From positions 1 through 41,456 of the IMG/VR virus record IMGVR_UViG_3300042330_000991: a stretch of 41,456 nucleotides of DNA; one strand, written 5' to 3'. Positions 1 through 41,456 of this stretch are shown piece after piece. The translations under genes were made by a program, and so were the position numbers. This stretch comes from a virus. Positions within the stretch are counted from its first letter, which is position 1; each line of letters begins with the position of its first letter. The notes beneath the pieces were generated by a model. That model did no database searches, was not told the origin of the DNA, and saw nothing but the letters and a program-made list of their open reading frames with translations.

Positions 1-196
1 TTTATTAAACAGCGCAGCTGCAGATAACCACAAAGGTTTGGTTCAAACCATTTTTGCTATTAAGAAAAATGATATCACTACCTTTCCAGCATTAACAACA
101 AGCCCAACTACAGAAGTACAAAAGATTACCAGAACTGGTACTTTTACTTTGGTTGCAACAAAGTTTTTTAAGAAAATTCAGATCACTGCAGGTTCT
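1..196. repeat. terminal direct repeat, left copy (circle overlap)
   Basis: Bases 1-196 recur at 41261-41456 with one difference (A at 69, G at 41329). This is the overlap expected when a circular or circularly permuted genome is assembled linearly, so the true unit is 41,260 bp. The gene crossing the junction reads through in frame, which supports closure. A genuine short terminal repeat in a linear virion cannot be excluded, but 196 bp ending inside a gene fits assembly overlap better. Confidence 0.9.
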
Positions 197-514
197 GGCA
201 AGTTAATTCCTAAAGTTGTAGGTGCTGGACCACGCCAAAACTCTAATCAAACAGAGTTGGAGTTTAAACGTGCAGTTGTAGATGCTGAGGCTTATGCTTG
301 GTTACGTGCAAACCAAAATGAGGAGTTGGTATTTGTTTTACCAAACCGTAATGGTGTGCAAGTTATCATGGGTGATCCTGAGCAAGGTTGCTACCTTAGC
401 GAAGGCCAAATTGATAACGGTGGTTCTGCAGGTGATGAAGCTGGCTTAATGGTAAAGTTTGCACATGATGGACCAGCTCCAACTATTTGGGCTGGAACTG
501 CACCTTTAGCATAA
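1..514 (+). CDS. phage structural protein, 5' part lies at the other end of the window
   Basis: The frame is open from base 2 and joins the ATG at 41247 across the circle junction, giving a 175-residue protein; the TTG at 38 is only an internal codon. No family is recognised with certainty. The middle is beta-rich, with a basic patch near FFKK and an acidic, glycine-rich C-terminal third (GSAGDEAGLM). It follows the major capsid and a 113-aa gene and precedes a 62-aa gene, so a head decoration, connector or tail-tube type role is plausible. The A/G difference between the two window copies (base 69) changes Asn to Ser. Confidence 0.75.
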   Translation, partial: LLNSAAADNHKGLVQTIFAIKKNDITTFPALTTSPTTEVQKITRTGTFTLVATKFFKKIQITAGSGKLIPKVVGAGPRQNSNQTELEFKRAVVDAEAYAWLRANQNEELVFVLPNRNGVQVIMGDPEQGCYLSEGQIDNGGSAGDEAGLMVKFAHDGPAPTIWAGTAPLA

Positions 515-525
515 GGAGGTAAGCC

Positions 526-714
526 ATGAGCGATAAAAAGTTAAAGCCGGCAGTGGCAGAAAAATATGAGCTTGCTCCAGAAACTCCCATTAGTGGGGGT
601 TTCGCTGGAATTGGCCCGTTAGATCTCAGCGAACTAGATTTGGTTCAAGCAGATAGCCTTGTGGCTAATGGCTTTACCGGATTGGTTCTTAAAAAATTAA
701 AAGCTACTAAGTAA
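526..714 (+). CDS. small hypothetical head-region protein (62 aa)
   Basis: A strong Shine-Dalgarno (AAGGAGG, 513-519) precedes the ATG at 526, unusual for this genome and good support for the start. The product is 62 residues, soluble, rich in Leu and Asp, with a lysine-rich tail; a central GLDLSEL-like segment with a run of acidic residues is the only visible feature. It is the last gene before a strong terminator and is probably co-translated with the preceding structural gene. No function is recognised. Confidence 0.7.
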   Translation: MSDKKLKPAVAEKYELAPETPISGGFAGIGPLDLSELDLVQADSLVANGFTGLVLKKLKATK

Positions 715-741
715 TATAGTTTGGTTTAAATTGATGATTAC

Positions 742-776
742 AAAAACCCCGCACAAGAAATTGTGTGGGGTTTTTT
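742..776 (+). terminator. rho-independent terminator after head genes
   Basis: A 15-bp stem (742-756 with 761-775, one G-T pair) closes on a GAAA tetraloop and ends in a T-run. It separates the capsid gene block from the packaging block. The matching A-run on the 5' side would let it act in both directions. Confidence 0.9.
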
Positions 777-778
777 GT

Positions 779-786
779 TATATTTG
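779..786 (+). promoter_or_regulatory. TATATTTG -7 box of a probable packaging-operon promoter
   Basis: TATATTTG matches the Bacteroidetes -7 consensus TAnnTTTG and lies just after the terminator. No TTTG is present at the expected -33 distance (19-20 bp upstream), so the promoter is incomplete or activator-dependent. A start about 5-8 bases downstream would begin the transcript at the first base of the long inverted repeat at 791. Confidence 0.45.
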
Positions 787-790
787 AAGT

Positions 791-915
791 GCGCAAACAA
801 TCCTCCTGACATAGGCCTAAAATCTTATGCCAGGGTATCTGCTATGTATATAAAAAGATAGTAGACAACTTCCGAGAGGATTGTTTGCGCAAACGCCCTG
901 GCACCATATTTTTTT
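791..915 (+). ncRNA. structured leader or small RNA with potential pseudoknot
   Basis: A perfect 15-bp inverted repeat (791-805 with 876-890) encloses a hairpin (838-845 with 858-865, one G-T pair). An 8-base strand inside it (828-835, TGCCAGGG) is complementary to 896-903 outside, which makes an A-B-A'-B' pseudoknot topology. Strand 827-834 can instead pair locally with 805-812 (7 of 8 pairs), so two folds compete. A run of seven T (909-915) follows five bases after B'. This looks like a small RNA or an attenuator-type leader of the packaging genes. No known RNA family is recognised. Confidence 0.55.
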
Positions 916-921
916 ACTGCT

Positions 922-1155
922 ATGACAGATAATATTTTTGTTGAAAATCTTCTTCGCAAGATTTATCAATGTACAGAACAACTCACCAATACTCCTGTTA
1001 CCACAACAGATGTTGCAGAGTTGTTACAACTCCACAATACGCATCTGGAGGCTCATGAGGTAAATACCATTATGGAGAATATTGGCTTTATTGGCCGCTC
1101 CATCCAAAACCAAGCAGATAAGCTATGGCTAGTGGTACAGGCTGAAAAGTCTTAG
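922..1155 (+). CDS. small hypothetical protein (77 aa)
   Basis: The ATG at 922 follows directly after the T-run of the structured leader. The product is a 77-residue, mostly helical protein with DVAELL and HEVNTIMENIGF segments, which could form a small winged-helix or helix-turn-helix like fold; this is only an impression. Its stop codon TAG (1153-1155) runs into one of the GTCCTTT repeats. First gene of the packaging block; function unknown. Confidence 0.7.
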   Translation: MTDNIFVENLLRKIYQCTEQLTNTPVTTTDVAELLQLHNTHLEAHEVNTIMENIGFIGRSIQNQADKLWLVVQAEKS

Positions 1156-1178
1156 TCCTTTCCTATGCAATTGCATAG
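1154..1178 (+). repeat. GTCCTTT intergenic repeat, copy 1
   Basis: AGTCCTTTCC is followed by the perfect 16-bp palindrome CTATGCAATTGCATAG (1163-1178). The block is nearly the same as 16782-16805, where GTCCTTTCC and GCAATTGCAT recur with similar spacing. It overlaps the stop of the 77-aa gene and lies just upstream of the next ATG. Confidence 0.7.
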
Positions 1179-1193
1179 TTGCACCTTTGGTTC

Positions 1194-1892
1194 ATGGATT
1201 TAAAGAAGTGGATTGAAGGCAATAAAAAAGACTATGCACTGGGCGTTGCAATTTATGAAGCACATGGTGGCAGTGAAACGCTTTTGCGCTTGTTTAAAAA
1301 ATCCTCATCCAAGTTTAACCAGGATAAGTTAACTGAAAAGCTGCAAAAGTTTTACGAGAAGTTACCGGCTAATCCTAAGGAAAAAAAGATATTACCTACA
1401 ACCGTTACTTCGCCAGAGCATAGCGCACCATCAAAAGAACTCCCTGCAGATTTAAAACCCATTCACGATTTAAAGTTGGGTTCATTTAAAAAAATGGCGG
1501 CCATTCACCAACAGTTGGCAACCATTAAAGGCAATGGACCAAAGGCAATTGAAAGCCGGTACAAGATGCAAAAAGAAATATTGCAGCTTGATGAGTTAAA
1601 TGAGCAATGTTGGGATAAAATCCACTACTACGAAAAGCACGGAAAGCTCCCACTGGATGAAACAGGTTTCTATCCAGATCAGTTAACCATTCGTGAATTG
1701 GTTCAGCTCGAAAAATCCATTCCCACTTATATTACCAAATTAGCTAAGGATGCAAACAACAGTGAGCTTTCTGATGAGGTGCGCCAAAAACTATTCAATA
1801 GAAAAGCAGAATGGCACTTAAAACAACAAAGGATCAAACAAGAAATTGATGCATTGCCGGTACTCAGTCAAATAAAAAAAGCCTTATGTTAA
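1194..1892 (+). CDS. hypothetical helical protein (232 aa)
   Basis: An upstream in-frame TTG at 1179 would extend the frame into the GTCCTTT repeat, so the ATG at 1194 is preferred. The 232-residue product is highly charged, with a helical N-terminus (LKKWIEGNKKDYALGVAIYE), a proline-rich linker near residues 65-85 and a C-terminal half with coiled-coil character. There is no membrane segment. Its place before the terminase genes suggests a packaging or head-assembly accessory, but no family is recognised. Its end overlaps the start of the next gene by 7 bases. Confidence 0.75.
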   Translation: MDLKKWIEGNKKDYALGVAIYEAHGGSETLLRLFKKSSSKFNQDKLTEKLQKFYEKLPANPKEKKILPTTVTSPEHSAPSKELPADLKPIHDLKLGSFKKMAAIHQQLATIKGNGPKAIESRYKMQKEILQLDELNEQCWDKIHYYEKHGKLPLDETGFYPDQLTIRELVQLEKSIPTYITKLAKDANNSELSDEVRQKLFNRKAEWHLKQQRIKQEIDALPVLSQIKKALC

Positions 1893-2461
1893 TTGACTTA
1901 CAGCGCAATTCTGCGCAAAAATCCGAAAGCCAGTCAAATAAGTTTGATATGTTTAAAAGTTTAGCTGCAGCTAAACACGTTAATCTCACAGCTGCCAAAG
2001 AATTGGATAGTCACTTTTCAGAATTTGGACAAAATTTGTCCTATTTCTATGTTAGCAATGGAAAGGTAAGCAGCTATCAACTACTTAATTATTTTCTAGA
2101 TAAATTTAATGAGCCTGCAACTATTCACATTACTACCTGGGGAATGACAGAAAACGCAGTAAGGCAATTAGCAGCTCGCAAACTTAGCGGACAAATACAG
2201 GATCTATATTTTGTATTTAGCGAGCAAACCAAAGTAAACAAGGCTAATGAATATCAACTAGCAGTTTCTATTGCCACAGCACATAAAATAGTACCGTGCC
2301 ATGCTAAAATATATCTTATTAAAACCCCATCGCACCAGGTAAGTATTATTACCAGTGCAAACCTTAACAGAAACAACAAACTTGAAGCTGGCACCATTAC
2401 CAACGATTTAGCCATTTACCAGGGCTACCAATCATTTTTGAACCAATTATTATGCAGTTAA
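1886..2461 (+). CDS. phospholipase D-like (PLDc/Nuc) domain protein
   Basis: The 191-residue protein carries one HKD-like motif near its C-terminus: His139-Ala-Lys141 (CHAKIYLI), then Ser157-Ala-Asn159 and NNKLEAG with Glu167, the usual order in single-motif PLD nucleases that act as dimers. Asp of the classic HKD is replaced by the later Asn/Glu pattern seen in many PLD-like proteins. ITTWGMTENAVRQL near residue 85 fits the conserved beta-alpha core. The gene overlaps its neighbours on both sides (ATGTTAA at 1886 and ATG 2452), so it is translated with the packaging genes. Possible roles are end processing, host DNA attack or exclusion of other elements; none is shown by sequence. Confidence 0.7.
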   Translation: MLIDLQRNSAQKSESQSNKFDMFKSLAAAKHVNLTAAKELDSHFSEFGQNLSYFYVSNGKVSSYQLLNYFLDKFNEPATIHITTWGMTENAVRQLAARKLSGQIQDLYFVFSEQTKVNKANEYQLAVSIATAHKIVPCHAKIYLIKTPSHQVSIITSANLNRNNKLEAGTITNDLAIYQGYQSFLNQLLCS

Positions 2462-2745
2462 CAGAAAAAGAAATTAGCAGTGTAGAAGCTGCCGCTTATA
2501 AAGGATTTGAGGTAAGCCAAGTGGCACACTTACTGGGTAAGCCTGCCCATGATTTTGAATTGCTATTTACCCAAGAAAACAACCCTGCAGTAGTTGCCTA
2601 CATGAAAGGATTGTACCAAGCGCAAAGTGATTTAAGAGAGGCAGTAATTAACTCTGCTATAAGTGGCTCCTCTCCTGCTCAGGCAGAAATGAAAAAACAT
2701 TTAGATGGTGCAATGGCTTCCTTAAAAATATCATCCGGACAATGA
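2452..2745 (+). CDS. putative small terminase-like DNA-binding protein (97 aa)
   Basis: The N-terminal half (residues 4-45) reads as a helix-turn-helix: KEISSVEAAAYKGF, then EVSQVAHLLGKP, as in small terminase N-domains that bind the packaging site. The C-terminal half is helical. It lies two genes before the large terminase and overlaps the PLD-like gene (ATG 2452, previous stop 2461) and the next gene (ATG 2742, stop 2745). The assignment depends on position and a visual HTH impression only. Confidence 0.55.
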   Translation: MQLTEKEISSVEAAAYKGFEVSQVAHLLGKPAHDFELLFTQENNPAVVAYMKGLYQAQSDLREAVINSAISGSSPAQAEMKKHLDGAMASLKISSGQ

Positions 2746-3377
2746 GTAGAGAAAATGTATTTGAGCGCGTTGACCGCATGGTTGATGTGGCAGTAAAGCA
2801 CTTTAAAAGTGGGCGCAATGCAAAAGAACTACCAGAGGAAGTTGCCAATGTGTTTGAACGTTGGGAAATGGCCTACCGTACCACTCGCAAGTATTACCAA
2901 CGCGGCAAAGATTATATCTTTTCTGTTTACGCCATTTGGATAAAAGAAAGGCATGGAATAACTGATGAGCGCACCATAAGAGAGGATCTATATGCCGCAC
3001 CTCTCCTATTTGTTAAAATTGAACCAACAAACCGCGAGTTTAAAAGAATGTTAGCCATTGAAAGGTTAGAAAAATCTATCCTTAAAGCAGAAATTGCTGA
3101 TAAGTATGCAGAGCAAGCTCGCCTTGAAGCTGTGTTGTTTAAATATCTTGACCCAACAGATGATCCAGTAAAAGACATGGATATGGATGAGGTTGCTCAA
3201 AACTTTAATATTATGCCTGCCTTTAACCCTAAATTACTAGGTGTTGAAGAAATATCATTAGAGCAAGTATTGAAGTTTAAAAACAAAATGATGCAAAAGA
3301 AAAAGCGCATCCTGGATGAAGTTGATGAACCAGAAGTAATACAATCCGAGGAATTAGAAAATGAGCAAACTAATTAG
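2742..3377 (+). CDS. hypothetical packaging-block protein, possible small terminase partner (211 aa)
   Basis: ATGA-coupled to the previous gene, and its 3' end overlaps the large terminase start by 17 bases. The 211-residue product is helical and highly charged, with an aromatic basic segment near residues 45-65 (YRTTRKYYQRGKDYIF) that could contact DNA, and an acidic tail (EVIQSEELENE). Tight coupling to the large terminase suggests that it, rather than or together with the 97-aa protein, forms the DNA-recognition subunit. Confidence 0.6.
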   Translation: MSRENVFERVDRMVDVAVKHFKSGRNAKELPEEVANVFERWEMAYRTTRKYYQRGKDYIFSVYAIWIKERHGITDERTIREDLYAAPLLFVKIEPTNREFKRMLAIERLEKSILKAEIADKYAEQARLEAVLFKYLDPTDDPVKDMDMDEVAQNFNIMPAFNPKLLGVEEISLEQVLKFKNKMMQKKKRILDEVDEPEVIQSEELENEQTN

Positions 3378-5028
3378 CCAACCAAGAGAAATTTATTACA
3401 ACCCCGTGCAAATGAAGGTTAACACCATCAATGCCCGGAATACAATATTAATTGGCGGTCGTGCCCTTGGTAAAACTACTGGCATCCACGGACCCCGCAC
3501 AAGCTCATGTTTGGTTAAAATGCCAGGATCTAGTAATGCATTTATTTCGCGTACCTACAAGCAATTTAAAACCCGCATACTTGGCTCACTTGTTAGTGGT
3601 TGGAAGGATTTAGGCTTTGAGGAGTTTAATGAAAAAACGGGCAAAGGCCATTTTATGATTGGCAAAAAGAATAAGCTTTGGCCATCGCCTCAATATGCTA
3701 TTGGAGATTATACCCAAGCCATTCACTGGTTTACTGGAGCTGTTATTGTTTTGATATCACAAGATAGAGCTGGCGATGCCAACGGATCTAATATTCAAAG
3801 CTTGCATGGCGATGAAGCTTTTCAATTAGATAAAGAAGATTTGGATGAGAATGTAATACCTGCCTTGCGTGGCTTGCCTGTATTCAGCACTTTGTCAGAA
3901 TACAGATCAATAACCCTTACCACTTCCATGCCACTCACTCCAGATGCTGCATGGATTTTTGATTATGCAAAGGAAACAGACCCCGAAATAAATGAGTACA
4001 TAATGCAGGTGTATGGTGCGTGGTACAAGCTATACATGAAAATACTCAATGAAAAGGATCAATTTACAGAGCGAACATTGCAAACCTATCAAATGCAGCT
4101 CAAAAAGCTTGATTTCCTGCTTAATGACCTGCGCACAGATTATACCTATTACCTTGAAGCAGATAGCTTTGAAAACTACCATGTACTGGGCGAAAAGTAT
4201 TTTAGAACCCAACGCCGCATATTGAGCCAAGAGAAATGGGAAACCCAAATAGAAAACAAACGCCCTGCAGGAATTACTCCAGGGAAAAGATTCTACCCTC
4301 AGTTAAACACCAAACACTTTTACATAGATTACAATAACCCCTTCTTTGATCAGTTTATTTACCTGCCCGAGGATAAAGATACCTGCTTAGGTGATGCAGA
4401 TTGTAACCGCCACCAACCACTGGAGATAAGCCTAGATTTTGGCGGACGTATTAACTCAATGACAGTATGGCAAGACAAATTGGATAAGGATGAAATGTGC
4501 ACACTAAAGGAGTTCTTTGCCGAGCAACCAGAGTATTTGCAGCACTTAATAGAACGCTTTAATAAGTATTACCAAGCAATGGATTGCCGTAAGCTTATTG
4601 TGTACTATGATGTAAATGGAAAGAAGCACATTGCCCAATCGGATCAAACCGATATCCAAAGCGTTCAACGCATGCTCGTAGATCATGGATGGGATGTTGA
4701 GTTGGTGGATATAGATACCAACCCTATGCATGATGATAAGTTTGAGTTTATTAACCTAATGCTAAGCGAGCAAGACAGAAGGTTGCCAAAGTGGAGAATA
4801 CATGAGGCCAACTGCCCTAACTTAAAGATAGCCCTGTTCAATGCCCCTCTTAAAATAAATGAGAGAGGTAGAAAGGTGAAGAACAAGAACAGCGAGCGCA
4901 TGGAGAGCAAGACCCCACAAACTCAGGCAACACACATAACAGATACCTGTGATTACATATTATTCCGTAAGTACAGGCCAAGAATTGAGGAAGCCGTAAC
5001 CGGTTATGGTACTACTATCTTTGGGTAA
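3361..5028 (+). CDS. terL: terminase large subunit
   Basis: ATP-driven DNA packaging motor and headful nuclease. The 555-residue protein has a Walker A-type loop GGRALGKTT (32-40), a Walker B region ending LHGDEA with Asp151-Glu152, and a C-terminal RNase H-like nuclease with Asp359 in ISLDFGG and Asp417 in YYDVNG. Length is normal for the family. The start overlaps the preceding gene by 17 bases. After its stop the late operon is broken by a GC-rich gene-free stretch and an accessory cassette before the portal gene. Confidence 0.9.
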   Translation: MSKLISQPREIYYNPVQMKVNTINARNTILIGGRALGKTTGIHGPRTSSCLVKMPGSSNAFISRTYKQFKTRILGSLVSGWKDLGFEEFNEKTGKGHFMIGKKNKLWPSPQYAIGDYTQAIHWFTGAVIVLISQDRAGDANGSNIQSLHGDEAFQLDKEDLDENVIPALRGLPVFSTLSEYRSITLTTSMPLTPDAAWIFDYAKETDPEINEYIMQVYGAWYKLYMKILNEKDQFTERTLQTYQMQLKKLDFLLNDLRTDYTYYLEADSFENYHVLGEKYFRTQRRILSQEKWETQIENKRPAGITPGKRFYPQLNTKHFYIDYNNPFFDQFIYLPEDKDTCLGDADCNRHQPLEISLDFGGRINSMTVWQDKLDKDEMCTLKEFFAEQPEYLQHLIERFNKYYQAMDCRKLIVYYDVNGKKHIAQSDQTDIQSVQRMLVDHGWDVELVDIDTNPMHDDKFEFINLMLSEQDRRLPKWRIHEANCPNLKIALFNAPLKINERGRKVKNKNSERMESKTPQTQATHITDTCDYILFRKYRPRIEEAVTGYGTTIFG

Positions 5029-5498
5029 GTAAGCACTTGGGCAATCCCGCTCAGTCGCGGTCGGGCTATCCGCGCTACACGGTAGCTAGCTCCTATCCCT
5101 ATTGCATTAAGTCTGGCCTCATCCCGGGCAAACTAATAGGCGTTTCACATCAACTTCATTGCATATCATGCAAACTAAATGGCATATTGTGCACTAGCAA
5201 GCATAGTGGTACATCGGCTGGGCTGCGCCCGTGTATAGTGGGACGCGCGGAAAGCTCAAAAAATACATCTGTCTATTTTTCACTACAAAGGCGCGCGCAA
5301 TTGCCTTTAATCCTCAGTGCGCGAGGCGGAGTCAGTTGACATTCAAAAACTAATCCCTAGTTTTTGATTTTTGTAAGTGCTTGTTAATTAGTGGTTTATG
5401 TAGTGTAGTTAGCCCAAAAATACTATATTTATACTTGTAAATACTTGATAATCAGGCACTTTAATTTACAAAAAAGCAAATAAAAAAGCTGCAACCCC
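5029..5498. other. gene-free, partly GC-rich stretch after terL
   Basis: No convincing gene. From about 5040 to 5345 the DNA is clearly richer in G and C than the rest of the genome (for example CGCGGTCGGGCTATCCGCG and several GCGCGC words), and the one open frame there (5037-5339) gives a composition unlike a folded protein. It resembles GC-rich intergenic DNA of Bacteroidetes chromosomes (impression, unverified). AAGCACTT (5030-5037) and AAGTGCTT (about 5373-5380) form a short inverted repeat around it. From 5380 the DNA is AT-rich and leads to the promoter at 5499. Confidence 0.5.
5344..5366. terminator. symmetric hairpin terminator
   Basis: CAAAAACTA (5344-5352) pairs perfectly with TAGTTTTTG (5358-5366) around a 5-base loop, giving T-runs on both strands. 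It probably ends late transcription coming from terL and insulates the accessory cassette. Confidence 0.6.
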
Positions 5499-5528
5499 TT
5501 GTAAATACAGGCTTTTTGCCTATCTTTA
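5499..5528 (+). promoter_or_regulatory. Bacteroidetes-type promoter of the accessory cassette
   Basis: TTG (5499-5501), 19 bases, then TATCTTTA (5521-5528), one mismatch from TAnnTTTG. The predicted start near 5535 lies upstream of the ATG at 5552 and downstream of the alternative ATG at 5531, which decides the start of the next gene. Confidence 0.65.
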
Positions 5529-5551
5529 CTATGTCAATAAAAACAATCATT

Positions 5552-5932
5552 ATGAGTAACACTAAAAATGTAGCTGCCGTACCAGGTATGCCCGCTACCG
5601 AACAAAACACAAAACCCGAACTTTCAAAAATTGTAGTTCCTGCAAAAGTTCAATCCCCTTCAAAAAATGTTGATGAAATTAAAAGAAGGGTTGAAGATTA
5701 CACCGCTTTATTAGAAAAACATTCCTTGCTACAGGAGAGTAAGAAAAAGCTTGATTCTTTTTCTTATGGTTCTGATGAACACAGCCAAAATTTAAGGCTA
5801 CAGGATAAAGAAGGGAATAATTTTTCAACTGGTAATCCTGTTGTAGTGCGTGAAGTAATTGAGTTAATTAGAAAACAACTAAACACCCAGTGCGGAGTAG
5901 TTGAAAACGATGTATTAAATTTTATCATCTAA
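5552..5932 (+). CDS. hypothetical accessory-cassette protein (126 aa)
   Basis: Start chosen at 5552 because the promoter start site would fall after the other in-frame ATGs (5516 frame and 5531). The leader TCAATAAAAACAATCATT before it recurs before the next gene and before the 33955 gene. The product has a disordered N-terminus rich in Pro/Lys/Ser, a coiled-coil-like middle (residues about 40-75) and a C-terminal helix; no family is recognised. It is flanked by its own promoter and terminator, the typical layout of a moron. Confidence 0.65.
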   Translation: MSNTKNVAAVPGMPATEQNTKPELSKIVVPAKVQSPSKNVDEIKRRVEDYTALLEKHSLLQESKKKLDSFSYGSDEHSQNLRLQDKEGNNFSTGNPVVVREVIELIRKQLNTQCGVVENDVLNFII

Positions 5933-5935
5933 AGC

Positions 5936-5970
5936 AAAAAGCCCCAACCTATTAAAGGAAGGGGCTTTTT
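5936..5970 (+). terminator. rho-independent terminator
   Basis: AAAAAGCCCC (5936-5945) pairs with GGGGCTTTTT (5961-5970) around a 15-base loop. It closes the first accessory gene. Confidence 0.85.
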
Positions 5971-6018
5971 ATGTTCATTTAAACGTCAATAAAAACAAAC
6001 ATTGTGAAATACAAATAT

Positions 6019-6369
6019 ATGGAAAACCAAGAAATTAAGCAACCTACCAAAAACGAAGCAAGGGAGCAACTAAAAACACTATCAAATCAATTGAAGCCAC
6101 TTGTTAAGGCTGGAGAATTTAACACAGTTAACGAGGCACTTATTGAAGTAGCTTATAAGTCACCCGAGCACCAAGAGTTTAAAAAATTTTGGGACTGGAA
6201 GAAAGAAGGATATACAATTTTAAAAGGTTCAAAAGCTTTCCCAATATGGGCGCAACCCATTAAAGGCAAGAAAAAAGAAGCAATCGAAGAAGGCGCAGAA
6301 TTTGAATTTTTTCCAATCTGTTTTTTATTTTCAAATAGTCAAGTGAGGAGGTTAGAAAATGGTTTATAA
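6019..6369 (+). CDS. ArdC-like ssDNA-binding domain protein (116 aa)
   Basis: The ATG at 6019 is preferred over GTG 6004. The 116-residue protein matches the N-terminal domain of ArdC-type antirestriction proteins: a helical start, then GYTILKGSKAFPIWAQPI and a hydrophobic FFPICFLFSNSQV strand corresponding to the usual 'kG.k...i..p......vFn..Q' region. The metallopeptidase half of full-length ArdC is absent, so it is a stand-alone binding domain. It overlaps the RadC-like gene by 11 bases; the pair is common on Bacteroidetes mobile elements. A role in protecting incoming DNA is family inference. Confidence 0.6.
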   Translation: MENQEIKQPTKNEAREQLKTLSNQLKPLVKAGEFNTVNEALIEVAYKSPEHQEFKKFWDWKKEGYTILKGSKAFPIWAQPIKGKKKEAIEEGAEFEFFPICFLFSNSQVRRLENGL

Positions 6370-6808
6370 TATCCCAAAAGTTCAATTATCTTATGTATGC
6401 GATTTCGCAGGCTTACCACCTAGGCGAATTACTTGTAGTAATGATGCATATATTTATTTTAGAGATAATTATGAAGATGGCAAAATAGGCCATATTGAGC
6501 AGTTTTATTTGTTGCTATTGAACCGAAATAATAGGGTTCTAGGTATTCAAAAAGTATCAGAGGGAGGAGTAGCCGGCACAGTGGTTGACCCTAAAATAAT
6601 ATTGCAAGCTGCATTATTAAGTAATGCCAGTGCCATTATATTATGCCATAATCACCCAAGCGGAAATCTAAACCCAAGTAGCCAAGATGTAGAAATAACA
6701 AAAAAAATAAAACAGGCTGCCAATTTTATGGACATATTAATAAATGACCATTTAATCATCACACCAGAAGGGCAATATTATAGCTTCGCCGATAATGGAT
6801 TGATTTAA
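6359..6808 (+). CDS. radC: RadC-like JAB/MPN metalloprotein
   Basis: A 149-residue single-domain protein of the RadC type with the complete JAMM signature: His97-Asn-His99-Pro-Ser101-Gly followed by Asp110 (HNHPSGNLNPSSQD), and the family end motif NDHLIIT. The helix-hairpin-helix N-terminus of chromosomal RadC is missing, as in mobile-element versions. A strong Shine-Dalgarno GAGGAGG (6345-6351) sits inside the ArdC-like gene. RadC proteins were once linked to DNA repair; their real substrate is unsettled. Confidence 0.9.
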   Translation: MVYNIPKVQLSYVCDFAGLPPRRITCSNDAYIYFRDNYEDGKIGHIEQFYLLLLNRNNRVLGIQKVSEGGVAGTVVDPKIILQAALLSNASAIILCHNHPSGNLNPSSQDVEITKKIKQAANFMDILINDHLIITPEGQYYSFADNGLI

Positions 6809-6828
6809 TTTAAGCTATTAGAGAGCCT

Positions 6829-6854
6829 AAAACCTGCCTAATATGGCAGGTTTT
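6829..6854 (+). terminator. rho-independent terminator after radC-like gene
   Basis: AAAACCTGCC (6829-6838) pairs perfectly with GGCAGGTTTT (6845-6854) around a 6-base loop; the A and T runs make it usable in either direction. Confidence 0.8.
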
Positions 6855-6866
6855 GGCGTGCCCGTT

Positions 6867-6942
6867 CTACTTTTCTTTTTCGCGCGCCACCACCTCACTG
6901 CTCTTATGATTGTTCGGTTTAGGCGCGCAAAAAGAAAAGTAG
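6867..6942. repeat. long REP-like inverted repeat
   Basis: CTACTTTTCTTTTTCGCGCGCC (6867-6888 read in two parts) is complementary to 6922-6942, with one bulged base, giving a 21-bp stem and a 33-base loop. It sits between the RadC-like and membrane-protein genes. Hairpins of this composition (CTACTTTTCTTTT with its complement) are common in Bacteroidetes chromosomes as far as I recall, so it may mark DNA captured from a host. Confidence 0.65.
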
Positions 6943-6981
6943 CAAAAGAAAAAGTTTATATTGCCTTAAATTTTATCATCT

Positions 6982-7965
6982 ATGGAAGAGTTTTTATCAT
7001 CCCTATTAAAAGGCATTAAAGAGCGCAATCGCTCTGGTTTTTGGTTTACATTTATTTTCTCTTGGTGTATATATAATTGGAAGGTAATTGTAATCTTATT
7101 TTTTGAGCCAAAAGAATCATTTGGAAAACATTCATTACTGGATGCTATTGAAATATTAAACCCAAATTCAAAAACCATTTGTGCATTTATTACAGCACTT
7201 TTTATTTCAGCCTTATTGCCATGGATTCATTCTGGTATCGCCTGGTATAATAGGTTTGTTTTGAGAAGAAAAGAAAAGTGGGTTCTAAACGCTGAAGGAT
7301 ACAATGGCCCTGCTGACCCAGAAAGAATATTAACCTTGTATAACCAGTTAGCCGCAGAAAGGCAAAAAAGTTTAAAATCAAAAATTGATTTTGATCAGTT
7401 GAAATTAGAAAAGGAAAATTTAAAAAAGGAGAAGGATGAGGCTTTTGCAAGTTATTTTAAATTACAAATGGAGCCCCTTGTTAAAACAAATGAAGAGCTT
7501 CAAAAAAATGCTACAAACTATAGTACAAAGTTTCAAAATGCAATTACAGAATATGCTCCATATCAGCAGCCTATTGAATTAGATTGTAAATCTATTGAAA
7601 TCCTTGAATTTAGCGAAGGGCGAAATTCTTTCATGTTGCCATTAATTGGTAGTAAAGCACAAACAGACGAATTATTTAATAGAAATAATATTGGCCAAAA
7701 AAATTTCATAACAATTCAAAACAATGAAATTATTATAAATAATAGTGCTCATAAGGTTTATGGGTTAAAAAATATTTATAATGAATCAACTAATATTAAA
7801 GAAACGTATTTTTTCTATAACGGCTCTATGCAAAAATCCCCTTATGACTTTTCAATATTAATTATTTCAAATATTCATAATTATTCAATTTTGACCTTTT
7901 ATGGTTACTTTAATACTAATATTGAAGTTCCCACTGTGTATATTGGAAAAGCCACTGCGAAGTAG
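6982..7965 (+). CDS. membrane-anchored coiled-coil protein, accessory (327 aa)
   Basis: Two predicted transmembrane helices (about 18-41 and 64-88) are followed by a basic stretch (LRRKEKW), a long coiled coil (about 115-190, rich in K/E/L) and a C-terminal beta-rich domain of about 130 residues. There is no signal peptidase site. The gene is more AT-rich than its neighbours and stands alone between a REP-like hairpin and the portal block, so it looks acquired. Phage-encoded membrane proteins of this layout often serve superinfection exclusion or anti-phage defence; here that is only inference. Confidence 0.75.
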   Translation: MEEFLSSLLKGIKERNRSGFWFTFIFSWCIYNWKVIVILFFEPKESFGKHSLLDAIEILNPNSKTICAFITALFISALLPWIHSGIAWYNRFVLRRKEKWVLNAEGYNGPADPERILTLYNQLAAERQKSLKSKIDFDQLKLEKENLKKEKDEAFASYFKLQMEPLVKTNEELQKNATNYSTKFQNAITEYAPYQQPIELDCKSIEILEFSEGRNSFMLPLIGSKAQTDELFNRNNIGQKNFITIQNNEIIINNSAHKVYGLKNIYNESTNIKETYFFYNGSMQKSPYDFSILIISNIHNYSILTFYGYFNTNIEVPTVYIGKATAK

Positions 7966-7976
7966 TAAAATAATCC

Positions 7977-8015
7977 TGTCCTTTAACACCCCACACAATT
8001 CCATGAAATTTGTAT
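7977..8015 (+). repeat. GTCCTTT intergenic repeat, copy 2
   Basis: TGTCCTTTAACACCCC is followed by CACAATTCCATG and AAATTTG, matching in order the GCAATTGCATG and AAATTTG parts of the copy at 16781. It fills the gap before the GTG start at 8017. Confidence 0.6.
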
Positions 8016-8016
8016 C

Positions 8017-8358
8017 GTGGAATTTATTTTATTACGCGATGCTTTAAAAGAAATGGAAACTGCTGTGGATGGAATGCCCTGCAGGTTTTCTGTTACTGCG
8101 ATTTCCTATGATGAGCAACGCGGCACCGGTGGCGAAATTCTAGAGTATAAAAATGTTTGCTTAAATGATGCTAAAATTAATTTTAAGCATGTTGTGCCTG
8201 TTGAGTATAGAAGGGAACAGCCTATCAGGATTACTCAAAACCGCAATCCTCACCACCGCGAAAATAAAACTAAGAATGTGCGCCTGGCTAATGGCCAGAT
8301 CCGCAAAATCCACCTGAGATTTATTACTCATTTTAATGGCGTTAATGTAATTTACTAA
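8017..8358 (+). CDS. hypothetical head-module protein (113 aa)
   Basis: The GTG start at 8017 gives 113 residues; no ATG alternative exists in the N-terminal part. The sequence is mixed alpha/beta with a basic, histidine-rich middle (QNRNPHHRENKTK) and no membrane segment. Its stop overlaps the portal ATG (TAATG), so the two are translationally coupled. Probably a structural or assembly protein of the portal block; no family recognised. Confidence 0.7.
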   Translation: MEFILLRDALKEMETAVDGMPCRFSVTAISYDEQRGTGGEILEYKNVCLNDAKINFKHVVPVEYRREQPIRITQNRNPHHRENKTKNVRLANGQIRKIHLRFITHFNGVNVIY

Positions 8359-9677
8359 TGATAATTGCAGGTGGACATAGTGTTATAGAGGTTACTGGCT
8401 TAGCTGCCGAAGTTGACCAAAAGAAGTTTCCAAAAGAAACTATTGTAGAAAAAATTGCATCAACAATTCCTTATGTTTATTGGGGAGATGATAATTTATT
8501 GCCCATCCGTATTTCTAATAATATAGAAAAGGATGAGGTTGTGTTTAGGTCCAATGAGTTTAATAAAGCTACTCACCTAGGCTTAGGCTTAAATTATGGC
8601 ATTGAGCAAAAAACTCCTGAAGGGATTGTAAGAACCTACCAAAACATTTCAGAGATTGAAGATTGGATGGAAGATAACCAAGCCCAACGTTTGGCCTTAG
8701 AGCTTATTGAGGATTATGAAACCTTAGGTAATGTTATTCCGGGAATGGTGCTTAGCAAAAACCGCCAAGAAATTGCTCGTATGGTTCGCAAGCAAGCAAC
8801 TTGGAGCAGATGGGCAAAGCAAGATCCTACTTCTAGGATTGTAAAAAAGATGCATTACAATGCAGATTGGGAAAGCTACAAATCTTCAGATGATGTTATT
8901 ATTGATGTGTTGGATGTAAATTTCCCAATAGAGGATTTGCAGGAAAGAAACAGCGGATTTGAGTTTATTTACCGCCAAAAGCCAATTAGTGCAAATAGGT
9001 TTTATTATGATTTTGCCAATGTAGAGGTATTAATGAATAGCGACAATTTTGCTATCAGAGATATGCTCAAAGGATTTTATAAAAGTAGGCTTAAGAATGG
9101 GCTTGGTGCTGCATTCCACATTAAGGTTACTGAAAAATATTTAACTACCAGGGTAAAGGCAGAAGATATAACCAAACTAAATACTGACCCTTCTTTTAGG
9201 CGTACAATTTTAAATGAAATCAAATCTGAGGTTGATAAATGGTTAGCTGGTCCGGATAATGGTGGCAAAATAGTGATCAGTACGCTTTTTAAAGAGCAGA
9301 TGAAAACGGGCTACGAGTATGTAGAAGGTATTAGGATTGAAAAAATAGATACAAGTTTGCAGGTAGATGGTTGGTTGCCTTCCATCCAACAAATACAAGC
9401 TCAAAGCTTTTTGGCAATGGGAGTTGATCCTAGTACCATTGGTTTAAGTAATGCAAAGGATGGGATGAATAGTGGCAGCGAGAAAAAGAATGCATTTTAC
9501 AATACACAAGCTACCTTACACATTGACCGCTTAAATACTTTGGCTCCTTTCTTTTTTGTGGCAAGGTTCAATGGATGGACAAAGAAATACCCTGGCTTAA
9601 AATTCTTTTTTGAAGATCAGCCACAAATAGTTCACGGAAATACCGAACCTAAAAAACAGAACGATGTTAATTCATAA
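8358..9677 (+). CDS. probable portal protein (439 aa)
   Basis: The dodecameric portal forms the DNA entry and exit gate of the head. Assignment rests on length (439 aa), position after terL and before a head-completion gene, and features usual in portals: a DDNLLPIRI segment near residues 39-47 followed by helices, an aromatic wing region (EFIYRQKPISANRFYY), and a C-terminal FLAMGVDPSTIGL-type segment with a following GSEKKNAFYNTQ helix, as in Bacteroidetes phage portals. It overlaps the next gene by 14 bases. Confidence 0.75.
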   Translation: MIIAGGHSVIEVTGLAAEVDQKKFPKETIVEKIASTIPYVYWGDDNLLPIRISNNIEKDEVVFRSNEFNKATHLGLGLNYGIEQKTPEGIVRTYQNISEIEDWMEDNQAQRLALELIEDYETLGNVIPGMVLSKNRQEIARMVRKQATWSRWAKQDPTSRIVKKMHYNADWESYKSSDDVIIDVLDVNFPIEDLQERNSGFEFIYRQKPISANRFYYDFANVEVLMNSDNFAIRDMLKGFYKSRLKNGLGAAFHIKVTEKYLTTRVKAEDITKLNTDPSFRRTILNEIKSEVDKWLAGPDNGGKIVISTLFKEQMKTGYEYVEGIRIEKIDTSLQVDGWLPSIQQIQAQSFLAMGVDPSTIGLSNAKDGMNSGSEKKNAFYNTQATLHIDRLNTLAPFFFVARFNGWTKKYPGLKFFFEDQPQIVHGNTEPKKQNDVNS

Positions 9678-10644
9678 TATAGCCAAGTTTAAAGAATTTG
9701 TACAAGCCACTGCAGGTTTTACATTTCCACAAATTGAGCAGCATTTAGGCAAGGCTCAGCTCACAGATTTGAGCCGTATTTTTGGCACTACATTTATTTC
9801 TGCTATGGATACCAGGTGGAATAATGGCACTCCATCGCCCGCACTTACTTGCCACGAAACTGCTGTTATAAAATTATTGCAAATAGCTCAGGCAAATTTG
9901 GGCTATGTAAAAGCATTGCCTTTTTTATCGGTTCAAAATACTAGCAGCGGAGCAGCTCAGGCAGAAAGCCAAACAAACAAGCCTTTATTTAAATGGCAAA
10001 AATTAGAAATTGCAGATGAGAGTTTAGAAAATGCCTGGGATGCAATTGAAAGTGCAATTTTGTATTTAATAGCCAATAGAACAGAAACTGCATTTAGTAC
10101 CTGGAAAGATTCTGCCGCAGAAAGTGCCCAGCTGGCCTATTTTTTAAATTCTGCCTCAGATTTTAATATTTACTATGGAATAGCCAACAGCCGCCGAACC
10201 TATGAGGCTGTAAAAAGCAGCATGCGAGATGCTGAGCAGATTGCTTTAAAACAAACTTTGGGCTTAGCATTATTCAATGAAATAAAGGCACAAATTTTAG
10301 CTAGAGATGTGAATGCAAACAATGCCATTTTGTTGTCAATGGTAAAAGGGGCAGTTGCAAACCTTACCATGGCCACAGCCATTTACAAAGGAGATTTTAG
10401 GTTTGATGAAAATGGAGCTCGCTTGGTTAGCACAAACAGTACTGGCAACGATACGAGCAAAGTAAAGGGTGTGGCCGATGCTACTTCGAAGCGTGACGTT
10501 AGCCAAACATGCCAAAACCTTGGGCAAAATTACCTACAAGAATTGAAACAATACTTGGAAGATAATGCAACAACTTACCCCTTATATGTACCCACATCAG
10601 ATGTGCAATTTGATAACAGTACTGGTGCGAGCTTCTTATTATAG
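9664..10644 (+). CDS. head-completion/structural protein, DUF6712-like (326 aa)
   Basis: A 326-residue, mostly helical protein following the portal gene and overlapping it. The opening segment (FKEFVQATAGFTFPQIEQHL) and late ALFNEIKAQI helix resemble a Bacteroidetes phage family that I recall as DUF6712, found next to portals; the family name is from memory. A head-tail connector or portal accessory role is likely. It ends just before a GTCCTTT repeat and the tRNA gene. Confidence 0.65.
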   Translation: MLIHNIAKFKEFVQATAGFTFPQIEQHLGKAQLTDLSRIFGTTFISAMDTRWNNGTPSPALTCHETAVIKLLQIAQANLGYVKALPFLSVQNTSSGAAQAESQTNKPLFKWQKLEIADESLENAWDAIESAILYLIANRTETAFSTWKDSAAESAQLAYFLNSASDFNIYYGIANSRRTYEAVKSSMRDAEQIALKQTLGLALFNEIKAQILARDVNANNAILLSMVKGAVANLTMATAIYKGDFRFDENGARLVSTNSTGNDTSKVKGVADATSKRDVSQTCQNLGQNYLQELKQYLEDNATTYPLYVPTSDVQFDNSTGASFLL

Positions 10645-10645
10645 G

Positions 10646-10653
10646 TGTCCTTT
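10646..10653 (+). repeat. GTCCTTT intergenic repeat, copy 3 (short)
   Basis: TGTCCTTT begins 2 bases after the stop codon of the head-completion gene and continues AATTGG. Only the head of the repeat is conserved here. Confidence 0.5.
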
Positions 10654-10674
10654 AATTGGAGTATATGAGGTAAT

Positions 10675-10722
10675 AAATTTGAACTAACAAATTTGGCAGT
10701 CTTAGGATCAAACATGCCAAAT
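10675..10722 (+). other. overlapping alternative hairpins upstream of tRNA
   Basis: AAATTTG (10675-10681) pairs with CAAATTT (10688-10694), and ATTTGGCA (10691-10698) pairs with TGCCAAAT (10715-10722). The two stems share 10691-10694, so only one can form fully. They lie just before the tRNA and may influence processing. Confidence 0.4.
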
Positions 10723-10728
10723 ATATAT

Positions 10729-10800
10729 CGCAAGATGGAGCAGAGGTAGCTCGCTGGGCTCATAACCCGGAGGTCAGAGGTTCGAATCCTTTTCCTGCAA
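10729..10800 (+). tRNA. tRNA-Met (CAT), initiator type
   Basis: A 72-base cloverleaf: acceptor 10729-10735/10793-10799, D stem GAGC/GCTC, anticodon stem 10754-10758/10766-10770 with CAT at 10761-10763, T arm AGAGG-TTCGAAT-CCTTT, discriminator A at 10800, no encoded CCA. Three initiator marks are present: C1/A72 unpaired, three G:C pairs next to the anticodon loop (GGG/CCC), and a purine-pyrimidine 11:24 pair (A:T). A second mismatch (A5/C68), a wobble at 28:42 and a 7-base D loop make it slightly irregular. It lies between structural genes in the late operon. Confidence 0.85.
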
Positions 10801-10816
10801 CAATATTTTTTATAAA

Positions 10817-11104
10817 ATGGCAACAGTACAAGAAGTAATTATTGGCGGCAAAGGCACTATTTGCCTTGGTGCTACAAAAACCCTAGATGATGCGGATGCA
10901 GCTGCAATTTATGTGCGTGAAGATGCTCCAAATTTGCAGTTGTTTAGAGAAAGATTTAAAAATGAAACTGGAGATACTGATGTAACTGCAGATCACTTTG
11001 ATGGTACAACTCCAAAAGCAGGAGATTTAATTAGAGGGCTAGGCTATAACTTTAAAAAAATAGTAGTTGGAGCAGCCGGGAGTGTTGCAGTTATTAAGCA
11101 ATAA
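10817..11104 (+). CDS. small hypothetical structural protein (95 aa)
   Basis: A 95-residue protein with a glycine-rich, beta-type sequence (VIIGGKGTICLGATKTL; KIVVGAAGSVAVIKQ) around an acidic centre. It precedes the fibre genes by 2 bases from its stop and follows the tRNA by 16 bases. Probably a minor virion component; no family recognised. Confidence 0.7.
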   Translation: MATVQEVIIGGKGTICLGATKTLDDADAAAIYVREDAPNLQLFRERFKNETGDTDVTADHFDGTTPKAGDLIRGLGYNFKKIVVGAAGSVAVIKQ

Positions 11105-11106
11105 AT

Positions 11107-11961
11107 ATGAAGAATTATGCTTTTGGCTTTACGGTAATAAGTAATACCTTGACGATGCCTAACTATGCGTTTGTTGGGCTACTTGACACCTACCCAAATG
11201 CGTTGGCAGCATATAGTTTAAGATTACTAAGAAATGGATATTCTGGTAATTGCATTAGAGCTAGGCGAAGCACTGATAATTTTGAGCAAAACATTGGGTT
11301 TGTAAACAACATTATAAACATTGCAGATGTTCAAACTTTTGCAAATGGTGGGCAAAATGCTTTTGTTCCAACATTATATGACCAAAGTGGAAGTGGAAAA
11401 GATTTAACGCAAAGTAATGCAAGTAATCAAATACAAATCCTCAACAATTCAAATCCATATGTTTTTAATTCTAAATATTCATTTAATGGTGTGGCCAATA
11501 GTTTTTATCAATTAAATCAATTAATATCTGGCAATTTTACTTTTGCAGCTGTCATTGAAATTCCAAATGAAACTCAATATTTATTTGATGGAGGAAACAC
11601 AGCTGAAATAAATAGATATGGAGTTATCTTAGATAAAGGAAATGGACAATTTATTTATATATCTTCTGATAACGCAGGGGCAGGGGTTAGTGGTGGGCTT
11701 TCGCCTATACCACAAAGTGTAGGCAGCCAAATAATTATTTGCGGTGTTAAAAACGGTGCAAATAGTGAAATTTTTGTAAATGGTGTAAGCATAGGAACAA
11801 CAACACTTACAACAGATGATGCTTCAATTTTAACTTTGTTTTCAAGAGTTAGTAATGGAGCAAATTTTACTGCAAAGTTTCAGGAATTTGTTATTTGGAA
11901 TGAACTAATAAATCTTACTGATTTATCAAATAATTTAAACAGCTTTTACAATGTATATTAA
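11107..11961 (+). CDS. tail fibre/receptor-binding protein with LamG-like fold (284 aa)
   Basis: A short N-terminal tag (NYAFGFTVI) like that of the next protein is followed by a segment typical of concanavalin/arabinofuranosidase-like phage fibre domains: YSLRLLRNGYSGNCIRARR, then a TLYDQSGSGKDL motif and alternating beta strands ending in GVKNGANSEIFVNGV and WNELINLTDL. Such domains bind cell-surface glycans. It lies before a larger fibre and the lysis genes. Confidence 0.75.
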   Translation: MKNYAFGFTVISNTLTMPNYAFVGLLDTYPNALAAYSLRLLRNGYSGNCIRARRSTDNFEQNIGFVNNIINIADVQTFANGGQNAFVPTLYDQSGSGKDLTQSNASNQIQILNNSNPYVFNSKYSFNGVANSFYQLNQLISGNFTFAAVIEIPNETQYLFDGGNTAEINRYGVILDKGNGQFIYISSDNAGAGVSGGLSPIPQSVGSQIIICGVKNGANSEIFVNGVSIGTTTLTTDDASILTLFSRVSNGANFTAKFQEFVIWNELINLTDLSNNLNSFYNVY

Positions 11962-12017
11962 AGCTTATTATTTGTGTTTTGATAATGTTACTGCCAAGTA
12001 TTTAATGAAAGAATAAT

Positions 12018-15000
12018 ATGGGAAATTATGGCTATGGCTTTAGGGTAATAAAAGGATTTAATAATTCATTAGGCGCGAAAATGGCACAATCACATTACAA
12101 TAGAGTAATTGCTGATGGTGGAGTTGTACCTGCTGGTGTTATAGCTTTGGCAGCGGCCATAAACTTACTTGCTTTAGCTAAAAATGTTCGCACAAGCACA
12201 GAGTTTAATAATGCTATTCTTGTATTTTTAGATCCTCACCTCACAGGATATAAACTAGGAGCAGGAACGGGAGTTACTTTGGGTCAAGCAGCCGAAAAAG
12301 TTTATGCTTTGAATCCAATTGCTGATTCTATAAAAACAGACCCAATAAAACAACCATTATTACTAACATTTAACAATAGAAACTATTACAATGCAATATC
12401 AAATGCTGGTAACGATAGATGCGATACGCCTGCTGTATCTGCTAATGATTTAACTGGTGATTTTGAAATAATTTCTGAAACGCAAGTTTATTTTGCTAGT
12501 AATTATACTATTTGTAGTAAAGCAGGCCCAACTGTAAATGTTAATTTTTTATTGCAAATTTTACTTGGAGGAACTGTTACTTTATACGTAACAGTTAATG
12601 GCACTACCTTAATACAATACAATTCAACTGCTACTTTAGCAAGTGTAGGTTATGGTTCAGGAGATACAATTAAACTTAAAGTTACAAGAAATCAAACTAC
12701 TGGTGAGATTAAGTTTTTTCATGGTAACTCTTACACACAATTAGGCGCAACCGTTTCTGGAACTACAAGTCCACTACACAGCTCAACCGCTAATTTAATT
12801 ATAGGCAACTATGGTAATGTTGGTGGTTCATATTTTGGTAAAATGTATTATTTCTCTATTTCCAAAACAATAGGTGGTGCACCAACACAAATTTTTAATC
12901 CTGAAGACTATAATCCATCAATAAACCAAAATAAATTTACATCATCAACTGGTGAAGTTTGGACAATTGTTTCAAATCTAAATGATTCTGATACAGGTTA
13001 TCATAACAGCATGGTAACAAGAACAAGCATTCAAGGAGATGGCATTGATGATTTTCTCCAAGCAACTGGTTTAAGTTCAAAACAATATTTAAGCACTTAT
13101 ATAGCGGTTAAAAAGTTTGCACTAGCAAGTTCAAGAAGTCCAATATTTTTGTCATACGGAAGTGCTGGAAATTTAGAAGCTCATTCAGTTCTACAAAACA
13201 CTACTAACAAGTATGCTATTAAAAATGGCACAGTATTAGATACTTTAGAAAATACAACTGATTTAGTTGTTGTAACTTCTAACTTTAACAATGCTTCGTC
13301 AAGCAACCTTGTTAATGATATGGATAAGATTGCAGGAAGTAGTGGAAATCTTACTGGTGATTCTGTAACATTATTTGGTAAAAGAGGTGGAGCAAGCCAA
13401 TGTTCAAGCGGTATTATTAATACAGTTATTATAAGTAATACTGTAGATACAGTTCCTCAAAACACTGCAATATACAATGCTATTCGTACAATGAATGGTA
13501 ATGCTATGCCTATTCAAACAGCATTAGAAGTGTTTAAATTAAACCCTAATGAAATATGGGTTAGAAGTAATTTTAACAATTCTAAAGACTTAGCTCAATT
13601 ACTTTACGCACAAGACACTTCACTTTTATTTTATGTAAATGGAGGTTCTGCTTTTGGTTCAGTAAACGTGATAGATAGAACTGCTCCAAACAATTCTATG
13701 AATGATTTGAATTTTGGAGAAAAAATAGCCGAACCTACAGACGATAGAGCACCATCTAATTACAATGGTACTTATATAGCTGCAAATCATGGTTGCGATA
13801 AAGGTAGAATATGCACAGTTGTAGGACATGGAAAGACAACAGAAGATATTGGAAGCGAGTATTCAACTGGAGGTAATAGTTATTATATTATAGGTATTCA
13901 AGATGCCAATAATTTAATAATGCTTGGAGAAAATATAGGTACTAATGCCTTATGGGATTTTAGAACTGCAATAACTGGTAATTATATTTATGTTAGAGGA
14001 GGTGTCAACAACAGTAATTTTACAGTTACCGCTATTGCCCAGCTTCAAGTTATACCGGCAACAAAAAATATAAGCGTTTCATGGTTTGCAGATGGCGTAC
14101 CTGTAAGCAGAACTACTATTGAAGCTATTAGGTGCAATGTTTTTGAAGTTGTTGAAACTTATGATATTGTAAATCTTTCAGAAAGTTTAGATTATTTAAT
14201 TGCAAACACAGGAACAACTTACACAAATGCGCAATTAGTAATAGCATTACAACAAGGTGGTAGTCAGGTAAGGATTAGCAATAGATTCCAATATCAAGCA
14301 AATGGAGCAATGGTAACTACACAAGAATTTGAATCCTTGCAACAAATTGATATAGGCTACTATGGTTATATTCAAATGAACGCGCTTACTAATTTAGCTG
14401 CTTATCCAAATACTAAATTGTATTACCCTAAGACTTTACCTCAAACAATTGGTGCTAGAGTTTGGGATTTAAGACAATTAGAAGATTTTAATGCTGCAAA
14501 TGCAAATACTTCTGAATTAATATTTCCTCCTAACAAGTGGGAATACCCTACAAATGCACCATCAAGGTTTATTGAGTTTTTAGCAGATGCAGGAAATGTT
14601 AGAAAAATTGGATTTGCAGGAGGCTATGTATCTGATATAGGAATTGGAGCTACAAGAAGTAGTAATTTAGATAGTGCAGGATTTATTTTTACTTCTAGGA
14701 AAATATATCCATTTGGTATTGATACTGGATTAAACCCATTGCCAATAAATACAGTTTATGCTGCCAAAGCGTTTAGACAATATTTTGATGCCACAGATAC
14801 ATCGTTTCAAAATGCAACTTCTATAACTACCAATAAAGCTAGTGGCTACACTTATTTCTATATAGATTACCACCAGATAACTGCATCTGATACAATTTTT
14901 GTAGGCTATGGAAATAATGGTAAAGCAATAACAATTGTAGAAAAATCTGCAAATGTTGAGTTATTAACAAGTACTGTAGTTAATGATAGTATTCAGGTGT

Positions 15001-15050
15001 CTATGACAACAGGCAATACAGGGTTTATTGTAGTAAAATTTAATACTTAA
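12018..15050 (+). CDS. large tail fibre/appendage protein (1010 aa)
   Basis: The N-terminus (NYGYGFRVIKG) matches that of the preceding fibre, suggesting a common docking tag. Residues of about 100-290 and 290-500 each read as LamG-like jelly rolls (SGDTIKLKVTRNQTTGEIKFF; QGDGIDDFLQATGL), followed by Ig-like and beta-rich segments to the C-terminus. It contains no visible enzyme motif. Probable host-recognition protein. The gene is AT-rich and has little codon bias toward the neighbours' GC-ending codons, as is usual for exchanged fibre genes. Confidence 0.75.
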   Translation: MGNYGYGFRVIKGFNNSLGAKMAQSHYNRVIADGGVVPAGVIALAAAINLLALAKNVRTSTEFNNAILVFLDPHLTGYKLGAGTGVTLGQAAEKVYALNPIADSIKTDPIKQPLLLTFNNRNYYNAISNAGNDRCDTPAVSANDLTGDFEIISETQVYFASNYTICSKAGPTVNVNFLLQILLGGTVTLYVTVNGTTLIQYNSTATLASVGYGSGDTIKLKVTRNQTTGEIKFFHGNSYTQLGATVSGTTSPLHSSTANLIIGNYGNVGGSYFGKMYYFSISKTIGGAPTQIFNPEDYNPSINQNKFTSSTGEVWTIVSNLNDSDTGYHNSMVTRTSIQGDGIDDFLQATGLSSKQYLSTYIAVKKFALASSRSPIFLSYGSAGNLEAHSVLQNTTNKYAIKNGTVLDTLENTTDLVVVTSNFNNASSSNLVNDMDKIAGSSGNLTGDSVTLFGKRGGASQCSSGIINTVIISNTVDTVPQNTAIYNAIRTMNGNAMPIQTALEVFKLNPNEIWVRSNFNNSKDLAQLLYAQDTSLLFYVNGGSAFGSVNVIDRTAPNNSMNDLNFGEKIAEPTDDRAPSNYNGTYIAANHGCDKGRICTVVGHGKTTEDIGSEYSTGGNSYYIIGIQDANNLIMLGENIGTNALWDFRTAITGNYIYVRGGVNNSNFTVTAIAQLQVIPATKNISVSWFADGVPVSRTTIEAIRCNVFEVVETYDIVNLSESLDYLIANTGTTYTNAQLVIALQQGGSQVRISNRFQYQANGAMVTTQEFESLQQIDIGYYGYIQMNALTNLAAYPNTKLYYPKTLPQTIGARVWDLRQLEDFNAANANTSELIFPPNKWEYPTNAPSRFIEFLADAGNVRKIGFAGGYVSDIGIGATRSSNLDSAGFIFTSRKIYPFGIDTGLNPLPINTVYAAKAFRQYFDATDTSFQNATSITTNKASGYTYFYIDYHQITASDTIFVGYGNNGKAITIVEKSANVELLTSTVVNDSIQVSMTTGNTGFIVVKFNT

Positions 15051-15097
15051 AATACCCTTAATAGATTTTAAACCAAAAAAATATAAAACTTTTTAAA

Positions 15098-15442
15098 ATG
15101 GAAACAGCATACGTTTTGTTGGGATTTTCTTTAGTAATATCACTTATTGGATATATATGGTCGCAAAGTAGTTCTCGCATATCTAAGCTAGAGTTAGCAA
15201 AAGAAGATTTAAAAGAACGCACACAAAGACTTGAAGATGTGCAAGGCCTTAAGCTAGATGAGGTTATTAAAACCATTGAAAAAAATAAAGAAGCCCAAGA
15301 CCGAGTTAACAGAGAAATACTTGATAAAGTTGATGCAGTTAAAAATATGGTTTACAAAGAAGTAAATCAAGAAAATAAGTTAAACAAAACCCTTGAGCTT
15401 CTTCTAAAAGAATTATCGAATAAGAATGAAACCATCCATTAA
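15098..15442 (+). CDS. membrane-anchored coiled-coil protein, lysis block (114 aa)
   Basis: One N-terminal transmembrane helix (about 5-23, VLLGFSLVISLIGYIW) is followed by a continuous coiled coil rich in E, K and L to the end. Small single-helix proteins with this build are common beside phage holins, as spanin-like or holin-associated factors. It overlaps the holin-like gene by 17 bases. Confidence 0.7.
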   Translation: METAYVLLGFSLVISLIGYIWSQSSSRISKLELAKEDLKERTQRLEDVQGLKLDEVIKTIEKNKEAQDRVNREILDKVDAVKNMVYKEVNQENKLNKTLELLLKELSNKNETIH

Positions 15443-15662
15443 AAACATTAAAAAGCGCACTCCCATTAAGCTTAAAATGCTTGGCGATTTTGCGATTTTG
15501 CTTATCCCAACCATACAAGCGGGTATTGGCTCTGCTCCGGAGGGAGTTTTTACACCAGGGCAAGCTTGGGCAATTGGTTTTGTGAGCTCAATTTTTTTGG
15601 TGGGATTTAAGTTTTTTACCAAAATGTTTACTGATGAGGAGGAGCAAAATGAGGCCAATTAA
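15426..15662 (+). CDS. putative holin (78 aa)
   Basis: A 78-residue protein with a basic N-terminus (KNIKKRTPIKLK), two hydrophobic helices (about 18-36 and 46-64) joined by a short PEGVFTPGQ turn, and an acidic C-terminal tail (TDEEEQNE). Size, charge pattern and position directly before the amidase fit a two-helix holin that permeabilises the inner membrane. It overlaps the amidase start. Confidence 0.75.
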   Translation: MKPSIKNIKKRTPIKLKMLGDFAILLIPTIQAGIGSAPEGVFTPGQAWAIGFVSSIFLVGFKFFTKMFTDEEEQNEAN

Positions 15663-16092
15663 TTACATAGTGCTCCACTGCACTGCAGGAAATCAAAAGG
15701 AAACCATCGCAGAATTAAAGGCAGGTTTCAAAGCTCGTGGATGGAAGAATAATGGTTATCATATTGTGGTGGATGGTTCTGGTGTGAGGGTTAATATTAC
15801 GCCACTGGAAGAGATTGCAAATGGTGTGGCTGGGCATAATAGTAAATCAATTCATGTTAGCTACATGGGAGGAATTGACCGGAATGGAAAAGCAATTGAC
15901 AACAGAACACCTGCCCAGAAAAAAGAGCTCTTGGCCATTGTTACTGAATTAAAGAAAAAGTTTCCTGCAGCTAAGGTTTGTGGCCACAGAGATTTTAGCC
16001 CAGACCTAGATAAGGATGGAATTATAGAAAGCTTTGAGTGGGTTAAAATCTGCCCTTGTTTTGATGCTGGAAAGGAGTATTCGGGGTTATGA
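15649..16092 (+). CDS. N-acetylmuramoyl-L-alanine amidase endolysin (Amidase_2/T7 lysozyme type)
   Basis: Cleaves the amide bond between muramic acid and the stem peptide. The ATG at 15649 with GAGGAGG just upstream is preferred over the ATG at 15634. The 147-residue protein shows the T7 lysozyme-like set: zinc His10 (VLHCTAG), Tyr37 (NGYHIVV), His113 (CGHRDFSPD), and Lys133 with Cys135 (VKICP). No signal peptide and no cell-wall binding domain, so it depends on the holin. It overlaps the next gene by 4 bases. Confidence 0.9.
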   Translation: MRPINYIVLHCTAGNQKETIAELKAGFKARGWKNNGYHIVVDGSGVRVNITPLEEIANGVAGHNSKSIHVSYMGGIDRNGKAIDNRTPAQKKELLAIVTELKKKFPAAKVCGHRDFSPDLDKDGIIESFEWVKICPCFDAGKEYSGL

Positions 16093-16406
16093 AATACCTC
16101 ATCCCAATTGCTTTAGCTGCCATTATTTTGCTGCAAATTTTTTCTTTTTGGAATAATCGGATCCACGCTGATCAGCGTGAGGAGCGTTTTGATAGCACTC
16201 CAATTATTTTGAAGAAAATTGAGGCTTTAGTAGGTGCTAAGGCTAAAAACGATTGCACCATTGTTAAGATTAATAACTTTTATACAAATGAAAAAATATT
16301 TATTGATAGCCTGCCTAATGATAGTTTGCTCCCTTTCTTACGGGCAAGACTCCAAGGTTTTGACAGCTCAGGAAAGCCGAAAAATATTAAAGGTTATGAT
16401 TTCTAG
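16089..16406 (+). CDS. putative inner-membrane spanin-like protein (105 aa)
   Basis: An N-terminal hydrophobic helix (about 3-22, LIPIALAAIILLQIFSFW) is followed by a charged periplasmic part ending in DSLPNDSLLPFLRARLQGF. Position directly after endolysin and the internal overlap with another membrane-associated gene (16288) recall Rz/Rz1 arrangements. The family is not recognised, so the spanin role is by position and topology. Confidence 0.6.
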   Translation: MKYLIPIALAAIILLQIFSFWNNRIHADQREERFDSTPIILKKIEALVGAKAKNDCTIVKINNFYTNEKIFIDSLPNDSLLPFLRARLQGFDSSGKPKNIKGYDF

Positions 16407-16638
16407 TGAGGAGTGCCATTCATTGTTGGCTGTAAAGGATTCTACCATCTTGATCCTGGAGAAACATATTGAGGCTAATAATGATATAATCCATATTAAG
16501 AGCATGCAGTTGGTTGATGCTCGCAAAGAAATTGAGGTTCAAAAAAAGGAAATGAAAAAACAAAATCGAAAAATTCTAATTTATAGAGTTGGAATTTCGG
16601 CACTTGCTATCATTACCGTGACCTTAATGTTAATATAA
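16288..16638 (+). CDS. putative spanin partner, nested start in another frame (116 aa)
   Basis: The in-frame TTG/ATG upstream would give an unlikely N-terminus, whereas ATG 16288 starts a clear signal peptide (MKKYLLIACLMIVCSLSYGQ). A coiled-coil-like middle follows and a second hydrophobic helix ends the protein (ILIYRVGISALAIITVTLML), so the product would be periplasmic with a C-terminal membrane anchor. Its first 119 bases lie inside the 16089-16406 gene in another frame. Envelope-bridging (spanin) is the best guess. Confidence 0.6.
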   Translation: MKKYLLIACLMIVCSLSYGQDSKVLTAQESRKILKVMISSEECHSLLAVKDSTILILEKHIEANNDIIHIKSMQLVDARKEIEVQKKEMKKQNRKILIYRVGISALAIITVTLMLI

Positions 16639-16679
16639 ATCCTAGAAATAGGATTTATTATGATGCAGTTGTTTGCATC
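16635..16679 (+). other. tandem hairpins after the lysis genes
   Basis: A perfect 10-bp stem (16635-16644 with 16649-16658) with a GAAA tetraloop overlaps the stop codon of the last lysis gene. A second hairpin, GATGCA/TGCATC (16662-16667, 16674-16679), follows. There is no T-run, so they look like processing or stability structures rather than terminators. Confidence 0.6.
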
Positions 16680-16702
16680 GTTTGTTCTTTGACGTATATT
16701 TG
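16672..16702 (+). promoter_or_regulatory. consensus Bacteroidetes promoter
   Basis: TTTG (16672-16675), 19 bases, TATATTTG (16695-16702): an exact fit to the TTTG / TAnnTTTG promoter. Transcription would begin near 16708, at the base of the next hairpin. Confidence 0.75.
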
Positions 16703-16706
16703 TTCT

Positions 16707-16779
16707 GCACATTTCACTAGGGGTAGCGTGATGTGCTGTTTCATAGGCTAAAGCCCTCATTAATTTGGGGGCTTTTTTT
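16707..16779 (+). ncRNA. candidate small RNA (about 70 nt) or terminated leader
   Basis: From the predicted start the transcript forms a hairpin GCACAT...ATGTGC (16707-16712 with 16731-16736, plus CAC/GTG inside), a short linker, then an intrinsic terminator AAGCCCTC/GGGGGCTT (16751-16758 with 16667+0-16674 equivalent at 16767-16774) with seven T. No open frame of any length is present. Promoter, hairpin and terminator in 110 bp are the layout of a small RNA gene. Alternatively it is a terminated leader for the tail genes that needs antitermination. Confidence 0.6.
16751..16779 (+). terminator. rho-independent terminator before tail genes
   Basis: AAGCCCTC (16751-16758) pairs with GGGGGCTT (16767-16774, one G-T pair) and runs into a T-tract (16773-16779). 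Confidence 0.85.
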
Positions 16780-16780
16780 A

Positions 16781-16816
16781 TGTCCTTTCCATACGCAATT
16801 GCATGGCCGAAATTTG
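16781..16816 (+). repeat. GTCCTTT intergenic repeat, copy 4
   Basis: TGTCCTTTCC, then GCAATTGCATGG and AAATTTG, immediately after the terminator and ending next to the ATG at 16821. The first 22 bases nearly equal those at 1155-1177, and the AAATTTG part equals that of copy 2. Confidence 0.7.
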
Positions 16817-16820
16817 ACCT

Positions 16821-17603
16821 ATGATTGAGCTGCAGTATGGAAAATTAAAAGCTAGCGTGCCCGGTAGTTGGCATGAGCTTAATGCCAAGCAACTGGCTAA
16901 GGCTGTTGATATTCTTAGCCAAGAAAAAAACAGAGTAGATGGCCAATTGGCTTTTATCTATTATTTGTTGCCTCCAAAGTTTAAAAAATTAATGGATAGT
17001 TTTACTGGCTTGGAGCTGGTAACAATTATTGGCCAGTTTGAATTTTTAACCTTTCCTCCCTCCTTCCAAAACTTTTTGTTTACCAAGTTAAAAGCAAATT
17101 GGTTCAGCCTAAGTGCTTACCAGGGCCCAACAAATTCTTTTGAAAATTTAACTGTGCGTGAGTATGGTACCGCAGAATTTTACCTTGGCCAATACAGCCA
17201 CTTGGTTGGGGTTGATGATGTAAAAGCTGAGGAGTGCTTAAACAAATTTTTAGGTTCAATCTATTTTATAAATGACCGCCACCTTGCTTTGAGCAGGGCT
17301 AAGTATGATGCCCATTTAAAGAAAACTGCTTTGATATTGGCGGGTATTCCGCTTGCAAAAAAACAGGCTATTGCTTTTAATTTTACTGCAGTGCGCGATT
17401 TTGTTTTTGCCCAATTTGATGAGGCTTTTAGTAAAAGCGAGGTAAAAAGCAAGCGAGCAAAATACGGATGGGATGGTGTAGTACAGCATATTTCTGCAAC
17501 CAGGCACATGGTACCAGATGCTATTTATAACATGAATTTACTTGAATTTTTAATACAGCTTGATACTATTGCCATAGCTGAAAATGAAAGGGAAACCAAA
17601 TGA
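16821..17603 (+). CDS. hypothetical tail-module protein, possible assembly chaperone (260 aa)
   Basis: A 260-residue helical protein starting the tail block. It is ATGA-coupled to the next gene. Position ahead of large tail genes and the tape measure recalls tail assembly chaperones, although no frameshift signal is evident and the sequence family (YGKLKASVPGSWHELNAKQL N-terminus, FYLGQYSHLVG middle) is not recognised. Confidence 0.65.
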   Translation: MIELQYGKLKASVPGSWHELNAKQLAKAVDILSQEKNRVDGQLAFIYYLLPPKFKKLMDSFTGLELVTIIGQFEFLTFPPSFQNFLFTKLKANWFSLSAYQGPTNSFENLTVREYGTAEFYLGQYSHLVGVDDVKAEECLNKFLGSIYFINDRHLALSRAKYDAHLKKTALILAGIPLAKKQAIAFNFTAVRDFVFAQFDEAFSKSEVKSKRAKYGWDGVVQHISATRHMVPDAIYNMNLLEFLIQLDTIAIAENERETK

Positions 17604-18130
17604 TTAATACCCAAGATTATATAGGTTATTTTAAAAACTTGGCAATTCTGCACAAGAAAATTAAACACAACCTCAATGGCGAAAAACGTTTTACGGCCAT
17701 TTCAATGGAGGATGTGATCAATAACATTAATCATAATTTGACATTCCACCCAGAGAATGGTGAGGCAGACTATGCTCTAATGTTGTTGGAGGAAATTAGC
17801 GGGCAATTTAGAGGCCGAGATGTGCGCAATATGAACGATGAGCCAGATGGTGCTTTTGTTATTTTAAAACACTGCCCTCCAGAAGATTTTGACCGTGAGC
17901 GCGCCATTTACAATGAGTGCAAAAGTATTGCTGTATCTCTTTTGGGCACCATGACCAACGATTACGAAACCAATGCCAATAACATAATGAAGTACATGGA
18001 GCCACAAACTGGAGTTAGATACATGAAAGTTGGCCCTGTGTTTGATCATTGTTTTGGCATTCGCGTTGAGTTTAGTTTTAGTAAAAGCATTTTACTAAAA
18101 CATGTTCCTGCAGATTATGATGAGGCTTAA
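17600..18130 (+). CDS. hypothetical tail-module protein (176 aa)
   Basis: A 176-residue soluble protein, ATGA-coupled to its predecessor. It contains a conserved-looking core with FRGRDVRNMNDEPDGAFVIL and a terminal beta hairpin (DHCFGIRVEFSFS), in the style of small tail-completion proteins. It ends at a GTCCTTT repeat. No family recognised. Confidence 0.65.
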   Translation: MINTQDYIGYFKNLAILHKKIKHNLNGEKRFTAISMEDVINNINHNLTFHPENGEADYALMLLEEISGQFRGRDVRNMNDEPDGAFVILKHCPPEDFDRERAIYNECKSIAVSLLGTMTNDYETNANNIMKYMEPQTGVRYMKVGPVFDHCFGIRVEFSFSKSILLKHVPADYDEA

Positions 18131-18132
18131 TA

Positions 18133-18158
18133 AGTCCTTTCCACCCACAATAAATAAG
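18133..18158 (+). repeat. GTCCTTT intergenic repeat, copy 5
   Basis: AGTCCTTTCCACCCACAATAAATAAGG lies between the stop at 18130 and a GGAG-type ribosome site before 18173; its CACAAT resembles copy 2. Confidence 0.6.
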
Positions 18159-18172
18159 GAGATTTTTGAGGT

Positions 18173-20101
18173 ATGATAACAGTAGAAAAAAGTCCGCTGG
18201 TAATACTTGGGGTTAAGCCTCAGGTAGTTTTAAAGTTTACAGATTATGCTGTAGATGGCGAAGGATTTATTTTGGTTTTACTAAACGGTGATGGTGCTGC
18301 TGAGTTTGGTTTTGTAGCTGGTGCGCCTGCCAATGCATATCAAATAAGAGACAATTCAGATAGTTCCTACGCTTATGTAGATGATTGGGTTATAGGTAGA
18401 GTAATGCCTCAATTAACTACAGCGCTTACTAATTATGATATTACCTTGGTAACTGGTGGCGCTTCTGAGGCAACAATCGCTATTACTGGCAAGGTGGAAG
18501 GCCCACAACACAATATTAGCCTTGGCGATAATGGTACTGCAGACCTAGTGCAGCTAACTACCACTCTTGGCGTTTTGGGCAGTAATATGGTTATGGCGCG
18601 TAACCCTGTGGAGTTTGAGTTTAGCACAGATAACAACATTTCTACTGCAGGCGTAAAAGCTTACATAGATTTAATATTTGCGGGCTTGCCAAGCAATAAC
18701 CAAACGTTTACACTTACGTTTTTGGGCCGAACCATAACTTTTACTTTTAAAAGCGTAAGTATTGATGATAGTGGAAACCAAATTTTAATTGATGGCTTAT
18801 CTGCAGATTTCCCTGCAAATTTTGTAATGCCAACGCTGTTAAATAATTTCTATTTGAACCAAGACTATGAAATTTACATGCACAGCAGCACAACCGTGCG
18901 CATTAAGGCTTTACAAAGTGGCGTAAAATATAGCATTACGGGTACCGAGGCAGTAACAAATATGACCCTAGGCACTCCAGTAGCTGGTTTTGATGCTGTT
19001 TACCGCGATGGCTTTAGAATTTTGGCAGATGTATTTGCCGAAACTACTTACCTAAGTGGCGATTACCAGAGTGTATTTGGTGCAGAAGGAATACCAGATG
19101 CCAATGGAAATTGCTTGTTTAACTTTACAGATGTGCTAACTGGCTTACCACTTAAACCACAAGCACCTGCATTTTCACCTGCAGCTATTTTTATGCTAGA
19201 AAACTGCTACCGCCGTTTTTTTGTAAGAGCCACAGAATGGTACAGCAGCGCTCCAAGAGTGAGCCAACGCGTGCCAAGTGAATATTTGTATTACCTGGCA
19301 ATAAATGGAGCTCGTAAGTTTTTAAACTTAGCGCAAAACATCAACACAGATTTTGCAGCTGCAGCTAAATTTTTAACATTAATGCCTGCAGAAATTACCT
19401 GCTCAAAAGCCCAACACCAATATTTAAGCCTATTTATACAACAGCCATTGGGCGTAAGCCTATCATTGCGCTTATTGTATAAACTAAATTACACAGATGG
19501 AAGCAGTGGAGCATGGACAGCTCACACAACTTTAACCGGTTACAATGCCAAGAAAATTATTACTTTTAAAGTAGGCTTTGATCAGTTGGCGCTGGAGGCA
19601 TCAATTGCCAGTGGTAAAACTGTAAAAAACTACCAAATTAAAGTTGATGATGGCACCACAGACCTAAGCGAAGTGCGCACATTTACGCTAATTGAGCAAC
19701 GCCACCAAAACCGCTACTTCTTATTTTTTAACTCATTTGGCCTACCCGAAACTGCTTTTTTCCACGGCCAACAAAAGCGCATGGTTGAGTTTGAAAAAGT
19801 AGAAGTGCGCATGAACCGCCCACTTTACAACTCCACTACTGACGTTTACGATGGCGATATTGAACAAATTTACCCAGAGTTTAAACGTGGCTATGAGTTG
19901 GCCACCGGCTACAAGCGCAAAAACTACCTTGAGTACTTTTTAGACTTTATGAACTCGCCCAAACACTATGAGCAGCTCGCAGATAAATATGCAGCTGTAA
20001 GCATTGGCAAACAGGATATGGATTTAGATACAGACAAGCAACGCCTCTATGGCCTGAACCTAAAATACACCGATGCATTTACAGAAAGGGGCAACGCATA
20101 A
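18173..20101 (+). CDS. large tail protein (642 aa), possibly tube/baseplate-related
   Basis: AAGGAG (18156-18161) precedes ATG 18173. The 642-residue protein is beta-rich in its first 300 residues with repeated strand-turn units, contains a YNAKKIITFKVGFDQL segment and an Ig-like stretch near 440-530, and ends in a helix-rich part. It shares its stop with the start of the next gene (TAATG). A structural tail role is likely from position before the tape measure, but the exact part cannot be named. Confidence 0.65.
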   Translation: MITVEKSPLVILGVKPQVVLKFTDYAVDGEGFILVLLNGDGAAEFGFVAGAPANAYQIRDNSDSSYAYVDDWVIGRVMPQLTTALTNYDITLVTGGASEATIAITGKVEGPQHNISLGDNGTADLVQLTTTLGVLGSNMVMARNPVEFEFSTDNNISTAGVKAYIDLIFAGLPSNNQTFTLTFLGRTITFTFKSVSIDDSGNQILIDGLSADFPANFVMPTLLNNFYLNQDYEIYMHSSTTVRIKALQSGVKYSITGTEAVTNMTLGTPVAGFDAVYRDGFRILADVFAETTYLSGDYQSVFGAEGIPDANGNCLFNFTDVLTGLPLKPQAPAFSPAAIFMLENCYRRFFVRATEWYSSAPRVSQRVPSEYLYYLAINGARKFLNLAQNINTDFAAAAKFLTLMPAEITCSKAQHQYLSLFIQQPLGVSLSLRLLYKLNYTDGSSGAWTAHTTLTGYNAKKIITFKVGFDQLALEASIASGKTVKNYQIKVDDGTTDLSEVRTFTLIEQRHQNRYFLFFNSFGLPETAFFHGQQKRMVEFEKVEVRMNRPLYNSTTDVYDGDIEQIYPEFKRGYELATGYKRKNYLEYFLDFMNSPKHYEQLADKYAAVSIGKQDMDLDTDKQRLYGLNLKYTDAFTERGNA

Positions 20102-22215
20102 TGGCTGAGCACTTATTAAGAATTATGGTTGGGGATAAGCAGGTAGTGCTTTATCCTGGTGAAAAGGTAAAGTTTGTTTTGAAGAGCCCACTTATGTCAA
20201 TTGAGCCAGAAGTAGGCAGCCGCATTTTTTCTTTTAGGGTTCCGGCTGAACCAAATGCCAATATTTTTGGAACTTATAACCGTTTAGATTCACGTAAAAA
20301 AATATCTTCAGTAGATTGTGATGTATATCTTGGTCCTACGCTGTTTACAAAAGGTAAACTTGATATTACCAGTTATGATAATGAAGAATTTGAGATTAGG
20401 GTAAGGTTTGATAGATCATACTACCAAGATTTTAGCGCCAAATCTCTTAAAGATTTTGAATACAAAAGACCTAATCCATATAGATACAATGCTGATAAAG
20501 CATTGCACCCGTATAGGAATTATGGGTTTAACTTTGGTTCAATGGTTTTGGGCAATTCGTTTACCATTACTTTAACTTATACCCATCCAGAGGATAGAGT
20601 AAACACCATCACATTTGCCCAAACTTTTATTTATGATGGCACCTTAGCTTTCTTTGATTTGGTGGTAAATACATTTGTTGATTATCTAATGGATTCATTT
20701 GATACAACAGGATTCTATGCCGAAAACATTGGTTCAGACACTATAAGACTTTATGAGTTTTTTAATTACGTGCAACTGCCTGAGCTTTCATTTGCAAGCA
20801 CAAACACTGGATTTTGTAATGTTACTTCTAGTGCTGATGTTGTGCCAAGCAGTACAACGGTATTAAATACTATGTATAACACCCCATTAGATAATGATGG
20901 GTTTGATTATGTTTTCTTCCCGGTGCATAGCCCTAGTTTATTTGATCCTGCAGTTTCATCTGGAGTATTTGATGGTTGGATGAATTTGTACAATCCAAAA
21001 ATTGCAGGTGATCCAAGTTATCCTGGTACGCCAAGAAATGGCTTTTTAACTCCTTTTCCGTATGTAAAAGAAGTGCTTTACCAATTGCACCAAGAGTTTG
21101 GAATTAGTATTGAAGAAGATACTTTTTTTGATGCCGAAATGCAGAAGCTTGTATTTTGGACAGATCAAGCAATAAATTCTTCTTATAGGGTGCCTGAGCG
21201 TGGATGGGAAGGTCAATTATTACTTTCCTTCCTTTACAAAAACATAGTACCAGGAATAAAAGTTGCAGACCAAATAAAAGATTTAAGATATCTGTTTAAT
21301 GTAATCATTGATTACAACAGCCGAAAAAGCAGCATTAGAATCCTTTCTTGCAACTCGCTTTTAGCATCAAATGATTTAGATGATATTAATTCAAAGGTGC
21401 TTTACGGTTATGAGTATAGCGTTCAAAACGTAAAGTTTTCTTTTGATTATACATGGCCTAGCACAGAGCTATTAACTGGTGAGCTATTACCAGAACTAAA
21501 TAAATTGAAATTAATGCCTGCAGTAGATTTCAAAAGTGATTTGCCAGCGCCATTAAAATCTGATGGGTATGAAACAAGATATGCTCAGAATGAAAACAAT
21601 TATTTTAAATGGAATCCAGATTTAGGAGAATGGGTTTTACATGCTACCGAGTTTTATCCGTATTTATCAACGGGTAATGAAATACAAGAAGTAGTTTCTT
21701 TGGGCTCTCCATTATTTGAGGAGTTAAGCGAGCTGGTATCGCTTACCGTTTTTAATAATGTAAAATGGCTGAACCCACACACCAAGCAAACTGGTAATAT
21801 GTACAAATCTGACCAAGTAGATCCTGCGCACAGGTATTTATTCTACAGAGGTTGGCAAGGATGCGATGTTAAGGAAACAACTGAAGGTCCAACTTTGGAT
21901 GCACTTTACCCTTTTGGCAGTTACCATACATATAACTATCAAAAAGTGAAGATTGCTAATTACTCATTGAGCTGGAACCATGAAGATGGTTTAATTAATA
22001 CCTGGTGGAAGAAGTTTATAAATTTTGCAGCCAATACAGCTCCAGTAAAATTGGAAGTAAACTTTAGCATAAGTGATCTGGCCAATATGGATTTGCTGCA
22101 GAAGAAACTATTCCAAAATGTGCAATACTTTTTTGATGAAGTGGAGTTTGAGGTAACAGATAAAATTGGCGTTTCGAATGTAAAATGTTATCCAATTAAG
22201 GAAAGCTATGAGTGA
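20101..22215 (+). CDS. large tail/baseplate protein (704 aa)
   Basis: A 704-residue, beta-rich protein beginning LLRIMVGDKQVVLYPGEKVKF with an early VPAEPNANIFGTYNRL motif that I associate with Bacteroidetes phage baseplate or distal-tail proteins. The centre carries aromatic repeats (NYVQLPELSFAS, YDVNVFYG-like). No enzymatic motif is seen. It overlaps both neighbours, which supports co-assembly of the tail tip. Confidence 0.6.
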   Translation: MAEHLLRIMVGDKQVVLYPGEKVKFVLKSPLMSIEPEVGSRIFSFRVPAEPNANIFGTYNRLDSRKKISSVDCDVYLGPTLFTKGKLDITSYDNEEFEIRVRFDRSYYQDFSAKSLKDFEYKRPNPYRYNADKALHPYRNYGFNFGSMVLGNSFTITLTYTHPEDRVNTITFAQTFIYDGTLAFFDLVVNTFVDYLMDSFDTTGFYAENIGSDTIRLYEFFNYVQLPELSFASTNTGFCNVTSSADVVPSSTTVLNTMYNTPLDNDGFDYVFFPVHSPSLFDPAVSSGVFDGWMNLYNPKIAGDPSYPGTPRNGFLTPFPYVKEVLYQLHQEFGISIEEDTFFDAEMQKLVFWTDQAINSSYRVPERGWEGQLLLSFLYKNIVPGIKVADQIKDLRYLFNVIIDYNSRKSSIRILSCNSLLASNDLDDINSKVLYGYEYSVQNVKFSFDYTWPSTELLTGELLPELNKLKLMPAVDFKSDLPAPLKSDGYETRYAQNENNYFKWNPDLGEWVLHATEFYPYLSTGNEIQEVVSLGSPLFEELSELVSLTVFNNVKWLNPHTKQTGNMYKSDQVDPAHRYLFYRGWQGCDVKETTEGPTLDALYPFGSYHTYNYQKVKIANYSLSWNHEDGLINTWWKKFINFAANTAPVKLEVNFSISDLANMDLLQKKLFQNVQYFFDEVEFEVTDKIGVSNVKCYPIKESYE

Positions 22216-22660
22216 TGAAACCTTTAAAACGCTGCCATACGAACTGCAGGAAACCCTAGCAAAGTGGAGTTACATTACCATTAATGAACTAAAGCTTAGC
22301 ATGGCAAGAAATGGCATGCACCTGGGCGATTTGTACAGGAGTTTTACCCGCAGTATAAGTTATGGATCTGATGGAATGCCAACCAAGGTAACTATTGGCT
22401 TTTTGTACCATGGCAAGTTTGTGGATATGGGCGTTGGTAATGGCCAAAAAATGGAAAATATTAAGAGCAACCGCGAGGTTTGGATTAATATGAGTAAGGC
22501 AGCCAAAAAAGGAAAGCACCGCAGAGCTCCTAAGAAATGGTACAGCCCAACAATGTACCACGAATACCAAAGAGCAGCCGAGATATTAGCAGGTAAATAC
22601 GGCATTGAAATTCCTGCACGATTTGAGAAGATTTTAAGTGAAAGAATAGAAAATAAATAG
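22208..22660 (+). CDS. hypothetical tail protein (150 aa)
   Basis: A basic 150-residue protein with an N-terminal helical half and a Lys/Arg/Tyr-rich C-terminal half (SKAAKKGKHRRAPKKW). It begins inside the end of the 704-aa gene and ends 4 bases before the tape measure, a position often held by tail completion or chaperone proteins. No family recognised. Confidence 0.65.
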   Translation: MSDETFKTLPYELQETLAKWSYITINELKLSMARNGMHLGDLYRSFTRSISYGSDGMPTKVTIGFLYHGKFVDMGVGNGQKMENIKSNREVWINMSKAAKKGKHRRAPKKWYSPTMYHEYQRAAEILAGKYGIEIPARFEKILSERIENK

Positions 22661-22664
22661 CATT

Positions 22665-25526
22665 ATGGCAACCAAAAAAGAAAGGGCAGAAGTTGAACTC
22701 ATTATTAATGGCACAGCTGCCAATAATTCATTAAGAGATTTGGAGGCTGCCGCGCGTAAAGCCAAAAGTGAATTGCGTGGCATGATGCCAGGAACCGAAG
22801 AATTTAAAAAAGCAGCTGAAAATGTTGCCAGAATTGATAGGGCTTTGGTAAATACTAGAGTTCAGGCTGGATTAGTGAAAAGTTCTTGGGATAAAATGAA
22901 AGAAAGCATAAAGACTACTTTTATTGGAAACCTTGGAGCCAACCTTGCCACACTTGGCTTACAAAAAGTAGCTAGCTATTTTACTGATGCTTGGGATGCA
23001 GCCAAAAAATTGAGTGATCAAATGGCTGATATGGGGAGAACCACCGGCATGACCACCGAGGAAGTAAAAGCCCTAAACAGTGAGCTCAGTAAAATTGATA
23101 CCCGTACCTCATTAACAGATTTGAGGGAAATGGCAATTGTTGCTGGTCAATTTGGTGTAGCCCAACAAGATATTGTTGGCTTTGTGAAAGCCATTGACCA
23201 AGTAAATATTGTTATGGGTGGAGAGTTTGGAGGCAATGCCGAAGCCGTTGCCACCGAAATGAGTAAGCTTAGAAATATCTTCTCTGATATTAAATCTGAT
23301 GATATTGGTAATGATATTGGATTTATTTCGAATGCTATTAATAAATTGGCTCAGGAAGGAGTTGCCACAGCTCCAGTAGTAAGTGATTTAGCCAATAGAA
23401 TTGGTGGTTATGGTATTCAGGTGGGTTTAACTACTGGGCAGGTGCTTGGTTTATCTGCTACACTCCAGGAGTTAAATGTAAGTGCAGAGCGTGGTGGTAC
23501 TGCAGTTGTAAAAATCTTGCAAAAAATGCTTACCAATACCAGCACATTTGCTGAGGTAGCAGGAATGAATGTTACAGAATTTAAGGTGCTTTTAAACGAG
23601 GATCTATTTGGTGCATTTAAAAAGGTAATGAAAGGCAGCCAAGAACTTGGCGGCCAAAGTACAGAGCTCGCAGCCATCATAAAAGAAATGGAAGTGCAGG
23701 GAGCTGGAGCCAGTGAGGTATTTGCCAAGTTAGGTTCAAACATGGAAATGTTGAACGGCAAAGTGGAATTAAGCAACTCATCACTTACCAATACCAACAG
23801 CATAAGCGAGCAGGCCAAAATAAAACAAGAAAATTTGGCTGGTGCTGTAGAAAAATTAAGCAAAGCCTGGAACAAATTAACGGCCAACCCTGCTGTGGTA
23901 GATTTCTTTAAATTTTTGGTTGATCAAACTACAACGGTAATTAATGGAATGAGCGGAATGGCTGATATGATTGTTTACAATTACAACCTGATTACCAAAG
24001 GTAAGACTGAAGCTGATAGATTATTTTTAGCTGACCATGAAAAAAACTTGCAGGAGCAATTAACTGCTGAAAACAAAGCTATGGAGCAGCGAGTTGCAGG
24101 AGTTGCTAATGGTTTAAAACAAATGACTGTTGCAGAGCTTAAAGAAACTATTGCCAAAAAAGAGGCTTTATATAAATCTGATATGGCTTTTGCAAGAGGC
24201 TTAAATGCTGTTGGAAAGTTTAAGCAATCTGCATTAAACATTCAGCTAGCAAAAGAAACTTCAATGGAAATAAAAGCAGCCAAAGAAATTTTAAAAGCAA
24301 AAGAAGCCGCTCAAAAACAAGGATTAAACACTAAAGTGCACATTACCGAGGAAATGATTAAAGCACAAGAAAAACAAGATAAAGCCGACCGCAAAGCAGC
24401 CCAAAAAGCTGCTAAAGAGATAGCTAAAGAACTTAATGATAGATATAAACTCCAAATAAAACATTATGAAGATTTATTTAAAGAAGCTGAAAAATATTGG
24501 GATGAGCACGATAAGTTGTTTTTAAAAAACAGCCAAGAGGAATGGGATAAATCTAGGGAGTTTTTTACCAAAGAAATTGAAGCAGCTGCAGAGCTAGGTG
24601 TCTTAAAAGCAACTAATGATGAAGAAGCTAGAATTGCAGAAATTGACCGTGTAAATGCTTTATACAATGAACGTATTACTGCTGTAAAAGAAGGTAGTGA
24701 GCAGGAAAAACTATTGCGTGCTCAATTGCGCAGGGATATTGATTTAATTAATGCTGAGTACGACCAGAAAGAAATTGACAAGGTAAAACAAATTGCTAGT
24801 TTAAGCCTTGATGTGTGGAATAGTTTGCTCAATAGAAAAGCTGCTATTGAAATGAACAAGCTTACCAAACAAGATGCTGCAGATGAAAGAGAAAAGGCTG
24901 CATTAAAGAAACAGCTAGATGAAAAAGTGATATCGCAGCAAGAATATGATTCGAAAATTGAGGCCTTAAACCAAAACTCAATGAATAGAGAACGTGAAGC
25001 GAGAAGGGAAATGGCCAAACAGCAAAAAGCATTTGCAATCTTTGACGCGACCATTAAAGCAGCTGTGGCAGTAATGGAGGCAATTATAAAACCTTACAAA
25101 TGGCCGCAAGCTATTGCTGCAGGAATACAAGCAGCCGTAATTGCTGCCACTCCAATACCAGAATTTGAACAAGGTGGATTTACTGGTCCTACTGGAATGG
25201 GAAGCTATAATGGTAAAACTATTGCCGGTGTAACCCATCCAAATGAGTTTGTAATTAATGCCAAGCAGCTCCAAAATCCATACGTGTACAATATGGCCAA
25301 AGAATTAGCAACTGATAAAAGTGGAGCATCAATTACTCCATCTGAAGGAAAATTTAATACTGGAGCTGGAGCCAGTGATCAGATGCTAACTAATGTTTTG
25401 ATGGCACTAAATACCACACTTAGAGAGGGCATTAGCCAAAAGATTCAGATTGATGAGGAATTTGCCTTTAAACTGAACCGAGAATTAAAAAAGCAGCAAA
25501 CTATTGATGAAAAGGGATTATTTTAG
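22665..25526 (+). CDS. tail tape measure protein (953 aa)
   Basis: Sets tail length and later leaves with the DNA. The 953-residue protein has an N-terminal helical region, a TP901-like core (MADMGRTTGMTTEEVKALN, then AIVAGQFGVAQQDIVGFVKA and GEFGGNAEAVATEMSKLRNIF, about 118-210), long alanine/lysine/glutamate coiled coils (about 500-800), a hydrophobic segment near 800-850 and a glycine-rich end. Length and helix content are typical of siphovirus tape measures. Confidence 0.9.
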   Translation: MATKKERAEVELIINGTAANNSLRDLEAAARKAKSELRGMMPGTEEFKKAAENVARIDRALVNTRVQAGLVKSSWDKMKESIKTTFIGNLGANLATLGLQKVASYFTDAWDAAKKLSDQMADMGRTTGMTTEEVKALNSELSKIDTRTSLTDLREMAIVAGQFGVAQQDIVGFVKAIDQVNIVMGGEFGGNAEAVATEMSKLRNIFSDIKSDDIGNDIGFISNAINKLAQEGVATAPVVSDLANRIGGYGIQVGLTTGQVLGLSATLQELNVSAERGGTAVVKILQKMLTNTSTFAEVAGMNVTEFKVLLNEDLFGAFKKVMKGSQELGGQSTELAAIIKEMEVQGAGASEVFAKLGSNMEMLNGKVELSNSSLTNTNSISEQAKIKQENLAGAVEKLSKAWNKLTANPAVVDFFKFLVDQTTTVINGMSGMADMIVYNYNLITKGKTEADRLFLADHEKNLQEQLTAENKAMEQRVAGVANGLKQMTVAELKETIAKKEALYKSDMAFARGLNAVGKFKQSALNIQLAKETSMEIKAAKEILKAKEAAQKQGLNTKVHITEEMIKAQEKQDKADRKAAQKAAKEIAKELNDRYKLQIKHYEDLFKEAEKYWDEHDKLFLKNSQEEWDKSREFFTKEIEAAAELGVLKATNDEEARIAEIDRVNALYNERITAVKEGSEQEKLLRAQLRRDIDLINAEYDQKEIDKVKQIASLSLDVWNSLLNRKAAIEMNKLTKQDAADEREKAALKKQLDEKVISQQEYDSKIEALNQNSMNREREARREMAKQQKAFAIFDATIKAAVAVMEAIIKPYKWPQAIAAGIQAAVIAATPIPEFEQGGFTGPTGMGSYNGKTIAGVTHPNEFVINAKQLQNPYVYNMAKELATDKSGASITPSEGKFNTGAGASDQMLTNVLMALNTTLREGISQKIQIDEEFAFKLNRELKKQQTIDEKGLF

Positions 25527-25538
25527 TAATGTTGTGGC

Positions 25539-25907
25539 ATGAAAAAAATTGCCTCTATCCTATTTGCCTTGATTTTATTGGTTTCTTGTAAAAAAGAAAA
25601 TACTGAAGTAACCAGTTCAAAGTATGATCTAAGCTTCACAATCACCATGTCAGTTCCAGGGCTAGCAATTGCCTACAATAAATCTGATGGTGATGTAGAT
25701 TCAATGATTGTAAACAGCGATGGGGTAAATTATTCTTATGGCTCAGTTAAAAAAGGCACTGAATTAATTTTAGCCGGGCAATCACTTAAAATTGATTCAT
25801 TTGGATTTGCTATAATAGTTTGGAAGGATAAAGAGGTAGTTCAAAAAGTAGATTCCTTTTGGTTGGGTGGTGGAAATAGCGCTTTTGAAACTAGGTTTAC
25901 CTACTAA
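25539..25907 (+). CDS. phage-encoded lipoprotein (122 aa)
   Basis: A signal peptide with lipobox Leu-Val-Ser-Cys17 (MKKIASILFALILLVSCKK) and a small beta-rich domain of about 100 residues ending in FETRFTY. Lys-Lys directly after the cysteine; no Asp at +2. It lies at the end of the tail operon with the exonuclease gene and outside the virion modules, so it may alter the lysogen's envelope, for instance in superinfection exclusion. Confidence 0.75.
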   Translation: MKKIASILFALILLVSCKKENTEVTSSKYDLSFTITMSVPGLAIAYNKSDGDVDSMIVNSDGVNYSYGSVKKGTELILAGQSLKIDSFGFAIIVWKDKEVVQKVDSFWLGGGNSAFETRFTY

Positions 25908-25916
25908 ATTATTAAT

Positions 25917-26729
25917 ATGGAAATCGCAATTGCTATATTAATTGTTTTAATCGTCTTTTTTTATTTAAAAGGTGTAAAATCCAAACAGGAAGCTGATAAT
26001 AAAAAACATTCTGATTACTTAGCAAATAAAGCAGAACAGCAAAGAGTTATTGACGTTGAAGTATCTATCAACGATACATTTTCAGATAAAGCAGAAAAAA
26101 ATATAAATATTTCTTTGGAAGAATCAATATCAAAATCGCCATTTTTCTGCATTTTTGATATTGAAACAACAGGCTTAATGCCAAAGTATGTAGAAGATAT
26201 TGAGGATTTATCAGCATGGCCAAATGTTGTTCAATTGGCATGGCTAATAACTGATAGCTCAAATCATCATATTACCCATAAATCATACTATATCAAACAA
26301 AATGATTTAATACCTCAGCAAGCAATAGATATTCATGGCATAACTAATGCTATTTGCGAAAAAAAGGGATTACCCCTAAAAGAAGTATTGGAGCTGTTTT
26401 TAAATGACCTAAAACAAGTAAAAATGGTAGTTTGCCATAACTATGAGTTTGATTCTAAAATTCTTGGAGTAGAGTTTACTAGGACTGGTTTAAAATGGCC
26501 AAGAAAAAGAAAGTTTTGTACAATGGTTAAAGGTAAAAAACACACCAACATTGAATTTAACTATAGCAGTAAATTAAAATATCCGAAGTTAGAAGAACTG
26601 TTTGGACACTTTGTTTTGAACAAAACAAATATTCACATTATAAATGCCCATGATGCACTTAACGATGTTTTTGCCACTGCAGTTTGTTTAAAAGCATTTA
26701 TTGAAAATGGTGAAATTGAAATAGAATAG
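25917..26729 (+). CDS. membrane-anchored DnaQ-like 3'-5' exonuclease (270 aa)
   Basis: An N-terminal transmembrane helix (2-18) and a charged linker precede an RNase T/DnaQ-type DEDDh domain: Asp81-Ile-Glu83 (FDIETTG), His174-Asn-Tyr-Glu-Phe-Asp179, and His245 with Asp250 (HDALNDVFA). All four acidic/histidine positions are kept. Chromosomal or phage DnaQ proteins are normally soluble, so a membrane anchor is unusual. It ends 5 bases before the convergent integrase stop, at the attachment end of the phage, a common place for lysogen-expressed cargo. Confidence 0.75.
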   Translation: MEIAIAILIVLIVFFYLKGVKSKQEADNKKHSDYLANKAEQQRVIDVEVSINDTFSDKAEKNINISLEESISKSPFFCIFDIETTGLMPKYVEDIEDLSAWPNVVQLAWLITDSSNHHITHKSYYIKQNDLIPQQAIDIHGITNAICEKKGLPLKEVLELFLNDLKQVKMVVCHNYEFDSKILGVEFTRTGLKWPRKRKFCTMVKGKKHTNIEFNYSSKLKYPKLEELFGHFVLNKTNIHIINAHDALNDVFATAVCLKAFIENGEIEIE

Positions 26730-26734
26730 TGGCA

Positions 26735-27937
26735 TTACAACTCCACATAATTCTCCATCACTTCTTTATTCTCAAACAACCCCAAACTTTTTAAATACTT
26801 TTCAAAACTTCCAGTATCGTTGTGGCCAATTTGCATGCGCAAGCTTGCAGGCGATAACCCTCCGAGGTAGTTGTTTACCACTCCAGTATGTTTCCAACTG
26901 TAGAGCGTGTAATCTGAGCCAATTCCAAGTGGTTTTATAACTCTATTGCGGTAGGCATCCGAAATATATCTTGGATCAAGATACTCCGCTCCTGGCATAA
27001 TGCCTTTTCCAAAAATATACCATTCCGGGTTGAGCTGTTTTAAATGCTTTAGCTTTTGATAAATTGGCGTTGGTAGCGCAACATGCCTATCTGTATTGTT
27101 TTTTGAAATAGCTGCAGGGATAAATAAGTGCTTAGCCCTGTATTGCTCCAGGTGCTTAATTTTTAAGTGGCACAATTCATTTGGGCGCGCCAATGTGTAA
27201 TACATGGTTTCACAAAACAATTTCATTTGCGGAAAATTCCTTTCCATGTAATCCATGATATCCTTTTGCTGATCCTTCTGGTAAGCAATATTTTTACCAG
27301 TGCCATTATCCAACTTGGCAATTTTTACCCATGGGTTTTCTTCAATAATTTCTTCCTGAACCAAAAAGGCAAACAGGGTTGAAATATGTTGTATGTAGTT
27401 GTTAAATGTGCGTGGCCCTACCCTATTCATTAAGCTTGCCACAAATGGCTTTAGGCTCTTGTGGGTAACAGAATTTATATGTAGGTTTTTATCTTGCTCC
27501 TTTAACCATCCACTTAAATAATCTGAGTAGTTCTTAAATGTTTTTGGCCTCAAACGTTTCTTAATTGCCAATGCTAACTTTGTGGCCTCATCAATAGATA
27601 TAAACTTTTTTCCTTTAGATCTGCGTTCCAAATCAATCTTAGCAGATTTTTCGGCATCAATGTGAAACCCTTGCTCTAGCTTAGTATTAATTGCCTTAAT
27701 AAAATTATTTGACCAGGTAAGGCGCTTCTTTAAATCCTTAACATCATTGCAACTAAAATCCCTTTTGCGAATTACTTTGTTCTGTTGTGCATCGTAAACG
27801 TAATATATAATATACCATCGCTGATCCAATGCCGTTGCTGCTGGCTTAACCAATCTAGCTTCCTTAAATGATTTTGGTATAGTCAAGTAATCAGGTTCAA
27901 TTAAAATGGGTAGTATAAGTGCCACTGATACTGCCAC
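26735..27937 (-). CDS. int: tyrosine recombinase integrase
   Basis: Site-specific integrase of the phage. The open frame extends to 28102, but its first 55 codons cross a terminator and the attP core, so a GTG at 27937 or 27925 is the likelier start, giving about 396-400 residues, normal for Bacteroidetes phage integrases. Visible motifs (frame numbering): a SAM-like core-binding domain, Arg in LARPNELCHL, Lys in AISKNNTDRHVALP, His in YSWKHTG, His in MQIGHND and the nucleophile Tyr in SFEKYLKSLG. The usual HxxR arginine is not obvious after KHTG. Transcribed toward the convergent exonuclease gene. Confidence 0.85.
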   Translation of the reverse strand: MAVSVALILPILIEPDYLTIPKSFKEARLVKPAATALDQRWYIIYYVYDAQQNKVIRKRDFSCNDVKDLKKRLTWSNNFIKAINTKLEQGFHIDAEKSAKIDLERRSKGKKFISIDEATKLALAIKKRLRPKTFKNYSDYLSGWLKEQDKNLHINSVTHKSLKPFVASLMNRVGPRTFNNYIQHISTLFAFLVQEEIIEENPWVKIAKLDNGTGKNIAYQKDQQKDIMDYMERNFPQMKLFCETMYYTLARPNELCHLKIKHLEQYRAKHLFIPAAISKNNTDRHVALPTPIYQKLKHLKQLNPEWYIFGKGIMPGAEYLDPRYISDAYRNRVIKPLGIGSDYTLYSWKHTGVVNNYLGGLSPASLRMQIGHNDTGSFEKYLKSLGLFENKEVMENYVEL

Positions 27938-27954
27938 TGGGTTATTATATGAAC

Positions 27955-27995
27955 AAAAAAGACCTGATAAATCATTGATTATCAAGTCTTTTTTT
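27955..27995. terminator. bidirectional hairpin between int and attP
   Basis: An A-run plus GACCTGATA (27955-27969) pairs with TATCAAGTC plus a T-run (27980-27995), with one mismatch and a 10-base loop. On the - strand it directly follows the tRNA 3' end fragment, as a tRNA's own terminator would. Confidence 0.7.
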
Positions 27996-27996
27996 G

Positions 27997-28019
27997 TGTA
28001 CCCGGAGCCGGAGTCGAAT
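27997..28019 (-). other. attP core: tRNA 3' end fragment
   Basis: On the - strand the sequence reads ATTCGACTCC, GGCTCC, GGGTACA: a T-loop (TTCGACT), 3' T-stem strand (CCGGC), 3' acceptor strand (TCCGGGT), discriminator A and CA. The 5' T-stem partner is absent, so only the 3' end of a tRNA is present. Integration here would restore the 3' end of the target tRNA and place it upstream of int in the same direction. The tRNA identity cannot be read from the fragment. Confidence 0.75.
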
Positions 28020-28111
28020 ATGCTTTTTTGATTGTGATTTTTCCCCGAAAGGCTTGTTAATCCTGTAATATGACTTTTATATTTTTTTGGATTTACTGCC
28101 ACTTGCTGCCC

Positions 28112-28498
28112 CTACCCTTGTTTTACTGGCTTTCCAAAGATTACATTTTTATAAGTGTCCTGCTTTAAAGTAAGCAAATCCTTTATTAGATCTACCTCCT
28201 TATAATACGATTCCAAAACTGAGCGCATATCCATGTAAAATGGAATTGGCTCCGAAACCATGTCAACTTTATTGTCAAATATTGGTGGCGTACCTCTCCC
28301 ATCTTTAAGCCAATTGTAATCCAACTCCAGGGCAGCACAAAGCTTCCTTAGGTTATTTGGATGGGGCACCATTGGTTTTTCCTCATCAAAATACTTGCTA
28401 ACAGCTTGCCTAGACAGGCCAATCATGTTACCTATATCAGTTTGATTCAAAGACTTTTTCTCCATTACAAGCTTCAAGCGGCTGGCAAATGTTTCCAT
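28112..28498 (-). CDS. CI-like repressor, XRE-family HTH (128 aa)
   Basis: The frame opens at 28633 but would cover the operator region and overlap the divergent gene, so the ATG at 28498 (METFASRLKL) is preferred; 28510 is an alternative. Residues 18-40 form a classic helix-turn-helix (NQTDIGNMIGLSRQAVSKYF), followed by a dimerisation-type tail without a peptidase domain, so induction would not be by RecA-type self-cleavage. It lies between attP and the divergent early operon and should keep lysogeny. Confidence 0.8.
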   Translation of the reverse strand: METFASRLKLVMEKKSLNQTDIGNMIGLSRQAVSKYFDEEKPMVPHPNNLRKLCAALELDYNWLKDGRGTPPIFDNKVDMVSEPIPFYMDMRSVLESYYKEVDLIKDLLTLKQDTYKNVIFGKPVKQG

Positions 28499-28502
28499 AA
28501 TA

Positions 28503-28557
28503 ATTGACATTAAGTTGACAAAATGTTGATAATTGTCAATTGTAAAGTTGACAACTA
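28503..28557. promoter_or_regulatory. repressor operator region
   Basis: The intergenic DNA between the divergent repressor and Cro-like genes has AAGTTGACA at 28512-28520 and 28545-28553, a TTGATAATTGTCAA dyad (28525-28538) and the palindrome AGTTGACAACT (28546-28556). The same word in reverse orientation (TGTCAACTT) recurs before the late genes at 37391, 37567 and 37579. Confidence 0.65.
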
Positions 28558-28637
28558 CATTTACATTTGTGTAACAATTTGTTAAAGTAAAGACAAATTT
28601 AAACAAAATGCACGCCAAAACAAACAAAACCAATAAG

Positions 28638-28868
28638 ATGACATTAAAAGAATGGTACGATAACCTTCCCGCTAAGGATCAAAGTGAAAAAAGAAATGAA
28701 CTTATAAATGCCTGTGGCATTAGTGTTAAGACATTCTACAGCTGGACACGTGCGGAGCATATTCCCAAAAAAGCCATGCAAAAGGCAATTAATGAAGTTG
28801 CAAAAATTGACATTCACTTTACTAATAATGCAGAAATGGCTGCTGCCAATTTGCCTTTTGTGCAATAA
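28638..28868 (+). CDS. Cro-like small DNA-binding protein (76 aa)
   Basis: Start at ATG 28638 is preferred over 28608, because the latter adds a lysine/asparagine-rich tail (HAKTNKTNK) and lies in leader-like DNA. The 76-residue protein has a helix-turn-helix-like region (EKRNELINACGISVKTFYSWT), with a Trp in the recognition end. First gene of the early operon, divergent from the repressor: the usual place of a Cro-type regulator. Confidence 0.65.
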   Translation: MTLKEWYDNLPAKDQSEKRNELINACGISVKTFYSWTRAEHIPKKAMQKAINEVAKIDIHFTNNAEMAAANLPFVQ

Positions 28869-28882
28869 ATAATCCTAAAACT

Positions 28883-29344
28883 ATGATAACCGCTACCATT
28901 AATCCAATGAAAGAAAAGTACATAGCTACTTTTTTGGTTCACGCAAACCGCCCAGATTTAGCTCCCCTAGAGTTTTTTGCTAATGCTGTAAAAAATACAC
29001 AGAAAGAAGCTGAGATGTGGGCCATTAACCAATACAAACTATGGTTAAAAACTCAAGTAAAAAAGTTCTTAACTCAGCGCGAAATAGCTTTTATAAAGGT
29101 TGGCGCTTTGAGTTACGAATACAGCAATGTTATAAAACAGTGCAGAAAAATTAAGGATCAACCAAGTTTGACAACTGTGTGCATGTTTATAGTTGACAAC
29201 CAAGAACTTTTAAGAGCACTGGTACCAGGTAAGCAAAGTACACAACATTATTGGGCTTATACTATTGAGGAAATTATAACTGGAGCTCACGATTATATAG
29301 TTCTCAACCAAAAATTAGTTAAGAATTATGGAGTTGTTCATTAA
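28883..29344 (+). CDS. hypothetical early protein (153 aa)
   Basis: A 153-residue protein with an early hydrophobic segment (YIATFLVHANRPDLAPLEFF) and amphipathic helices. Within its coding region are two more TTGACAAC words (29168-29176 and 29191-29200) resembling the operator. Its end overlaps the next open frame by 17 bases. No family is recognised. Confidence 0.7.
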   Translation: MITATINPMKEKYIATFLVHANRPDLAPLEFFANAVKNTQKEAEMWAINQYKLWLKTQVKKFLTQREIAFIKVGALSYEYSNVIKQCRKIKDQPSLTTVCMFIVDNQELLRALVPGKQSTQHYWAYTIEEIITGAHDYIVLNQKLVKNYGVVH

Positions 29345-29552
29345 CCCAAAGCTCCATGCATTAAAAGATTTTTTGCAAGCGCATTTCAACGGAAAATTAA
29401 ACTTTAAAAACCCTAGTGAATATGAAAACAGGATTACAAATGCTGGTTCAAAAGATAGACCAGTTAGGAACAATGGAGATAGTAGTAATGGTTGCAATGA
29501 TTGCCATGTTGAGCATAATACTTGTGAAAATATTGCCTGCAAAGGAGCCTGA
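29328..29552 (+). CDS. hypothetical small early protein, overlaps next gene (74 aa)
   Basis: ATG 29328 lies inside the end of the previous gene, suggesting coupling. The first half (FINPKLHALKDFLQAHFNGK) reads as a normal helical protein, but the second half is rich in Cys/Asn/Asp and coincides with another, more protein-like frame starting at 29422, so this frame may be genuine only in part or not at all. Confidence 0.4.
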   Translation: MELFINPKLHALKDFLQAHFNGKLNFKNPSEYENRITNAGSKDRPVRNNGDSSNGCNDCHVEHNTCENIACKGA

Positions 29553-29589
29553 TATTTTTAGCTATTTAGATGAAGAAGACCAATGGTAG
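29422..29589 (+). CDS. small membrane protein (55 aa), overlaps 29328 frame
   Basis: ATG 29422 to TAG 29589 gives 55 residues: an N-terminal amphipathic start (MKTGLQMLVQKIDQLGT), one transmembrane helix (IVVMVAMIAMLSIILVKIL) and an acidic tail (DIFSYLDEEDQW). Its end overlaps the next gene's ATG (ATGGTAG), a translational coupling used repeatedly here. Well-formed topology makes it a better candidate than the overlapping frame. Confidence 0.55.
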   Translation: MKTGLQMLVQKIDQLGTMEIVVMVAMIAMLSIILVKILPAKEPDIFSYLDEEDQW

Positions 29590-29804
29590 AATCATTACCC
29601 AAAACCATGGCAAGGCACAGAGCTCTTGCTAGGGTTATTAAAGAAGAAGAAATAAATGCAAATGCCCTTGGTATGCCAGAAAGGCTAAAATACTTTAGGG
29701 TTCAATCTTTAAAGGATGAGCATTTTAAGCTTACAATTTACCTACTGGTACAAGTGCCAGACCAATTTGTTAAACAATTAATAGATCAAACTTTTTTAAA
29801 ATGA
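29583..29804 (+). CDS. hypothetical small early protein (73 aa)
   Basis: A 73-residue basic protein with alternating helices (RHRALARVIKEEEINANAL) and a hydrophobic strand (LTIYLLVQVPDQFV). It overlaps both neighbours. No family is recognised; small early proteins of this type may be host-takeover factors. Confidence 0.6.
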   Translation: MVESLPKTMARHRALARVIKEEEINANALGMPERLKYFRVQSLKDEHFKLTIYLLVQVPDQFVKQLIDQTFLK

Positions 29805-30007
29805 AATATAACATCAACAACACCACTCTTGAGGTACTTATAGCCTGCCTCATCATTGTATTTATTAGCCAATTGGTAATAATACTTATTGGCTTGCGCA
29901 AAAATCATTTGCTAAAAATAGACCATGCCCTGGAGGCAAACAGAACGGCCTATAGAAACAAAATTCAAAATCATGTTTGTATTAAATATGGCCGTAAAGC
30001 AAAATAA
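29801..30007 (+). CDS. small membrane protein (68 aa)
   Basis: One strong transmembrane helix (about 11-32, EVLIACLIIVFISQLVIILIGL) followed by a basic cytoplasmic tail (RKNHLLK, NKIQNHVCIKYGRKAK). ATGA overlap with the preceding gene. Function unknown. Confidence 0.65.
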   Translation: MKYNINNTTLEVLIACLIIVFISQLVIILIGLRKNHLLKIDHALEANRTAYRNKIQNHVCIKYGRKAK

Positions 30008-30009
30008 GT

Positions 30010-30318
30010 ATGAAAACAGATAACATCACCAAAGCAGAGGTTGCCATGCTTGCAACTAATGCCGCTACTCATTTGCGCAATTACACAGTTAACTCAGCAA
30101 ATTTTACCCTAGTTAACGAACAAGAACTATTTGCACTTGGAGCTCAACTTCTTTATGTAGGCCAAGCATTAACCGAGCTAAGCCAATTTAAGCTTGAACC
30201 ATCATCTATTGAAGGCAAAGTAATAGTGAGCAAAATAGTTGAGCTAATTGAAATGAAAACCATTAACCCCGTTGTTATTGGCCAACATATTACTGAACCT
30301 ATTGAAGGAGGTGTATAA
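30010..30318 (+). CDS. hypothetical early protein (102 aa)
   Basis: A 102-residue helical, mildly acidic protein (ATNAATHLRNYTV; ALGAQLLYVGQALTELSQF). It overlaps the next gene by one base (TAATG), after a GGAGG ribosome site. No family recognised. Confidence 0.65.
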   Translation: MKTDNITKAEVAMLATNAATHLRNYTVNSANFTLVNEQELFALGAQLLYVGQALTELSQFKLEPSSIEGKVIVSKIVELIEMKTINPVVIGQHITEPIEGGV

Positions 30319-30635
30319 TGAAACTCAGGATTTATTTAATCAAGATTAACAATAGCTATAGCCTTCAAAACAATTTGCAAAAGGATATCTATGCTTACTT
30401 AAAATCTATTGATCGGCAAGTAATTGATATTTACCAACTGAGAAAAGTAAAGTCCGATATCCTTAAAACAATTGAGGACATTAATAAAAAGCATGTAAGA
30501 TGTAAAGCTATTGAGGCACATTGGAATGCTTGGAAAGATAACCAGTGCGATGAGGATGATCACCACCTACAAATTGGCCATGGTATCATCTGCAACCTAA
30601 CTATTTATAGTGGCGACGGAAACGCATCACTTTAA
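30318..30635 (+). CDS. hypothetical early protein (105 aa)
   Basis: AAGGAGGTG precedes ATG 30318. The 105-residue product is helical, Lys/Asp-rich, with a His/Asp-rich patch (CDEDDHHLQIGHG) that might bind metal. Terminated by an intrinsic terminator at 30677. No family recognised. Confidence 0.65.
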   Translation: MKLRIYLIKINNSYSLQNNLQKDIYAYLKSIDRQVIDIYQLRKVKSDILKTIEDINKKHVRCKAIEAHWNAWKDNQCDEDDHHLQIGHGIICNLTIYSGDGNASL

Positions 30636-30676
30636 AGATAATTACCTAAAACCCTCTGTAACTAAGTGTGCAGCTT

Positions 30677-30700
30677 GGGAGGAAGTGCCTCCCGTTTTTT
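30677..30700 (+). terminator. rho-independent terminator in early operon
   Basis: GGGAGG (30677-30682) pairs with CCTCCC (30688-30693) around a 5-base loop, followed by G and six T. It divides the early genes into two transcription units or forms a regulated read-through point ahead of the primase. Confidence 0.75.
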
Positions 30701-30722
30701 AACCATTTAAACTCAAATTATT

Positions 30723-30962
30723 ATGACGCGCTACAATCGCAAGAAACACAAATATAATTCACCTCTTCAGCCCGTTAAGGTTGATGTTAATGGATCATTC
30801 ATTACTGGTATAATCATTTCAAGATTTCATAAGCTACCAAAAGGCGCAACTGTTGAGGAGCCGTATTATTTAATAACTGGCCATGGTTCGCCAATTTGGG
30901 AAAATAACCTCATCCCTATTACAGATTTAGAATATAGCGCATTACAGATTGGAGGTTTATAA
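30723..30962 (+). CDS. hypothetical early protein (79 aa)
   Basis: A 79-residue protein, basic at the N-terminus (RYNRKKHKYN), with beta-type sequence (VDVNGSFITGIIISRF; YYLITGHGSPIWE) that could be a small barrel. Its stop overlaps the next ATG (TAATG). Confidence 0.65.
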   Translation: MTRYNRKKHKYNSPLQPVKVDVNGSFITGIIISRFHKLPKGATVEEPYYLITGHGSPIWENNLIPITDLEYSALQIGGL

Positions 30963-31138
30963 TGACCTGCGAAGAGTTTTTAAAGAAATGGAGCTTCTTG
31001 CCTCCTATTAGATATTCGGATGGGCTATACACCGTAAAGGCTTATTACATTAAAAGTTCATTGTATGAAGAAAATGAGGACTTATATCAATTATTGAAAA
31101 ATATTGATGCACAAATGGAGGAGAAAGCAACAAAATGA
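30962..31138 (+). CDS. small hypothetical protein before primase (58 aa)
   Basis: ATG 30962 (sharing a base with the previous stop) to TGA 31138 gives 58 residues, beginning MTCEEFLKKWSFLPPIRYSD and ending in an acidic helix. It overlaps the primase start by ATGA at 31135-31138. Couplings on both sides make it a likely gene. No family is recognised. Confidence 0.65.
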   Translation: MTCEEFLKKWSFLPPIRYSDGLYTVKAYYIKSSLYEENEDLYQLLKNIDAQMEEKATK

Positions 31139-33924
31139 GCGATATCCTACAAACAAAATTCTCATTCTTCAGTGGTGGGATCAAACAGAAAAAACCAAAA
31201 GCAGTAGTTCAGCTGCAGGAAGTTTTGGAGAGTATTAAATCTGATAAGTATGCTGCGCAAATTGCCAAGCTTAGGGGATTTGAGAATAAAGACCTAGCCA
31301 AGGTTTATAAACAAGATTTGGATTATGTAACCTTCTCTGGTGAGTTTACCAGTAGAATTACAGATAACCTAAAAAAGCACTCAGGCATTATCTGTATGGA
31401 CTTTGATGCATTGAAAAATGTAGAGATTACCAAAGCAATTTTTAGGGCTGATCCATACACCTTAGCTGTGTTTATTTCGCCTAGTGGTAATGGCTTAAAG
31501 GTATTGGTTCAAATAAAGCCAGAAAGCCACCTAGAATCGTTTATTTGGCTAGAGCAGTATTATAAAAATACTTATACTCTTGCGGTTGATCCAAGTGGTA
31601 AAGATGTTACCAGAGCATGCTTTTTAAGCCATGATCCTACATTATGGATAAACTTAGGTTCAAGCATTTGCCCGGTTGTAGGCATTGAAAAAGAAACAGT
31701 GCCAGCAAGTTTTGCGCCTGAGAAAGTTGCAGAAACATTGCACGAGCTGAGCCGTGAACAGCGCAAAAACTACGATAGAGCGCTGTATTGCATTGAGCAA
31801 ATTGAAAAGAACCAAATTGATATTACCAATGATTACCAAGATTGGGGTGTAATGTGCTTAGCGCTTTCTACTCTTGGCGAACCTGGAAGAGATATTTACC
31901 ACCGTGTAAGCCAATTTCATGCACAGTATAAGCGTAAAGATTGCGATGTTAAGTTTGACCATGCGCTAAAAAATAATAGAAGCCTGCGCACTCCTGCAAA
32001 GTTCTTTTCTATCTGTAAGGATTATGGTATTGATACCATTTTGCCAAAGGTTATTAATCCTGTAAGTACTGATAATCCAGATAAGCCAAAATTTAGCCCT
32101 CCTGGTGGAGCTGTTACTGCAGATGATTATGAAAGGTATGGATTTTGGGAAGATGAAGGCAAGTACTGGACAATTAATCCACGTGGTGGCATACAAGAAG
32201 TAAGCAACTTTACCATTAAAATTCTATACCATGTGCAAACTAGTATTGAAGAGGCTTACCGCTTGGTTGAGATTAAAAACGTGTACAATAATGTAGCTGT
32301 AATTAACCTAAACACAGATGATTTTGTAAGTGTAAGCAGTTTTAAAAAGGTAGTTGCCAGGCGTGGTAATTTTATTTTTAAGGGCACAGACGTGGATTTG
32401 GCAAGGTTGCAAGATAAGCTGCAGCGCGATGAGCGCCCTACCCAATTGGTTGATGTACTTGGATGGCACAAAAAAGCCAATGCGTATTTTTTTGCCAATG
32501 GTATGTACAGCTGCACCGATGGCATTTTTAAAACTACTGATGATTATGGCATTTTAAAGCACGATGATTACAATTATTTCATCCCGGCTATGAGCAAGAT
32601 TTTTGCCCATAAGGATGATTTGTATGTAAATGATAAGAAGTTTGTTTACCTCAAAAATCCCGATATAACTTTTGAAAGTTGGAGCAACCAGTTTGTAAAA
32701 GTATATGGCAAACAGGGTTGGATGACCATTACTTTTTATTGCGCAAGCCTATTTAGAGATGTAATTTATACAGACCTAAACCGCCGTTTCCCAATTCTTA
32801 ACATGTATGGCCAAAGAGGATCTGGTAAGGGTACCATCATTGAAAGCATATTGCGCATGTTTGGCCATGGTCAAAATCAAATCATGCTTGGTGGCGATAG
32901 TACCAGTGTGGGCTTTATGAGAAAATTTGCCCAGTTTAAAAATGCCATTGTTTGGTTAGATGAGTACAAAAACAACCTCAAAACCAAAATTGTAGAAAGC
33001 ATTAAAAACATTTTTGATGGTATTGGCTACGAGCGAGGCAAGCGAGATAACACCTTTAACACAGAAACCGTGCCCATTAATAGTTGCTGCATACTAAGTG
33101 GTCAAGAAATGCCAACTATTGAACCTGCGCTATTCTCTAGGGTTATTATGCTCACTTTTATTGAGCGCCAACTTACCCAAACAGATCGTGAGGAATACCA
33201 AAAGTTAAAGTTAATGGAAGATGCTGGAGTAAGTTTTTTAACAGTGGAGCTGCTCCATCACCGCGAAGATTTTGTAAAGTATTACAAAGCTGTGTACCAG
33301 GAAGAGTTTAACTTATTAATTAAGGCAGTTAATAATCCGGTAATTATGGAGCGTATGCTTAGCAACTATGCTGCTATGATAGCCGCTTGCCGCATTATGG
33401 TTAAAAAGGAAAAGTTGCCTTTTACCTTGATCCAATTTAGAGAATACTGCGTGGAGCTGCTTAATCGCCAATTCTACATTTTGGATGGAGCAGATGATAC
33501 CAGCAAGTTTTGGGAAATTGTGGAGAGCTTGTTTAACAAGGGAATTATTGCAGATGGCAAAGATTTTGAGTTGAAAGATGGCCATTTATTAATTAGGGTT
33601 CAAAACATTTATGGAGATTATGCCAAGGAGTTACGCCAACGGAATGACCCTAATATTTTGGCCAAATCTACCCTTGAAAACTATTTGGAAAGCGACAGAT
33701 CTACCTACATAAAAAAGCAAAAGAAAATGTTTGCAGATGGCAGCTATACCAACACATGGTTTTTTGATTACTCAAAGCTAGAAATTAACCTATTGCGCAT
33801 TGAAGATGCCGTTGAGCGTAAGCGCAAAATGAAAGAGATGAACGTGTATGTAGAAGAAGAGGTTCTGCCATTGGTGGAACAGGAGCCCGACCTTTCAGGG
33901 CCTCAAAAAGAATTACCATTTTAA
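31135..33924 (+). CDS. primase-helicase replication protein (929 aa)
   Basis: Main replication enzyme. Domains in order: a BT4734/VirE_N-like catalytic N-terminus with KHSGIICMDFDAL (81-93) and FISPSGNGLKVLV (113-125); a PriCT_2-like helical domain (about 212-300, ending FSICKDYGID); a beta-rich linker; and a superfamily 3-like helicase with Walker A GQRGSGKGT (559-567), Walker B NAIVWLDEY (603-611), and sensor region SGQEMP (655-660) with FSR near 669. Such fused primase-helicases are typical of Bacteroidetes mobile elements and phages. Followed by small single-stranded DNA genes. Confidence 0.85.
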   Translation: MSDILQTKFSFFSGGIKQKKPKAVVQLQEVLESIKSDKYAAQIAKLRGFENKDLAKVYKQDLDYVTFSGEFTSRITDNLKKHSGIICMDFDALKNVEITKAIFRADPYTLAVFISPSGNGLKVLVQIKPESHLESFIWLEQYYKNTYTLAVDPSGKDVTRACFLSHDPTLWINLGSSICPVVGIEKETVPASFAPEKVAETLHELSREQRKNYDRALYCIEQIEKNQIDITNDYQDWGVMCLALSTLGEPGRDIYHRVSQFHAQYKRKDCDVKFDHALKNNRSLRTPAKFFSICKDYGIDTILPKVINPVSTDNPDKPKFSPPGGAVTADDYERYGFWEDEGKYWTINPRGGIQEVSNFTIKILYHVQTSIEEAYRLVEIKNVYNNVAVINLNTDDFVSVSSFKKVVARRGNFIFKGTDVDLARLQDKLQRDERPTQLVDVLGWHKKANAYFFANGMYSCTDGIFKTTDDYGILKHDDYNYFIPAMSKIFAHKDDLYVNDKKFVYLKNPDITFESWSNQFVKVYGKQGWMTITFYCASLFRDVIYTDLNRRFPILNMYGQRGSGKGTIIESILRMFGHGQNQIMLGGDSTSVGFMRKFAQFKNAIVWLDEYKNNLKTKIVESIKNIFDGIGYERGKRDNTFNTETVPINSCCILSGQEMPTIEPALFSRVIMLTFIERQLTQTDREEYQKLKLMEDAGVSFLTVELLHHREDFVKYYKAVYQEEFNLLIKAVNNPVIMERMLSNYAAMIAACRIMVKKEKLPFTLIQFREYCVELLNRQFYILDGADDTSKFWEIVESLFNKGIIADGKDFELKDGHLLIRVQNIYGDYAKELRQRNDPNILAKSTLENYLESDRSTYIKKQKKMFADGSYTNTWFFDYSKLEINLLRIEDAVERKRKMKEMNVYVEEEVLPLVEQEPDLSGPQKELPF

Positions 33925-33954
33925 TTAAAATCAATAAAAACCAAACAAAAAAAC

Positions 33955-34347
33955 ATGAAGTTAAAAACTTACAATTCTGAGAACGCCTCTAGGAGAAGTT
34001 CTGGAAAACCAACAATTGCCTTCTCTTGTAAAAATGGAGTAATGCGCATTAACAAAGTAGCTCAAGAAAAGCTTAAAATTAAAGATGGAGAAAGGTGGAG
34101 CATTAGCCAAGATGAAGAAAATGTAAAAGATTGGTATTTGCACAAAGATCCTGAAGCAGGATTTAAAGTAAGGGTTTCAGATAAAGATGAAGCTACATTT
34201 AACTCTAGTGCAGTGTGCGAAGATGTGCGAGCTTGTGTTAAAAATATTGAAGAGGATAAAACCTGCAAAATGTATTTGATTACTGAGCCAATTATTACCA
34301 AAGACAAAGTTTTACTTTATCCAATTTTAACCTCTTCAGCGCACTAA
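33955..34347 (+). CDS. hypothetical early protein (130 aa)
   Basis: Preceded by the leader TCAATAAAAACCAA (33931-33944), a copy of those before the accessory-cassette genes. The 130-residue product begins basic and has a beta-rich core (IAFSCKNGVMRINKVAQEKL), possibly an AbrB-like or small DNA-binding fold. The gene is one base from the SSB gene. No family named. Confidence 0.6.
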   Translation: MKLKTYNSENASRRSSGKPTIAFSCKNGVMRINKVAQEKLKIKDGERWSISQDEENVKDWYLHKDPEAGFKVRVSDKDEATFNSSAVCEDVRACVKNIEEDKTCKMYLITEPIITKDKVLLYPILTSSAH

Positions 34348-34348
34348 C

Positions 34349-34786
34349 ATGAGACAATTACTATTAATTGGTTACTTGGGGCAGGATGCCAAAGTAAACC
34401 AGTACCAGGGCAAACAAATCATTAACTTTAGCATTGCAGATTCTGAAAAGTACAAAAATGCTGAAGGAGTTGAAGTAACCAAAACCACATGGATTGAATG
34501 TGCTATTTGGAAAGATGCCGGGCAATCAATTGTTATTGCCAATTACCTTAAAAAAGGCACACAAGTAATGGTTCAAGGTGTGCCAGATGTAAGCACATAT
34601 ACCAACAAGGATGGCCGTGTGGTTGCCAAATTTAGTTTGAAGGTTAGCAATTGTCAACTGCTTGGTAATGCAAGCCCTAGGCCTGAACCAAACACCAATG
34701 TAGCCAGTACTGATGCTGTACATAATGCTGAACCTGGATTAGGAACTCCCCCTGCAGCTGGAGGAAGTGATGATTTACCTTTTTAG
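34349..34786 (+). CDS. ssb: single-stranded DNA-binding protein
   Basis: An OB-fold SSB of 145 residues. It starts RQLLLIGYLGQDAKVN and contains FSIADSEKYKN, TTWIECAIWKDAG and YLKKGTQVMVQG, all typical, a disordered linker rich in Pro/Asn/Gly, and the canonical partner-binding tail DDLPF at the C-terminus. Cooperates with the primase-helicase. Confidence 0.92.
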   Translation: MRQLLLIGYLGQDAKVNQYQGKQIINFSIADSEKYKNAEGVEVTKTTWIECAIWKDAGQSIVIANYLKKGTQVMVQGVPDVSTYTNKDGRVVAKFSLKVSNCQLLGNASPRPEPNTNVASTDAVHNAEPGLGTPPAAGGSDDLPF

Positions 34787-34789
34787 GCT

Positions 34790-35014
34790 ATGAAACTTTT
34801 TAAAGAGCAAATTAGAATACCAGACTTTGCATGGCTGTTTAACCGCCGTAAGCAAAGAAAGTTTATTGTGTTGCACAAAAACTTTGCTGGTACGGATAAA
34901 ACCTTTAGGGTGGAGAGTTACTCCATCCTAGAGGTAAACTCCAAAGAGCCTATTAAAATTAACTACGAAACAATGGAAGAGCTAATTGAAACCAAATCAC
35001 TAGAAATATTATGA
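34790..35014 (+). CDS. hypothetical early protein (74 aa)
   Basis: A 74-residue basic protein (FNRRKQRKFIVLHKNF) with beta strands following; ATGA overlap with the next small gene. No family recognised. Confidence 0.6.
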   Translation: MKLFKEQIRIPDFAWLFNRRKQRKFIVLHKNFAGTDKTFRVESYSILEVNSKEPIKINYETMEELIETKSLEIL

Positions 35015-35178
35015 ACATACTTGAACAGAATTATGAAGCTATAAAGCTTGTATTGCAAGACACTACAGGTTGGGAAGAAACAAGAACCTTTAGAGATACC
35101 ACCTTTAAAGAAATTGAACCAATGATACCAGAAGGCTATTTAAAAGAAATTCACTTTATTAATCCAATAAAGCCATGA
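35011..35178 (+). CDS. small hypothetical protein (55 aa)
   Basis: ATG 35011 to TGA 35178 gives 55 residues (MNILEQNYEAIKLVLQDTTG start, IHFINPIKP end), ATGA-coupled to the genes on both sides, which otherwise would be separated by 160 bases. No family recognised. Confidence 0.65.
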   Translation: MNILEQNYEAIKLVLQDTTGWEETRTFRDTTFKEIEPMIPEGYLKEIHFINPIKP

Positions 35179-35747
35179 AAGAGATTCCTATTTTATTTAG
35201 CACCGAAATGGTACAAGCATTGCTTGCTGGGCGTAAAACAATGACTAGAAGAATTGTTAAAATGTATGCAACAAGCGATGCCCACCCAATGAGGCAAAAT
35301 GCTACTTGGCTGCAAGAAAACAAAACCTGCCCTTATGGAGAGGTTGGAGATGTATTATGGGTTAGGGAAGGTTTTTGCCCAGGTTATTTTGATGATGGCA
35401 AACATGCATATAAAGCAGATTGGAATAAAGTGGCTGAGGAGCTTGTTCCAAAACCAAAATGGAAACCTAGCATCCACATGCCTAAATCTGCCTGCAGAAT
35501 TTACTTAAAAGTAAAGTCAGTAAGGATTGAAAGGCTAAAGGATATTACCGAAAAAGATGCCTTAAACGAAGGTATTAAAGTGATAGAAAAGGATGAAGCT
35601 TATTATGATTACATGAAAGGAGCTGGCTCCTATGCTGGCCCTATAGGCTCATTTTATTCTCTTTGGCGTAGCATTAATGGTGAAGAAAGCTTTAATGCCA
35701 ATCCTTGGGTTTGGGTAATAGAATTTGAAAGGGTTGCAAAGCCATGA
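35175..35747 (+). CDS. ASCH-superfamily-like phage protein (190 aa)
   Basis: The sequence follows a pattern widespread in phages: ILFSTEMVQALLAGRKTMTR at 6-25, then CPYGEVGDVLWVREGF (52-67), YKADW, KPSIHMPKSACRIYLKV, RIERLKDITEKDALNEGI, and a final NPWVWVIEFERV. The ASCH fold is suggested to bind RNA. Length is normal. Confidence 0.8.
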   Translation: MKEIPILFSTEMVQALLAGRKTMTRRIVKMYATSDAHPMRQNATWLQENKTCPYGEVGDVLWVREGFCPGYFDDGKHAYKADWNKVAEELVPKPKWKPSIHMPKSACRIYLKVKSVRIERLKDITEKDALNEGIKVIEKDEAYYDYMKGAGSYAGPIGSFYSLWRSINGEESFNANPWVWVIEFERVAKP

Positions 35748-35863
35748 TTGTTAAATCCACACCCAAAATTACCACCATCAAAAAAACAGCAACCGTATGG
35801 ATTTATTGCATTAGTGGGGTAATAGTTGTTAAATCATTAAAACAAGAAAAGAATGAGCAGTAA
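35744..35863 (+). CDS. very small membrane-like protein (39 aa)
   Basis: ATG 35744 overlaps the preceding stop (ATGA) and the TAA at 35861-35863 overlaps the next gene, so it fills the gap exactly. The product has one hydrophobic stretch (TVWIYCISGVIVV) between basic ends. Plausible but short. Confidence 0.45.
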   Translation: MIVKSTPKITTIKKTATVWIYCISGVIVVKSLKQEKNEQ

Positions 35864-36266
35864 TGATAAATGCATTTGCACCTTCACCCAAAAGATGGCT
35901 GGTGATGGATGCTCTGTTTGCAATCCCGATTTTGTGAAAGGCCTGAGTATAAAGGAGGAATTAGACCAGTTGATTTACATGATGCCTCAACATTATCTAA
36001 ATAATCGAGAAAAGGTGATAATCTTTTTAACTAGAGAAAAATATGATGAGTTAGGTGCAGAGTTTTATGATGGGTTTCAAGTTAGATGCGAAAGCGCACT
36101 TCCAAAAAATAAAACCATTGCCTGTATTGAAGAAATGTTAATCAAATTTAATGCTCCCAAAATTGATATGTATGACATTGATATTGTTAGAGAGCAGTTT
36201 AAAAGTGGTAAAGTTTCACCAAGAGAGCAACGAAATAGAGAAAAATTTATGAAAAGGAGAAAATAA
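35853..36266 (+). CDS. hypothetical early protein with Cys motif (137 aa)
   Basis: The N-terminus holds four cysteines (CICTFTQKMAGDGCSVC), which could bind zinc; the rest is helical and basic at the end (REQRNREKFMKRRK). No family is recognised. Confidence 0.65.
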   Translation: MSSNDKCICTFTQKMAGDGCSVCNPDFVKGLSIKEELDQLIYMMPQHYLNNREKVIIFLTREKYDELGAEFYDGFQVRCESALPKNKTIACIEEMLIKFNAPKIDMYDIDIVREQFKSGKVSPREQRNREKFMKRRK

Positions 36267-36269
36267 CCT

Positions 36270-36536
36270 ATGGCAGAAATAACAATTAAAATTAAAGCAT
36301 TATCTGCTATAAATATTCTAGGATTTCTTTCGGAGTTTAAAGAGGATATGCAAGCACAACAATTTGGGGCAATGCTTTTAGAAAGTGTTTTAGATTTTGA
36401 AGAGGGATGCATTGATGCAATAACAGATGATCAATTTGAGGAGGTACAAAAGGAAGTTCAAATTGCAATCCTTATGGGCCGTGCTCCAGATAACGCAAAG
36501 AGTGGTTCAATATTTAAAAGTAGAGGAGGTGAATAA
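36270..36536 (+). CDS. hypothetical early protein (88 aa)
   Basis: An 88-residue acidic helical protein (FLSEFKEDMQAQQFGAML) with a glycine-rich end, 3 bases after its predecessor and 2 before its successor. No family recognised. Confidence 0.6.
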   Translation: MAEITIKIKALSAINILGFLSEFKEDMQAQQFGAMLLESVLDFEEGCIDAITDDQFEEVQKEVQIAILMGRAPDNAKSGSIFKSRGGE

Positions 36537-36538
36537 CA

Positions 36539-36820
36539 ATGGAAGTAGAATTCTCAAACTCAGTAAGAGGTGGATTGCATGCCTTTGTATTTACTACCGA
36601 TGAAAAGCAATTAATCATCAAAGCTTTTCAAAAGCACATTGCCAAGCTTCAAAAGAATATCATAAAAGTAGAGGAGCATCCAGATAATGAAGGGCAAGCC
36701 ACTTTTTTATGCAGACTATATGAGCTAAGGTATGAGGTAAAAAGCTATGAGGAAAACATTGCAAACCTAAAACGGCAATACAATGTAGAGCCTAATGGGA
36801 AAATTAATCATGATATCTAA
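36539..36820 (+). CDS. hypothetical coiled-coil early protein (93 aa)
   Basis: GGAGGTG upstream of ATG 36539. The 93-residue product starts with a short beta hairpin and continues as a long basic coiled coil (KHIAKLQKNIIKVEE; YEENIANLKRQY). No family recognised. Confidence 0.6.
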   Translation: MEVEFSNSVRGGLHAFVFTTDEKQLIIKAFQKHIAKLQKNIIKVEEHPDNEGQATFLCRLYELRYEVKSYEENIANLKRQYNVEPNGKINHDI

Positions 36821-36827
36821 TATAATT

Positions 36828-37115
36828 ATGGAAAGTAAATCAATAGGCGGAGGAATGATCAGAACCGTATCTATAGCCGGTAACTTATGTAAAACTTATA
36901 TTTGGGTTCATCCCAATGGAGTATTATTTATTGAACGCCTTATACTAATTGATGATGGCCACTTGGAGCAAATGCATGATGCCATTTATTCAAGATTTGG
37001 TAAAACACTCTGGAGGCAAAGAATGGCTTTTAAGTACAGCACACTTGCTACAATAATGAAAGCAGCTAATCACATTTTAACAGATAAAGAAATTAATCTA
37101 GAAAACATATTGTAA
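36828..37115 (+). CDS. hypothetical early protein (95 aa)
   Basis: Start at ATG 36828, just after the previous stop, is preferred over 36795, which lies inside the previous gene. The 95-residue product contains VHPNGVLFIERLILID and a helical C-terminal half. Last early gene before a terminator. No family recognised. Confidence 0.6.
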   Translation: MESKSIGGGMIRTVSIAGNLCKTYIWVHPNGVLFIERLILIDDGHLEQMHDAIYSRFGKTLWRQRMAFKYSTLATIMKAANHILTDKEINLENIL

Positions 37116-37150
37116 GCTGCCATCATTTGGCGCACTGGCCAAGTTTCAGC

Positions 37151-37183
37151 CCGAGATCATGAAATGTGATTTCGGTCTTTTTT
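37151..37183 (+). terminator. terminator of early operon
   Basis: CCGAGATCA (37151-37159) pairs with TGATTTCGG (37167-37175, one G-T) around 7 bases and runs into TCTTTTTTT. Confidence 0.8.
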
Positions 37184-37238
37184 GTGCAAAGTGCATTCCC
37201 CCTATACATCTATAAAAAGTTTTTTTCTTATAATATTA

Positions 37239-37422
37239 TTGGACACTTGGACACGCCACTCTCATTCAGCTACTTACCTTAAAAATCTGTGTCCATCAGC
37301 GTCCATCAGTGTCCATGTTTGTTATAAAACTCTATTTATCAATAAGTTATATTTTTGGATATACTTGGACACTGATGGACACAGCTAAAATGTCAACTTT
37401 CACATTATCAGGCTCGTGTCCA
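37239..37422. repeat. iteron-like GTCCA repeat array
   Basis: TTGGACAC occurs twice in tandem (37239-37254); GTCCATCAG occurs twice at 10-bp spacing (37291, 37301) followed by TGTCCATG; the opposite orientation TGGACACTGATGGACAC is at 37366-37382, a 15-bp inverted match to 37301-37315; a last GTGTCCA is at 37416-37422. Candidate replication origin or control region. Confidence 0.65.
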
Positions 37423-37587
37423 TTTATCCAAAATTTTTTCAGGAAATTTCACTTCGCAAACGTGCAATTTTTCAAATACAACTACATAAAATGGCAACTT
37501 TTTGGAAAAATGGTTTGGTTCAAACCTAAAATTGGGCAGTGGTTTTAAAAATGTGGATATTCAATTTGTCAACTTTTGTGTCAACTT
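37391..37587. promoter_or_regulatory. three operator-like TGTCAACTT words before late genes
   Basis: TGTCAACTT at 37391-37399, 37567-37575 and 37579-37587 is the reverse complement of the AAGTTGACA found twice in the repressor operator. The last two form a tandem at 12-bp spacing 16 bases before the late gene at 37603, so the repressor could silence late transcription in the lysogen. Confidence 0.55.
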
Positions 37588-37602
37588 TGGTAAATTTACA
37601 CC

Positions 37603-38169
37603 ATGCTAGTAAGAATACCCGTTCGTATCCACCTGCTTAAATATTTAAAAGCAAAGGTGGGAGCCGATAAGTTAGAAATTAGGCACTTTAATCAATTGGA
37701 AATGTTCGCAGAGCAGAGCGATATCATTTACATACAGCGCCAACTTTCAAAAACACTTTATCCATTTTTAAATACCGAGCACCAGTGGAGCAGTGATCAA
37801 CTGGGCAACCAAGGTAAGTATGGTATAATTGGGCTCAACCTAAAAGATTATTTAATTGATAGCCGAAGGATTTATATATCCATTCTTGGCGTAATTAAAT
37901 TCAATGATAGCATAGATCAAATTATGCTCAAAGAAATGATATCGCTTTTGGATAAAGCAATTTCGGAAAAGCAACGCCAAGACCATACCATTTTAGAATT
38001 TATGGCAAAGTACCAAATTGATGAGGATGATATCCGTTTTGATAGTTTGAAAAAAAGAGCGTACCGCGAAAGAAAACGTTTGGCCGAAAAATTATTTTTG
38101 GAAAGAAATTTAAAAGGTACAGGGGCGGTGCTTGATTTGTCCTTTAGTGAGAAATTTATTCAGGCTTAA
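37603..38169 (+). CDS. hypothetical protein, first late gene (188 aa)
   Basis: The 188-residue protein begins LVRIPVRIHLLKYLKAKVG, has a mixed middle (LIDSRRIYISILGVIKF), and ends in helices with many basic residues (KKRAYRERKRLAEKLFL) and a GTGAVLDLSF tail. As the first gene after the control region it could be a late transcription regulator, but no domain is recognised. Confidence 0.6.
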   Translation: MLVRIPVRIHLLKYLKAKVGADKLEIRHFNQLEMFAEQSDIIYIQRQLSKTLYPFLNTEHQWSSDQLGNQGKYGIIGLNLKDYLIDSRRIYISILGVIKFNDSIDQIMLKEMISLLDKAISEKQRQDHTILEFMAKYQIDEDDIRFDSLKKRAYRERKRLAEKLFLERNLKGTGAVLDLSFSEKFIQA

Positions 38170-38193
38170 TTTGCCTTCTAAAATGCAAAGGTT

Positions 38194-38640
38194 ATGGAAT
38201 TAATTTTAACATCCCAACCAAAAGTTGGTTCAATTATAAATATAAAATTTATTGATGTCTTGGATGTGGTTTCTATGCCAGAACCATTTGAAGATAATAA
38301 TATTGTTTTGGATGCAATTGTTTTGGTTAGTGGTAAATCTTGGAACCTTATTGAACCGCTACCTCGCACAGGTTCACTTGAGATTGATAACATTGAAACA
38401 GAACAAGGGTGGTACGAGCGACCTAAGGTGGCTTTTAGTATAAATGATACCTCTATGCAAATGTTAAATAATTTACATGAATTAGCGCAAGGTAGGTACT
38501 TATTAATAGTAAAAGATGGTTCAGGGGATGAATATTTACTTGGCGATTTGGAGCAATGGATGAGCTTTAACTATAAGCTAAACACCAATAAAAGCCGCGC
38601 TCAAACGCAGGTAATTGATATAGATTTTAGCTTTTCTTAG
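38194..38640 (+). CDS. hypothetical structural protein (148 aa)
   Basis: A 148-residue acidic, beta-rich protein (IINIKFIDVLDVV, GRYLLIVKDGSGDEYLLGDL, QVIDIDFSFS). Its stop TAG runs directly into GTCCTTT repeat copy 6. Position before the prohead protease suggests a minor head or tail component. Confidence 0.65.
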   Translation: MELILTSQPKVGSIINIKFIDVLDVVSMPEPFEDNNIVLDAIVLVSGKSWNLIEPLPRTGSLEIDNIETEQGWYERPKVAFSINDTSMQMLNNLHELAQGRYLLIVKDGSGDEYLLGDLEQWMSFNYKLNTNKSRAQTQVIDIDFSFS

Positions 38641-38671
38641 TCCTTTCTACACCTAATTTATTGGCAAATCT
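38639..38671 (+). repeat. GTCCTTT intergenic repeat, copy 6
   Basis: AGTCCTTTCTACACCTAATTTATTGG begins at the stop of the previous gene, as in copy 1, and is followed by AAATCTTTG. It marks the boundary before the protease-capsid block. Confidence 0.6.
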
Positions 38672-38698
38672 TTGCTTAACGAAAAAGTAGTTAAGCAA
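38672..38698 (+). promoter_or_regulatory. hairpin covering the prohead protease ribosome site
   Basis: TTGCTTAAC (38672-38680) pairs perfectly with GTTAAGCAA (38690-38698), whose last base is the A of the ATG. The stem would hide the ribosome entry region of the protease gene. Confidence 0.55.
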
Positions 38699-39636
38699 TG
38701 CCAAAAACATTTATTTGTAGTGATGAATCAATCAACCGTTATGGCTTTAGGGTTTTAACAGCTGGAATTGATATTACTCAATTTAAGAAAAATCCAATAA
38801 TGCTGTTCAATCATGAGCGCATGAGTTGGGGTGCTGATGTTTATAACGGACCTATTGGCCGTTGGGATAACATTGAAAAAAAAGAAACACAGCTTTTGGC
38901 TGATCCTATTATTGATGCTAATGACCCAAAGGGTTCAATTCTTAGTAATAAAGTTGAAAACGATTTTATTCGTGCAGCTTCAATTGGTTTTCAAATTATT
39001 GAAACAAGTGAAGATCCTAAATTGCTTCTTCCTGGGCAAACCAGACCAACAGTTACCAAATGCAAATTAATTGAAATTAGCATTGTTGACATTCCGGCTA
39101 ACATTAATGCAGTTAGCCTTTTTGATTCAACTGGTAATTTAATTGAACTAAAAGATGATGAAGGCTACAGTAAGCTTGGCCTTGGCATTGTTCAAACCTC
39201 CACCGAAAATTTTTTAAACATGAAAAAAATAACCCTCAAAGCCGGGCTTTTAGCCTTGGCCGCTTTCTTTGGCCTGAGTGCTGAGGAGGCTACAACTGAA
39301 AAGGAGTTAGAGTTTACACCTGAAAAACAGGATGAGTTAAACGCTAAACTTAATGATTTGGCAACATTATCTGCTGAGAAAACTCGCTTAGAAGGTGAGC
39401 TATCATTGGCAAATGCTGCAAAACTTGCTTTGGATGCTGATAAGTTAAAACTTACCACAGAATTAGCTACTGCCAATGCAGAAATTATCCGTTTGGGCAA
39501 AAAGCCAGGAGCTGGAGCTGTTGATCCAAATGCACCAAAAGTAGAAGGTGCTTCAACAAATGAGTTGAAAGACGAATTTGAGTGTGGTGCTGATGCTTCA
39601 TTAAAGCAAATAAAGGCAGATTTAGGAATTGCTTAA
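38698..39636 (+). CDS. HK97-type prohead protease (S78) fused to scaffold-like C-terminus
   Basis: Processes head proteins during maturation. The protease part (1-150) has His39 (LFNHERM), Ser95 (AASIGF) and the ISIVDIPAN strand typical of the family. The rest (175-312) is a different type: Met175 begins a hydrophobic KKITLKAGLLALAAFFG segment, then a Glu/Lys/Leu/Ala coiled coil (about 200-265) and a Gly/Pro linker, as in scaffold (delta) domains. This is a protease-scaffold fusion, with a possible internal start at 39220. Confidence 0.85.
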   Translation: MPKTFICSDESINRYGFRVLTAGIDITQFKKNPIMLFNHERMSWGADVYNGPIGRWDNIEKKETQLLADPIIDANDPKGSILSNKVENDFIRAASIGFQIIETSEDPKLLLPGQTRPTVTKCKLIEISIVDIPANINAVSLFDSTGNLIELKDDEGYSKLGLGIVQTSTENFLNMKKITLKAGLLALAAFFGLSAEEATTEKELEFTPEKQDELNAKLNDLATLSAEKTRLEGELSLANAAKLALDADKLKLTTELATANAEIIRLGKKPGAGAVDPNAPKVEGASTNELKDEFECGADASLKQIKADLGIA

Positions 39637-39665
39637 TTATTAACTAAATAAAAGACAACAGAAAA

Positions 39666-40898
39666 ATGAAAAGAATAATTGGATTAGTATCCGCGCTGAT
39701 GGTGATTATGGTAATCTCCACAGCCTTCGCATCCGCAACAGGATTAAATGTTTACGCAGTAGGCGCAGGCCTTACCGCTGTATTAAGTATGGTTCCGGTT
39801 ATGCCGGGTGTAGCTTACTCAACTCCAACCACAGAAATTGCTGCAATAGCAAAGTGGGCTGGTATGTACAGTAAACAGTTCTTGGGTCAAATGCTTAATG
39901 GCTTAGATATCTACAAAGATTTAGCTGTAGATAGAATGGTAAGCAGGCAAGGTAAATTACTACCTAAGTTTATTGCCCAAGGTGGTTTACGCCCTTTAAA
40001 TACAGATATAGAAACCAATGGTGGTACAGAAAGAACATGGAGCGGCCGTAAACTATTTGTTTATGATGCCATGAAGATTTTTACCATTATACCAGAAGAT
40101 TTGATCGCATCTTTCCAAAGTGATATGTTGGCACCAGGTGCATTAGAAATGCCATTTGCGCAATACGTTTGGATGAAAGAAATGGAAAAACTTGCTGCAG
40201 AAATTAATGATAATTTCTACTTTGCAGATTACGCTGGTGATGCTGGTGCTTGGGATTCTGCAACTGCCTATACTTATAGCGCAACTGTACCTACTTACAA
40301 AACATTTGGTGCATTACAAGATGTATACAAATTGTTAAGTACTACAACTGCTGCTCAAAGTCCACTTACGCACCCTGCAAAATGGTTAAAGGTTAACTCA
40401 TTAGCTGTTACCACTGGTATTGGTACCATCATTGCTAAAGAAATTGCTGCAACTAATTTAGCAGTTGTTTCTGCTGCCTCTGGTGCTGTAACTTCTAGTA
40501 ATTATTTAGATAAAGAAGAAGCTATGTTTACAGCAATGACTCCAGCTCATCGTAGCAAAGGAGGGATTGTTAGACTTTCTCCAGATTTGTATAGAAAGCG
40601 CTTAATTAACATGAAATCTGCTTACCCTATGGAACTTGGAAAAGATTCTGGAGATGGCAAAATGTATGTTTGGGGAACTGGTAAGAAATGGGAAGTACGT
40701 GAGTGCACTTGGATGGGCGCTAGCCAACGTATTATTATGACCCAGTTTGACAACCTAATTGTAGGTACAAACATTGCTGGTACTCCTGGTATCACCAAAA
40801 CCATTGAAACTTTACACGGATACAAATCTGTGGCTAAGTTCTTAATTGGTTCAGAAATTGCAGATTTGGAAAACCTTTATGTAAACGACCAAGCATAA
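39666..40898 (+). CDS. major capsid protein, HK97-like (410 aa)
   Basis: Main shell protein. The first ~50 residues are strongly hydrophobic and signal-peptide-like (KRIIGLVSALMVIMVISTA), which the neighbouring protease probably removes. The mature part has the features expected of the fold: an N-arm, a long helix region (FAQYVWMKEMEKLAAEIN), a beta-rich P-domain with AHRSKGGIVRLSPDLYRKRL and a WEVRECTWMGASQRIIMTQ strand. Position after the protease and length agree. Confidence 0.8.
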   Translation: MKRIIGLVSALMVIMVISTAFASATGLNVYAVGAGLTAVLSMVPVMPGVAYSTPTTEIAAIAKWAGMYSKQFLGQMLNGLDIYKDLAVDRMVSRQGKLLPKFIAQGGLRPLNTDIETNGGTERTWSGRKLFVYDAMKIFTIIPEDLIASFQSDMLAPGALEMPFAQYVWMKEMEKLAAEINDNFYFADYAGDAGAWDSATAYTYSATVPTYKTFGALQDVYKLLSTTTAAQSPLTHPAKWLKVNSLAVTTGIGTIIAKEIAATNLAVVSAASGAVTSSNYLDKEEAMFTAMTPAHRSKGGIVRLSPDLYRKRLINMKSAYPMELGKDSGDGKMYVWGTGKKWEVRECTWMGASQRIIMTQFDNLIVGTNIAGTPGITKTIETLHGYKSVAKFLIGSEIADLENLYVNDQA

Positions 40899-40902
40899 GA
40901 AA

Positions 40903-41244
40903 ATGGTAAAAGAAAAAACTTCACCGTCTCCTCTAACTTTAGAGGAGGCGTTGACCCAAATTAATGGGTTAACAGAAAAAAATACCAATCAAGAAGCTAC
41001 CATTATTGAGCAAGCAGAATTGATTGATGAGCTGAGCACTAAAGTTGAAAAACTTGAAGGTAAAGCTGCCTCGGGCAACAATGCGCCATCTGTAACTATT
41101 AAGGGTAGAACCTATAGTGTTGTGGCTGCTGTTAAGCACCTAGGCCAAAACCTTACACCAGCAGAGGTTGCACAAAATGAAGCTTTGTGCAAAGAGTTGT
41201 TGGCCAATGATGGACAAACAATCTTAATTGAAGAGGAGGCTTAA
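40903..41244 (+). CDS. small head protein (113 aa)
   Basis: An N-terminal coiled coil (about 15-50, ALTQINGLTEKNTNQEATI) is joined to a small globular part (KGRTYSVVAAVKHLGQNLTP). It lies between the capsid and the junction-spanning structural gene; a head-completion or decoration function is plausible. No family recognised. Confidence 0.65.
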   Translation: MVKEKTSPSPLTLEEALTQINGLTEKNTNQEATIIEQAELIDELSTKVEKLEGKAASGNNAPSVTIKGRTYSVVAAVKHLGQNLTPAEVAQNEALCKELLANDGQTILIEEEA

Positions 41245-41246
41245 TT

Positions 41247-41456
41247 ATGCCATTAGAAGATTTATTAAACAGCGCAGCTGCAGATAACCACAAAGGTTTG
41301 GTTCAAACCATTTTTGCTATTAAGAAAAGTGATATCACTACCTTTCCAGCATTAACAACAAGCCCAACTACAGAAGTACAAAAGATTACCAGAACTGGTA
41401 CTTTTACTTTGGTTGCAACAAAGTTTTTTAAGAAAATTCAGATCACTGCAGGTTCT
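41247..41456 (+). CDS. structural protein, 5' part (continues at base 1)
   Basis: ATG 41247 (MPLEDLLNSAADNHKGLVQT) opens the frame that runs through the circle junction to the stop at 514. A GAGGAGG site lies at 41232-41238, 8 bases upstream. In this copy base 41329 is G, giving Ser where the first copy gives Asn. Confidence 0.85.
   Translation, partial: MPLEDLLNSAAADNHKGLVQTIFAIKKSDITTFPALTTSPTTEVQKITRTGTFTLVATKFFKKIQITAGS
41261..41456. repeat. terminal direct repeat, right copy (circle overlap)
   Basis: Identical to bases 1-196 except G at 41329 (A at 69). Marks the end of one genome unit at 41260. Confidence 0.9.

What the first reader, a model, noticed from the sequence alone, without database searches (positions are those of the whole stretch)
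779..915. Pseudoknot-capable RNA leader with two competing folds ahead of the packaging genes
Seen: strong terminator, TATATTTG box, then strands A (791-805), B (828-835), A' (876-890), B' (896-903) in A-B-A'-B' order, an internal hairpin (838-865), and a seven-T run at 909-915. Strand B can also pair with 805-812. B:B' pairing lies next to the T-run, so B decides between terminator-like and antiterminator-like states. Inference: an attenuator, antitermination leader or small RNA of a new type. No known family is recognised.
Basis: partly seen in the sequence, partly recalled or inferred. Interest (0 to 1): 0.75.

Follow-up and report, generated by a model that had tools for sequence, protein, structure and literature searches.

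The report
C4-like antisense RNA leader, phage packaging
Just ahead of the DNA-packaging genes of this Bacteroidota phage lies a real, evolutionarily conserved knotted RNA that starts exactly where transcription is predicted to start; it is probably a very divergent relative of the C4 antisense RNA that phages P1 and P7 use to silence a gene on their own transcript, here placed in front of a small, previously unnamed winged-helix gene.

Summary
In detail: strands A (791-805), B (828-835), A' (876-890) and B' (896-903) are exact complements in A-B-A'-B' order. At least 26 other leaders in Bacteroidota phages and prophages keep this architecture with different sequences. Covariation is strong (12-sequence subfamily: 91.8% of cells paired, 20 pairs with compensatory changes, 0/500 shuffles). 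The predicted transcription start is nucleotide 1 of helix A in 17 of 22 leaders, including the window. The structure lies 2-21 nt upstream of a small ORF, usually a winged-helix protein with no Pfam, PHROG or NCBIfam match.

'No known family' is not right for the group. Five relatives hit Rfam c4-2 below its threshold at the right place and strand. P1's annotated a1-b1-C4-a2-b2-ORF order maps element by element onto the better-conserved leaders. The window's copy is too divergent for any profile to find; it is placed by shared gene, architecture and intermediates.

Best explanation: a C4-type antisense leader controlling translation of the first ORF, its antisense strand captured in cis by a copy of the target at the 5' end. 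The attenuator reading is not supported: the U-run is not conserved. New variant of a known kind.

The parts
742..775 (+). strong intrinsic terminator that insulates the leader from upstream (head gene) transcription
   Evidence: same arrangement in L002, L006, L036 and L010
779..786 (+). TATATTTG, Bacteroidota -7 promoter element (consensus TAHHTTTG, PMC6847099); predicted +1 is G791
   Evidence: sequence
791..805 (+). strand A, begins at the predicted +1; counterpart of P1 a1-b1
805..813 (+). alternative local partner of B (CCTGACATA pairs with TATGCCAGG 827-835)
   Evidence: p=0.007 against shuffles; kept with changes in L006
828..835 (+). strand B, 5' side of the stem corresponding to C4 P1
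838..865 (+). internal hairpin, at the place of C4 P2; it lacks the GNRA tetraloop found in 18 of 23 leaders
876..890 (+). strand A', complement of A; counterpart of the antisense segments a'/b'
896..903 (+). strand B', 3' side of the stem corresponding to C4 P1, ending 18 nt upstream of the ORF start
909..915 (+). T-run; not conserved in homologues, probably part of the AU-rich initiation region
922..1155 (+). 77-aa winged-helix protein, first gene of the operon; homologues follow most copies of the leader
   Evidence: AlphaFold2 pLDDT 80.8, H-b-H-H-b-b; family by HMM; no Pfam/PHROG/NCBIfam match

Best explanation
The feature is a divergent C4-type antisense-RNA leader of a Bacteroidota phage operon. 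Transcription from a host-type promoter starts at G791, the first base of helix A. A C4-like core follows: the B:B' stem (C4 P1), an internal hairpin (P2), and the antisense strand A' (a'/b'). In the nascent leader A' is captured by A, a copy of the target placed at the 5' end (a1-b1), which makes the pseudoknot A:A' x B:B'. The core ends 18 nt before the start codon of ORF 922-1155 and controls its translation. In relatives whose ORF start carries a second copy of the target (A'' = a2), A' can pair with either A or A'', so freeing A' (in P1, RNase P cuts off the upstream part) would block the start codon. The controlled gene here encodes a small winged-helix protein, probably a regulator. Shown: structure, covariation, start-site placement, linkage to the small ORF, similarity of relatives to c4-2 and the match to the P1 layout. 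Inferred: that the window's copy descends from the same ancestor, RNA processing, translational repression, and the role of the protein. For the window no A'' target was found, so whether its antisense strand acts in cis, in trans, or only as a structural block is open.
For: Same architecture in the syntenic gap of distant phages and in many others. Covariation: 8 sequences; 12 sequences, 20 of 32 pairs with compensatory change, 61 cells against 20.9 in shuffles, slid versions 34-44% paired. Strand swap test. +1 equals the first base of helix A: offset 0 in 17 of 22, -1 in 4, -2 in 1. A CM built without any sequence that hits c4-2 (R1) finds L087, L088, L089 and a second copy in the L042 phage at E 1e-11 to 1e-15; L089, L087 and L088 hit Rfam c4-2 at E 7.6e-5, 0.0014 and 0.03, and two more leaders at 1.2 and 2.4, all at the correct place and strand. 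In P1 the order is promoter, a1, b1, C4, a2, b2, icd, ant, with b' in the P3 loop and a' just after P3, as in the clade with helix D (P3, covarying, 100% paired). In the Porphyromonas phages A:A' and A':A'' are both maintained with compensatory changes. A'' overlaps the ORF start in L004, L087 and L089 (each p=0.003), L040 (0.030) and L088 (0.033), with weaker scores in G008 copy 2 and L094. Bacteroidota initiation lacks SD and is tuned by structure near the AUG (PMC6847099). In G008 copy 2 the second gene reads like a KilA-N protein (by eye), as kilA lies downstream in P1.
Against: The window itself gives no c4 match even at E up to 10, nor do group I/II representatives L043 and L010; the c4-2 hits in relatives are all below the gathering score (23.5-34.8 against 41). 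The window lacks the tetraloop and a P3 helix. No second target for A' exists at its ORF start (p=0.076) or elsewhere in the phage. R2 does not find the window. No expression data.
Confidence: 0.6

Rival explanations
1. A self-contained cis-acting translational switch: a 5'-terminal pseudoknot that occludes or exposes the start region of ORF 922, with no released antisense RNA, working like the E. coli rpsO or T4 gene 32 leaders (these two from general knowledge).
For: B' lies 16.3 +/- 4.1 nt from the AUG in 23 leaders; helix B extends into the AU-rich start region in L006, L018, L020 and L036 (p<=0.05); local and pseudoknotted folds are of similar energy; no A'' target in winged-helix-type leaders.
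Against: Does not explain the c4-2 similarity, the P3-like helix with antisense loop, or the covarying A'' copies in other lineages. Not exclusive of the C4 origin. The helix-B extension is significant in only 4 of 23 leaders.
Confidence: 0.24
2. Transcription attenuator: B:B' next to the T-run acts as a terminator, the alternative pairing as antiterminator.
For: T-run at 909-915 and competing folds in the window.
Against: T-run of 6 or more in 3 of 23 leaders only; a B:B' stem would enclose a loop of about 60 nt.
Confidence: 0.04
3. Processive antitermination leader (put- or EAR-like) for the late operon.
For: Promoter-proximal structured RNA at the head of a long operon; two copies in one phage.
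Against: No other strong + strand terminator between the leader and 16750 in the window; always placed close to an AUG; c4-2 similarity.
Confidence: 0.05
4. Packaging RNA analogous to phi29 pRNA.
For: Located ahead of the terminase genes in the window, L002, L004 and L006.
Against: In other phages it lies after the terminase gene or in another operon; two copies in one phage; phages with a related terminase lack it (Leef_1 and prophages L076-L080, L082; no R1 match in the L074 genome, whose terminase is 83% identical to a carrier's).
Confidence: 0.02
5. DNA-level inverted repeats (operator, cos or pac site) that only look like RNA structure.
For: Location near packaging genes; a cos-like motif lies nearby in some relatives.
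Against: Complementarity is kept while sequences diverge, crossing helices covary, and helix A starts at the predicted +1.
Confidence: 0.02

Closest known systems
C4 antisense RNA of phages P1/P7 (Rfam clan CL00128; c4 RF01695, c4-2 RF02944) with its a1-b1 and a2-b2 sites
   Same: Order promoter, a1-b1, C4 core (closing stem, tetraloop hairpin, hairpin with antisense loop, a' after it), small ORF; antisense strand complementary to a 5' copy; in several relatives also to a copy at the ORF start.
   Different: Host phylum and promoter type; heads a winged-helix gene in the packaging or late region instead of icd-ant; pairing with the 5' copy is up to 15-20 bp and starts at +1; in the window no tetraloop, no P3 helix, no target at the ORF start, no profile match.
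E. coli rpsO (S15) and T4 gene 32 leader pseudoknots (general knowledge)
   Same: A pseudoknot in the mRNA leader near the start codon, with alternative folds, used for translational control.
   Different: Much shorter helices, protein-bound, no antisense relationship to a target copy; unrelated sequences.
Bacteroidota sigma-ABfr promoters (TTTG / TAHHTTTG)
   Same: TATATTTG with predicted +1 at 791 matches the -7 element (PMC6847099).
   Different: No clear -33 element at the leader promoter, which overlaps the terminator stem.

Membership tests
C4 antisense RNA (Rfam CL00128) | Match to the c4 or c4-2 covariance model, window element | tested here: not met
   No c4 match at E up to 10. The window is therefore described as C4-like, not filed as a member.
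C4 antisense RNA (Rfam CL00128) | Match to the c4-2 covariance model, homologous leaders of related phages | tested here: inconclusive
   L089 30.4 bits E 7.6e-5, L087 34.8 bits E 0.0014, L088 30.1 bits E 0.03, L083 24.5 and L090 23.5 bits, correct place and strand, all below gathering 41
C4 antisense RNA (Rfam CL00128) | Core of closing stem P1, tetraloop hairpin P2, hairpin P3 with antisense loop, in that order | tested here: inconclusive
   Met in the 12-sequence clade: B:B', GNRA hairpin and helix D with A' in its loop all covary. Not met in full in the window, which has P1 and a P2-like hairpin only.
C4 antisense RNA (Rfam CL00128) | Upstream a1-b1 copy complementary to the antisense segments | tested here: met
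   A:A' in all leaders incl. the window, starting at predicted +1; P1 a1/b1
C4 antisense RNA (Rfam CL00128) | Downstream target a2-b2 at the start of the first ORF | tested here: inconclusive
   Present in L004, L040, L087, L088, L089 (weaker in G008 copy 2 and L094) and the Porphyromonas phages; not found in the window (p=0.076)
C4 antisense RNA (Rfam CL00128) | Processing by RNase P into a ~77-nt RNA that represses in trans | not testable with these tools
   Needs RNA-seq or northern blot
Intrinsic transcription attenuator | Conserved terminator hairpin directly followed by a U-run | tested here: not met
   3 of 23 leaders have 6 or more U
phi29-type packaging RNA | Present in every phage with that packaging motor, single copy | tested here: not met
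   Absent beside related terminases, two copies in one phage

The most novel reading that the evidence does not exclude
A self-captured antisense RNA: a C4-like core whose antisense loops are held in cis by a decoy target placed at nucleotide +1, the decoy pairing (a1:a', b1:b') being the conserved feature and the downstream target optional. Such leaders would act as modules in front of different phage genes, including a winged-helix regulator that may switch on the late promoters.
Probability: 0.3. Interest if true: 0.75.

Novelty: new variant of a known kind. Interest (0 to 1): 0.6.

Why it matters
C4 RNA is a classic phage antisense system, catalogued from Proteobacteria and their phages (PMC2864571). 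These leaders would place a relative in Bacteroidota phages, in front of previously unnamed small genes in the packaging or late region. They also give covariation evidence that the 5' copy (a1-b1, marked only 'putative' in the P1 record) is a maintained partner of the antisense loops. This makes the role of a1-b1 directly testable.

Tried and rejected
Exact-pattern search for the A/A' inverted repeat in viral contigs: none. DNA similarity of the leader region to phage records: none. Relatives through the 77-aa protein or the terminase alone: none; an alignment of distant terminases worked. A CM scan of 395 genomes drawn across the phylum found only the known prophage, and of 397 genomes of one family four: the subfamily model is narrow. 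Attenuator, antitermination, packaging-RNA and DNA-operator readings were tested and set aside. The winged-helix protein as activator of the GTCCTTT promoters: co-occurrence is not strict. Structural matches of the protein are generic winged helices (best Z 7.1, ASFV I73R, Zalpha, Fur and others), so no function follows. A second antisense target in the window: none above shuffles.

Full report
What the window is. The window is a virus record with a direct terminal repeat of about 196 bases (bases 1-196 recur at the end), so probably a complete phage of 41.26 kb. The gene at 3361-5028 is a large terminase related to those of Polaribacter, Cellulophaga, Flavobacterium and Porphyromonas phages. 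The feature lies between the last head gene (526-714) and ORF 922-1155, the first gene of the cluster that leads to the terminase.

The observation. The region folds far better than shuffles (z -4.7). The nested minimum-energy fold uses the alternative partner of B; replacing it by B:B' gives a pseudoknot of similar estimated energy.

Homologues. The syntenic gap of a Microcystis-associated phage and of Cellulophaga phage Ingeline_1 holds the same arrangement with different sequence. A terminase profile brought in 48 viral loci, and a simple descriptor (-7 box, then A-B-A'-B') found many copies, with clearly fewer and lower-scoring hits in shuffled loci. I curated 23 leaders including the window, later found four more, and recognised a longer version in Porphyromonas phages. 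In a strand-swap test own A:A' and B:B' scores average 26.1 and 21.4, against 10.6 and 10.7 for partners from other leaders; the strands were picked for complementarity, so this test shows that the pairing is leader-specific, while the aligned counts below are the stricter control. In the best-aligned clade (12 sequences) the complete model, including an extra helix D that crosses A, has 91.8% of cells paired, 20 of 32 pairs with compensatory changes, and 0 of 500 shuffles as good; sliding the partners by 1-3 columns drops pairing to 34-44%. In that clade the alignment was made from sequence alone, not fitted to the structure. The window is not in that alignment; its own close pair is L006 (84% identical columns), where single compensatory changes in A and in B can be read by eye.

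Start site. In Flavobacterium the -7 element spans -12 to -5 (PMC6847099). Counting from the box, +1 falls on the first base of helix A in 17 of 22 leaders and within two bases in the rest. For the window it is G791. The descriptor limited where A could start, so the match is partly selected, but an exact offset of zero was not imposed.

The downstream gene. Most leaders are followed by a small ORF of one family, recognised by an iterated HMM. The model of the window's protein is a winged helix (pLDDT 80.8); no Pfam, PHROG or NCBIfam family matches, and structural matches are generic. Other leaders (L004, L040, L087, L089, L094, the second copy in the L042 phage) precede different small proteins without Pfam matches. 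The unit lies before or after the terminase, and one phage has two copies, so it is a module and not part of the packaging motor. Several related prophages keep the winged-helix gene but lack the RNA.

What it is related to. No leader reaches an Rfam gathering score, and the window shows nothing of the C4 clan at E up to 10. But L089, L087 and L088 match c4-2 (RF02944) at E 7.6e-5, 0.0014 and 0.03, and two further leaders weakly, each on the right strand and spanning the B to B' core. L087, L088 and L089 were found with R1, a model built only from leaders of groups I and II, whose tested representatives do not themselves match c4-2, so the chain from the terminase-linked leaders to c4-2 was not circular. 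The annotated P1 record reads promoter, a1, b1, C4, a2, b2, icd, ant; its C4 folds into a closing stem, a tetraloop hairpin and a hairpin with b' in its loop, followed by a'. The clade with helix D has the same parts: B:B' as closing stem, a GNRA-capped hairpin, D with the inner part of A' in its loop, the outer part of A' after it, and a 5' copy of the target whose two parts come in the a1-b1 order. Literature on C4 (PMC5320573) describes RNase P processing at the 5' edge of the closing stem and blocking of the target's ribosome-binding site.

The target copy at the ORF start. A' can also pair with the start region of the ORF in L004, L087 and L089 (each p=0.003), L040 (0.030) and L088 (0.033), with weaker scores in G008 copy 2 (0.060) and L094 (0.072). 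In the Porphyromonas phages A:A' (100% paired) and A':A'' (95% paired) both show compensatory changes. This follows partly from A and A'' being near-repeats, but keeping both copies in step with A' is what a C4-type competition predicts. In most winged-helix type leaders, including the window, no such copy is found.

Mechanism. The best reading is a C4-type leader that controls translation of the first ORF. What is shown is the structure, its conservation, its predicted start and its linkage; processing, repression and the role of the protein are inferred. For the window the link to C4 rests on shared gene, shared architecture and intermediates, not on a profile match, so I put it at about 0.6. 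A purely cis-acting switch without a released antisense RNA is the main rival.

Attenuation is unlikely because the U-run is not conserved. Antitermination lacks terminators to bypass: the scan finds no other strong + strand terminator between the leader and 16750. A packaging RNA is contradicted by copy number, position and absence beside related terminases.

Novelty. A divergent, Bacteroidota version of a known phage antisense system with a new genetic context: new variant of a known kind.

Noticed in passing
window 1154, 7977, 10646, 16781, 18133, 38138, 38639 (+): [TA]GTCCTTT followed after exactly 24 nt by TTTG, seven times on the + strand and never on the - strand, at gene ends or in intergenic gaps; 0.005 expected in shuffles. 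It looks like a phage-specific (late?) promoter in which the usual -33 box is replaced; also in many related phages.
   Followed up: partly
L018, L020, L078, L079, L080, L082 upstream of the winged-helix gene; L003/L072: A cos-like motif, roughly GTCATA(t/c)CGTTATAGGT(c/t)ACGGCG, lies between the terminase and the leader or winged-helix gene; the Leef_1 record ends in the similar GGCCACGGCGTTGT.
   Followed up: no
window 922-1155: A winged-helix protein family that is in none of Pfam, PHROGs or NCBIfam, conserved next to terminase genes of Bacteroidota phages.
   Followed up: partly
L083 3161-3317 (-), phage of L042: Second copy of the leader in the same phage, before a 73-aa ORF and a gene whose product reads like a KilA-N protein.
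   Followed up: yes
Porphyromonas phages L030, L032, L034, L035, L037, L041, L046, L048: A longer leader (about 190 nt) with three covarying copies A, A', A'', the last just upstream of a start codon.
   Followed up: partly
window 10729-10801: A tRNA-Met (CAT) gene inside the structural gene cluster.
   Followed up: no

Follow-up and report, generated by a model that had tools for sequence, protein, structure and literature searches.

The segment at 16639–16820, which separates the lysis genes from the tail genes in the phage DNA analysed here (the window, i.e., the whole 41,456-nt record), is best explained as a lineage-specific, RNA-only "moron" insert made up of the gene for a free ~73-nt RNA followed by a late promoter, a reading to which we assign a probability of roughly 55%. 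Morons are extra elements lying between genes and equipped with their own promoter and terminator. In the proposed mechanism, the main RNA polymerase of the host would read the predicted RNA (16707–16779) from a canonical sigma-ABfr promoter and would be stopped by the RNA's own terminator, and a phage late promoter (16782–16816) would then restart transcription, so that the tail-gene mRNA would begin at 16821 without a leader. Because the RNA has a host-type promoter, whereas the surrounding genes use the GTCCTTT late type, it would be expected in the prophage also, i.e., both lysogens and lytically infected cells may make it. Features lie on the plus strand unless stated otherwise.

The two ends of the record share a direct repeat of 196 nt (99% identity); for that reason the record most likely represents a complete circular genome of ~41.3 kb. 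Judging from its integrase and repressor genes, its tape measure gene, and an amidase gene followed by small membrane-protein genes, the virus is a temperate tailed phage. Distant matches of the tape measure protein include Flavobacterium phages (14 of 191 records), and those of the protease and integrase include Porphyromonas and Riemerella phages; from these matches and the promoter evidence presented below, we infer that the host is a member of the Bacteroidota.

The lysis genes are followed by two hairpins, as the earlier sequence-only reading had stated. The first (16635–16658; 10-bp stem, GAAA loop), located 3' of a spanin-like gene and identified by folding and in the sequence itself, is probably the 3' end of the lysis mRNA; the second (16660–16681; 9-bp stem, TTGT loop) is terminator-like but weak and overlaps the −33 element of the promoter that follows. 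This promoter consists of a −33 TTTG (16672–16675) and, exactly 19 nt further on, a −7 element TATATTTG (16695–16702) that conforms to the sigma-ABfr consensus TAHHTTTG (PMC6847099). The arrangement TTTG-N19-TATATTTG, described before as an exact promoter at 16672–16702, is indeed exact and occurs once in the genome, with 0.03 occurrences expected per strand. Since those −7 elements of F. johnsoniae that are classed as probable promoters are found 4 or 5 nt ahead of the start (PMC6847099), the 5' end is predicted at 16707 (4 nt past the −7 element) or 16708, the first bases of a stem. The candidate RNA would thus begin flush with a 5' hairpin (16707–16736, from folding), continue through a 13-nt single-stranded linker UGUUUCAUAGGCUAAAG (16737–16749), a possible seed, and end in an intrinsic terminator (16750–16779) composed of a stem-loop with a 10-bp stem and a 6-nt loop (16750–16775) and a run of seven T residues reaching 16779. 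The unit is intergenic, between 16638 and 16821. It had been described as having no open frame; no supported coding frame is found, but a 6-codon plus-strand frame (MCCFIG, 16731–16751) inside the candidate RNA and a 59-codon minus-strand frame (16581–16760) do exist, both without support.

Folding statistics bear out the hairpin from 16707 and the terminator ending at 16779. The 80-nt segment 16703–16782 folds at −30.1 kcal/mol (z = −5.05), which none of 200 shuffled sequences equalled; the larger segment 16635–16785 gives z = −5.39, and a more moderate value is obtained for the 182-nt gap as a whole (z = −3.1). A strict promoter-terminator layout (−33 TTTG, −7 TAHHTTTG, and, within 35–160 nt, a terminator at −9 kcal/mol or below) is seen once in the genome, whereas 40 simulated genomes contained 0.10 on average. 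When the −33 element is dropped (loose layout), four units are seen against 0.98 expected in simulated genomes, and such looser units are not remarkable. A sigma-70 scan found nothing unusual at the unit (five sites against 6.2 expected), as it should if the host uses sigma-ABfr. It is very unlikely that the elements have merely come together by chance, with zero transcription from 16707: the presence of the element in one genome only would fit this, but the strict-layout count and the fold z-score both speak against it. When promoter-terminator units outside frames were sought in this genome and in the 63 IMG/VR loci introduced below, six rows were obtained, one of them the unit at 16707–16779; the other five lie on the minus strand of this genome, in L048 (by inspection, this one looks like a tRNA), in L021, and, as two overlapping rows, in L056. 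On the minus strand of this genome, at 5936–6042, TTG-N20-TATATTTG has a strong terminator ~70 nt beyond it, so that this may be a second small RNA.

The sequence-only reading missed a second promoter, GTCCTTT-N24-TTTG, directly behind the terminator (16782–16816). The ATG of the first tail-block gene (16821–17603) stands 4 nt past its TTTG, so that the predicted start coincides with the A of the ATG and the gene is predicted to be leaderless. All seven GTCCTTT heptamers of the genome (at 1155, 7978, 10647, 16782, 18134, 38139, and 38640) are on the plus strand, at the borders between late-region genes, and all seven have a TTTG at exactly N24, where 0.05 would be expected; at four of the seven, a start codon lies 4 nt past the TTTG. 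The copy at 10647 precedes a phage tRNA-Met gene (10647–10801). Scanning IMG/VR with a stricter form of the pattern (GTCCTTTCC-N22-TTTG-N4-ATG) retrieved 63 stretches (L011–L073) from 53 contigs, which hold 89 distinct GTCCTTT-N24-TTTG copies, as compared with five or fewer at any one of the other spacings between 5 and 44. Thirty-seven of these 89 fall outside the search pattern and hence are independent of the scan. Among the 40 copies outside the pattern when this genome is included, a T precedes GTCC in 90%, an A occupies the position of the host A-11 in 93%, and the two positions that follow seldom carry G; from their sequence, the latter two features are marks of NAHHTTTG, i.e., of a −7 element of the host type that lacks the initial T. 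A long frame begins 3–4 nt past the TTTG in 18 of 41 copies outside the pattern.

These regularities strongly support the view that GTCCTTT-N24-TTTG is a late promoter class with sigma-ABfr-type marks. Compared with sigma-ABfr promoters (TTTG / TANNTTTG), to which the promoter of the candidate RNA is a full match, the late promoter retains NAHHTTTG, lacks T-12, and carries TGTCCTTTC in the −33 region. A large share of the mRNAs made from such promoters should be leaderless; in B. thetaiotaomicron, leaderless mRNAs are rare (~3.7% of 5' UTRs are <10 nt; PMC7366714). Four of five named phages do not contain the signature, and a Porphyromonas gingivalis phage (L078) has one copy, at 34149, in the gap between two annotated genes. 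No description of the signature was found in the literature searched, a body of work in which subscription journals are mostly outside coverage.

The late promoter also bears on how the upstream transcript should be understood. Either a ~70-nt small RNA or a constitutively terminated leader had been proposed before; the proposed layout and size stand, as does a start near 16707/16708, but the leader option is weakened, because the tail genes appear to possess their own late promoter, separate from that of the candidate RNA, which would make passage through the terminator unnecessary. A free ~73-nt RNA is therefore the probable form. For a tail-gene leader or attenuator, in which a transcript from 16707 would stop at 16779 unless an antiterminator or the peptide MCCFIG permits passage, one may cite the succession of promoter, terminator, and tail genes on a single strand, the 6-codon frame that ends at the terminator stem, and the hairpin loop AGGGG-UAGC, which by inspection has short complements (GCUA and CCCU) at the terminator. 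The separate late promoter behind the terminator, the burial of the MCCFIG start codon in a stem, and the lack of any leader family at gathering score in Rfam (Phe_leader reaches 23.1 bits against 55) nevertheless make this quite unlikely. In the lambda pR'-tR' late leader (6S RNA), the late genes depend on read-through of the terminator; the present locus resembles it in placing a promoter, a short RNA, and a terminator ahead of late genes, and differs from it in that the tail genes are predicted to start from a separate late promoter.

With the motif in hand, phages with homologs of the tail and head proteins of this genome could be found. In four of them (L020, L023, L034, and L038), a spanin-like gene (a call made by inspection from a lipobox-like start and a hydrophobic C-terminus) precedes the homolog of the 16821 gene with gaps of −4, 3, 3, and 3 nt, respectively, as compared with 182 nt here, and the junction holds neither hairpin nor promoter; in L048, the homolog stands behind a different gene, again with no notable gap. 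As L023, L034, and L038 are close kin, the empty junction amounts to about two independent lineages. The promoter-terminator unit is absent from this junction in the relatives, and most simply, the lineage of this phage acquired hairpins, RNA unit, and late promoter as an insert, though the relatives may instead have lost it. Two features expected of a moron are present: the flanking genes adjoin in relatives that lack the insert (three of the four being close kin), and the locus brings its own promoter and its own terminator. It is like phage morons and prophage accessory loci (PMC7067206) in being an extra element between genes that adjoin in relatives, and unlike them, as they carry a protein gene as a rule, in that the insert is without a protein and its expression in the lysogen is a prediction.

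Other searches returned little. Scans of IMG/VR with the products of 16821, 20101, and 18173, the tape measure protein, and the terminase-like gene product gave no relatives, and a scan with the amidase gave eight phages that match, among the proteins queried, only in the amidase and, in four of the eight, the 11107 protein; the tail proteins queried had no match in these eight. Genome contigs yielded no match for two protein queries, and named phages none for three proteins of this genome or for two relatives of the last one. The candidate RNA itself has no nucleotide match in the 63 loci, and an exact 20-mer of the hairpin core has none in IMG/VR. A weak Cellulophaga DNA match covers the terminator hairpin alone and was taken as chance. 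Rfam gave no match to the candidate RNA at gathering score and only a tRNA in the whole genome; the weak matches at the unit were rejected as all far below the cut-off (best, 23.7 bits against 43).

The lack of a homolog in the 63 loci and for the exact 20-mer is one of three observations that agree with a plainer view of the junction, in which the hairpins and the terminator close the lysis mRNA, the late promoter opens the tail mRNA, and the host-type promoter gives a terminated by-product. The others are that the terminator adjoins the late promoter and that AT-rich DNA easily yields promoter-like sites, as the excess of loose layouts illustrates. Under this view, however, one would not expect the exact −33 and −7 elements at N19 or a predicted start that coincides with the beginning of the stem, and termination does not require another strong hairpin; we regard it as possible but doubtful, and favor the RNA-only insert.

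The candidate RNA has two of the features by which Bacteroidota intergenic small RNAs are recognized, namely, a 3' intrinsic terminator and an intergenic position free of a coding frame; its start is predicted from the −7 element. A canonical promoter precedes 76% of the intergenic sRNAs of B. thetaiotaomicron, and a start together with an intrinsic terminator defines the high-confidence set (PMC7366714). Like those sRNAs (e.g., GibS; PMC7366714), the candidate is intergenic, has its own phylum-type promoter and an intrinsic terminator, and is of modest G+C content; unlike them, it is phage-borne and predicted from sequence, and the likeness is one of layout. GibS relies on a PM2 promoter and has its seed toward the 5' end (PMC7366714), whereas the 5' end of the candidate RNA would be a closed stem. 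In its small size and its suggested silencing of a phage transcript, the candidate resembles the sar RNA of P22, 24B_1, and OOP RNA (PMC12197685); sar and OOP, however, are antisense to the RNAs they target, whereas the target suggested here is 18 kb away and the pairing short and imperfect.

Base-pairing is the default for such molecules, and the RNA most likely acts in this way through its linker UGUUUCAUAGGCUAAAG. Together with 16750–16753, the linker is complementary at 14 of 15 positions, with a mismatch in the middle, to 34782–34796, a site that takes in the stop codon of the SSB gene and the start codon of ORF 34790–35014. At −18.1 kcal/mol, this is the best plus-strand site of the genome, the next-best start region reaching −11.7 kcal/mol. 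The value is matched by 0.3–0.5% of shuffled sequences, but 17-mers drawn at random from the genome match it in 3.4% of cases, and the match to ORF 34790 had already appeared when the linker was chosen; for these two reasons the target is a lead only. Pairing might conceivably block the ORF 34790 start codon, which is suggestive as a target and no firmer than that.

A 188-residue protein (37603–38169) is encoded just upstream of the first two late promoters, the first of which overlaps the end of its gene. Homologs (26–30% identical) occur in 9 of the 63 motif-bearing loci, and in all nine they lie upstream of a late-promoter pair, as in this genome. No family or solved structure explains the protein, and its predicted structure is poor (mean pLDDT of 61); from its position and company, our guess is that it is a late activator. 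Seven aligned relatives end in a Q-x-x-L/M/F-F-like tail, which this genome's copy lacks and which resembles a sliding-clamp binding motif. A wider scheme, in which the 37603–38169 protein perhaps activates an undescribed late-promoter class and the RNA-only moron escapes this control, being transcribed by host polymerase in the lysogen and silencing ORF 34790, a replication-operon gene behind SSB, until induction, is unlikely as a whole.

Other structured or repeated stretches were noted. A further TATATTTG (779–786) lies behind a terminator (742–775), and from 790 (to 913) an RNA is predicted in which a long stem closes a three-way junction (z = −5.34). The inner GCCAGGG of this RNA has an alternative partner in CCCTGGC, immediately ahead of a run of seven T residues, as in a pseudoknot or switch; L050 has a similar TGCCAGG...CCTGGCA helix before seven T residues at 765–833. 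We do not claim a single family for the 790–913 and 16707–16779 RNAs, which share TATATTTG and AGGG/CCCT pairing only. At 37240–37385, in a 487-nt gap, repeated GTCCATCAGTGTCC / TGGACAC sequences and a 29-nt inverted repeat (37301–37380) together suggest a possible replication origin. A 23-nt repeat (91%) at 5533–5555 and 5985–6007 extends into two apparent start codons.

The earlier observation is sound, and the candidate is, in our view, probably a phage small RNA, although unproven; its kind is known, but its setting is unusual. Very little has been written on small RNAs from phages of Bacteroidota; the string "Bacteroid" is absent from the main text of a review of phage sRNAs (PMC12197685). 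The late-promoter signature, for its part, would make late operons and their start codons readable in many phages of Bacteroidota-type hosts.
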